Source: Parasporobacterium sp. (GTDB taxonomy: Bacteria > Bacillota > Clostridia > Lachnospirales > Lachnospiraceae). Taken from it: a stretch of 45,003 nucleotides of DNA. Both the position numbers and the translations under genes were made by a program. The notes beneath the pieces are model-generated. The model was given only the letters and a program-made list of their open reading frames with translations, was not told the DNA's origin and did not search any database. Positions 1 through 45,003 of the stretch are shown here, one piece after another. Within the stretch, counting starts at the first letter, position 1. Each line of letters begins with the position of its first letter. The stretch lies in NCBI GenBank assembly GCA_021443845.1, contig JABUTA010000003.1, positions 23,887-68,889 on the forward strand, given 5' to 3'.

Positions 1-660
1 GGCAACTGCTGCAAGGACTGTGCTTCAAAGCTTTCCCCCTGGTTCAGTGAACGCCGCCACAGTACGATTGAATCCATTAAGGAACAGCTTGCTTACAGAG
101 AAGCCAATAAGGCTGAGGTAGAATCATTTAACGTGACCAGGACCATCGGTACAGGTACCAGAGTCCTCATTGATGAGAACCAGAAGAAATTCATAATAAC
201 ATCATCCAAAAAATGGCGTGATGAGAACCCTGATGTACTGTCCTTCTCATCCGTTACAGGATGCGATACCTTCATCGACGAAAACAAGAGTGAGATCATG
301 AACAAGGACAAGGATGGCAATTCCGTAAGCTTCCGTCCTCCACATTTCAGATACACCTACATTTTCTTCGTAACCATACATGTGAACAATCCTTATTTCG
401 ACGACATAAAATTCAGGCTCAACTCCTTCTCGGTAGACGAGGAGGCTGTAGGTCCTCTCCTCCGTCACGGAAGCGAATACGAAGGATACGCTGCTTCATT
501 AGAGGAGATCAAGAGCATCTTTACAGATATCCGTGAGGATACCAGAGCAGCTTCTGAAGCTGCCGCCGCTCCGAAGGTTCCCGTAAAATGCCCAGCATGC
601 GGTGCCACAACACTGCCTGATGCAAGAGGCTGCTGTGAATTCTGCGGATCTGCACTGTAA
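1..660 (+). CDS. DUF4428-like / C-terminal zinc-ribbon protein, 5' truncated by window edge
   Basis: Frame 1 is open from base 1 (GNCCKDCASKLSPWFSERR...) and continues into ORF 133..660; C-terminal CPACGATTLPDARGCCEFCGSAL zinc ribbon. Confidence 0.7.
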   Translation, partial: GNCCKDCASKLSPWFSERRHSTIESIKEQLAYREANKAEVESFNVTRTIGTGTRVLIDENQKKFIITSSKKWRDENPDVLSFSSVTGCDTFIDENKSEIMNKDKDGNSVSFRPPHFRYTYIFFVTIHVNNPYFDDIKFRLNSFSVDEEAVGPLLRHGSEYEGYAASLEEIKSIFTDIREDTRAASEAAAAPKVPVKCPACGATTLPDARGCCEFCGSAL

Positions 661-783
661 AATGAAACAATAAATTATCACCGGAGGCTCCCCCCGAAAT
701 GTGCTTCCAGTGTAAATATCGGCAACTGATCAACATGTATTGTATCTGTGCTGCCTTTCACCGGCAGCGGAAAAGGGAAAACT

Positions 784-2247
784 ATGAAAATCGGTTTTGA
801 TAATAATAAGTATTTAAAACTTCAGTCAGAACACATCAAGGAGAGGATCTCCAAATTTGACAACAAGCTTTACATGGAATTCGGCGGAAAGCTGTTAGAC
901 GACATGCATGCTTCCCGTGTACTCCCGGGCTTTCACAGTGACAGTAAGCTGCAGATGCTCCTGCAGTTTGCAGATCAGGTGGAAATGGTAATGGTAGTAA
1001 GTGCCGAGGACATCGAGCACAGCAAGATCCGTGAGGACCTGGGCATTACCTATGATCTGGATGTTCTCAGGCTTATCGAAGAGTACAGGGCCAGAGGCTT
1101 ATATGTGAGCAGCGTGGTTATTACCAAGTATTCTGATTCCAGAAGCGTGCGCCATTTTGAAGAAAAGCTTGCATCAAAGGATCTCAGGGTATATCACCAC
1201 TACTACATCCAGGGTTACCCCAACAATGTTGCAGTGGTTATCAGTGAAGACGGTTACGGCAAGAATGATTTTGTCGAGACCACCCGTCCTCTCATCGTTG
1301 TAACTGCGCCGGGCCCCGGCTCAGGCAAGATGAGCGTATGCCTGTCACAGCTTTACCATGAGCACAAGCACGGAGTTAATGCAGGCTATGCCAAGTTCGA
1401 GACATTCCCTATCTGGAATCTCCCTCTGGACCATCCTGTCAACCTTGCATATGAAGCAGCAACAGCCGATCTTAATGACATCAACATGATCGACCCGTAT
1501 CATCTGAAATCCTACGGGGTTACAACAGTCAACTATAACCGTGATGTGGAGATCTTCCCGGTCCTCAAATCAATGTTCGAGGAAATCTGCGGCATCAGCC
1601 CATATAACAGCCCCACCGACATGGGTGTTAATATGGCCGGCAACTGTATATGCGATGATGATGCATGCCGCTATGCCGCAAGACAGGAAATCATCCGCCG
1701 TTACTTCAAGGCAATAGCAGGTGTAGCTGACGAAACCAAGACCATAGATGAAGTTAACAAGATCATGGTCATAATGAAAGAAGCCGGCATTACGGTAAAT
1801 GACAGGAAAGTTGTGGCTGCTGCACAGGAAAGGGCAAAGGAAACCGATGACGTAAGCTCTGCAATAGAACTGGATGACGGAACCATCATCACCGGCAAGA
1901 CCTCTGAGCTTTTAGGGCCATCTGCTGCCTGCCTTCTGAAGGCCATCAGACATCTGGCAGGCATCCCCAAGGAAGCACTTCTTCTGTCACCTGCTTCCAT
2001 CGACCCTATCCAGAAGCTCAAGATCAAATACCTGGGCAGCAAGAATCCACGTCTTCACCCGGAAGAGGTTCTTATCGCCCTTTCCACGGCGTCTGCTCTG
2101 GATATGCAGGCAGCCCTGGCACTGGACCAGCTCCACAAGCTCAACGGATGCGCATTCCATACCACAGCAGCCCTTAATGCAGCCGACTGCAGGACACTTA
2201 AGAGACTGGGTCTTGACATTACATACGAACCAAAGAAAATATCATAA
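784..2247 (+). CDS. DUF1846 family protein
   Basis: MKIGFDNNKYLKLQSEHIKERISKFDNKLYMEFGGKLLDDMHASRVLPGF start is characteristic of DUF1846. The internal ATG at 784 is preferred over 748 because it gives the family-typical N-terminus. Confidence 0.88.
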   Translation: MKIGFDNNKYLKLQSEHIKERISKFDNKLYMEFGGKLLDDMHASRVLPGFHSDSKLQMLLQFADQVEMVMVVSAEDIEHSKIREDLGITYDLDVLRLIEEYRARGLYVSSVVITKYSDSRSVRHFEEKLASKDLRVYHHYYIQGYPNNVAVVISEDGYGKNDFVETTRPLIVVTAPGPGSGKMSVCLSQLYHEHKHGVNAGYAKFETFPIWNLPLDHPVNLAYEAATADLNDINMIDPYHLKSYGVTTVNYNRDVEIFPVLKSMFEEICGISPYNSPTDMGVNMAGNCICDDDACRYAARQEIIRRYFKAIAGVADETKTIDEVNKIMVIMKEAGITVNDRKVVAAAQERAKETDDVSSAIELDDGTIITGKTSELLGPSAACLLKAIRHLAGIPKEALLLSPASIDPIQKLKIKYLGSKNPRLHPEEVLIALSTASALDMQAALALDQLHKLNGCAFHTTAALNAADCRTLKRLGLDITYEPKKIS

Positions 2248-2276
2248 ATGCTTCAGGATCAATCCGTAAAAATTCA

Positions 2277-2312
2277 CCCGGGCTGAATATGTTTTCAGCT
2301 CGGGTATTTTAT
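2277..2312 (+). terminator. Rho-independent terminator after the DUF1846 gene
   Basis: cccgggctga-atatgtttt-cagctcggg followed by tatttta. Confidence 0.65.
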
Positions 2313-2478
2313 TACGGGTGCAGCTTTTTACATATAAGTTTTCAAACTGTCAATGAATTTCTATGTAATTTTTCAAAAAAGATGATGGTCTGCCGGAAGG
2401 ATTGCCTTTTCTTTACATCATATAATGATTACTATAGAATACAGAAAATGCATTTATAAGGGGTCAGCGTTTAAAACC

Positions 2479-4560
2479 ATGAAAAAATTACTGGAAAGAT
2501 TCAGAATTTACAGAATAAAGAAACCCAATATCGTAATTCTGCTTGTAATTTTATTATTTAACATCTGCTGGTTTTTCTTTTCAGCAGCGCTCATATCGGC
2601 AATGGCGCCCTCAAGCCTTGCACACCGGGGCTTCTGGGATTCTGTTTATTATACAATCACCATGATACTGGACGCAGGATGCATCGAGTACGTTATTGCG
2701 GATATCGGAGCCGTAAGCGTAGGCCTGATCATTTTCTGTGTCATAGTTGTAATCGTCGGCATGATTACGTTTTCCGGAGCTGTCATCGGTTACGTCACCA
2801 ACTACATTTCGGGATTTATCGAGAACGCGGATTCGGGCAACACTCCCATTAAAATTTCCGGGCACATTGTAATCCTGAACTGGAACGACAGGGCAGCTGA
2901 AATCATTAACGAGCTTCTGTTCAAAGGCCGGAAAGAGCGGATTATCGTTCTGGCAAATGCTGACAAAAAACTTATTGAACAGGAAATATATGACCGGGTT
3001 TCGGACACCGTAAGCAAGGAAAATGCAGTCGTAAAACTCAAGGCCCGGCAAATGAGCCCCGGTGAAGGAAGAAAATATATAAAAGAACATACCCTGAAGA
3101 ACCGATTGGATATTATTGTCCGTGAAGGTGATTCATGTTCAACGAAACAGCTTCAGGATATTTCGTTAAAATCTGCCAGGATGGTCATTATCCTTGAAAA
3201 CGATATCCGGGATTCGGCAGATAACGGATCCGGGGAAGATAAAGGAAACTCAAATACAATCAAAGCCCTGATTCAGGTTGCGGATTTTACGGCCCAGGAG
3301 GGCTCAGCCGAAGATCAGCACATTGTTGTTGAAACAGGAGATGACTGGACTCTTGAATTAGTTAATAAGATCATCCGGCACAAGGAAAAATCAGGAAAGT
3401 GCAATATATTACCTATTACTGTTAATCATATGCTGGGGCTGCTTCTTGCACAGTTCTGCATCATGCCGGAACTTAACAAAGTGTATTATAAATTGTATTC
3501 CAATAAAGGAGCCGGGATTTTTGCCAGACCTTATGCAGGTCAATCTGACATTGATACTGAACCGGGCAGATACATATCCGTTCATGATCATGCTATTCCG
3601 ATCACGGTGATGGATACCGGAACCGGTTCGTATGCATATTATGTTGCGGACAGGGCGTCGGATGCAGATATTATTTCTGAACCGTCAGAGTGTAATTACA
3701 GCATAAAATATAATAATAAATTCTGGTTAAGACAGCGGAATATACTCATATTGGGTCATAACAGCCGTATGGAAGAAATTATGAACGGATTTTATTTCTT
3801 CAGAGAAGAATGGAATGGTAATCCATACGAAGATAATCCGGAAGATATTCTGAATATCATGGTAATTGACGACGAAAAGAGTCTTGCTGAGCATAATTAT
3901 TATAAAGAATATCCATATGTGAACAGGGTAATCTCTACGGGTCTTTATAACGATAAACTGATTCATGACTCAATAACTGAATTTGTCAGTCTGAATGCAG
4001 ATAATACCACCGTACTCATTCTTTCTGATGATCTGGCAAAACCCGAAGATATTGATGCCCAGGCACTTACCTGTCTGGTCTATATTCAGGAAATTCTTGA
4101 AGAAAAACAAGATGAAAATCCGGAATTCGACGCCGGAAAAATTGATGTGATCGTTGAAATTCTTAATCCTAAGAACTACGACGTTGCAAATAACTACAGC
4201 AGAAACAATGTTGTTATCAGCAACCGGTATGCAAGCAAAATGACGACACAGATATGCGAGAAGGGAGGGCTTTTCGATCTGTTCAGATACCTTATGACAT
4301 TTGGAGGAGAAAACGCTGAAGAGTACGACAGCAAGGAACTCTACATCAAAGATGTAAAGGACTTCTTCCTGGAAACTCCGGCGCCGTGCACCGCCAAGGA
4401 ACTTATTACAGCGGTTTACAATGCATCCCCGTCTGAAAACAAGCAGATCGTTATCGGAAGCGTTTGCGATAATAAGATAAAAATATTTGCAGGAAATCAA
4501 AGAGAGATAAAAGTTGAATTAACAGAAAATGATAAGCTGATCATATTCTGTGCGCATTAG
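2479..4560 (+). CDS. CASTOR/POLLUX-type ion channel protein (N-terminal TM helices plus RCK/TrkA-N-like domains)
   Basis: Two N-terminal TM segments flanking a pore-like loop (FWDSVYYTITMILDAG), then GHIVILNWNDRAAEIINELL and a second NILILGHNSRMEEIMNGF nucleotide-binding-like segment. Start MKKLLERFRIYRIKKPN chosen over upstream 2425. Confidence 0.75.
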   Translation: MKKLLERFRIYRIKKPNIVILLVILLFNICWFFFSAALISAMAPSSLAHRGFWDSVYYTITMILDAGCIEYVIADIGAVSVGLIIFCVIVVIVGMITFSGAVIGYVTNYISGFIENADSGNTPIKISGHIVILNWNDRAAEIINELLFKGRKERIIVLANADKKLIEQEIYDRVSDTVSKENAVVKLKARQMSPGEGRKYIKEHTLKNRLDIIVREGDSCSTKQLQDISLKSARMVIILENDIRDSADNGSGEDKGNSNTIKALIQVADFTAQEGSAEDQHIVVETGDDWTLELVNKIIRHKEKSGKCNILPITVNHMLGLLLAQFCIMPELNKVYYKLYSNKGAGIFARPYAGQSDIDTEPGRYISVHDHAIPITVMDTGTGSYAYYVADRASDADIISEPSECNYSIKYNNKFWLRQRNILILGHNSRMEEIMNGFYFFREEWNGNPYEDNPEDILNIMVIDDEKSLAEHNYYKEYPYVNRVISTGLYNDKLIHDSITEFVSLNADNTTVLILSDDLAKPEDIDAQALTCLVYIQEILEEKQDENPEFDAGKIDVIVEILNPKNYDVANNYSRNNVVISNRYASKMTTQICEKGGLFDLFRYLMTFGGENAEEYDSKELYIKDVKDFFLETPAPCTAKELITAVYNASPSENKQIVIGSVCDNKIKIFAGNQREIKVELTENDKLIIFCAH

Positions 4561-4596
4561 TGCAACTGATCTTCCTCAATCACCTGAATTTCAATG

Positions 4597-4627
4597 AAGA
4601 CGGCGCCGGAATCGGCGCCGTCTTTTT
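4597..4627 (+). terminator. Rho-independent terminator after the channel gene
   Basis: gacggcgccg-gaat-cggcgccgtc-tttttgg; 10-bp GC-rich stem plus T-run. Confidence 0.85.
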
Positions 4628-4683
4628 GGATGATAATCGTTTTGTCCGTTATTTCTTTTAATCTTTTCTTACCGGCAGATGAC

Positions 4684-5943
4684 CTAATAGTTTCTTACCG
4701 GCAGATGATAGCGGTATTCCCTGCCGCGTTCATATTTGATGCCCAATTCATCCAGCAGACTGAGATAAGCATCCAGATACTCGGTTCCTTCGAAGCCAAA
4801 GCTGAAAGCGAGACAGAAAGAGTTCCCCCATGCAATCATCTCAAGCAGAATGCTGTCGTAACCGCTGTGGAACAGACACATCGATTTGACGTACTTCTTA
4901 ACGTCACCGAAGTCGCATTGTCCAATGTAAGATAAAATCGGATACGTCACGCTCATCTGAATGCCGTTTCCATACAGCGCTCTCTTTTCCTCCAGGGTCT
5001 CCAGTGCCAGCGCCTGTCTGCAGAGTTTCTGGTCTGCTTTGAATTTTTTAATGAGCTGATCCGGGTCCGCCTGGGAAATAATCTGTCCCCTCATGGCAGT
5101 CAGCTGTGAGGACAGAGGCATATTCTTCATTTTATTGTGATAAAGCAAAGGGAACATGGCATATGCATTCTGATGGGTTCCCGGCAGATCGATTGCTGCT
5201 CTGTAATCTGCCGGCATAATGCACGCGATATGTTCCTCATGTTCAGGATGGACCTTATCAATGGCTTTTAGGAGCAGCAGCGTCGCCAGGGAAGCAGGAC
5301 TCGAGTCCCCTGATCTGCACACACTCATGAATGATTCCTGATCGGCTAAAACCGTATAGATTCTGCATATCCCTCGCTCACCCGTTCCGGATTCCGGAAC
5401 CTTGTACCAGGACTGGGGCAGACAAACGTCAGCTATCTCCGGGTCCGGAAATTCTTTTACGTAGGGGGACTCATATTCATCCGCTGCGATCGGTACTTCC
5501 ATGGTTTTCACGCCGGGACAGTTAATGTTATCGTCATATTTAAACTTGCAGTAGTAGTAAAGCACCGAGTAAAGCGGGTCCAGTCCTCCTCTGCCGTCAA
5601 GAAGCGCATGGTCATAATTAATGCGGATCTCGTCATCGAGATAAGTAAACGTGATCAGATGATAATTGGAAGCTTCTTCACCAAGAGGTGTATATTCTCC
5701 GTCATCCGTAACGACAAACGGTCTTTCGTTCGGAACCAGATATGACGTGCCATCGATAATTTCCGGTTTCACACAAAGGTATGGATATCTTTCCATAGCC
5801 GCTTCTACAGCCTTCCTGTAGACTTCACCGTCAACCTTTTCCGTCATGTGAAAATTTATGCTCAATAATCCATACGTCGTTCCGGTAGCGTTATAAAAAA
5901 ACTTGTTTCCGCTGGTCGTTTTAATTTTCTGACATTTCTCCAT
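4684..5943 (-). CDS. Condensation-domain / alcohol acetyltransferase-like protein
   Basis: HALLDGRGG resembles the HxxxDG acyltransferase/condensation motif. Start MEKCQKIK at 5943 preferred: GAGGAAAA Shine-Dalgarno precedes it, while the upstream Met at 5985 overlaps a TATAAT box. Confidence 0.6.
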   Translation of the reverse strand: MEKCQKIKTTSGNKFFYNATGTTYGLLSINFHMTEKVDGEVYRKAVEAAMERYPYLCVKPEIIDGTSYLVPNERPFVVTDDGEYTPLGEEASNYHLITFTYLDDEIRINYDHALLDGRGGLDPLYSVLYYYCKFKYDDNINCPGVKTMEVPIAADEYESPYVKEFPDPEIADVCLPQSWYKVPESGTGERGICRIYTVLADQESFMSVCRSGDSSPASLATLLLLKAIDKVHPEHEEHIACIMPADYRAAIDLPGTHQNAYAMFPLLYHNKMKNMPLSSQLTAMRGQIISQADPDQLIKKFKADQKLCRQALALETLEEKRALYGNGIQMSVTYPILSYIGQCDFGDVKKYVKSMCLFHSGYDSILLEMIAWGNSFCLAFSFGFEGTEYLDAYLSLLDELGIKYERGREYRYHLPVRNY

Positions 5944-5987
5944 TTGGTTTTCCTCACAAAAATGCTTGATATTTTTCTGTTTCACAT

Positions 5988-6017
5988 ATTATAGCAAGAA
6001 AATCTAAAAGTTTCCAA
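5988..6017 (-). promoter_or_regulatory. Putative sigma70 promoter for the condensation-like gene
   Basis: Minus strand TTGGAA (6017-6012), N18, TATAAT (5993-5988). Confidence 0.45.
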
Positions 6018-6114
6018 AATTTTATTTCAGCTATTCCGTCCTCTGGGGCGGCGGTTGCCCCTCTTTGCGGAGGACTTTGTGTTCCTCCGACTTAACGGAA
6101 GGAGGTGATGCCGT

Positions 6115-6207
6115 ATGATCAATGATCTGATTGCTGTATTAGGCTTGGTTTTAACCAGCTTTGCATTGGGTTACACCATCTGCAGAGATAAAAACGCAAA
6201 AAAATAA
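6115..6207 (+). CDS. Small hydrophobic peptide MINDLIAVLGLVLTSFALGYTICRDKNAKK, candidate type I toxin / holin-like toxin
   Basis: Strong SD (aaggaggtg) 7 nt upstream of ATG; 30 aa with one predicted TM helix and a basic C-terminus; too short for the supplied ORF track; stop codon lies inside a bidirectional terminator stem. Confidence 0.65.
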   Translation: MINDLIAVLGLVLTSFALGYTICRDKNAKK

Positions 6208-6240
6208 CCGCCACCCTCAGAATGTTGCGGTTATTTCTTT
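6198..6240. terminator. Bidirectional rho-independent terminator overlapping the stop codon of the small peptide gene
   Basis: aaataaccgc (6202-6211) pairs with gcggttattt (6227-6236); seven Ts on the minus strand (complement of 6198-6204), T-rich tttcttt on the plus strand. Confidence 0.8.
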
Positions 6241-6282
6241 AACCATATAGTTTTAGGGCAATCGTCTACGGTAGTCCTTTTC
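6200..6282 (-). ncRNA. Candidate cis-encoded antisense RNA (antitoxin RNA) convergent with the small peptide mRNA
   Basis: Minus-strand promoter TTTACA (6317-6312)-N17-TGATAT (6294-6289) with TGC extended -10; transcript would run about 85-90 nt into the terminator at 6198-6236. Confidence 0.4.
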
Positions 6283-6406
6283 GATTGGATATCAGCACAG
6301 TTTGCGGACATTGTAAAGGAACTCTGGTTTTCCTGTTCCGGGAAACAGACCGCCTCCCTGACAAAAGCTATGATTGCCCTTCAGGGGCATCGGACTGGGT
6401 CATTCA

Positions 6407-7378
6407 TTATTTTTCCGGTGCCGGTGTGGGAGCACATATCTCTGTATAATATGCCTTGCGTTTTTTGAATTCCTCATCCTTTGCCAGTCCCATAAGTCTC
6501 ATTTCATTATGGAGAACATCATCTCCGTGAAGTCCCTTGCCTGACATGATATCGTGAGCCTTGTACTCGTTTGCCGGGTCAAATACAAATCTTAACTTAC
6601 CATCAACGGTCTTAAGTTCACCTTCAAGGCCGCAGAGCTCGCATGTAACCACACCTGTTTCAGGATCAACATGGAAATTGTTGCACTGGCAGTGAGGACA
6701 TGTGCCTTCTTTGCCCTTCCACAGCTTGATGTCATCTGAACCTATAACGTCCATGTCCTGATCCATGATGTACTTTGCAGCTTCAGCCAAATTCTTTCCT
6801 ATTTCCTGCATCCGTGCAATCTTGTCATCCTGCATGATAACGTCCTTGCTCCATGAGAAGAAATCATTGTCGATTATCTTCCAGCCCGGAGTCATTGCCA
6901 GCATGGCATGGTCTGTCTGTACACGAAGAGCCCAGTCAGAACCTCCGATACCTACGAATGATATGGGTTTCTGCTTGAAATATCTGGGGTTAAGGCCTTC
7001 CCTGCCTTCTGCCTTCAGCTTTTCATCAGCCATTTTCATAAGCCCGGTATCATGGCCCGGTCCCATTCTGTCAAGAACATTGTGGAAATATCCTGATGCT
7101 CCGTTTTCAAATATGGGATCAACAATGAGGATACCGTCGGCCTCGATCATTTTTTCATAAAATGCCTTGAAATCGTCTTTTACCGAACACACCATTCCCT
7201 TGCCCATGGTAAGTCCTCTTGAGCATGCAACACATCCTGTGCATGGTCTGAGATCCCAGTCAAATGCATGGATGAATTCAATCTCAGCACCGGCATTCTT
7301 GCATGCCTCAAGACCTACACGGCACATGGTATCATTGTTGCCGTTCTTTGTTCCGAATGAAATACCCAGAATCTTCAT
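6407..7378 (-). CDS. Flavodoxin-like NAD(P)H-dependent FMN reductase (iron-sulfur flavoprotein-like) with C-terminal zinc-ribbon segment
   Basis: MKILGISFGTKNGNNDTMCRVGLEACKNAGAEIEFI, CTGCVACSRG; C-terminal CPHCQCNNFHVDPETGVVTCELCG. Confidence 0.8.
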   Translation of the reverse strand: MKILGISFGTKNGNNDTMCRVGLEACKNAGAEIEFIHAFDWDLRPCTGCVACSRGLTMGKGMVCSVKDDFKAFYEKMIEADGILIVDPIFENGASGYFHNVLDRMGPGHDTGLMKMADEKLKAEGREGLNPRYFKQKPISFVGIGGSDWALRVQTDHAMLAMTPGWKIIDNDFFSWSKDVIMQDDKIARMQEIGKNLAEAAKYIMDQDMDVIGSDDIKLWKGKEGTCPHCQCNNFHVDPETGVVTCELCGLEGELKTVDGKLRFVFDPANEYKAHDIMSGKGLHGDDVLHNEMRLMGLAKDEEFKKRKAYYTEICAPTPAPEK

Positions 7379-7418
7379 AATGTTCTCTCCTTTTGTTTTT
7401 AAATTGCAGATTAATATT

Positions 7419-8963
7419 TTATTTAAAAGGGTTCTCTACTGCATAATCTTCCCATACAGGAATTTTTCCTGCTGCAGAGCAGTCTGCAGTATTGCTGAAT
7501 CCTCCTACTGTGACAACGTATCCGTCTCCGTCAACATACACTGTTCCGTCTGTGCCTACAACCTTTGCGTCTTCTATCTTTCCCTCAAGATAAAGGGTAC
7601 CGGTGATGACAGAATCAGCAGTAACCTCCCATTCCGATTCCTTATCAATATACATATTCATGATGCCGTCTCCGGAATATCCTCCGTTGTATGCATCATC
7701 ACAGATGACTGCGCCTTCAAATCCGCTGTCCTCCATCAGATAGAAATCCAGGTTCGAAATGGTGTCATACATTACATCATGCTCTATTTCCTGATCATAT
7801 GCAGAGAAAATGCATCTTGCGCCGTTTGCTCCTGCCTTGCCCCAGGTTCTGGAGCTTGAATTACCGGTCACCTGAAGGAAATATGTGGTATCCTCGCCAT
7901 AAACCACATCACAGTCCCTGAAGGTTATATAGCTGGCCGTGTTGGTATTGAGTATTACCGGCCCTGCATGGCAGATGAGCTTTCCGCCGATCATATCAAA
8001 CTCACTGGTTCCCACTTCAGAGTCACCGGACATGCTCTGGTAAACAATACAGTTCCATACTCTGTTATCGTTCACTTCCGATGCCTGCATATTGCCTTCC
8101 AGACTGCAGTCAAAGAGCCTTATGGTATTCTTGCCTTCTATGGCCATTGCTTCACTCCGGCCTGCGTACAGATACGCATTGTTTACGGATATATCCGCTG
8201 TGCAGTAAATAGCTCCCGTGCCGTTCTGAGAAACATATTTTCCGCCGTCAACTACCATCTTGCCGCCGCCCCGGTCTGACCTTATGGCAGCACTGGAACC
8301 GCCTGTGGTTTCCACATCCAGATTCCAGGCATATACCGTTCCGCCGCCTGCTGCATGTATTCCGCCGCAGCCTCCCTGTCCGGAATTTCTGACTGTTATA
8401 TCTGAAATATAGGCAATACCCTTATCGTATGCAAATACTCCTGTTCCGCCTGATGTTTCACTGGTAATCTCGCTGTCTCTGATGTACAGCTCGCCGTCTG
8501 ACACCAGGACAGTTGCACCTACACCGTAAAAGCTTGCCTGGTCTCCTCCGTTTCCCTCGCCTGAATTGAAGAAGCTGCATCCGTTAACATTGACTGATGC
8601 TCCGTTAAATACATGCATTACATTTTCCATGCCTGTTTCAGAAGAAAATGTTTCCCCGTCAAAGGATGCATCTTCTGTCACTTCGACAGCCGCATCATAT
8701 TTTTCCGGTTTCTGTCCTCCTCCTGAGCCTCCCGGAGGCATGCCCTGTGCCCCTTCAGAACCGCCGGATTCACCCGGCTGCTGATCGCCTGCCGACTCCC
8801 CGGTCTGCTGATCACCTGCTGATTCTCCCGGCTGCTGCTGTCCTTCTGTCCCTGCCGGCGGCTGCTGTCCCTGTTCCTGAGGCGGCACATCCCCTGCATA
8901 GGATGCCATTCCCAGCACAAGAACAGAACTTACGGCCAATGCAATAAGTCTGTAAAGTTTCAT
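7419..8963 (-). CDS. Secreted protein with low-complexity Gln/Gly/Pro-rich linker and right-handed beta-helix-like region
   Basis: Signal peptide MKLYRLIALAVSSVLVLGMASYAG; repeats GESAGDQQTGESAGDQQPGESGG; later G/N/D-rich short repeats (DGGKYVSQNGTGAIYCTADISVNNAYLYAGRSEAMAIEGKNTIRLFDCSLEGN) typical of a parallel beta-helix. Confidence 0.65.
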   Translation of the reverse strand: MKLYRLIALAVSSVLVLGMASYAGDVPPQEQGQQPPAGTEGQQQPGESAGDQQTGESAGDQQPGESGGSEGAQGMPPGGSGGGQKPEKYDAAVEVTEDASFDGETFSSETGMENVMHVFNGASVNVNGCSFFNSGEGNGGDQASFYGVGATVLVSDGELYIRDSEITSETSGGTGVFAYDKGIAYISDITVRNSGQGGCGGIHAAGGGTVYAWNLDVETTGGSSAAIRSDRGGGKMVVDGGKYVSQNGTGAIYCTADISVNNAYLYAGRSEAMAIEGKNTIRLFDCSLEGNMQASEVNDNRVWNCIVYQSMSGDSEVGTSEFDMIGGKLICHAGPVILNTNTASYITFRDCDVVYGEDTTYFLQVTGNSSSRTWGKAGANGARCIFSAYDQEIEHDVMYDTISNLDFYLMEDSGFEGAVICDDAYNGGYSGDGIMNMYIDKESEWEVTADSVITGTLYLEGKIEDAKVVGTDGTVYVDGDGYVVTVGGFSNTADCSAAGKIPVWEDYAVENPFK

Positions 8964-8991
8964 TATTATTTCCTCCGATCATCAATCACAA

Positions 8992-9008
8992 CAGTTCATT
9001 GTGAACTG
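8992..9008. promoter_or_regulatory. Inverted repeat CAGTTCA-TTG-TGAACTG in the divergent intergenic region
   Basis: Perfect 7-bp arms, about 30 bp upstream of the beta-helix protein start. Confidence 0.4.
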
Positions 9009-9216
9009 CTTCCTCAGATAATATATTGAAAACGATTGCTTTTAGTCAATACCTGATTGATGATTATTTGCCATGCGGATTATTCGGAGCAATAATTCCG
9101 GGACTTTTTGATAATCGGACATATCGCTATCAAAAAACTGTTGACAGTTTGGGCGTTATCTATATTGAACTGATCACATGCTGCTTTATTATCCTGCAAT
9201 ACAATTCCGTTTGTTT

Positions 9217-9234
9217 ATGTAGTTTATGCTACAT
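9217..9234. promoter_or_regulatory. Putative Crp/Fnr-family operator ATGTAG-tttatg-CTACAT upstream of the ferredoxin/flavoprotein operon
   Basis: Perfect 6-bp arms with N6; contains GTA-N8-TAC; centre 9225.5 is about 42 bp upstream of the TSS predicted from TACAAT at 9256-9261; near-identical to the site at 41350-41367. Confidence 0.65.
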
Positions 9235-9290
9235 GCATTTATTATTTACCAGGTTTACAATATCCCTATAAATATAAGGAGGATCCGACA

Positions 9291-9518
9291 ATGCCACCCG
9301 TAATCGACGAAAAGAAATGCAAAAAATGCGGATACTGTGCAGCTATATGCCCACTGGATGTTCTGTACCTTGACAAAGCTGCCCAAAAGCTTCTGGTGCG
9401 TTATCCCGATGAGTGCTGGCACTGCAAAGCCTGCATGAGAGACTGCCCGGTTAAAGCCATCACTATCAGATATCCTTTATCTCATATGATGCTTCACTAT
9501 CCGAAGGAGGTAGAATAA
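9291..9518 (+). CDS. 4Fe-4S ferredoxin (short AprB-like subunit), two clusters
   Basis: CKKCGYCAAICPLDVLYL and CWHCKACMRDCPVKAI motifs; SD aaggagg; coupled to the next gene by TAATG overlap. Confidence 0.9.
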   Translation: MPPVIDEKKCKKCGYCAAICPLDVLYLDKAAQKLLVRYPDECWHCKACMRDCPVKAITIRYPLSHMMLHYPKEVE

Positions 9519-11182
9519 TGCATAAATATAAATGTGAATTTCTCTGCGTAGGCGGCGGCATCGGAGGACTTATGGCAGCAATAGCCGCCGGCAAAAAAGG
9601 CATTGATGTCATTGTTGCGGAAAAGGCTGACACCCGCAGATCCGGTTCAGGCTCCAACGGCAACGACCATTTCCACTGCTATATACCCGAGTGTCACGGA
9701 ACGGACATGAGCCGTGTGTACAGGGAGATCGGAGCTTCATTTGATGCGGGTCCCTGGGTAGATTCCAATCTCACAGCTGTATGGATAAACAGAAGCTTTG
9801 AGATCATAAAGATGTGGGAAGAAATGGGCATCACAATGCGTCCTACCGGTGAATGGAGATTTGAAGGTCACGGCATGCCGGGGCAGCAGCTGTACAATCT
9901 CAAATTTGACGGTGCCCTCCAGAAAAAATGCCTTACTGCAGAAGCAAAGAAACAGGGAGCCCGTATCCTCAACCGTGTAGTAATCCATGACATCCTTACC
10001 GGCGAAGACGGCCGTGTAACGGGTGCCTTAGGTATAGATATCAATAATGAAGAACCTGAAATGGTAGTTATCGAATGCAAGGCTGCTCTTCTGGCTACAG
10101 GAATGGTATCCAGAATGTATCCCAGCATTACTCCTGCATATATGTTTAATACCCCCTGCTGTCCTGCCACAACAGGCGACGCCCAGGCGATGGCATACAG
10201 AGCCGGTGCCAAGCTGGTTAACATGGACATGCTTAACGGACATGCAGGCCCCAAATACCTGGCGCGTGGCGGCAAGGGAACCTGGATCGGTGTATCAACA
10301 GATATCCGTGGCAGGTCCATAACCTCCTATAATTCCAAGCCGTCCCGTGCAACAGGTGACATAACCGCTGATGTATGGCCTACCTGCTACAGAGACCGTC
10401 TGAAACAGGGCAAGGGACCCACATTCATGAACTGTACGGAGACCCCTGTGGAAGACCTTGATTACATGCTCCATACTGCAATGGTAAGTGAAGGGATCGA
10501 TTCCATCACAGACTACTGTGAACACTACGGTATAGACCTTACAAAGGATATGGTAGAATTCGGAACCTATCCAATAATGATGGGCCAGAGAGGCATCGAG
10601 ATAGATGACCATGCCCGTTCAAGCATTCCCGGGCTCTATGCTGCCGGGAACTGTACCGGAAACGTCAACGGAAGCCTGGCAGGTGCCGCTGCCTTCGGTA
10701 TGGTGGCAGGAGAGGATGCTGCTGAATATGTGAAGACCGTTGATGAAGCCCCTGTGGGGAACGAAGATCTCATAAATGAGCGTCAGCAGCTCTATGATGC
10801 CTTTATGTCACGCCGGGACGGAGCCCACTGGAAGGAAGCCGCTTCCACACTGCAGAATCTTATGAATGAATATGCAAGTGCGGACCAGCAGAACGAAGAC
10901 ATGCTCAGGGCAGGTATGGTATATATGGGTCAGCTCAGGGAAAACTGCCTCAATGAACTGGCATGTGCCAACTCCCATGAGCTTCTGAGAAGCATCGAGG
11001 TCCTCAATATGATCGACCTGGCAGAGCCTATATTCCTCTGCAGTGAGAACCGTAAGGAAACCAGGGGTCCTCACGTACGTGCTGACTATTCATACATGGA
11101 TATTACCCTGAACGGAAAGTTTCAGACCATATACAAGGATAAAGACGGCACCGTACATCTTGAGTACAGATTCAAAAAATAG
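9518..11182 (+). CDS. FAD-binding protein, fumarate reductase/adenylylsulfate reductase alpha-like flavoprotein
   Basis: Rossmann motif CVGGGIGGLMAAIAAGKKGIDVIVAEKA; GLYAAGNCTGNVNGSLAGAAAFGMVAGEDAAEYV near the C-terminal part. Confidence 0.88.
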   Translation: MHKYKCEFLCVGGGIGGLMAAIAAGKKGIDVIVAEKADTRRSGSGSNGNDHFHCYIPECHGTDMSRVYREIGASFDAGPWVDSNLTAVWINRSFEIIKMWEEMGITMRPTGEWRFEGHGMPGQQLYNLKFDGALQKKCLTAEAKKQGARILNRVVIHDILTGEDGRVTGALGIDINNEEPEMVVIECKAALLATGMVSRMYPSITPAYMFNTPCCPATTGDAQAMAYRAGAKLVNMDMLNGHAGPKYLARGGKGTWIGVSTDIRGRSITSYNSKPSRATGDITADVWPTCYRDRLKQGKGPTFMNCTETPVEDLDYMLHTAMVSEGIDSITDYCEHYGIDLTKDMVEFGTYPIMMGQRGIEIDDHARSSIPGLYAAGNCTGNVNGSLAGAAAFGMVAGEDAAEYVKTVDEAPVGNEDLINERQQLYDAFMSRRDGAHWKEAASTLQNLMNEYASADQQNEDMLRAGMVYMGQLRENCLNELACANSHELLRSIEVLNMIDLAEPIFLCSENRKETRGPHVRADYSYMDITLNGKFQTIYKDKDGTVHLEYRFKK

Positions 11183-11202
11183 TATTGGTTATTGCTGTAT
11201 AC

Positions 11203-11243
11203 AATCCGGGAACTTATAATGGATATAAGTTTCCGGATTTTTT
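11203..11243 (+). terminator. Strong intrinsic terminator/attenuator between the flavoprotein and the Crp/Fnr gene
   Basis: aatccgggaacttata-atgga-tataagtttccggatt: 16 bp stem with one G-U pair, followed by tttt. Ends 14 nt before the crp-like start codon. Confidence 0.85.
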
Positions 11244-11256
11244 GAAAGGAAATAAC

Positions 11257-11934
11257 ATGACAGAAACATTTCCACCCTTTGATGAAAAATTCATATCAAA
11301 ATATCCTGTCGTGCGGTTCCGCAAGGGTGACATAATCCTTAAATACGGTCAGCTGAACACTCATCTGTACTGTATCAAAGAAGGCATATGTGCCTGCACC
11401 ATCATCAATACAGACGGCAATACACTTATCCCTCTCTTTCTCAGAAAGCATGAAGTTATCGGCGTCAGACTGGAGCTTCTGGGGGTTATGGAAAACCGCT
11501 CCATACATGAGGTTTCTGCCCATACGGATGTGGCAGCATATAAAATTCCCATTAATGACATCCGTACATTGCTGAAAACTGATTTTGAAGCCTATAAAAG
11601 AGCCACAAGATCTGTAATATCTTCTCTGGACAGAGTAATTGAAACCTCCAATCTCAGGGGCAAAGGCAATTCTGTCATGATGGTATGCAATACCATTTAT
11701 CACGAGATGGAGCCGGTTCCGGGGAAAAAAGACCTGTTCATTCTGCCTTCATATTTCAGTGTAACAGACCTGGCCAACAGTATGCTGATACACAGGGTAA
11801 CCGTATCCCGTATCATGCACACCCTGTGTATGGAAAATGTCATGAAAAAGGAAGACCGGTGCTGGTACATAACAGATGCATCTCTGCTCAATAAATACCG
11901 TCAGGGAATGCTGACTCTGAAGATTAAAAAATAA
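11257..11934 (+). CDS. Crp/Fnr family transcriptional regulator
   Basis: cNMP-binding fold (VVRFRKGDIILKYGQLNTHLYCIKEGICACTI) and HTH_Crp (VTDLANSMLIHRVTVSRIMHTLCMENVM). Start MTETFPPFDEKF with SD gaaagga. Confidence 0.88.
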   Translation: MTETFPPFDEKFISKYPVVRFRKGDIILKYGQLNTHLYCIKEGICACTIINTDGNTLIPLFLRKHEVIGVRLELLGVMENRSIHEVSAHTDVAAYKIPINDIRTLLKTDFEAYKRATRSVISSLDRVIETSNLRGKGNSVMMVCNTIYHEMEPVPGKKDLFILPSYFSVTDLANSMLIHRVTVSRIMHTLCMENVMKKEDRCWYITDASLLNKYRQGMLTLKIKK

Positions 11935-11970
11935 CTCTTTGGAAATCACTCTGAAAGGAGCTTTCTATTT

Positions 11971-13311
11971 ATGGATAAATATGCCGTGATCGGTATCGGC
12001 TGTGCCGGATATAATGCAGTAAAATCTATGAGAGAAAACGGATTCATCGGAGAGATCCATATTTATTCCGATGTATCCCATCCTTCGGCCAATCCCATGC
12101 TGACCACATACTATGTTTCCGGCAGACTTCCCCGGGAGGGAATGTTCCCCTTCGGAAGCCTGGAGAAACTGGTAAAGGATTATAATGTCATTCTTCATAC
12201 GGACACCCGGGTACGTCATGTGAATGCATCTGAAAAGCAGCTGGTTCTGGAAGACGGCTCATCAGAAGTCTTTGATAAGATCCTTATAGCTGCGGGGGCC
12301 AGAGCCGTATCCCCTCCTCTCGGGCAGAAGCCGAAAGGACGATGCTTTCTCATGCGCTCTGTGGAGGATGCAGACCGGCTGAAGCAGGTACTGGAGCAGG
12401 AAAACATTTCATCAGCTGCTGTAGTAGGTGCATCTATGACCGGGATAAAGGTAACGGAACTCCTGGCAGAAAAGAATATCTCTGTCACCATGATAGACAT
12501 GGCAGACAGACTCTTTCCGCTGGCATGTATGAAGGAAACCGCCGATATTCTGGAAAAGGATCTGACCGGCAGGGGCATCCGTCTACTGCTCAGGACCGGA
12601 GTTGACCATGTGGAGGAAAATGGAAACGACATCAGTACATTCCTCACTGACGGCAGCTGTGTCAGTACAGATATTCTGGTACTTTGCATAGGTACCAGGG
12701 CCAACACCGAGCTGGCTGCCAATACGGAAGTGTTGGAAAAAGAGCCTGTTCTGATAAACAGGGGCATAGTGGTGGATGAACATATGCAGACCAGCGTCCC
12801 GGGAATATTTGCAGCCGGTGACTGCTGTGAAGCTCTCAATATCCAGACCGGCAGTACCATGATCATTGGCCTCTGGGCAAACGCAGCTGAGCAGGGACGG
12901 ATTGCAGGCTGCTGCATGGCTGCAGACTGCAATGAAAACAGCCTGCCAGACACTCCTCCGGCAGATGGCAGTCCTTCTTCAGCTTTGTGCAGTGCTCTTC
13001 CTGCTTACAAAGGTTCTATCCCCAACAATATCACCCACTATTTTGATCAGACATTTGTGGGTATAGGCGATCCGAACCTTACCGGAGAGCGGTTTACCGC
13101 ATTTAATAAATCCGGCATGGTCAGTGCCATCCACGATGGCAGAAATATAAAATGCATAAATATTCTGGGAAACTACCGCATCAGCGGCATGGTTAAGGAC
13201 TATCTCATAAAACGGATCACCGGGCAGGGTGCATTTATGGCCGTTGCTGATATGGGCCTTTTAAGAAACAGCGGTGTTCCGGAAGAATTTATACAATTGC
13301 TGAAAAACTGA
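11971..13311 (+). CDS. FAD/NAD(P)-dependent pyridine nucleotide-disulfide-type oxidoreductase (NADH:rubredoxin/nitrite reductase flavoprotein-like)
   Basis: VIGIGCAGYNAVKSM, second Rossmann AAVVGASMTGIKVTELLAEKNISVTMIDMADR, VPGIFAAGDCCEA. Confidence 0.85.
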   Translation: MDKYAVIGIGCAGYNAVKSMRENGFIGEIHIYSDVSHPSANPMLTTYYVSGRLPREGMFPFGSLEKLVKDYNVILHTDTRVRHVNASEKQLVLEDGSSEVFDKILIAAGARAVSPPLGQKPKGRCFLMRSVEDADRLKQVLEQENISSAAVVGASMTGIKVTELLAEKNISVTMIDMADRLFPLACMKETADILEKDLTGRGIRLLLRTGVDHVEENGNDISTFLTDGSCVSTDILVLCIGTRANTELAANTEVLEKEPVLINRGIVVDEHMQTSVPGIFAAGDCCEALNIQTGSTMIIGLWANAAEQGRIAGCCMAADCNENSLPDTPPADGSPSSALCSALPAYKGSIPNNITHYFDQTFVGIGDPNLTGERFTAFNKSGMVSAIHDGRNIKCINILGNYRISGMVKDYLIKRITGQGAFMAVADMGLLRNSGVPEEFIQLLKN

Positions 13312-13409
13312 AGCTGAACAACCTGCACCTGTCCGACAGCTGAATTAACAGCTTCAGACGGCTGCAAAAACATCCGCTGCACATCCTGCGGTAAAAATGG
13401 AGAAACAAC

Positions 13410-15659
13410 ATGACTGAACAGGAATTATTATTAAGAGCCAAGCTGCCCGGTGCCGATACCGGCATTGAAATAAAGCATTCCGTATGCGATATCTGCACTC
13501 CGGGACCCCAGTGCGGGATCAATGCATATATTAAGGATGGCGAGATCGTCAAGATAGAGGGAATGCCGGGCTTCCCGGGAAGCGGAGGCGTGCTGTGCAC
13601 AAAGGGTGCCGCCAACCGTCAGTACGTATACCGGAAAGAGCGCATAAAGACTCCTCTGAAGCGTGTGGGTGAAAGAGGCAGCAGGGATTTCGTACCCATA
13701 AGCTGGGATGAAGCCTATGACATTATTGAAGAAAACCTCAGCAATATCAGAAAGCAATACGGTCCTGAAAGTGTGGTGTGGTTTACCGGATATACCAAAT
13801 GGATCCGCCCCTGGCTCAGACGTCTGTGCCACAGCTTCGGCGGTCACAACTACATGACCGAGTCCAGCACCTGCTTCCGTGCCGGCAGAATGGCTAACGA
13901 GACCATTTTCGGCCGGGATGCCAGAGGTGATGTGATGGGTGCTCCTCACCTTATGGTGGGCTGGGGCAGCAATCCCTTCATCAATGCCTATCCTATGGGA
14001 AGAGGATTCGTAAAAAGCAAGGAAGCCGGTACAAAGATCATTATCGTTGATGTCCGCCATACCCAGGCCGCAGAAAAGCTGGCGGATCTGTTCCTTCAGC
14101 CCAATATCGGAACAGATGCGGTACTGGCCCATGCCATTGCCAATATCATCATACAGAACGGCTGGCAGGATCAGGAATTTATTGATTCCTATGTCCACGG
14201 CTTTGATGACTACAGAAAAATGGTATCTCAGTATGACCTGGAGACCGCCGAAAAGATCACCGGGGTTCCTGCCCGGGATATCTTCACCGCAGCGGACTGG
14301 ATTGCCCACATAAAGCCGACCCAGATCGGTACAAATAACGGCATCGCCCATCATACCAACGGTTTCAATACCCACCGGGCAATTATGTGCCTTAACCTTA
14401 TTACCGGCAACTATGACAAACCCGGCACTACTCTTCCTGTTTACGATACCTTCTGCGACATGGGTTCCGGTTTCGATACCCACGAAGAAGAATTCATGGA
14501 AGAAACCCGGACTCCCAAGACTCTTCCCCAGATCGGAGAAGAGCGATTTCCTCTGTGGAACCTTATGACCGGGGATGCCCAGGCCATGGACCTTACCAGA
14601 CAGCTTCTTGAAGGTACCCCGTATAAACTGCATGCTCTGTGTGCCTTCGGTATGAACACTATGATGTTCCCTGAAACTCCTCTTTTCAGGAAGGCTCTTA
14701 AGACCCTGGATTTCATGATGGCCACAGACCTTGTATGGACCGATGCCTGCTCCTACGCAGACATAGTACTTCCTGTGTGCAGCTCTCTGGAAAGAAGCGA
14801 AGTGAAATGCTACCCGGGAGGATTTTTCTACTATACAAACCCAGCTATCGAACCTTTATATGAAAGCAGGAATGATGTGGAGATAATGACCGAGCTGGCC
14901 AGAAGACTGTGCCCTGAGGATAAGGTTCTCTGTTCCGGATATCATGAGTGCATTAAATACATGTTCAGGGAAATGACTGACGAGATCGAGAAAGGTCATG
15001 AAACAGGCCTTCCCGTAAGGAGTTCTCATTTCAGACCGTATATTCCGGGAACATATCTGAAGAACGGCCCTTCTACCCCGTCAGGGAAGCTGGAGCTTTA
15101 CAGTGAGCTGATAGCAGGCATTGACCCCTCTTACGGTCTGGATCCTCTGCCCTCCTTCTATAATGCAGACCGGAAATCATGTAAAAACCCGGTATCCGCA
15201 GACTCTGGGGCGGATAACACCTGCATTGATTATAATGACATCTCCAGCCCCGGCTGCGGTACTAACAGCTCCGGCTGCGGCATTAACAGCAATTTATATA
15301 ATGACTGTGGCAGCTTCACTCTCATGACAGGTGCAAGACTGCCCCACACTATCCACTCCCGCGGTCACAAGGTTCCCTGGCTCAGAAGCCTGCGTCCTGA
15401 CCCTATGGTGGACATCAATCCTTCCGATGCGACAAGACTTGGTATAGCCCAGGAGGACAGAGTAAGGTTATTTAATGATACCGGTGAGATATCTGTGCTG
15501 GCCAATGTAACGGAAGTTGCCAACAAGGGAGACCTTCACCTGATACACGGCTATGAAGAAGCCAATGCCACGGACCTGATTCCATGGGATCATACGGATC
15601 CCTACAGCGGCTTCCCGGGATACAAGCAGGTCAGAGTTTTCATAGAGAAAGCTGACTGA
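13410..15659 (+). CDS. Molybdopterin-dependent oxidoreductase, DMSO reductase superfamily catalytic subunit, apparently cytoplasmic
   Basis: N-terminal Fe-S motif VCDICTPGPQCG...GVLCTKG; SWDEAYDIIEENL; ESSTCFRAGRMANETIFGRDARGDVMGAPHLMVGWGSNP; C-terminal VDINPSDATRLGIAQEDRVRLFNDTGEI. No twin-arginine signal. Confidence 0.9.
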   Translation: MTEQELLLRAKLPGADTGIEIKHSVCDICTPGPQCGINAYIKDGEIVKIEGMPGFPGSGGVLCTKGAANRQYVYRKERIKTPLKRVGERGSRDFVPISWDEAYDIIEENLSNIRKQYGPESVVWFTGYTKWIRPWLRRLCHSFGGHNYMTESSTCFRAGRMANETIFGRDARGDVMGAPHLMVGWGSNPFINAYPMGRGFVKSKEAGTKIIIVDVRHTQAAEKLADLFLQPNIGTDAVLAHAIANIIIQNGWQDQEFIDSYVHGFDDYRKMVSQYDLETAEKITGVPARDIFTAADWIAHIKPTQIGTNNGIAHHTNGFNTHRAIMCLNLITGNYDKPGTTLPVYDTFCDMGSGFDTHEEEFMEETRTPKTLPQIGEERFPLWNLMTGDAQAMDLTRQLLEGTPYKLHALCAFGMNTMMFPETPLFRKALKTLDFMMATDLVWTDACSYADIVLPVCSSLERSEVKCYPGGFFYYTNPAIEPLYESRNDVEIMTELARRLCPEDKVLCSGYHECIKYMFREMTDEIEKGHETGLPVRSSHFRPYIPGTYLKNGPSTPSGKLELYSELIAGIDPSYGLDPLPSFYNADRKSCKNPVSADSGADNTCIDYNDISSPGCGTNSSGCGINSNLYNDCGSFTLMTGARLPHTIHSRGHKVPWLRSLRPDPMVDINPSDATRLGIAQEDRVRLFNDTGEISVLANVTEVANKGDLHLIHGYEEANATDLIPWDHTDPYSGFPGYKQVRVFIEKAD

Positions 15660-15803
15660 CATCGAATACGGAACAATAAAGCTGTTCAAAGCTCTTTGTT
15701 ATGAATCGAAAATATTACTTTCAGGGAGATTTCTTTCTGCCGGTTCTGATACAGTTCTGAACAGTAAATTGCAGAATGTGCAGTTATCTACAGGAGTAAA
15801 AAC

Positions 15804-16250
15804 ATGAGTTATAAGATCAATTTCTATGCTGACCTCTGCGTGGCCTGCGGAGCCTGCTCAGTAGCATGCATGGATCAGAATGACATAGACACAGAAAAAG
15901 GTGACCAGCCCTATCGCCGGGCATACCAGACAGATTACACTGACAGCGGTGAGAAGCATATCGGTTATTTTTCAGCTTCCTGCCGGCATTGCGACGATGC
16001 CCCCTGCATTGCCGCATGCCCTTCAGGCTGCCTGTTCAAGGATCCGGAAACCGGATTTACCGTATACGACACCACTAACTGCATAGGCTGCCGGAGCTGT
16101 TCCATGGCCTGTCCTCATGGTGCTCCCGCCGTAGCTTCAACCGGCAAAATGGCCAAATGCTACGGCTGCAACGAGCGGGTTAAGGCAGGACTGAAACCCG
16201 CCTGCGTGGCTGTGTGCCCCTTCGGAGCTTTGAAGCTGGAGGAAGCATGA
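15804..16250 (+). CDS. 4Fe-4S dicluster electron-transfer subunit (DmsB/NrfC-like)
   Basis: CVACGACSVACMDQND, CRHCDDAPCIAACPSGC, CIGCRSCSMACPHGAP, CYGCNERVKAGLKPACVAVCPFGAL. Confidence 0.9.
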   Translation: MSYKINFYADLCVACGACSVACMDQNDIDTEKGDQPYRRAYQTDYTDSGEKHIGYFSASCRHCDDAPCIAACPSGCLFKDPETGFTVYDTTNCIGCRSCSMACPHGAPAVASTGKMAKCYGCNERVKAGLKPACVAVCPFGALKLEEA

Positions 16251-16323
16251 TATATTAATATCCGGATTCCGGATCACCGGGACTGATTTTCAGGAAAATC
16301 GATGGTATAAGCAGGAGATATAC

Positions 16324-17286
16324 ATGAGTGAGAACAGGATAATAGATGTCCATACACATATAACCACCCCCAGATTTATGAAAATGCTGGAGGATAATAA
16401 TGCATTATGGGAGGATGGCTTTCCCATTCCGAAATGGAACCTGAAGGACTGTCTGGATACCATGGATGAGCTGGAAATATGCCATGCAGTACTGTCAGAG
16501 TCATCCCCTCATCCATTCTATGGAAATCTTCAGGAAAGCATTGATGTGTGCAGAGACCTTAACGATACAGCTGCAGACGCGAAATCAAAACATCCCGACA
16601 GGTTTTCGTTTACTGCCACCCTGCCTCTGCCTGATATTAATGCAGCATGTCATGAGGCAGTAAGATGCATGGACGAGTTGGGAGCATCAGGAATCAAATT
16701 CGCCAGCAACAGCCGGGGATTATACATCGGAGACCCTTCCCTGGAACCATTAATGCAGGAGCTCGATAAAAGAGGTGCGGTCTGCACTATACACCCTACC
16801 ATTCCTGACAGGCTTAACCAGGATGTATTCTCCGCAGGTCCTGTTCCCATGTTCGAATTCATAGCTGACACAACCCGTGCAGTCATTAATATGATTGCCT
16901 CCGGAGTTATCCGCAGATACCCGAACATCAAATGGATAGTACCCCACAGCGGATCTTTCCTGCCGAATATATATCCCCGTTTTATTTCTATTTTCGATAT
17001 CCTTGACCCGACTCATGAAAAATACGGTGATATAAATGTCGAAGCTGATATTAAGAAGCTCTACTTCGATCTGGCGGGACATCCTGTACCCCACCTGCTG
17101 GATTTCCTGATGACCATCGCAGATTCCTCACACATACTCTATGGTACGGATTCACCATTTCCTCCGAAAGGATTCGTTGTTAAAGGGCTTCAGGATTTCA
17201 TCAATATGATGGATACAAGAGAGGATCTAAAGTCATATAAGACCATGATACTCCATGACAATGCAGCTGCTCTTATACTGCACTGA
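16324..17286 (+). CDS. Amidohydrolase family protein (ACMSD / gamma-resorcylate decarboxylase-like TIM barrel)
   Basis: IIDVHTHITTPRF (HxH), GIKFASN, CTIHPTIPDR, WIVPHSGSFLPNIYPRF, ILYGTDSPFPP. Confidence 0.8.
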   Translation: MSENRIIDVHTHITTPRFMKMLEDNNALWEDGFPIPKWNLKDCLDTMDELEICHAVLSESSPHPFYGNLQESIDVCRDLNDTAADAKSKHPDRFSFTATLPLPDINAACHEAVRCMDELGASGIKFASNSRGLYIGDPSLEPLMQELDKRGAVCTIHPTIPDRLNQDVFSAGPVPMFEFIADTTRAVINMIASGVIRRYPNIKWIVPHSGSFLPNIYPRFISIFDILDPTHEKYGDINVEADIKKLYFDLAGHPVPHLLDFLMTIADSSHILYGTDSPFPPKGFVVKGLQDFINMMDTREDLKSYKTMILHDNAAALILH

Positions 17287-17354
17287 CCCGTAAGCCTCAT
17301 AATATTTTTGACGCAGGAAAAACAGTTCCTGCGGGTGTTTTAATTTTACGTACA

Positions 17355-17379
17355 AAAGGCGCCGGAATCCGGCGCCTTT
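17355..17379. terminator. Bidirectional terminator hairpin between the convergent amidohydrolase and ABC permease genes
   Basis: aaaggcgccgg-aat-ccggcgccttt, perfect 11-bp stem. Confidence 0.75.
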
Positions 17380-17407
17380 GATATTTATTGCATGAGCAAA
17401 CTGCGTA

Positions 17408-18394
17408 CTACTGACGTACTGCTTTCCCTCTGTTGTAAAGAACGAGCAGCAGTATCAGTATGGCTGCATTCAGTACGTTTCTTACCGGCTGAGTCGGGTT
17501 AAGAGTTGTCAGAAGGTTTGACAGAAGGATCATTACCAGAGAACCTGCAATACTTCCTTCATAGGATCCGCTGCCCCCTGCAAAGGTGGTGCCGCCGATG
17601 ATAACCGCGATAAGTGACTGATATGCGTAATCATCAAATATCTGGCAGCGTGCAGTTGACATATATGCTGCACCCAGCATTCCTGCAAAGGCTGCAAGCA
17701 TTCCTGAGAAAACATAGGACAGAACCTGTATCTTTGTAACACGTACACCGTTCAGTCTTGCCGCATTGGCATTATTGCCTACCATGTAAAGCTGCTTGCC
17801 GAAACGTGATCTTTTAAGCAGATAGAATACTATAGGCCAGATTATCAGCGCATACACTACAATATGAGGCACCACGCCGAATAATTTGAACTTTACCGTG
17901 CTTGAGAATAATGGTGAAGCCTTTCCTGACAAAACACCCTGGGTGAGAATGTACTGCATTCGGGTTACAATATTGGAAATGGCCATTGTAACGATCATGG
18001 CAGGAAGACCTATCTTTACACAGCAGACGCCGTTCAGGAAACCTACAAAAGCACCGATTGCCAGGGAAATGATCAGAACCGTAAGGAAGTGACCGTTCTC
18101 GCCCTTCATGGTATAGGTAGTAAGTACTGCTGTGGCAGACATTATGGCACCTACGGAGAAATCCATACCGCCGCTGATAAGTACCATGGTCTGGCCTGCC
18201 GCAGGTATGCTCAGGATAACCGTGAGCAGGATAATATTTCCGATGGCAACTGTATTCATGCCCTTTGGATTAATGATAATGGTGATTATATACAGTATGG
18301 CCGCTATGATCACCGCCATAAGTGCAGTATGGGTCTGCACGAAAAGATTCAGCTTTGAGAAAAAATCTTTATTGGCATTTGGTTCAAAAGTCAT
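17408..18394 (-). CDS. Sugar ABC transporter permease (RbsC-like)
   Basis: Hydrophobic permease with AAGQTMVLISGGMDFSVGAIMSATA and QSLIAVIIGGTTFAGGSGSYEGSIAGSL. Start MTFEPNANKD avoids overlap with the upstream gene (ORF maximal start 18418). Confidence 0.88.
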   Translation of the reverse strand: MTFEPNANKDFFSKLNLFVQTHTALMAVIIAAILYIITIIINPKGMNTVAIGNIILLTVILSIPAAGQTMVLISGGMDFSVGAIMSATAVLTTYTMKGENGHFLTVLIISLAIGAFVGFLNGVCCVKIGLPAMIVTMAISNIVTRMQYILTQGVLSGKASPLFSSTVKFKLFGVVPHIVVYALIIWPIVFYLLKRSRFGKQLYMVGNNANAARLNGVRVTKIQVLSYVFSGMLAAFAGMLGAAYMSTARCQIFDDYAYQSLIAVIIGGTTFAGGSGSYEGSIAGSLVMILLSNLLTTLNPTQPVRNVLNAAILILLLVLYNRGKAVRQ

Positions 18395-18398
18395 ATTC

Positions 18399-19523
18399 TT
18401 ACTTGGCATATTTCTCACCTCTCCTGAACTGAGCCTTTAAGCCCTGCTGTAATGTCTTACGCTGTTCTTTTGCCGTAACAATAGTCATCAAAAGACCACC
18501 GAAAATGATGATATCGGATACAAAGTTCTGCCAGTATGAAGTAACGGAAAATCCCACAAAGATCTTTGATAGCAGTGTAAAGAAGTAATATACCGTATTC
18601 TGGATAAGTACCAGGAAACCTCCGCCGAATACACCGCAGCTGATGGAGCCCCATCCGCCCCAGCCCATACCGCCTATGATGGCAGCTGACAGGGACTTGA
18701 TGCCGTATTCTTCGCACTGAAGAGGGTTGCCGGATGCAGACATAAGAGTCAGACAGATACCTGCTACTCCAACAAAGAATCCCTTGATGAGGAAGGCCTT
18801 CATCTGAACCTTCACGGGGCTTATACCTGCTGCAAAGGCATTTCTCTGGCTGGTTCCCACTGCATATATATGCTTACCGAATGGTCTTCTGGAAATGAAA
18901 TACCATATCAGCAGTACTGCTGCCAGTACAAGGGCCGGAACCGGGATATAATCCAGGAATTTCAGAAACTGCGGGGCATCCTTACCTCCGATCAGTCCGA
19001 ATAAGGTGGACTGGTAAGGCTTCCAGTAAGCCTTTGGAACGGAACCCTGAGGAACGTTCATTATAAGTACGTTTATACCGTTGACCAGATAGGTCAGGGC
19101 ATAGCTGGCAAGAAGGGCCGGCAGCCTCAGCACGGCACAGCAGGCACCGCACAATGCGGAGATTCCGAATGCAGCCAGCATTGCAATGATCCATCCTACC
19201 CACACAGGAACGCCCCACTCCTGGGGAACCATGATGCAGATAACATTGACAAGTGCTATCTGAACTCCTATGGATACGTCCATCTGTCCTACCAGGAGCA
19301 AAAGTGCCTGTCCTACCGTAACCAGAATGAACGGCAGATTTGTCATGAATATGGACTTAAGTGCCGAAGGCTGGAAGAATGAAAGGATATTTCCTACAGA
19401 TACGCCATTTGAAAGGCATGTGGACCATCCCTGTATTCCTATATTCAGTATCAGTACTACTAAAAACAGCATGCAGCCGGTGAAGGCAGGTTTTCTTCTA
19501 AATCTTGCAAATGATTCTTTCAT
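18399..19523 (-). CDS. Sugar ABC transporter permease (RbsC-like)
   Basis: VGQALLLLVGQMDVSIGVQIAL, GIKSLSAAIIGGMGWGGWGSISCGVFGGG. Confidence 0.87.
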   Translation of the reverse strand: MKESFARFRRKPAFTGCMLFLVVLILNIGIQGWSTCLSNGVSVGNILSFFQPSALKSIFMTNLPFILVTVGQALLLLVGQMDVSIGVQIALVNVICIMVPQEWGVPVWVGWIIAMLAAFGISALCGACCAVLRLPALLASYALTYLVNGINVLIMNVPQGSVPKAYWKPYQSTLFGLIGGKDAPQFLKFLDYIPVPALVLAAVLLIWYFISRRPFGKHIYAVGTSQRNAFAAGISPVKVQMKAFLIKGFFVGVAGICLTLMSASGNPLQCEEYGIKSLSAAIIGGMGWGGWGSISCGVFGGGFLVLIQNTVYYFFTLLSKIFVGFSVTSYWQNFVSDIIIFGGLLMTIVTAKEQRKTLQQGLKAQFRRGEKYAK

Positions 19524-21034
19524 TATTCTGCCTCCTGTACTTTTTCTTTTACACCCATCATGGCTGATACCAGATGTTCTGATGTCTTGAATTCTCCTGA
19601 AAGCTCAGCTGCTACCTTGCCTTCATAGAATACATATACCCTGTCAGAAATATTGAGGAGCTCGTCAGTATCACTGGCAGCGATTATTACTGTCATTCCG
19701 TTAGCTGCACATTCCCTCAGTATGTCATGGATTTCCTGTCTTGAATGAATATCAACGCCCTTTGTGGGATCATCCAGAAGCAGAAGATTTGGATTCATTG
19801 CGATCCATCTCGCAACAACAAGCTTCTGCTGGTTGCCCCCTGAAAGTGAGCTGGCAGGGTCTTTCAGCTTGCCGATCTTGATGTTGTATTTCTTAACCGC
19901 ATCCTCGGAAAACTTTCTGACCTTCTTTGCGGAAAGGTAAGCAAAAAGGGATTCCTTTGCGGAATTGCCGGCAAAAATATTTTCGGTGATGGTTCTTATA
20001 TCAAACACAGCTTCCTTGCTTCTGTCACCTGATATGAAACCTATACCGGCCTTTACTCCCGCTGCAGGATCCTTGAATCTGACATCCTTACCCATGTAGC
20101 AGATGCTTCCGGACTGGGGTCTTACCGCACCTAATATCGAACGGATGACTTCCGGCTGTCCCTGACCTTCCAGACCGCCTATTCCGACGATCTCGCCCTT
20201 GTATGCCTTCATGGAGATATCCTTAACCTTCGGATATACGGAAATATTCTTAACTTCCACAACCACTTCCCTGTCATCCTGGTCCTCTGCAGCTGCTGTC
20301 TTAGCCTCTGAGTGCTTCGGACGGGCGCCTGTCATGTAGAATATAATATCATCCAGTGTGAAATCAGATACAGGTCCTGAAGTTACAGTCTCACTGCTCC
20401 TCATAATGGTAATGGAATCACAGATTTCGAATATTTCATTCATTCTGTGAGTAACATATACCATTGATACACCTTCGTTCTTCAGTTCACGCATGATATC
20501 AAACAGAGTTGCTATCTCATCATAGTGAAGGGAAGCCGTAACCTCATCAAGCAGCAGGATCTTCGGTTTTCTGAATACCGCTTTTGCAACCTCCAGCATG
20601 CTCTGGGTTGACGGCATAAGAGTCTGAACATAATCGTCAGGATCGCAGTCAATATGAAAACGGTCCAGCAGCTCCTGTACCAGTCTTCTGGATTCTTTTT
20701 CATCTACCATTCCCGATTTTGTTACGATCTCACATCCCAGAAGGATATTGTCCTTTACGGACATGGTAGGGATAAGGCTCAGATCCTGGAAAGCAGTGGC
20801 AATGCCTTCCCTGGTGGAATCCGTACCTGAATGAATAATCTTTTTCTCACCGTCGATCAGTATTTCCCCTGCATTCGGAGCAACCAGTCCCGCAAGGACT
20901 TTGACCATGGTGGATTTGCCTGAACCGTTGGATCCGGCCAGTGCCATTACTTCACCTTCTTTTACCGTAAGTGAAGCCTTATTCAGTGCAACTACCGCAC
21001 CGAATCGTTTATCTATGCCTTTCATTTCAAGCAA
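19523..21034 (-). CDS. Sugar ABC transporter ATP-binding protein (RbsA/MglA-like, two NBDs)
   Basis: GSNGSGKSTMVKVLAG Walker A, ILLLDEVTASL Walker B, second domain LSGGNQQKLVVARWIAMNPNLLLLDDPTKGVDIHSR. Confidence 0.92.
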   Translation of the reverse strand: MLEMKGIDKRFGAVVALNKASLTVKEGEVMALAGSNGSGKSTMVKVLAGLVAPNAGEILIDGEKKIIHSGTDSTREGIATAFQDLSLIPTMSVKDNILLGCEIVTKSGMVDEKESRRLVQELLDRFHIDCDPDDYVQTLMPSTQSMLEVAKAVFRKPKILLLDEVTASLHYDEIATLFDIMRELKNEGVSMVYVTHRMNEIFEICDSITIMRSSETVTSGPVSDFTLDDIIFYMTGARPKHSEAKTAAAEDQDDREVVVEVKNISVYPKVKDISMKAYKGEIVGIGGLEGQGQPEVIRSILGAVRPQSGSICYMGKDVRFKDPAAGVKAGIGFISGDRSKEAVFDIRTITENIFAGNSAKESLFAYLSAKKVRKFSEDAVKKYNIKIGKLKDPASSLSGGNQQKLVVARWIAMNPNLLLLDDPTKGVDIHSRQEIHDILRECAANGMTVIIAASDTDELLNISDRVYVFYEGKVAAELSGEFKTSEHLVSAMMGVKEKVQEAE

Positions 21035-21170
21035 TGTTAATCACCCCCTCAACAAATACCCAACATCTCCCTGTTCAGTATTTCACTGATAATTACATTC
21101 TGTTTGGAAGATAATCATAAATCAGACACCGAATCCGGCTTCATGCCCGGCATATACCTGTGTTATAAAA

Positions 21171-21201
21171 TAAGGCCGGCGGCATAATACCGCCGGCCTT
21201 A
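21171..21201 (-). terminator. Hairpin terminator/attenuator between the substrate-binding protein gene and the ATPase gene
   Basis: taaggccggcgg-cataata-ccgccggcctta, 12-bp stem; minus strand continues TTTTATAACA. Confidence 0.7.
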
Positions 21202-21237
21202 TATTCATGACTTATTCAATATGAATACTGCTGAATA

Positions 21238-22335
21238 TTATTTGAAGTACTGTTCTGCAACTTCGTCTTTTGTCAGCCAGAATGAGATTGAATCGCCAGC
21301 TTCGTAGCTGTTAGCGTATTCTTCGATTGACATACCGTCGATCTGAGTTCCTGCTGCAACATCTTTGTCTGTGTAGCAAACCTTGGACTTGATCCAGATC
21401 TGATGTGTATCTTCGAAACCTTCTGCAAAGATGCCTTCCTTAAGTTCCTTTCCTTCGTAAAGGTTAAGAGCAAAGTTGAATGCTGTAGCACCTACTCCAG
21501 GAGGATTTGAAAGAACGATGTAAGGAGTAACAACCTGATCCTTGTTTACTTCAAGCATCTTCTGCATGTAAGCACCTGTGTCACCGAAGCCGATGAAGCC
21601 CGGATAAGCAACGCCTGCTGCATCAAAAGCTTCGAAAGCATTTTCTGCACACTGTGATACTAATACGCCGTCAAATTCTACACCTGAGTTAAGGATTTCA
21701 GCCATTGTCTGCTGAGACTTTGTTGTATCCCAGTCATGGTTACCTGAAGCAACAACTTCCATATTGTACTCTGCCATAGCCTTTTCAAAACCGCGCTGAC
21801 GGTCTGTGTTAGCCTGGTTTCCTTCAAGAGCTGCGATCATGACAACCTTAGCACCTTCGCCTAATACTTCACCTGCGTATAAACCGGTCTTGTATCCAAG
21901 GTATTCCTGGTCGGTAAGAATGTTAAGAACGTTTACATCAGTTGACATGTATGCACAGTCAGCGTTGATGTAGATGATGCCTGCGTCCTGAGCTGCTTCG
22001 ATAATCGGGTCAAGGCCTGTAGTAGCAACAGGGTCATTAACGATGATATCATAACCTTCGTTGATTGAGTTCTGAAGCTGCTGTGTTTCTGTTGACTGAT
22101 CCCAGTTAGCTACGAATGAGTTGTAGCTTACTTCGTAACCGTAGTTGATAGCATCAGCTGCTGCTTCCTGCATATCAAGTTCGTAACGAACACGGTATGG
22201 GTTTCCTTCAACTACTGCATTGTGAGATGCGAGCTTAAGCGGTTTTGCGGCTGCATCGCCTGCCATTGCTGTTCCTGCAAAAGCTAAAATCATAGCGCCT
22301 GCGATCACAGCTGCGGAAATTTTACGAAATTTCAT
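21238..22335 (-). CDS. Sugar ABC transporter substrate-binding protein (RbsB-like, periplasmic-binding type 1)
   Basis: Signal peptide MKFRKISAAVIAGAMILAFAGTAMAGDA; ETQQLQNSINEGYDIIVNDPVATTGLDPIIEAAQDAGIIYINAD. Confidence 0.88.
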   Translation of the reverse strand: MKFRKISAAVIAGAMILAFAGTAMAGDAAAKPLKLASHNAVVEGNPYRVRYELDMQEAAADAINYGYEVSYNSFVANWDQSTETQQLQNSINEGYDIIVNDPVATTGLDPIIEAAQDAGIIYINADCAYMSTDVNVLNILTDQEYLGYKTGLYAGEVLGEGAKVVMIAALEGNQANTDRQRGFEKAMAEYNMEVVASGNHDWDTTKSQQTMAEILNSGVEFDGVLVSQCAENAFEAFDAAGVAYPGFIGFGDTGAYMQKMLEVNKDQVVTPYIVLSNPPGVGATAFNFALNLYEGKELKEGIFAEGFEDTHQIWIKSKVCYTDKDVAAGTQIDGMSIEEYANSYEAGDSISFWLTKDEVAEQYFK

Positions 22336-22590
22336 CTTCTACCTACCTCCGATAATATAGTTTTCTATCTGAGAAAACAGACACTCATCTGCTTTCTTAA
22401 GATCATAAAAATGATAAATACCACTGAACATTATATTATTTATGCCTGAACAGGTCAAATCTTTTCTGATGCATGGGTTGCAAAAATTATGTACAGACTG
22501 CTGTACACTGTACGTCCGTATGCTCCCCTGTCCTGCCCTTCCGGAACCGGCAGGACCTTGTGCGTCACCCGCCTGCAGGGCTCCTTCGGC

Positions 22591-23709
22591 TTACTGTCCT
22601 TCTATTTCTGAAAGCATTACTTCCCTGCCTTCTTCAGCAGACCTGTAAAATGCCTCTATTACTGCCGTAACGTGCTTTGTCTGTTCCGGGCGGATCAGCA
22701 GTTCTTCTCCATCGATTATATGATCAAGCACATTTCCTGTCAGGCAGAAATGTCCCGGGAACACTTCAGAACTGAAAGGAAATTCCTCCGGGAATACCCG
22801 TGGTTCAATATCTGCCTGATATCTTCCCATTGTTCCCAGAATCTTCATTTCCGGAAGAAGTATGCCGGCCTTTGTTCCTGCCATCTTCATGCTGAATTCC
22901 GGAGGCAGGTTTACCGCCCAGGCTGTTTTGAAATTCATGGCACTGCCGTTGTCCAGCCTCAGGCTTCCTGCGGCAAATTCCTCCACTTCAAATTCCGAAG
23001 GTTTATAAGACTGTCTGGTAAATACTCCGGAAGGTGCTCCGCTCTCTTTCAGGCTCATGACTATATTCTGTTCATTCTTTGCCAGATAAGATGACGTAAA
23101 GCCCGATACGGACTTTACTCTCGGACTGTTCATTATCCACAGGGCCGAATCAAGAAGATGCACTCCCAGATCACACATTACTCCGCCCCCTGAGGCTGAC
23201 TTTTTATGGAAAGCACCCCATTTGGGAACTCCTCTTCTTCTTACAATGGCGAATTCCGAATAGTAAACATCTCCCAGTACATCCTGCTCGAACATTTCCC
23301 TGGCAAACATGAACTCGGGATTGTATCTTGTGACCTGACAGGCCACCAGGGTTTTTCCCAGTCTTTCTGCTTCGGCATACATTTCCCCGGCATCTGCATA
23401 ATTCAATGCAGCCGGTTTTTCACATATAACATGGGCTCCGTAAGAAAGAGCCAGCATCGTCATATCCTTGTGAAGTGCATTGGGAACACATACCGATACT
23501 ATGTCAGGCTTTTCATCTGCAAGCATCTTTTCCGTATCAGTGTACCACTTCGGTATATTAAATCTGGCAGCTGTCTGCCGGGCAGTCTGTTCATTAACGT
23601 CACACACTGCCGTCACTTCACATCTGTCCGAATAATACTGATATGCCGGAATATGCGCTTTGTTTGCTATCATTCCGCAGCTTATTACTGCAGCTTTTAA
23701 TTTCTCCAT
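22591..23709 (-). CDS. Gfo/Idh/MocA family oxidoreductase
   Basis: MEKLKAAVISCGMIANKAHIPAYQYYSDRCEVTAVCDVNEQTARQTAARF...VICEKPAALNYADAGEM. Start 23709 preceded by gggggat SD; the longer ORF start 23784 overlaps the upstream gene. Confidence 0.9.
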   Translation of the reverse strand: MEKLKAAVISCGMIANKAHIPAYQYYSDRCEVTAVCDVNEQTARQTAARFNIPKWYTDTEKMLADEKPDIVSVCVPNALHKDMTMLALSYGAHVICEKPAALNYADAGEMYAEAERLGKTLVACQVTRYNPEFMFAREMFEQDVLGDVYYSEFAIVRRRGVPKWGAFHKKSASGGGVMCDLGVHLLDSALWIMNSPRVKSVSGFTSSYLAKNEQNIVMSLKESGAPSGVFTRQSYKPSEFEVEEFAAGSLRLDNGSAMNFKTAWAVNLPPEFSMKMAGTKAGILLPEMKILGTMGRYQADIEPRVFPEEFPFSSEVFPGHFCLTGNVLDHIIDGEELLIRPEQTKHVTAVIEAFYRSAEEGREVMLSEIEGQ

Positions 23710-23780
23710 AAATCCCCCGATATCTGCTGCTTTATCTGCTTCTGCAGACCTGAATACTGATACAGCCATTAAGCAAGCCG

Positions 23781-25214
23781 TCACCAGTTCTCTTCTATTG
23801 TTTCTCCTGTCAGTGTATGAGCACAGGCTTCTTTCACTGCCTCAACAAATGACTCCTTCATATCAAATTCCGTTACACCGTTAATGTCAGCATTTACACG
23901 TCTTAAGCTTCCTTTGTAAAGCTTCATCACGTCAGGCTCTTTACCCTCAATGTTGTAATTGTATGTGATCGTCATTAAGGGTTCCCCTGCATTTACAGGA
24001 TTTTCCAACAGAATTCCGTCGGAAGATGCACTTGTCACCAGCCTGTAAAAACTGAAAAACAGTTCTGTATCCATGGATCTGCCGTTCACCTCGGCATATA
24101 TCCCGCCGTTTTCATCTGTTCCTGTTGTATATATGTATGACTCTCCGTCAAATTCAACAGTAAGGTTTTCAAGATCCTTTCTCAGCGGTGACAGAAACCA
24201 TCTCAGGCACAGCTTCGTGGAATCTACGGAAACGAATGCAGGGGGTTCGATAACAAACACCACCCCGCTGCCCAGCATATATGCCAGGTAGTTTTCCCCG
24301 TAAGGAACAAGCCTCAGCTGATAATCGGCAATATAATCCGTTCCGTTCTTCAGTGAAAAATCCACCTGCATGTAAGGCTTCTCAAACCCCATTGCTTTCA
24401 GTTCTTCCTCTGAAACATTGTATTTCACCACATCAATGGCACGGATACCCAGAATAGAACCAAGCACTTCTATTCCGTAGGTCTGATCCAGTTCATATGT
24501 ACCCTTAAGCCGCACAATATGGGTCGCAGGACCGAAGGATTTTGCCGCAAGCACCGTCCTTTCATCTGCTCCGGATACAGCACTGATCCTTATGGGAGTA
24601 TCAAAAGCTGTTCCTGAAAATGTAACGTCTCTCACGGCACTTAAGGGACTGGTAACCTGAAGAGCCGGAGTCACCTGATATGAAATATATGACTCCTTCC
24701 GGATCAGGAAATATATCATATCCTCCCCGGAAAACAGGTATACATTGTCTTTTTCACCATCCGACATTACAGTACCGTAATAATTACCGCTTACCGGTTC
24801 TTTATTTCCTATGGCAAGGGAAAACTGACTTCCGTCGGAATATTCAGCGTGTACTTTTGCAGAAGGTTCCTCCAGCCCGTAAAGTGCCGGATCTTCTGCC
24901 TTCTCCTTTACAAGCTTCAGTGAACCGAATCCGCAGGAATGATTCATCAGTTCGAAGAAGCCCTCCACGTCCACTATGTTTACCGGAATATCATCAAAGA
25001 CATAACCATCTTCTTCACTGTCATAGTAAACCGAATAGCTTCCGAAGGTATTGTCGATATCCAGCCGGATGATGTCTGAAGGTTCTTTGTCAACAAACAC
25101 CTTCACCCCGGAATCGAAATCTGTTTTCTTACTCTTCAGCATGACAAGTGCCCCGGCCAGCAATATTATCACCAGCACCCCTGCGCCGATCATTTTAAGT
25201 ATCTTTTTTTCCAT
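23781..25214 (-). CDS. DUF4340 domain-containing membrane-anchored protein
   Basis: N-terminal TM helix (MIGAGVLVIILLAGALVMLKSKK), EPSDIIRLDIDNTFGSYSVYYDSEEDGYVF; ALYGLEEPSAKVHAEYSDGSQFSLAIGNKEPVSGNYYG typical of DUF4340. Confidence 0.8.
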   Translation of the reverse strand: MEKKILKMIGAGVLVIILLAGALVMLKSKKTDFDSGVKVFVDKEPSDIIRLDIDNTFGSYSVYYDSEEDGYVFDDIPVNIVDVEGFFELMNHSCGFGSLKLVKEKAEDPALYGLEEPSAKVHAEYSDGSQFSLAIGNKEPVSGNYYGTVMSDGEKDNVYLFSGEDMIYFLIRKESYISYQVTPALQVTSPLSAVRDVTFSGTAFDTPIRISAVSGADERTVLAAKSFGPATHIVRLKGTYELDQTYGIEVLGSILGIRAIDVVKYNVSEEELKAMGFEKPYMQVDFSLKNGTDYIADYQLRLVPYGENYLAYMLGSGVVFVIEPPAFVSVDSTKLCLRWFLSPLRKDLENLTVEFDGESYIYTTGTDENGGIYAEVNGRSMDTELFFSFYRLVTSASSDGILLENPVNAGEPLMTITYNYNIEGKEPDVMKLYKGSLRRVNADINGVTEFDMKESFVEAVKEACAHTLTGETIEENW

Positions 25215-25217
25215 GGG

Positions 25218-26657
25218 TTATTTATATCTTCTCCGCAAATATACTGAAATACCGATGGCCATTATACCCAGAGGCAGTACAACGCATAAAATAATACTCC
25301 AGGTTTTTGCCTCACCCCTGGTAATGGTAAGGGTATTTCCTTCAAGGGATTTTGCAGTGATCGATACGGAACTGCCTCTTTCCGTAATACTGTTAAGCAT
25401 CTGGATCCAGTACTCTGCATTTGCTATCGACGTATTTGACAGCGAGGATGAAGCAAATGCCTCTGAGGATCCGCTGACTATGACATTGCTGTATTTTTCA
25501 GAGGTGCCTGTCATGAGAGTACTCATGATAAGTGCAGGCATAGGACCTTTCTTTACAGCCTGGTCAGGGGTGAAGTTGCTGCCTGCATCTGATGGTCTGA
25601 CTCCCGAAGTGGAAGAAAATGACAGAAGAGTTGTCACAGTTTTATTATCTTTATATTCAAAGACTGTACTCAGAGGTCTCGCAAGAGGCATGAGAACCCT
25701 GTTTGAGCTGTCCTTCAGACGGTCCTTAAAAGTATCGTCTGCATAATCAACAAACGGGTAATAAGGCTGATATCCGTATGCATAATTCTCGCTTGTCTCA
25801 AACACCGCTCCGTCTTCCACCGCAATTCCCCATTCTCTGAGGAAAACATTCACGTTCGGAAGTTCCGGCTGCTGTGCACCTGCAGCATATATGAGAGTGT
25901 GTCCGTACTCTCCGCTGTTATACAGGAAATCATCCAGTTTCCTGAGCACGTCTTCAGACAGGTCCTGAGTAGGAGCCAGAAGAATAAGCACTTCCATGTC
26001 ATCGAAGGAACCGGAGGCCATATTCACCTCCCTGACTTCATAATTGTTGCCTGAAAGGACATATTCCAGTACTTCCCGGTCCTGCTGAACATCATTTCCC
26101 GTAAGCACACCCACATATACAGGATCGCTGGTAACAGAGCTTACTATCGCAGATGTAACAGCTTCTTCAACCCTTGATTCCGAAACCTTCAGAGAGCCTT
26201 CACTGTCATATGTATATGTGAACATGTTTGCCAGGGGCAGCTGCTTTATGGCCTGGGAGCCTTCAACGATAACATCCCCTTCCGAAAGAGTCAGATCGGG
26301 ATATTTTGCCGCAAAGGCCGGATCTGTCGTATAGTCAATAAACTCCAGGTGTATATTTGTGCTGTATCTCGGGTATTTTTCCAGAAGAGTCCGCATCTGT
26401 ATCAGATATGTATTCCCGCTGAAGCTGCCCTTTGCAGACAGTACATATAACCGAACCTCATCGACAAGATTTCCCAGGATTTCCTTTGAATCCTCACCCA
26501 GGTCATATGCTGCATTTGCCGTCAGATCCACGCTCAGGGGATACCTGTCAGAAAGCTCCGAAACAAGAATGTTGATCATCACGGCGATTATTACCGCAAC
26601 TGCCAGCAGTATCCCAAGCAGCACATTCAGGCGGCGTGTTTTATTCTTATTTTTCAT
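25218..26657 (-). CDS. GldG-like ABC-type auxiliary protein
   Basis: N- and C-terminal TM helices; YPLSVDLTANAAYDLGEDSKEILGNLVDEVRLYVL; precedes an ABC-2 permease and ATPase in the Gld-type arrangement. Confidence 0.8.
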   Translation of the reverse strand: MKNKNKTRRLNVLLGILLAVAVIIAVMINILVSELSDRYPLSVDLTANAAYDLGEDSKEILGNLVDEVRLYVLSAKGSFSGNTYLIQMRTLLEKYPRYSTNIHLEFIDYTTDPAFAAKYPDLTLSEGDVIVEGSQAIKQLPLANMFTYTYDSEGSLKVSESRVEEAVTSAIVSSVTSDPVYVGVLTGNDVQQDREVLEYVLSGNNYEVREVNMASGSFDDMEVLILLAPTQDLSEDVLRKLDDFLYNSGEYGHTLIYAAGAQQPELPNVNVFLREWGIAVEDGAVFETSENYAYGYQPYYPFVDYADDTFKDRLKDSSNRVLMPLARPLSTVFEYKDNKTVTTLLSFSSTSGVRPSDAGSNFTPDQAVKKGPMPALIMSTLMTGTSEKYSNVIVSGSSEAFASSSLSNTSIANAEYWIQMLNSITERGSSVSITAKSLEGNTLTITRGEAKTWSIILCVVLPLGIMAIGISVYLRRRYK

Positions 26658-26672
26658 AATAGGCCGCCTTTC

Positions 26673-27377
26673 TCAGTTCCAGCGTTTCCGTTCCAGCACT
26701 GCCGTGCTGAAAATACAGAACAATACTGCTGCACTGATAAAAAATACTATGTTTTTCAGTTCTATTATCCCCAGGGTAAATGGAGAATATCTCTCATTAA
26801 ATGAAATATATCCGAAGAATTTCTGAAGCAGGGGGCTTCCTGTTACATAGGATATACCGTCAACAAGCCTTAAGAAAAGGCTTACTGCAAAGCCCAGTAC
26901 CGCAGCTATCACCTGGCTTTCCGTAATTGAGGAAAGGAACAGGCATATGGCTATCTGGGCAAGTCCCAGAAGAAGCAGCCCGATAAAATTGCCCGTAACA
27001 CAGGGCCAGTCCACTTTTCCGTAAAATGATGCAATAACGGCTGCCAGAAGTGTTCCCGCTATGGCTATTATATATACACACACTGCTGACAGATATTTTC
27101 CGATAACGATCCCCGCTCCGGATACAGGTGCCGTCAGCAGGAGCTGGTCGGTCTTTGTTTTCTTTTCCTCGCTCATAAGCCTCATGGTAAGCACAGGAAT
27201 GATAAACAGAACAACTGAAAACAGCAGAGAAAACAGCTGCATGAAATCAGTTGTTCCCCCGTAAATATTATATGTATAGAAATAGTATCCTGTAAAAAAA
27301 TAAACAGCCGCAATGATCACGTATCCCAGAGGAGTATGAAAATATGCCCTGAATTCTCTTTTGAATATTGCCGACAT
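26673..27377 (-). CDS. ABC-2 type permease (GldF-like)
   Basis: MSAIFKREFRAYFHTPLGYVIIAAVYFFTGYYFY; PVLTMRLMSEEKKTKTDQLLLTAPVSG. Confidence 0.88.
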   Translation of the reverse strand: MSAIFKREFRAYFHTPLGYVIIAAVYFFTGYYFYTYNIYGGTTDFMQLFSLLFSVVLFIIPVLTMRLMSEEKKTKTDQLLLTAPVSGAGIVIGKYLSAVCVYIIAIAGTLLAAVIASFYGKVDWPCVTGNFIGLLLLGLAQIAICLFLSSITESQVIAAVLGFAVSLFLRLVDGISYVTGSPLLQKFFGYISFNERYSPFTLGIIELKNIVFFISAAVLFCIFSTAVLERKRWN

Positions 27378-28375
27378 TATATTTTCCCCCCATGCTCCGC
27401 TGCCGGTTCAACACTTCCGAAGTGTTCTGTCCGGCTGTCCTGTCCCGTAAGATGGAGAAAGGTATTTTCAAGGGAAGTTTCCTTAAGGCTCATTTGCAGC
27501 AGCGGAATCCCTGCAGCTGCAAATGTCCTGAACACTTCTTCTCTTATATCCCTATCGCCATTACCTTTTAAAAGGTATTTTACGGTTCCTTCCTCCGGAT
27601 CCGGCAGCTGTGAAAACACTGATATGCATGAAAGGTTTTCCAGCACCTTTTCCGTTTCACTGTTTCCGGATCTGACACTTATAGTCAGCTCTCCGAGATT
27701 TACCGCCGCCCCGGTGAGCTGTTCAGGAGTGCCGTCTGCTGCTATCTTTCCGTCATGGATCACTATTATCCGGCTGCAGATTGACTGTATTTCTGACAGG
27801 ATGTGGGAGGAAACTATCACCGTGCTTTCTTTTCCGGAATCTCTTATAAGCTGACGTATCTCGATTATCTGGGAAGGATCCAGACCTACTGTAGGCTCAT
27901 CAAGTATCAGCACCCTGGGATTTCCTATAAGTGCCTGGGCAAATCCTACCCTCTGCTTATATCCCTTCGACAGGTTTCTGATCATTCTCCCGGATATTTC
28001 TCCGATGCCCACTTTTCTGCAGACATTTTCTATATGCTGCTTTCTTTCCTTCCTGTTTTTTGTGAAGCCCTTCAGATCGCACACAAAATTCAGATATTCG
28101 TCTATCTTCATATCCGAATAATAGGAAAATACTTCAGGCAGATACCCTATCAGCTTTTTAGCCTTATCAGGCTCCTTCACAAGATCAAAGCCGTCAACTG
28201 CAACGGTCCCTTCCGTAGGTGCCAGATAGCCTGTGATACAGTTCATGGTGGTACTTTTTCCGGCTCCGTTAAGCCCTAAAAGTCCCACTATTTCCCCGCT
28301 CTCTACGGTGAAATCAAGACCGTTTATCGCCGTCTTGTCTCCGTATTTTTTTACAAGATTTCTTACTTCTAACAA
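27377..28375 (-). CDS. ABC transporter ATP-binding protein (GldA-like)
   Basis: GLNGAGKSTTMNCITGYLAPTEGTV Walker A; NLSKGYKQRVGFAQALIGNPRVLILDEPTVGLDPSQ. Confidence 0.93.
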   Translation of the reverse strand: MLEVRNLVKKYGDKTAINGLDFTVESGEIVGLLGLNGAGKSTTMNCITGYLAPTEGTVAVDGFDLVKEPDKAKKLIGYLPEVFSYYSDMKIDEYLNFVCDLKGFTKNRKERKQHIENVCRKVGIGEISGRMIRNLSKGYKQRVGFAQALIGNPRVLILDEPTVGLDPSQIIEIRQLIRDSGKESTVIVSSHILSEIQSICSRIIVIHDGKIAADGTPEQLTGAAVNLGELTISVRSGNSETEKVLENLSCISVFSQLPDPEEGTVKYLLKGNGDRDIREEVFRTFAAAGIPLLQMSLKETSLENTFLHLTGQDSRTEHFGSVEPAAEHGGKI

Positions 28376-28376
28376 C

Positions 28377-29279
28377 TTAAACTCCTGCTTTTTTCAGTAT
28401 TCCGTCCACAAAGCCCTTTGCTCTGTTGATATCTCCCTCATCAAGGTGCTCGATTATCAGCGGAATGTTAGGATGATCCTTTGCCAGGAGTTTTACATAC
28501 AGTTCATAGTTCAGATCCCCGAGACCTGCCGCAGGCAGTTCAATGCTTCCGGAGCCTCTGAATGAATGGGATGCATCTGCATCTATATCCGCATGCTTTT
28601 CACCTGTGTCCACCGCTTTTTTAATGTCCTTTGCATGGGCTATCTTCATGAAGGGAGAAAGCCTTGCGAAAATGTCCTCGAGGGTTCCGTCTATATCTTT
28701 GAAATGCTCTTCGTCAAAATAGTTTGTAGGATCGCATAACAGCCCCAGGCCCTTTGTTCCCACTTCATCGAACATCCGCAGTACCTGGTCCACGCTGCCT
28801 ATAACATTGTTGACATAGTTTTCCACAATAAAGGTTGCCCCGTTGTCATAGGCATATGCCGCAATATCCTTTATTATTTTTATGGTGTCATCAAATACTG
28901 CCGGATCCGCATTCTTCTCGTGCCATACCCAGTCACTTTCAAGATTGTAGGTGCCTGTCTCACTTGCCACATATGGGCATCCCAGATCCCTTGCATACCT
29001 GATCATCATCTTCAGGTATTCAATATTCTCCTTACGTTTAACCGGGTCCGGATGGATGAAATTGGTATATGCCGATACTGCAATGACCGGCAGATTGGCA
29101 TCCCTGAACTTATCCCTTATCATATGGGCCTTTTCCGGTGTGAGCTTTTCCTTTGCCGCATCAAGGTCCTTGAAGGAAACATCCAGCTGAACACAGCTGA
29201 AATCCGATGCCTTGATGCGTTTTATGGTTTCATCAATACCGTATGGATAGTAACCTGTAAAAATTCCGGTGCTTATCAT
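28377..29279 (-). CDS. Sugar phosphate isomerase/epimerase (xylose-isomerase-like TIM barrel)
   Basis: Ends in ...LPAAGLGDLNYELYVKLLAKDHPNIPLIIEHLDEGDI; GATFIVENYVNNVIGSVDQVLRMFDEVGTKGLGLLCDPTNYF. Confidence 0.85.
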   Translation of the reverse strand: MISTGIFTGYYPYGIDETIKRIKASDFSCVQLDVSFKDLDAAKEKLTPEKAHMIRDKFRDANLPVIAVSAYTNFIHPDPVKRKENIEYLKMMIRYARDLGCPYVASETGTYNLESDWVWHEKNADPAVFDDTIKIIKDIAAYAYDNGATFIVENYVNNVIGSVDQVLRMFDEVGTKGLGLLCDPTNYFDEEHFKDIDGTLEDIFARLSPFMKIAHAKDIKKAVDTGEKHADIDADASHSFRGSGSIELPAAGLGDLNYELYVKLLAKDHPNIPLIIEHLDEGDINRAKGFVDGILKKAGV

Positions 29280-29487
29280 AAATATCTCCTCCTGTTTCGC
29301 TCTGTAAATCCGGACCCGTCCTTGTTTCTGCCGCTGCTTTAATTGTCATACCGACCAGTACTATTGCAAGATCGTCTGACTGCCTCCTGGGCAGGCATGC
29401 TTCCTTTATTCTGTTTGCAGCAGCCTGAGTTTATCTGTCCGCTGCCTGGACCGGCATGTTTCTTTTCTTATATCAGTCGGCACTGTC

Positions 29488-30603
29488 TCAGCCCTTTAAT
29501 ATTTCCTCAAGATATACGGTTCTTCTTTCCCTTATTGATTTATAACATGCCTCAACACATGCTATCGTTATAATATTATCTGCTGCCGAGATTTCCGGCT
29601 CTGTGTCCGTATCGATGGCGGTCATCAGGCCGGCCATAGTACCCTCAAATGCATCCGGGAACCATACCTTATCCCACTGCGGTTCTATCCACATATGAGG
29701 ATAGTTCTTTGATGTAAACCTTAAAGTGCTGGGCACAGGTTCCGGATAGTACGGCCAGCCGATAGTGCCCTCTGCCATTCCTTCCGTACCTTCCACTCTC
29801 CACTTAATATATATGTCCTTTTCACAGGGTTCTTCAGGCCAGGCCCATACATCATCAAGGCTTGTTGCCATAATACCATTTTTATACTGATAAGTGTATT
29901 GTGTAATTCCGTCCACATGGGAGAATTTTGATCTGGGGTCTGTCCTGCATACACAGGTGATGCTCTCCGGGTCTCCTAAAAGATATCTGAATATATCCAC
30001 ATGATGAATGCCCATTCCGAATATTTCCAGCTTGTCATATTCCGTAAGGAATGTCTGCCAGTGAGGTATGGCTCTCATCTCTATTGTTGCCAGAACAACT
30101 TCTCCCAGTTCATTCATATCCAGCAGCTTTTTCAGGGCTCTCATGGACTGGTCATAACGCATATTTGAGTTGACGGCTATTTTTTTGCCGTATTTTTCTC
30201 CCAGGGCTGCTATTTCCCGGGCACCTGCAATGTCCATGGCCAGAGGTTTCTGGCACAGAATACCTTTCAGATTGCCGTTCTTTACTGCCTCCCTTACGAT
30301 CTCAGGCTGCTGATCCGGCGGGTAGGCTATGTCTATAATGTCCAGTGACTCATCCTTTACCAGCTCCTGCCATGTCCCGTATACTCTGGAAATTCCATGG
30401 CGCCCGGCAGCCTCTGCCGCATGTCCTTCAGTTCTGGATGCAATGGCCACAGGGTTGAATCCTGCGTTTCTGTATGCAACCAGGTGGCAGTCCTTCATAA
30501 TAAACCCTGATCCGATACACCCGATCCTGTAATCTGTCTTCTGCGGCTTCACCGGCAGAACAGCCTCCTCAAGAATCCTTTTGATCTCATCTGCATTGTA
30601 CAT
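29488..30603 (-). CDS. Gfo/Idh/MocA family oxidoreductase (second paralogue)
   Basis: YRIGCIGSGFIMKDCHLVAYRNAGFNPVAIASRTEGHAAEAAGRHG...GILCQKPLAMDIAGAREIAALGEKYGKKIAVNSNMRYD. Confidence 0.9.
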   Translation of the reverse strand: MYNADEIKRILEEAVLPVKPQKTDYRIGCIGSGFIMKDCHLVAYRNAGFNPVAIASRTEGHAAEAAGRHGISRVYGTWQELVKDESLDIIDIAYPPDQQPEIVREAVKNGNLKGILCQKPLAMDIAGAREIAALGEKYGKKIAVNSNMRYDQSMRALKKLLDMNELGEVVLATIEMRAIPHWQTFLTEYDKLEIFGMGIHHVDIFRYLLGDPESITCVCRTDPRSKFSHVDGITQYTYQYKNGIMATSLDDVWAWPEEPCEKDIYIKWRVEGTEGMAEGTIGWPYYPEPVPSTLRFTSKNYPHMWIEPQWDKVWFPDAFEGTMAGLMTAIDTDTEPEISAADNIITIACVEACYKSIRERRTVYLEEILKG

Positions 30604-30620
30604 GACAAACCTCCCATCTT

Positions 30621-30773
30621 ATAGTTTTCAGTTCAAACTTCCCATACCTTCTGTGCATTCTTCACGATAACTCACCCTCATAGTGATAGAAATTTCCAAG
30701 TCCGTTGCTTAACCAGTCTGCCGATGATTGCCCACCCCCCACAGTGATGGGAATTTCCCGAGCTGAAAATTAT
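30621..30773. repeat. MITE-like/structured intergenic element with imperfect terminal inverted repeats
   Basis: Left arm atagttttcagttcaaacttccc (30621-30643); right arm reverse complement ataattttcagctcgggaaattccc (30773-30749); internal degenerate tandem segments gaaattcccatcactgtgggg / gaaatttctatcactatgaggg on the minus strand. Confidence 0.45.
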
Positions 30774-30913
30774 CCCGAGATATGGGGAGTTCTGGCAAAT
30801 GCATCCGGCAGTTACTGATATTGATTGTTTTAAGTTAAAGTATCATATATACTGAAAATGTACAAACGTATATACAGAATCATGCTGTAAAATACGGCAG
30901 GAGGCATTTTATC

Positions 30914-31780
30914 ATGTTTAAGATAGGAACTTTAGCTGACTGGTTCGGTGTCGGCATTATCGAAGGAATAAAAGAATCTGAAAAGTGCGGTGCCACAGGT
31001 GTACAGCTCTATGCAGCAGGTGAATTTGACCCCCGGACATGCTCTGAGGAATTCATCTGTAAAGTCAGGGACACTGCAGCTGAACATAACCAGCAGATCG
31101 TTGCCCTGTGCTGTGAACTGGGAGGATATGGTCTGGAAAAAGCCGAAGACAATCCGGAAAGGATCAGCTATCTGAAAAAATGCGCCGAAATGGCTATGAA
31201 GCTGGACTGCAGCATCCTCACAACCCATGCAGGAGTGATTCCTGAGGACACTGATGATCCGGTTTACCAGGACATGGTGAAAGCCGGCAGGGAAATCGGG
31301 TCTTTTCTGGCTCCCCTGGGACTGACCCTTGCCATAGAAACCGGTCCCGACAGCGCTTCTGCCCTGCGCCGCTATATTGATGACTGCGGCGAAGGCATCG
31401 GCGTCAACTTCGATCCTGCCAACTTTGTAATGGTAGGAGCTGATGACGAACTGAATGCTGTCCGTATACTGGCGGACAAGATAGTCCATACCCATGCAAA
31501 GGACGGAATAAACAATGTTAAAGTTGCTCCCGCTGATTTCTACCATAAATTTGCAGAGGGGGATCTTGATTGGCTTCAGAGCACCAACATCTGCACCGAG
31601 GCTCCCCTTGGAAAAGGAAGTGTACGCTGGGATGAATATCTTGCACTTCTTAATGAAACCGGATATGCCGGCTACCTTACCATTGAGCATGAAATAAAGG
31701 ACGGTGCTTCCGAAATATATGAAGCAGTGGAATTTCTGAAGGATAAATGCAGTAAACTGTTCGGGAAGCAGCAGACATAA
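30914..31780 (+). CDS. Sugar phosphate isomerase/epimerase (TIM barrel)
   Basis: MFKIGTLADWFGVGIIEGIKESEKCGATGVQLYAAGEF; LAIETGPDSASALRRYIDDCG; VHTHAKDGI; GYLTIEHEI. Confidence 0.88.
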   Translation: MFKIGTLADWFGVGIIEGIKESEKCGATGVQLYAAGEFDPRTCSEEFICKVRDTAAEHNQQIVALCCELGGYGLEKAEDNPERISYLKKCAEMAMKLDCSILTTHAGVIPEDTDDPVYQDMVKAGREIGSFLAPLGLTLAIETGPDSASALRRYIDDCGEGIGVNFDPANFVMVGADDELNAVRILADKIVHTHAKDGINNVKVAPADFYHKFAEGDLDWLQSTNICTEAPLGKGSVRWDEYLALLNETGYAGYLTIEHEIKDGASEIYEAVEFLKDKCSKLFGKQQT

Positions 31781-31906
31781 TAAATACATCTGCCTGTTGA
31801 CGAAGGAATCCTGAAGCAGCGCAAAAAGTCCAAATCATACGGTTTAAATGAAAATCCGTCAGGAATGCGAAGCCTGTCGGGTTAAATAAGGCAAAGGAGA
31901 AAAAAT

Positions 31907-33013
31907 ATGAATTTTGAAAAAAGCAGATATGACTCCTTGGTTAGACTATTTGAAGACTGGTGGAACAAAGACCTTGACCGACCGATAATCCAGGTTACCC
32001 TGGAAAATTCCTCCGGTGAAGGGGGAGATTTTTTCGCATCCAATTACAGAAAAGTGATCCTGGATGCCATGTATGATTTTGACCTTCCCGTATCGGAAGT
32101 ACCGAAGATCATCGATAAAGCATATGACTGCGTGGAATATTACGGAGATGCCATCCCTGTTTTCTACATGCGTCCAACAGGTATTTTAGGCGGCTTCCTG
32201 GGACAGACCTACGGCATAGACCACAAGCAGGGAACCGTCTGGTTCAATAAGATGTGTCCTGAGCTTTCGCAGCTGAAGGACATTCAGCTGCAGCCCGACA
32301 ACCCGCTGCTGGTCAGAGCGCTGGAGATCACAAAATCAGTTCAGGAGTATTTTCAGGGACGGATTGCTGTAGGACTTCCCGACTTCGGCGGAGTCATGGA
32401 TATAGTATCCTCCATAAGAGATGCCAATCCTCTGCTTATGGAACTCTGCCTTGAGCCTGATGATGTCACTGATGCCTGTATGAATATCCACGAGCAGTTC
32501 AAAAAGGCTTATGGCATGTTCATGGATGTCATTGACGAAAACAGCATCCCGGGGTATACATGCTGGGCCACCATGCTTTCCAAAAAGCCCTACTTTGTTC
32601 TTCAGAATGATTTTTCGGCCATGATCAGTACGGATATGTACGATGAATTCTATCTTCCTATTCTTCAGGAGGAATGCCGGCTCATCCCCAGAACCATCTA
32701 TCATCTGGACGGTCCCGGTGCTGTGAGACATCTTGATTCCATACTGACTGTTCCCGAGCTTGACGGCGTCCAGTGGATAAATGGTGCCGGGGCACCAGGA
32801 CTGGACAAATGGCCTGATATTTATAAAAAAATCCATGCCGCCGGCAAGCTGTGCCAGGTATTCATAAACGGAAGTTCGGAGCTTTCCTATATCGATTATA
32901 TAGTTGATCTTTTAGGAACCGCAAAAGGCCTGTGCTTTATATGTTCAGGTCAGTCCCATGAGAAAGATGCTTTCGATAAATACCTGCAGAAGTATGGTGC
33001 CTGGAAACTGTAA
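31907..33013 (+). CDS. Uroporphyrinogen decarboxylase (URO-D) superfamily protein
   Basis: TIM-barrel-like; ...RTIYHLDGPGAVRHLDSILTVPELDGVQWINGAGAPGLDKWPDIYKKIHAAGKLCQVFI pattern of UroD-like proteins in sugar clusters. Confidence 0.72.
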   Translation: MNFEKSRYDSLVRLFEDWWNKDLDRPIIQVTLENSSGEGGDFFASNYRKVILDAMYDFDLPVSEVPKIIDKAYDCVEYYGDAIPVFYMRPTGILGGFLGQTYGIDHKQGTVWFNKMCPELSQLKDIQLQPDNPLLVRALEITKSVQEYFQGRIAVGLPDFGGVMDIVSSIRDANPLLMELCLEPDDVTDACMNIHEQFKKAYGMFMDVIDENSIPGYTCWATMLSKKPYFVLQNDFSAMISTDMYDEFYLPILQEECRLIPRTIYHLDGPGAVRHLDSILTVPELDGVQWINGAGAPGLDKWPDIYKKIHAAGKLCQVFINGSSELSYIDYIVDLLGTAKGLCFICSGQSHEKDAFDKYLQKYGAWKL

Positions 33014-33015
33014 GA

Positions 33016-33088
33016 TAACCAGAACTTCCCAAACCTCAGGATAATTTTCAGTTCGGGAGATTCCCACGCTGTAAGGGTTGAGTAGATA
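33016..33088 (+). repeat. Related copy of the 30.6-30.8 kb intergenic element, opposite orientation
   Basis: ccagaacttcccaaacctcaggataattttcagttcgggagattcccacgctgtaaggg aligns with the reverse complement of about 30737-30795 (ccagaactccccatatctcgggataattttcagctcgggaaattcccatcactgtggggg). Confidence 0.55.
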
Positions 33089-33127
33089 AAACCCGGTGAC
33101 GGCAGTGTCATAAAAAGGAGAAGAAAT

Positions 33128-34072
33128 ATGAAGTACAGAATAGGTGCAGATATAGGCGGTACCGGCATTAAGGTCGGTATAGTTGACGAAAACCATGCAA
33201 TAGTCAGAAGAACTTCTCTCAAAACCCCAGGGACCTTCGAAGAAAGCATGGAGGCCCTCAGAGATATGGTATCTGAACTGGCAGAACAGGTCGGCATAAA
33301 GGTTTCGGACCTTGCAAGTGTAGGTGTAGGTGCTCCCAGCACCGTGAATCCCAAAACCGGACGTCTGGTTTTTTCCAATAACACAAACTGGAAAGATGTT
33401 CCCATAATGGATGTGCTGAGGTCACTTTTCCCCATCCCGGTATATTTCGGCAATGACGCCGACTGTGCTGTCATAGGTGAAACTCTGGCAGGAGCAGCCA
33501 GAGGACGTAAACATGTATTGATGATAACTCTGGGCACGGGAGTCGGAGGCGGAATTATAATAGAGGGTAAGCTGTTCTGCGGCGGAGACCGACAGGGGGC
33601 TGAGATAGGTCATACTCCCCTGATTTATAACGGAAAGCAGTGCTCCTGCGGAATAAAGGGCTGTCTGGAAGCCTATGCTTCCGCAACAGCCCTTATAGAA
33701 CAGACTGCTGAAGCCATCAGTGCTCACCCGGAATCTGCCATGGCAGCCTGGGTAAAAGAGAACGGTGAAATTAACGGAAAAACTGCATTTGAATGTGCAA
33801 AGTCAGGTGATGAAACTGCCATAGCTGTCGTTGAGCAGTACACATCCTATGTTGCTGCCGGACTTGGAGGATTCATCAATACCTTCCGTCCCGATCTGAT
33901 CATTATCGGCGGCGGGGTTTCCCGGGCCGGGGATTATCTTCTGGACAAGATCAGGAGCCATCTGCCGGAATCAACATATGCTATTGACATACTGGGTGCT
34001 CCGGAGCTGAAAACAGCCATGCTGGGAAACGATGCCGGAATAATAGGGGCTGCATTTCTTGATCAGATGTAA
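33128..34072 (+). CDS. ROK family sugar kinase (glucokinase-like)
   Basis: IGADIGGTGIKVGIVDENH; NDADCAVIGETLAGAARGRKHVLMITLGTGVGGGIIIEGKL; GAEIGHTPLIYNGKQCSCGIKGCLEAYAS ROK signature. Confidence 0.95.
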   Translation: MKYRIGADIGGTGIKVGIVDENHAIVRRTSLKTPGTFEESMEALRDMVSELAEQVGIKVSDLASVGVGAPSTVNPKTGRLVFSNNTNWKDVPIMDVLRSLFPIPVYFGNDADCAVIGETLAGAARGRKHVLMITLGTGVGGGIIIEGKLFCGGDRQGAEIGHTPLIYNGKQCSCGIKGCLEAYASATALIEQTAEAISAHPESAMAAWVKENGEINGKTAFECAKSGDETAIAVVEQYTSYVAAGLGGFINTFRPDLIIIGGGVSRAGDYLLDKIRSHLPESTYAIDILGAPELKTAMLGNDAGIIGAAFLDQM

Positions 34073-34090
34073 CTATATCGTTTGTACCAG

Positions 34091-34126
34091 AAAGTGCTCA
34101 CAGGATCTTTCCTGTGAGCACTTTTT
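34091..34126. terminator. Bidirectional rho-independent terminator between convergent kinase and symporter genes
   Basis: aaagtgctcacagga-tctt-tcctgtgagcacttttttattttt, perfect 15-bp stem. Confidence 0.92.
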
Positions 34127-34154
34127 TATTTTTATCAGATATTTTAATGTCAGC

Positions 34155-35780
34155 TTATCGTCCTGCGGCTTTCTTCCCGACCTTTTCTTTCTGCAGTATT
34201 TCCCTGTCCACCAGCTTCATTTTGTCTGCTGACTGAAGGAGTTCTAACTGGAGCAGTGTCATTCCTACAGCAGTTACCACAAAGTCACTGATGACATCAA
34301 CTACAGCCACAATACCCACGGCTTCAAGTGGAATTCCCAGCTGAGAGAATACTATGGAGTAGCACACCAGTCCCCCTCCCGGAACAGGAGGCATTGCTAT
34401 GGACACTATTGTCACCACAATTACAGCTATTATAAGCCAGCTTATTGATATTCCCTGATTATAGTATTCCATAAAGAAATAGCATATACCCATGAAGCTT
34501 ACCACCATGCCGGGTTTATAAAGCACTATACCGATAGGAATACCGAAGCCGGCTATCTTTTTATTCATTCCCAGATCCTTAACGCAGGTATTCATATTTG
34601 TTCCGAATGCCGCTGAACTGGATGCGGTAGACAGCGCTACCAGAAATGTGGGCAGAAGCTTTCTGATCAGAGTGGGAACACTCACCTTCATTCTGACACT
34701 CACATAAATGACCGTAGCCAGGATAATAAGTATGCTTAATACCGAAGGCAGAAGGATAGGCTTCCATGTATGTATGATGGATTCATAGGATTTTGACCAG
34801 ATAAGCCTTACAATAATGAGGAATACAAAGAACGAAACCACACCGGCTACCAGTTCCATAAGATACTGTATAATACAATTGATCTGTTCTATAAGCACTG
34901 CAACCTGTCTTGTCTGCTGACCCAGGATTATCATTACTATTCCTGCAACAACTGCCAGCAGTATGACCTGAAGTGTGTTTCCGTCAATGAAGGGGCTGAA
35001 GACATTGCTCGGAATAATACCTAATATAAGATCAAGTATTGACTTGAACTCATTTCCTCCTGCAGATCCGGGAATAAACCGCAGTCTGAAGAACGGGAAC
35101 AGTATCAGAGCCGTTACCGCTGCTATCAGCAGCGACATAAAGAAAAACCGCAGCAGCATTTTCTTTCCTATCCGTCCTAATGTTTCCGCGTCTCCTATGC
35201 CGTATATACCCCATGCAACAGACAGGAATATCATTGGTCCTGCAACAGCAGACAGCATCCTGAGGAATGTCTCGTACAATGGTGTCAGAACACCGTCGTT
35301 CAGGCCATTGCGGGCGGCATCCGGCAGGAGCATCCCCGCAAATCCTGCAATAAGTGCCAGCACAACAGCTATTGCCAGAGTCTTCAGCGGATTGCTGCGT
35401 TTTTTCTTCAGCTTGTATGTTATCCGGTTCTCGCCTTTTTTGTATTCAAATGAGGGTCTGAGTCCCATACCCGCCATGATGTGTGAGGACATTTCACCGA
35501 ATTCCTCATCCGATTCATCTATCGGGTCATACTCCGGAGCCTTTACCGTCAGTGTGATAAAGGGTCTTCCCAACCTCTGTCCGGCTTCATAACTTATGGT
35601 TGTATCTTCACCGAACCTGTCCATCATGCGAAGGGCCATCTCCTCCACATTCAGCCTGATGCTTATGGCATTCTTCTTCTCTGTCTGAAGAGCTGTCAGA
35701 ACTGCTGTTGTTTCTTCGGAAATCCTGTCAACGGCAGCCGCATTTAACGGCGTTTCAAATTTTGTGCTTTTGATTTTCAT
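34155..35780 (-). CDS. Dicarboxylate/amino acid:cation symporter with about 125-aa soluble N-terminal extension
   Basis: C-terminal SDF domain (FGTNMNTCVKDLGMNKKIAGFGIPIG, MPPVPGGGLVCYSIVFSQLGIPLEAVGIVAVVDVISDFVVTAVG); N-terminal segment has no TM helix. Confidence 0.85.
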   Translation of the reverse strand: MKIKSTKFETPLNAAAVDRISEETTAVLTALQTEKKNAISIRLNVEEMALRMMDRFGEDTTISYEAGQRLGRPFITLTVKAPEYDPIDESDEEFGEMSSHIMAGMGLRPSFEYKKGENRITYKLKKKRSNPLKTLAIAVVLALIAGFAGMLLPDAARNGLNDGVLTPLYETFLRMLSAVAGPMIFLSVAWGIYGIGDAETLGRIGKKMLLRFFFMSLLIAAVTALILFPFFRLRFIPGSAGGNEFKSILDLILGIIPSNVFSPFIDGNTLQVILLAVVAGIVMIILGQQTRQVAVLIEQINCIIQYLMELVAGVVSFFVFLIIVRLIWSKSYESIIHTWKPILLPSVLSILIILATVIYVSVRMKVSVPTLIRKLLPTFLVALSTASSSAAFGTNMNTCVKDLGMNKKIAGFGIPIGIVLYKPGMVVSFMGICYFFMEYYNQGISISWLIIAVIVVTIVSIAMPPVPGGGLVCYSIVFSQLGIPLEAVGIVAVVDVISDFVVTAVGMTLLQLELLQSADKMKLVDREILQKEKVGKKAAGR

Positions 35781-35810
35781 AGTTTTCCCATCCTGTTTTC
35801 CCCGTATACC

Positions 35811-35828
35811 TGACGTCCGCCGACGTCA
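35811..35828. promoter_or_regulatory. Inverted repeat TGACGTC-cgcc-GACGTCA upstream of the symporter gene
   Basis: Perfect 7-bp arms, 31 bp upstream of the symporter start (minus strand). Confidence 0.45.
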
Positions 35829-35953
35829 ATGATTCTGTATCTTAGCACTTATACGGTTATTTTTCCACCACCAGATGCACCCCCGATGCATACTGATTTC
35901 CGGCAGTATGTAACTTTCAGAGCCGGCAGGATTTCAATAAAACCTGGATCATG

Positions 35954-37651
35954 TCACATATTGAAATTATCCGAATAGTACCTTTCCACAGAATGTTTAT
36001 ACATTTCGATGGGCACAGTTCTTTTCTCAGGTACAGGCTTTCCCGCCACATTCTTAAGGACTACCCAGCACAGCCAGTCATCATAATGCTCAGGATAGTC
36101 TGCACGGTAGTGCCCCGCCCGGCTGTCCGTCCTGAATAATGCAGATGTCAGATAGTATTCCGTAACATCGGCAATGGACTTTACCTCCTCTGCTTTCAGA
36201 AGATAATGGGGGTCCGGTGCTGTCATCCGGCTGAGCTTTTCCGACCTCAGTTCTTCTAACTGCAGCCTGGCCCGGGTCAGCCCCTCCCCGGTCTTTAATA
36301 TGGATACGTCATAAGGAGCAATAATTTTCTGAAGGTCTTCGAGTATTTCCGAAGGAGATATGCCTTCCTTTCCTACTATTTCGAAGGTCCCGGCAAGACT
36401 TTTTTCAGCATATGCCGTATCTGCTGTTACTCTGTCATGGCCGGAAATAAAATCCGCCGCTGCCCTTCCTGCCTGCCTTCCGGTAACCGCAGTGGTCATA
36501 AGGGCAAATCCTCCCATATAAACTCCGGGATCCAGACTCCTTAAACGCCCTGCTATATACAGACCGTCAACTCCGCTCTCACCGTTCCTGCCGGTCTTCA
36601 CTGCCCCGTTGGACAGTTGCACTACAGGTATCCATTCAAATTCATCCCTAAAGAAATCTATGCCTTCCTCCACCAGCTTTTCATAATGGATCAGCTGCCT
36701 GCCTGCCTTCGGTTTTATTATGGGATAATCTTTTTCCGGAATTGCGGAAAGATCCAGATGTATGGGGGCATTGCCCGCCAGGGTTTCCAGTGCCATACCC
36801 CTGGTCAGATAATGGGGATCCGTATTGGCACCGAACTTCGGAGAATACCTATCCATAAAGGTCTCGCCGTTTTTATTTACGAATTTCGCCCCCAGAGGCA
36901 TCAGGACAGTCTGCCCTTCCCATTCAAAATACTTCGGCACATTCCAAATATGGAGGAACTCAAAGTTCTGCAGCTGTGCTCCCGCCCGGAATGCCAGCAC
37001 CGGTCCTTCCCCTGAGGCAGTATTCTGATTATAGGATGGCTTCCAGCTGGCTATGCCTGCTGCCAGAATGACGCACTGAGCCTCAAATAATATTCTCTGT
37101 CCTGTTACATAATTGAAACCCACGGCACCTGCTGTCCGATTCTCCCCCGAATGGACATCTTTGAGGATTTCCGTGATTTCTACCCTTCCCATACGTTTTA
37201 CACCCAGGCGGTCCATTTCGGATATCATGGCTTTTCGCATATTTTTTCCTCCGGTACCCTTGGTCTGCACCGGAAACAGCTTTACTGTATCCAGAGAACG
37301 CTGATGTACATAGCGGTAATTTCCCTCATTATCTTTCAGATATGTACATCCCAGCCTCTGATATTCTTCGAATATCCCGTGAGACTGCTGCCACAGCTCT
37401 TCCATTACATCCTGCTCGCAGAGACCGTCCCAGTAATACACAAAATCCTTTACCCACTTTTCAGGTGAATCCCCCTGAAGGCACACCTCCAGATCCCCGC
37501 CGGACAGGGACATAAGCCCACCCCAGTCGGGATAGGATTTGTCAACTATCAGCACCTCCAGGGAAGGATCCTGCTCCTTTGCACCCTTGGCAGCCCACAA
37601 TCCCGAAGATCCGCCGCCGATTATCAGAATATCTGTTTTTATTATTTCCAT
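35954..37651 (-). CDS. FAD-binding protein, fumarate reductase/AprA-like flavoprotein (second in window)
   Basis: MEIIKTDILIIGGGSSGLWAAKGAKEQDPSLEVLIVDKS; GLYIAGRLRSLDPGVYMGGFALMTTAVTGRQAGRAAA; C-terminal helical region. Confidence 0.88.
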   Translation of the reverse strand: MEIIKTDILIIGGGSSGLWAAKGAKEQDPSLEVLIVDKSYPDWGGLMSLSGGDLEVCLQGDSPEKWVKDFVYYWDGLCEQDVMEELWQQSHGIFEEYQRLGCTYLKDNEGNYRYVHQRSLDTVKLFPVQTKGTGGKNMRKAMISEMDRLGVKRMGRVEITEILKDVHSGENRTAGAVGFNYVTGQRILFEAQCVILAAGIASWKPSYNQNTASGEGPVLAFRAGAQLQNFEFLHIWNVPKYFEWEGQTVLMPLGAKFVNKNGETFMDRYSPKFGANTDPHYLTRGMALETLAGNAPIHLDLSAIPEKDYPIIKPKAGRQLIHYEKLVEEGIDFFRDEFEWIPVVQLSNGAVKTGRNGESGVDGLYIAGRLRSLDPGVYMGGFALMTTAVTGRQAGRAAADFISGHDRVTADTAYAEKSLAGTFEIVGKEGISPSEILEDLQKIIAPYDVSILKTGEGLTRARLQLEELRSEKLSRMTAPDPHYLLKAEEVKSIADVTEYYLTSALFRTDSRAGHYRADYPEHYDDWLCWVVLKNVAGKPVPEKRTVPIEMYKHSVERYYSDNFNM

Positions 37652-37746
37652 ACGAATTTACCCCATCTGACACTTCCCATGCGCAAAAAGCAGGGAATGT
37701 CTGTTCCGACCACTGTTTTACTATCCTCCCTGTGATATCAAACTGT

Positions 37747-37959
37747 TCATCCGAAGGCAGACGGAAACTGTTTCTTAAAGGGATGTACATATACAGCTCC
37801 CACAGGGCATGCCTGCTCACACAGATAACAGGTGTGGCAGTCTTCTGGATAGGCAATGTATGCCTTTCCCTTCTCATCCATCCTCAGAGTATCCAGAGGG
37901 CAGTTATCCACACAGCTGCCGCAGCCGATACACAGTTCTTTATCAATGCTTCTTATCAT
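37747..37959 (-). CDS. 4Fe-4S ferredoxin (short AprB-like subunit), two clusters
   Basis: CIGCGSCVDNCPLDTLRM and CHTCYLCEQACPVGAVYV. Start MIRSIDKELC at 37959 with SD gaggaaaa; ORF max start 38019. Confidence 0.9.
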   Translation of the reverse strand: MIRSIDKELCIGCGSCVDNCPLDTLRMDEKGKAYIAYPEDCHTCYLCEQACPVGAVYVHPFKKQFPSAFG

Positions 37960-38062
37960 CAGATTTTCCTCACTGTCAAACAATTTATAACTGTTCCGAG
38001 GCCGGTTCTGAACAGTCACAACAATACCGTCATTTTAACGAAATCGGAACGGAATATATTAC

Positions 38063-38093
38063 AACGGGAGAAAGGACCATCCTCTCTCCCGTT
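38063..38093. repeat. Intergenic hairpin upstream of the second ferredoxin gene
   Basis: aacgggaga (38063-38071) pairs with tctcccgtt (38085-38093). Confidence 0.45.
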
Positions 38094-38163
38094 ATTTTCA
38101 AAATTGCATTATTTACTTATCATGTATGTTCCCGTGTATTGTCAGTATGCATCACCGTACATT

Positions 38164-38177
38164 TACTGACGTCAGTA
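38164..38177. promoter_or_regulatory. Perfect 14-bp palindrome TACTGACGTCAGTA between dctP-like and ferredoxin genes
   Basis: Self-complementary, shares TGACGTC core with the element at 35811-35828. Confidence 0.4.
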
Positions 38178-38227
38178 TTTCCCGCCGGACATACCGTCCC
38201 ATGGGGAATCTGCCCCGCCGGAACAGA

Positions 38228-39301
38228 TTATTTCATGATAGAAAGTGCATATTCGTATGCATCCTTGAATTCTTCGCAGTTTGGCATTGCTGCGATCTCT
38301 TCGATCTTGGCATCGATAACAGGCTGAGCTGCTTCTTTCCATACTGCCACTTCTTCCGGAGTTAATGTAACGATAGTGTTGTCAGGTGATTCACCAACTA
38401 CCTTGTCAAATAAATCCATATCGCCGAATCTTACTTCCTGTTCTTCCTTGTGAAGAGTCATTCCTTCTTCTGTGAGTATCAGCTGGGCTGCAGGAGATAA
38501 TGAATTCCAGAAATCTTCACTTACACAGTGAATGGAAACATCAAAGTAGATACCGCCGTTTTCCTGGAAGATAACGCTCTGCTTTGCTACCTCATAAAGA
38601 CCCATTGTTGCAACAGGACCACCGTTCTGGAAGATACCATCAGCTACGCCGCCCTGAAGTGACTGATAGCAGTCCGGAAATGCTACCTGAAGAGGAGCTG
38701 CACCGTAAGCTTCAATAATCTTAAGCATCATAGCAGACATACCGATAATCTTCTTGCCTGCAATATCAGCAGGAGTTCTAACTTCGCCTGATGCATTGAT
38801 GTGAAGGTTAACTGCAGGAGTCATGTTGTAGCTTAAAAGGTGAAGACCGTTTCCAGTGATTTCCTTTTCAAGAAGTGAAGGGAATTTATCGCATACTTCG
38901 CCGAATACTTCAGCTCCGGCTCTTGTCATTCCCATGAAAGGAATAGATACAACATTGGCTGTCATAGGGAATAAATTTTCAAAGTTGGCTATATTGATGT
39001 TGGCTATATCGCATCTTCCGTCCAGAAGGGCATCAACTGTTTCCTGTGCTGATACCAGCGAGCCTGATCCGTAAAATTCATAGTCGATCTTGCCCCCTGA
39101 TCTTTCCTTTACTCTCTCGAGGAATGCAATATATGCTGTCTCGATCTGCTCACCACGGGTTGATGTGGCAATGATTGTGATAGGTTCAATACTGTCGATA
39201 TCGACTTCACCTGCTGCAGCAACGCCTTCTTCTGCAAAAGCTGTAAATGCCATGCCAAGAACCATGACTGCTGCTAATAATAATGTAACAACTTTCTTCA
39301 T
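38228..39301 (-). CDS. dctP: TRAP transporter substrate-binding protein (DctP family)
   Basis: Signal peptide MKKVVTLLLAAVMVLGMAFTAFAEEG; ...EVRTPADIAGKKIIGMSAMMLKIIEAYGAAPLQVAFPDCYQSLQGGVADGIFQNGGPVATMGLYEVAK. Start 39301 has SD ggaggaaag. Confidence 0.88.
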   Translation of the reverse strand: MKKVVTLLLAAVMVLGMAFTAFAEEGVAAAGEVDIDSIEPITIIATSTRGEQIETAYIAFLERVKERSGGKIDYEFYGSGSLVSAQETVDALLDGRCDIANINIANFENLFPMTANVVSIPFMGMTRAGAEVFGEVCDKFPSLLEKEITGNGLHLLSYNMTPAVNLHINASGEVRTPADIAGKKIIGMSAMMLKIIEAYGAAPLQVAFPDCYQSLQGGVADGIFQNGGPVATMGLYEVAKQSVIFQENGGIYFDVSIHCVSEDFWNSLSPAAQLILTEEGMTLHKEEQEVRFGDMDLFDKVVGESPDNTIVTLTPEEVAVWKEAAQPVIDAKIEEIAAMPNCEEFKDAYEYALSIMK

Positions 39302-39408
39302 TTTTCTTTCCTCCATAAAATATGTTGGTAAACAACCTTAACCTTTATTTCAACCTTCGGATCCGGAGATCAGAAAGCCGTAAGCATATGTATTATATCA
39401 ATATCTTT

Positions 39409-39440
39409 ATCATTCCGGCAGGGTGAACTGTCGGAATGAT
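39409..39440 (-). terminator. Intergenic hairpin between dctM- and dctP-like genes (attenuator or mRNA-stability element)
   Basis: atcattccggcag-ggtgaa-ctgtcggaatgat, 13-bp stem with one G-U; no strong T-run. Confidence 0.45.
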
Positions 39441-39458
39441 GTGTATTCTTCACATGAT

Positions 39459-40757
39459 CTACATCAGATTCGGCAGCCACAGAACTATCTGCGGGAATAT
39501 GCTGATAAGTATTATTACCAGAATAAGTCCTATTATGAACGGTGCAACTCCCTTGAATATCTTTCTGACGTCCACCTTGGACAGACCTGCCAGCAGGAAT
39601 ACAACCATTCCCACAGGAGGTGTGATGGAACCAAGGGCTGTCATAAGTACTACGAAAAGTCCGAACCAGGTTCCGTTAAGTCCTAATGTGGTAACCATGA
39701 TAGGATACAGGATAGGTACTGTCAGCATGATCATCGGATTGTCCGGCATGAACATACCGAGAATGATATACATCAGAGCCACTAAAACGATGACTATGCC
39801 AACAGGAAGTCCTGCGCTTGTAATAGCATTGGCCAGGAATGCGGGCACCTTGCTGTAGGTGATAAATGTTGTGAAAATATTGGTACCGATCATAAGAAGC
39901 AGGATAGTACCTGTAAGAAGAGAGGTGTGGATAAGACATCCCATAATCTTCTTAAAATTAAGTCTTTTTGTGACTATACCTATGATTACCGCCGCAAATG
40001 CTCCGATGGCACCGGATTCCGTTACTGTGAACCATCCTCCGTAAATACCGCCCAGAACCAGGACAAACAGTAAGATGATCGGCCATACTGTCTTTAATGT
40101 CCTGAATCTGTCTTTCCAGCCTGTACGCTGTCCTGCAGGGCCGTATGACGGATTGATCTTTGTTACCACGCTGATCAGTATGATATCCAGTACGATAAGT
40201 ATAACACCCGGAACAATACCTGATATGAACAGCTTTCCTATGTTTTCATTGGCGATGATACCGTACATGATCATGGGTACTGACGGAGGTATGATGATAG
40301 CCAGTGGAGCTGCACCTGCAACTGCGCCGGTTGCCAGTTCATCCGAATAATTGTATCTCTTCATTTCCGGAAGAGCTATCTTGCTCATGATGATAGTGCC
40401 GGCCATATGAGATCCTGTGATAGCGCCCAGCACACCGGAAGCTACCGTAGTAGCTGAAGCGAGACCGCCCCTTCGATGTCCCATAAAGGCGTTGGCCGCT
40501 CCGAACAGATCCTTGCCCATACTGGACTCCGATATGACCAGACCCATCATGATGAACATGGGTATTACCGTAAGAGAATAATTATTGCTGGTTATAAAGG
40601 GCTGGGTACCGATTACATTAAGAGCCTGGGTATCACCCCGCACGATCATGATACCGATCATACCGATAAGTGTCATGGCTACACCGATCCACATACGGCA
40701 TGCCAGGAAGAGGAATAAAATAATAATGGCGAATAAACCGATCAGTTCTTTGCTCAT
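39459..40757 (-). CDS. dctM: TRAP transporter large permease (DctM family)
   Basis: Multi-TM protein; ASATTVASGVLGAITGSHMAGTIIMSKIALPEMKRYNYSDELATGAVAGAAPLAIIIPPSVPMIMYG signature. Confidence 0.93.
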   Translation of the reverse strand: MSKELIGLFAIIILFLFLACRMWIGVAMTLIGMIGIMIVRGDTQALNVIGTQPFITSNNYSLTVIPMFIMMGLVISESSMGKDLFGAANAFMGHRRGGLASATTVASGVLGAITGSHMAGTIIMSKIALPEMKRYNYSDELATGAVAGAAPLAIIIPPSVPMIMYGIIANENIGKLFISGIVPGVILIVLDIILISVVTKINPSYGPAGQRTGWKDRFRTLKTVWPIILLFVLVLGGIYGGWFTVTESGAIGAFAAVIIGIVTKRLNFKKIMGCLIHTSLLTGTILLLMIGTNIFTTFITYSKVPAFLANAITSAGLPVGIVIVLVALMYIILGMFMPDNPMIMLTVPILYPIMVTTLGLNGTWFGLFVVLMTALGSITPPVGMVVFLLAGLSKVDVRKIFKGVAPFIIGLILVIILISIFPQIVLWLPNLM

Positions 40758-41300
40758 TTAGTTTACCTCCTTCTTAGCTATCTTGTCCCCGAGAAGACCC
40801 GGTATCTTATAGGGTTCCTTGCCTGCCAGTTCTCTGGCTTCATTAATGGTAAGGAATATTGTTGCGCACGCTCCCCCGAAGAAGCCTACGGCAACCACCA
40901 CTACGAATGGCCAGTGGGGAACATTAAGAAGTGTATATCCGTACCCTTTATTTGAATAATCAATAGCTGTAACGATAGAACGCCATACCACAATTCCCAG
41001 TACCGCAGTTGTGATAAGGTTCATGATGATGGTTATAATGTGACGGGGTGCATTGGGAAGTGCATCCATTACAAAGTCTACAGAAACATTCTGCCCCGTA
41101 AGGCATCCCATGCCCATTGCCAGAATAGTTCCTACATTAAAAATCTGAACCATTTCCGTTGCACCTGTGATCGGGTGTCCGAAGATATTTCGTGCAATAA
41201 CATCCGCTACCGAAAGCAGAATCATGATCGCTGTCGAAATAATAGAAAAGTAAGATAAAAATCTTGCTATCCCCTGAAGAATCCTTGATACAATCTTCAT
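40758..41300 (-). CDS. dctQ: TRAP transporter small permease (DctQ family)
   Basis: Four TM segments; VADVIARNIFGHPITGATEMVQIFNVGTILAMG; directly upstream of dctM. Confidence 0.9.
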   Translation of the reverse strand: MKIVSRILQGIARFLSYFSIISTAIMILLSVADVIARNIFGHPITGATEMVQIFNVGTILAMGMGCLTGQNVSVDFVMDALPNAPRHIITIIMNLITTAVLGIVVWRSIVTAIDYSNKGYGYTLLNVPHWPFVVVVAVGFFGGACATIFLTINEARELAGKEPYKIPGLLGDKIAKKEVN

Positions 41301-41323
41301 ACTTTTATACCTCCCTCGCTTGT

Positions 41324-41367
41324 ATTATACACACCTTATATTCGGTTTTCTGTAGTTTAAACTACAG
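41324..41367 (-). promoter_or_regulatory. TRAP operon promoter with Crp/Fnr-like operator CTGTAGTTTAAACTACAG
   Basis: Perfect 18-bp palindrome at 41350-41367; minus-strand -10 TATAAT (41329-41324); operator centre 41358.5 is about 41.5 bp upstream of predicted TSS (about 41317). Confidence 0.72.
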
Positions 41368-41448
41368 CATTCTCTGTTTGCTAAAATTTTATCAATAATA
41401 CTCCTGCAGTCTCTCACCTCTTTGAACAGCCACTCATCCAACACGGAA

Positions 41449-41473
41449 AAGAGCCGGCAAAATGCCGGCTCTT
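41449..41473 (-). terminator. Rho-independent terminator of the 2-oxoacid:ferredoxin oxidoreductase operon
   Basis: aagagccggca-aaa-tgccggctctt, 11-bp stem; minus strand continues TTCCG after CTCTT. Confidence 0.82.
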
Positions 41474-41498
41474 CTGTTAAATCAGATAATATATGCAA

Positions 41499-42047
41499 TT
41501 ATTTTCTCTGTGCTTTTCCGATTTCCACACCCTTCATGAATGCGTCAACGTTAGGAGCGATAAGCTTCGGCTTTGCTTCGAACTTATGCTCGATGCCCTT
41601 GATGATAACTTCTTCAGGAACAGCCTCAGTATATCCAACGTATACACCTAACATGATAACGTTAAGAGCCTTCTCGTTCTTAAGATCGATAGCCATCTGT
41701 GTAACAGGAGCTGAGATAACCGTAACATCGTCTCTTTCGATAGGATCTGTAACGATAGTGCTGTTAATGAACAGGTTTCCGCCCGGCTTAACGTTCTTAA
41801 TGAATGCGTGAAGTGAAGGACCGTTCATAACGATAAGGTCTTCAAGGTTATAGCATACAGGAGCACCGATTTCGTCGTCTGAGATAACAACGAAGCAGTT
41901 AGCTGTACCGCCACGCATAGCTGCGCCGTAGCTTGGGAAGAAGGAAACCTTAAGGTCTGTTGCTTCGCAGGTAGCTTCTGCAAGAAGCTTACCCATTGTC
42001 ATTACGCCCTGGCCGCCGAATCCGGCCATCATAATATTTCTTTCCAT
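41499..42047 (-). CDS. 2-oxoacid:acceptor oxidoreductase gamma subunit
   Basis: MERNIMMAGFGGQGVMTMGKLLAEA...VSFFPSYGAAMRGGTANCFVVISDDEIGAP. Confidence 0.92.
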   Translation of the reverse strand: MERNIMMAGFGGQGVMTMGKLLAEATCEATDLKVSFFPSYGAAMRGGTANCFVVISDDEIGAPVCYNLEDLIVMNGPSLHAFIKNVKPGGNLFINSTIVTDPIERDDVTVISAPVTQMAIDLKNEKALNVIMLGVYVGYTEAVPEEVIIKGIEHKFEAKPKLIAPNVDAFMKGVEIGKAQRK

Positions 42048-42058
42048 TTGCTTCCTCC

Positions 42059-42811
42059 TTATTCAATTCCTGCATCTTTGTCTCTGTAAACACCTACAGG
42101 GAACTCAGCCAGCATGTTCTCTCTGAGGAATGTGATAGAATCCTTAGGAGTAAATCCCCAGTTTGTAGGACATGTAGTAACGATTTCAACTAATGAGAAG
42201 CCTTTTCCGTCGATCTGGTTCTGGAATGCCTGCTTGATGTATTTACGAGTCTTGATTACGTTCTGTGGTGTATCAACAGTAGTTCTTACCAGGAACTGAG
42301 GAGCCTTAAGCTGTGCAAGTACTTCACATACATGCATAGGATATCCGTGTTCTTCAGCCTTTCTTCCGAAAGGAGCTGTGGTAGCCTTCATGCCGATAAG
42401 AGTTGTAGGAGCCATCTGGCCGCCTGTCATACCGTAGATACCGTTGTTAATGAAAATAACTGTGAAGTTTTCACCTCTGTTAGCTGCAGATACGGTTTCA
42501 TCGAGACCGATGGAAGCTAAGTCGCCGTCGCCCTGGTATGTGTAAACCAGAGAATCCGGTGAGCATCTCTTAACACCTGTAGCTACTGCACATGCTCTTC
42601 CGTGTGCTGCAATGATAGTATCATGAGATACATATGCCTGTCCGAGACCGCAGCATCCAACACCTTCTACTCTTACAAGTTTGTCGAGCTTGCCTAATTC
42701 TTCTACAACTTCACCAACGAGCTTGTGAGCTGTACCATGCATACATCCAGGACAGAAGCCGGAAACAACACCTTCCTGAATGCCTAATGTTCTTTTATAA
42801 ACTTTATCCAT
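42059..42811 (-). CDS. 2-oxoacid:ferredoxin oxidoreductase beta subunit (ThDP-binding)
   Basis: FCPGCMHGTAHKLV; GRACAVATGVKRCSPDSLVYTYQGDGDLASIGLDETVSAANRGENFTVIFINNGIYGMTGGQMAPTT. Confidence 0.93.
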   Translation of the reverse strand: MDKVYKRTLGIQEGVVSGFCPGCMHGTAHKLVGEVVEELGKLDKLVRVEGVGCCGLGQAYVSHDTIIAAHGRACAVATGVKRCSPDSLVYTYQGDGDLASIGLDETVSAANRGENFTVIFINNGIYGMTGGQMAPTTLIGMKATTAPFGRKAEEHGYPMHVCEVLAQLKAPQFLVRTTVDTPQNVIKTRKYIKQAFQNQIDGKGFSLVEIVTTCPTNWGFTPKDSITFLRENMLAEFPVGVYRDKDAGIE

Positions 42812-43896
42812 TACAGTACCTCCTTGATAAGCGCACGAGCAGCTTCAAGTACCTGATCATTGGTAAGGAGCTGTCCGCCTGATCTTCTGCATTCCTGAAT
42901 CGGGCATCTTCCCTGAACTGCGTGATCAACGTCGAATCTCATCTGTGCAGGGATTGACATTTCTACATCAAGGATTCCCTTAACCTTTGTGAAGTCAAGG
43001 TTTGCGAATGTGTCATACGGGAATGGAGAAACTGTGATCGGTCTGATCATACCTGCTTTGATGCCTTCTGCTCTTAACTGCTTTACAACAGCCTTAGAGA
43101 TACGTGCTGAGATACCATAAGCAGCAAAGATGATTTCTGCATCATCAACAAGGTATTCTTCAACGCGAACATCCTTATCCCATGTTGCATACATCTTTTC
43201 AGCTTCTTTGTTAGCGATTTCCTGACCTGTACCAACTGATCCCGGGAAGCAGGTTGCTCTCTGTCCAACAGGATGTCCGATACATGCGCGGCCTGTAACC
43301 TTGAACGATTCCTTCAGTGCAGCCAGTTCTTCATCGCTCTTCATCGGAGGAAGAACTACCGGCTCCATCATGGTACCGATAACACCGTCAGTAAGAACCA
43401 GTACAGGGTTGTTGTCTCTTGCTGCAAGTTCGAATGATTCGTAAACCATGTCTACACATTCCTGAACTGTTGCAGGTGCAAGAACGATCATCTTGAAACC
43501 ACCGTTTCCTGATGCCTTTGTTGCCTGGAAATAGTCCTGCTGTGCCGGCTGGATAGCACCGATACCGGGGCCGCCTCTCTGTACGTTAACTACTACAACC
43601 GGTAAACGGGCTGATGCACAGTATGAAATACCTTCACTGTAAAGTGAGATACCGCATGATGAAGATGAGCTCATTGCTCTTGCGCCGGCTGCTGCTGCAC
43701 CGTAAAGCATGTTTACAGATGCAACTTCACTTTCGCCCTGTACGAATACACCGCCAACTTCAGGCTGTCTTCTTGCCATATACTCAGGGATCTCATTCTG
43801 CGGAGTGATAGGATAACCCGCAAAGAAACGACATCCTGCTCTAACTGCTGCTTCTGCTATAGCTTCGCAGCCCTTCATAAATACACGTTCTGCCAT
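42811..43896 (-). CDS. 2-oxoacid:ferredoxin oxidoreductase alpha subunit (VorB/KorA-like)
   Basis: GCEAIAEAAVRAGCRFFAGYPITPQNEIPEYMARRQPEVGGVFVQGESEVASVNMLYGAAAAGARAMSSSSSCGISLYSEGISY. Confidence 0.93.
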   Translation of the reverse strand: MAERVFMKGCEAIAEAAVRAGCRFFAGYPITPQNEIPEYMARRQPEVGGVFVQGESEVASVNMLYGAAAAGARAMSSSSSCGISLYSEGISYCASARLPVVVVNVQRGGPGIGAIQPAQQDYFQATKASGNGGFKMIVLAPATVQECVDMVYESFELAARDNNPVLVLTDGVIGTMMEPVVLPPMKSDEELAALKESFKVTGRACIGHPVGQRATCFPGSVGTGQEIANKEAEKMYATWDKDVRVEEYLVDDAEIIFAAYGISARISKAVVKQLRAEGIKAGMIRPITVSPFPYDTFANLDFTKVKGILDVEMSIPAQMRFDVDHAVQGRCPIQECRRSGGQLLTNDQVLEAARALIKEVL

Positions 43897-43912
43897 TTTT
43901 TACTCCTTCCTG

Positions 43913-44122
43913 TTATCTCCATACCTCAATAGCTCCCTCAGGACAAACCTGAGCGCACATAGCGCAGCCGATGCAGTCGTCCGGGTTAGCTGATACTACA
44001 TAAAGGTAACCTTTTGAGTTAACCTTCTCACCAACAGCGAGACATTTCTTTGGACATGAAACAACACAGTATTCGCATGACTTGCAGAATTCCGGGTTAA
44101 TGTCAACTTTTCCTTTCGCCAT
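43913..44122 (-). CDS. 4Fe-4S ferredoxin, 2-oxoacid:ferredoxin oxidoreductase delta subunit
   Basis: CKSCEYCVVSCPKKCLAV and CIGCAMCAQVCPEGAI. Confidence 0.93.
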   Translation of the reverse strand: MAKGKVDINPEFCKSCEYCVVSCPKKCLAVGEKVNSKGYLYVVSANPDDCIGCAMCAQVCPEGAIEVWR

Positions 44123-44160
44123 TATTGTTCCTCCTTACGGTTAAAAATATTGCAATATTA

Positions 44161-44868
44161 TCAATCAACCCACTCATAGGTCAGATAAAGTTCAATGGGG
44201 ATAAGCTTCTTATCCGTACGCTTTTGGGCCTCTTCATAAATGTCCTTTCTCACACAGGCACTGTTTATGGTCGTGAGGCCTTCAAAGTATTCATCTATCT
44301 TATCCAATCCATAAATGAATTCATCAACTGTAGTTCCGTAACCCAGGTTTGGGTTACCTAAAATATAAATATGATCCAGTCTTATTGACTTCAGGATGTG
44401 GCTCATGGTGCCGTCAATGGTCTCCAGGGACCTGGTCCACGGTCTGTAGGGATTTACTATGTAAACCGGTACAGAATTGTCATTTGACAGGATATGGGAA
44501 TAGCTTCCTGCCATTCTTGCTGCGGAATGTCCGCCGCCGATATCCAGAAGTGCATATCCGTCACCCATGAGGGATGGTATTACTCCGCCTACTGCAGTGG
44601 GAGCATCCTGGAACTGTTCCATATAATGGATGGTCACACCTTCTGATGCGAACTTTTCTGCCATATCCCTGGATCTGTAAAGAGGTTTCGTCTGATCAAG
44701 GTCGAACAGATCCACCTTTTTACCTGTTTTTTCAGCCAGCATATGGGCAATATTCAGAACGATCTCGCTCTTTCCGCTGCCGGCTTCTCCGATAAAAACG
44801 AAATTTTGCTTTTCATTCATAAGCTGATCGAAAGTTTTATCACTTTCGTAGAAAAGACCCATAATCAT
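44161..44868 (-). CDS. P-loop ATP-binding protein (MinD/CobQ/ParA-like nucleotide-binding fold)
   Basis: FVFIGEAGSGKSEIVLNIAHMLAEKTGKKVDLFDLDQTKPLYRSRDMAEKF; YALLDIGGGHSAARMAGSYSH. First gene of the minus-strand 2-oxoacid oxidoreductase transcription unit. Confidence 0.7.
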   Translation of the reverse strand: MIMGLFYESDKTFDQLMNEKQNFVFIGEAGSGKSEIVLNIAHMLAEKTGKKVDLFDLDQTKPLYRSRDMAEKFASEGVTIHYMEQFQDAPTAVGGVIPSLMGDGYALLDIGGGHSAARMAGSYSHILSNDNSVPVYIVNPYRPWTRSLETIDGTMSHILKSIRLDHIYILGNPNLGYGTTVDEFIYGLDKIDEYFEGLTTINSACVRKDIYEEAQKRTDKKLIPIELYLTYEWVD

Positions 44869-45003
44869 CCTCCTTACCGGTCGTCTTTTTTATTCTATAA
44901 CTTTTTTAACATGTCGACAAGTGTACCTGTAAAAATACAAAAATTCTGTGAGAAGTGTAAAATTCCCTCCCGGGTAAAATTGTTGAATTTTACTCATGCT
45001 GCT

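Follow-up and report, generated by a model that had tools for sequence, protein, structure and literature searches.

A predicted Crp/Fnr-type operator common to a TRAP transporter promoter and a ferredoxin/flavoprotein promoter 32 kb away

The window, that is, the whole stretch of 45,003 nucleotides that was analyzed, carries a TRAP transporter locus on its minus strand in the order dctQ-dctM-dctP, followed co-directionally by the genes of a ferredoxin (Fd2) and a flavoprotein (Flavo2) (Table 1). All three components, DctP, DctQ and DctM, were identified, with PF03480, PF04290 and PF06808 scoring above their cutoffs. The operon upstream, encoding a 2-oxoacid:ferredoxin oxidoreductase, ends in a terminator-like hairpin, so dctQ needs a promoter of its own.

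The Fd2-Flavo2 pair is preceded by a gap of 268 bp holding a strong hairpin, and no promoter was listed when the minus strand of this dctP-Fd2 gap of the window was scanned. The simplest reading is that the pair would be transcribed by reduced read-through from the dctQ promoter, and it likely belongs to the same regulon. In G706, a second genome of the genus, the corresponding hairpin (L093 10023-10061) has an energy of -29.2 kcal/mol, with a weak U tract as in the window. The position of the hairpin is common to both species and its sequence differs; it may be a partial terminator or an RNA-stabilising element after the binding-protein gene.

In the DctP proteins (that of the window, L093 8938-9999 and L087 11649-12803), KIIGMS/KITGSS takes the place of an arginine present in the best solved DctP homologs. 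The substrate, judged from these proteins, may be other than an ordinary carboxylate.

The second locus lies on the plus strand, where Fd1 and Flavo1 are followed by a gene for a Crp/Fnr regulator and by reductase and molybdopterin enzyme genes; the run continues past the Fe-S subunit with an amidohydrolase. Flavo1 and Flavo2 are distant paralogs (24%); among solved structures, the alpha subunit of a PAPS reductase is nearest to Flavo1. The regulator probably starts at ATG 11257, in agreement with its ortholog in G706, within a frame open from TTG 11185. A TTGCTG-17-TATAAT element just upstream of it (window 11185-11257) could be a separate basal promoter of the regulator.

Table 1. Features of the two loci in the window.
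Feature	Position	Strand	Remarks
Sister operator, Fd1 promoter	9218..9233	+	TGTAGTTTATGCTACA; counterpart TGTAGCTTATGCTACA at the G706 Fd1 promoter
-10 box TACAAT, Fd1 promoter	9256..9261	+	22 bp past the operator core
Fd1, two-[4Fe-4S] ferredoxin	9291..9518	+	79% identical in G706
Flavo1, AprA/fumarate-reductase-superfamily flavoprotein	9518..11182	+	80% identical in G706
Crp/Fnr regulator	11257..11934	+	recognition helix HRVTVSRIM; PF00027 above cutoff; ortholog and NtcA/CRP alignments
NADH:ferredoxin-reductase-like, molybdopterin oxidoreductase and Fe-S subunit genes	11971..16250	+	after the regulator; its neighbours in G706 too
Flavo2, FAD_binding_2/fumarate-reductase-like flavoprotein	35954..37651	-	74% identical in G706
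Fd2, two-[4Fe-4S] ferredoxin	37747..37959	-	80% identical in G706
Hairpin between dctP and Fd2	38061..38096	-	dG -25.7 kcal/mol; hairpin at matching place in G706; probable partial terminator
dctP, TRAP solute-binding protein	38228..39316	-	PF03480; 75% identical in G706
dctM, TRAP large membrane subunit	39459..40757	-	PF06808; 84% identical in G706
dctQ, TRAP small membrane subunit	40758..41300	-	PF04290; 72% identical in G706
Predicted transcription start, dctQ	41317..41317	-	41.5 bp from operator centre; geometry only
-10 box TATAAT, dctQ promoter	41324..41329	-	21 bp past the 16-bp operator core; -35 match at most 3/6
Predicted operator, dctQ promoter	41350..41367	-	CTGTAGTTTAAACTACAG; core TGTAG-N6-CTACA = TGTA-N8-TACA, NtcA-type; position-conserved in G706
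Terminator of upstream 2-oxoacid:ferredoxin oxidoreductase operon	41449..41473	-	strong terminator-like hairpin; separates the operon from the TRAP promoter

The PF00027 sensor domain, a cNMP-binding fold, was recognized in the regulator with 38.8 bits (cutoff 27.5) and in its G706 ortholog, which is about 60% identical, with 42.7 bits. The Crp-type C-terminal helix-turn-helix domain (PF13545) scored 37.0 in the ortholog against a cutoff of 27, and 21.9, below that cutoff, in the window protein; the two orthologs have identical recognition helices. In the alignment, the Arg-Ser of the cAMP pocket (82-83) is kept and Glu-72 is not aligned. With the NtcA equivalog model TIGR03697 the score was 24 bits, below the cutoff of 244.95.

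The palindrome CTGTAGTTTAAACTACAG in the dctQ promoter is the sole perfect 18-bp palindrome of the window, and its 16-bp core is TGTAGTTTAAACTACA. It is followed on the minus strand, after 21 bp, by TATAAT and then by dctQ; this -10 box was not called as a promoter in the sigma-70 promoter scan. The palindrome centre lies 29.5 bp from the edge of the -10 box and 41.5 bp from the predicted start. At the sister site, 32.1 kb away, TGTAGTTTATGCTACA is followed on the plus strand, after 22 bp, by TACAAT and then by Fd1, and the corresponding distances are 30.5 and 42.5 bp. The initial annotation had described the gene order of the TRAP locus, the palindrome with its -10 box and start, the two operator-to-minus-10 distances, and a common operator at the locus 32 kb away; the gene order was confirmed, recomputation returned the same values, and both sites carry TGTAG-N6-CTACA.

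Among 14 genomes of the genus, regulator homologs were found only in G000, the genome of the window itself, and in G706. The footprint comparison is thus based on two species, G706 being the only other genome with the regulator. On contig C167 of G706, the genes Fd1-Flavo1-YeiH-like (PF03601)-DctQ-DctM-DctP-Fd2-Flavo2 are adjacent and co-directional, and the regulator, Fe-S subunit, molybdopterin enzyme and reductase genes adjoin this run on the opposite strand. Since the operons are adjacent in G706, the two-locus layout of the window differs from it, as judged from gene order, by rearrangement of one cluster. Unlike the Fd1 run of the window, the regulator in G706 has no operator ahead of it.

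The G706 Fd1 promoter carries TGTAGCTTATGCTACA, with perfect half-sites, 22 bp from TATAAT, and the G706 dctQ promoter carries a degenerate site, TATAGTTTAAGCTGCA, likewise 22 bp from TATAAT. The latter agrees with the window dctQ operator in 13 of 16 positions, each half-site having one mismatch, and keeps its position and 6 of 9 palindromic pairs; a match of 13/16 or better at one fixed place has a chance probability of about 4e-6. Across the four promoters of the two species, the gaps between operator and -10 box were 21, 22, 22 and 22 bp. A possible third site, close to the G706 PyrRedox gene (16486-16528), was rejected as background, lying inside coding sequence with 2 mismatches.

Footprinting of orthologous dctQ promoters, which had been proposed beforehand, was thus run once, with G706, and yielded a position-conserved operator. 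The earlier suggestion that both reductase-like pairs may belong to one regulon was supported: G706 joins both pairs and the TRAP genes in one co-directional run, while in the window read-through into Fd2-Flavo2 from the dctQ promoter is still a presumption.

It is highly likely that the palindrome of the dctQ promoter is the operator of a local Crp/Fnr class II activator governing a regulon for TRAP uptake and reduction. We infer that the Crp/Fnr protein of the window would bind TGTAG-N6-CTACA as a dimer at about -41.5/-42.5, replacing the -35 box, and that the bound dimer would recruit RNA polymerase. The site centres, 41.5 and 42.5 bp from the predicted starts and accompanied by a -10 box, correspond to class II geometry. 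The same site would drive the Fd1-Flavo1(-regulator) operon, and the TRAP genes and both ferredoxin/flavoprotein pairs would make up a single small local regulon. In the window the regulator is itself part of the Fd1 gene run, so positive feedback is possible. The inducer would be a small molecule, in the simplest case the substrate of the TRAP system or a compound made from that substrate.

As far as sequence goes, the sites, their spacings, their conservation and their co-occurrence with the regulator can be read directly, and the two operons very probably constitute one small co-regulated pathway. Two operons of unassigned role, 32 kb apart, would in this way be tied by sequence alone to a single regulator and a single uptake system, and the two promoters with their one regulator would offer an experimental handle for finding which substrate a TRAP/flavoprotein system serves in an anaerobic, probably clostridial genome.

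Of the known systems, NtcA is comparable in site, centre and -10 layout, its sites being GTA-N8-TAC, with the centre near -41.5 and a -10 box of the form TAN3T (PMC3898017). The recognition helix is also similar, RVTVTR in NtcA and RVTVSR here, with Ser for the second Thr, and NtcA chains were the best PDB matches of the G706 ortholog (5e-8). In contrast to NtcA, the predicted regulon is local, has two promoters and does not concern nitrogen control, and the half-sites are extended to TGTAG...CTACA. By this comparison, a Crp/Fnr protein other than NtcA may have DNA specificity of the NtcA type. The exact motif TGTAG-N6-CTACA had no match in the open-access literature searched.

CprK, the halorespiration activator of Desulfitobacterium, is likewise a Crp/Fnr activator of an anaerobic Firmicute that adjoins its reductase operon, and its helix, HVTVSR, shares the Val that occupies the base-selecting position (PMC2610375). 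This residue, Val-192, corresponds to FNR Glu-209 and has been linked with a pyrimidine at the matching base, in practice T where FNR has C (PMC2610375), which fits the A:T pair at position four of TGTAG. The CprK dehalobox, however, is TTAAT-N4-ATTAA with a 4-bp spacer, where the sites here are TGTAG-N6-CTACA, and His-191 is replaced by Arg.

E. coli CRP at class II promoters shares the fold, the two-fold site in a 16-bp frame and the -41.5 geometry. Its helix is RETVGR, in which Arg-180 reads the G of TGT and substitutions of Glu-181 shift specificity; in the window protein Glu-181 is Val, and the site has A:T where that of CRP has G:C. PrfA of Listeria showed weak full-length similarity (4e-4), but its recognition helix is SSAVSR and its regulon is unrelated.

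Among the alternatives, the one that survives best, though improbable, is that the operator is genuine and bound by another Crp/Fnr protein of NtcA-like specificity encoded elsewhere, in which case the regulator of the window would be merely adjacent and act on other targets. In its favour, genome completeness is 82%, and other genomes of the family do have Crp/Fnr homologs, although a family-wide search of 299 genomes for the regulator returned only weak ones of 20-35% identity. The window gene was, however, the sole regulator-like gene detected in G000, and its recognition helix fits the site. Moreover, G706 has both the operator and the ortholog, whereas the strict operator-promoter arrangement was absent from the four tested genomes of the genus lacking the ortholog.

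No TGTA-N8-TACA was present in the flanks examined (1.5 kb on each side in G670) of eleven Flavo1 homologs of about 40-60% identity from G067, G046, G217, G107, G063, G670 and G702, and at the Flavo1 loci of these seven genomes no close regulator ortholog stands alongside. A search of genome contigs with the regulator gave only distant matches in Flavobacteria (27-38%), from which no footprint could be drawn. In G670, which belongs to another family, dctM-dctP directly precede Fd1-Flavo1 (L087 9593-13565), the regulator of the window is not nearby, and the contig ends before dctQ. This adjacency provides independent evidence that the transporter and the reductase pair work together.

Less probable again is repression, in which the bound dimer would overlap the -35 region and block the polymerase until a ligand frees the site. 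The operator does overlap the -35 position, and NtcA acts as a repressor at some promoters, those with its box downstream of the -35 box (PMC3898017). In all four promoters, however, no -35 hexamer better than 3/6 was found at spacers of 16-18, an absence that speaks for class II activation rather than repression, and the layout matches canonical promoters under class II activation.

It is very doubtful that the palindrome acts as an RNA hairpin, i.e. a terminator or attenuator, although the terminator scan lists it, on the plus strand, as terminator-like. It lies upstream of the -10 box and thus outside the predicted dctQ transcript, the preceding operon has its own terminator, and the degenerate G706 dctQ copy keeps the position but just 6 of 9 palindromic pairs.

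Chance expectation was evaluated by simulation and by pattern searches. A perfect 18-bp palindrome was present in 39 of 200 first-order Markov windows, about one-fifth, so palindromicity by itself is weak evidence. Only 3 of 3000 simulated windows contained two exact TGTAG-N6-CTACA sites, a figure that leaves aside the added constraint that both sites stand 21 or 22 bp ahead of a -10 box and a short way before a gene. Genome-wide, 7 exact sites were found against 4 for the reversed control; the other five fall inside stop-free frames of 292-701 codons, and only two therefore look like promoter sites.

In six genomes of the genus, the operator followed by 22 bp and TATAAT gave only three matches with at most 2 mismatches, all in this cluster, compared with 19 places for the reversed control, so the evidence lies in location and not in count. 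With a 21-bp gap, the sole match free of mismatches was the dctQ site itself; the other 15 had two mismatches each, and control numbers were similar. Operator matches were thus not over-represented in number relative to reversed-pattern controls, and what is special is their placement. The loose NtcA-like promoter TGTA-N8-TACA-N20-23-TANNNT gave 24 hits in the own genome against 13 for the control, and further regulon members from this pattern were dropped as too noisy.

A chance palindrome with chance likeness of two AT-rich intergenic stretches, as remote a prospect as the RNA hairpin despite the frequency of such palindromes and the unexceptional site counts, is already contradicted by recurrence at both orthologous G706 promoters; the rarity of two exact copies and their common -10 spacing also speak against it.

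Beyond the class II activator and its regulon, a wider proposal is possible but rather doubtful: a Crp/Fnr sensor of its own subgroup might detect a substrate imported by the TRAP system, in whose binding protein the usual arginine is missing, and induce two AprA-like ferredoxin/flavoprotein reductases of an undescribed anaerobic pathway, maybe in sulfur chemistry. The possible link to sulfur comes from the structure nearest to Flavo1 and from the YeiH-type gene in the G706 run, a family (PF03601) linked to sulfite resistance (PMC12880088).

This G706 gene (L093 5729-6829) encodes a membrane protein between Flavo1 and dctQ, is absent at the matching place in the window, and ends in TAG with an open tail after it. 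In G219 (L088 4227-13523), a member of the genus without the regulator, a TRAP system of about 30-42% identity stands beside the same kind of 2-oxoacid:ferredoxin oxidoreductase operon as the one ahead of the TRAP genes in the window.
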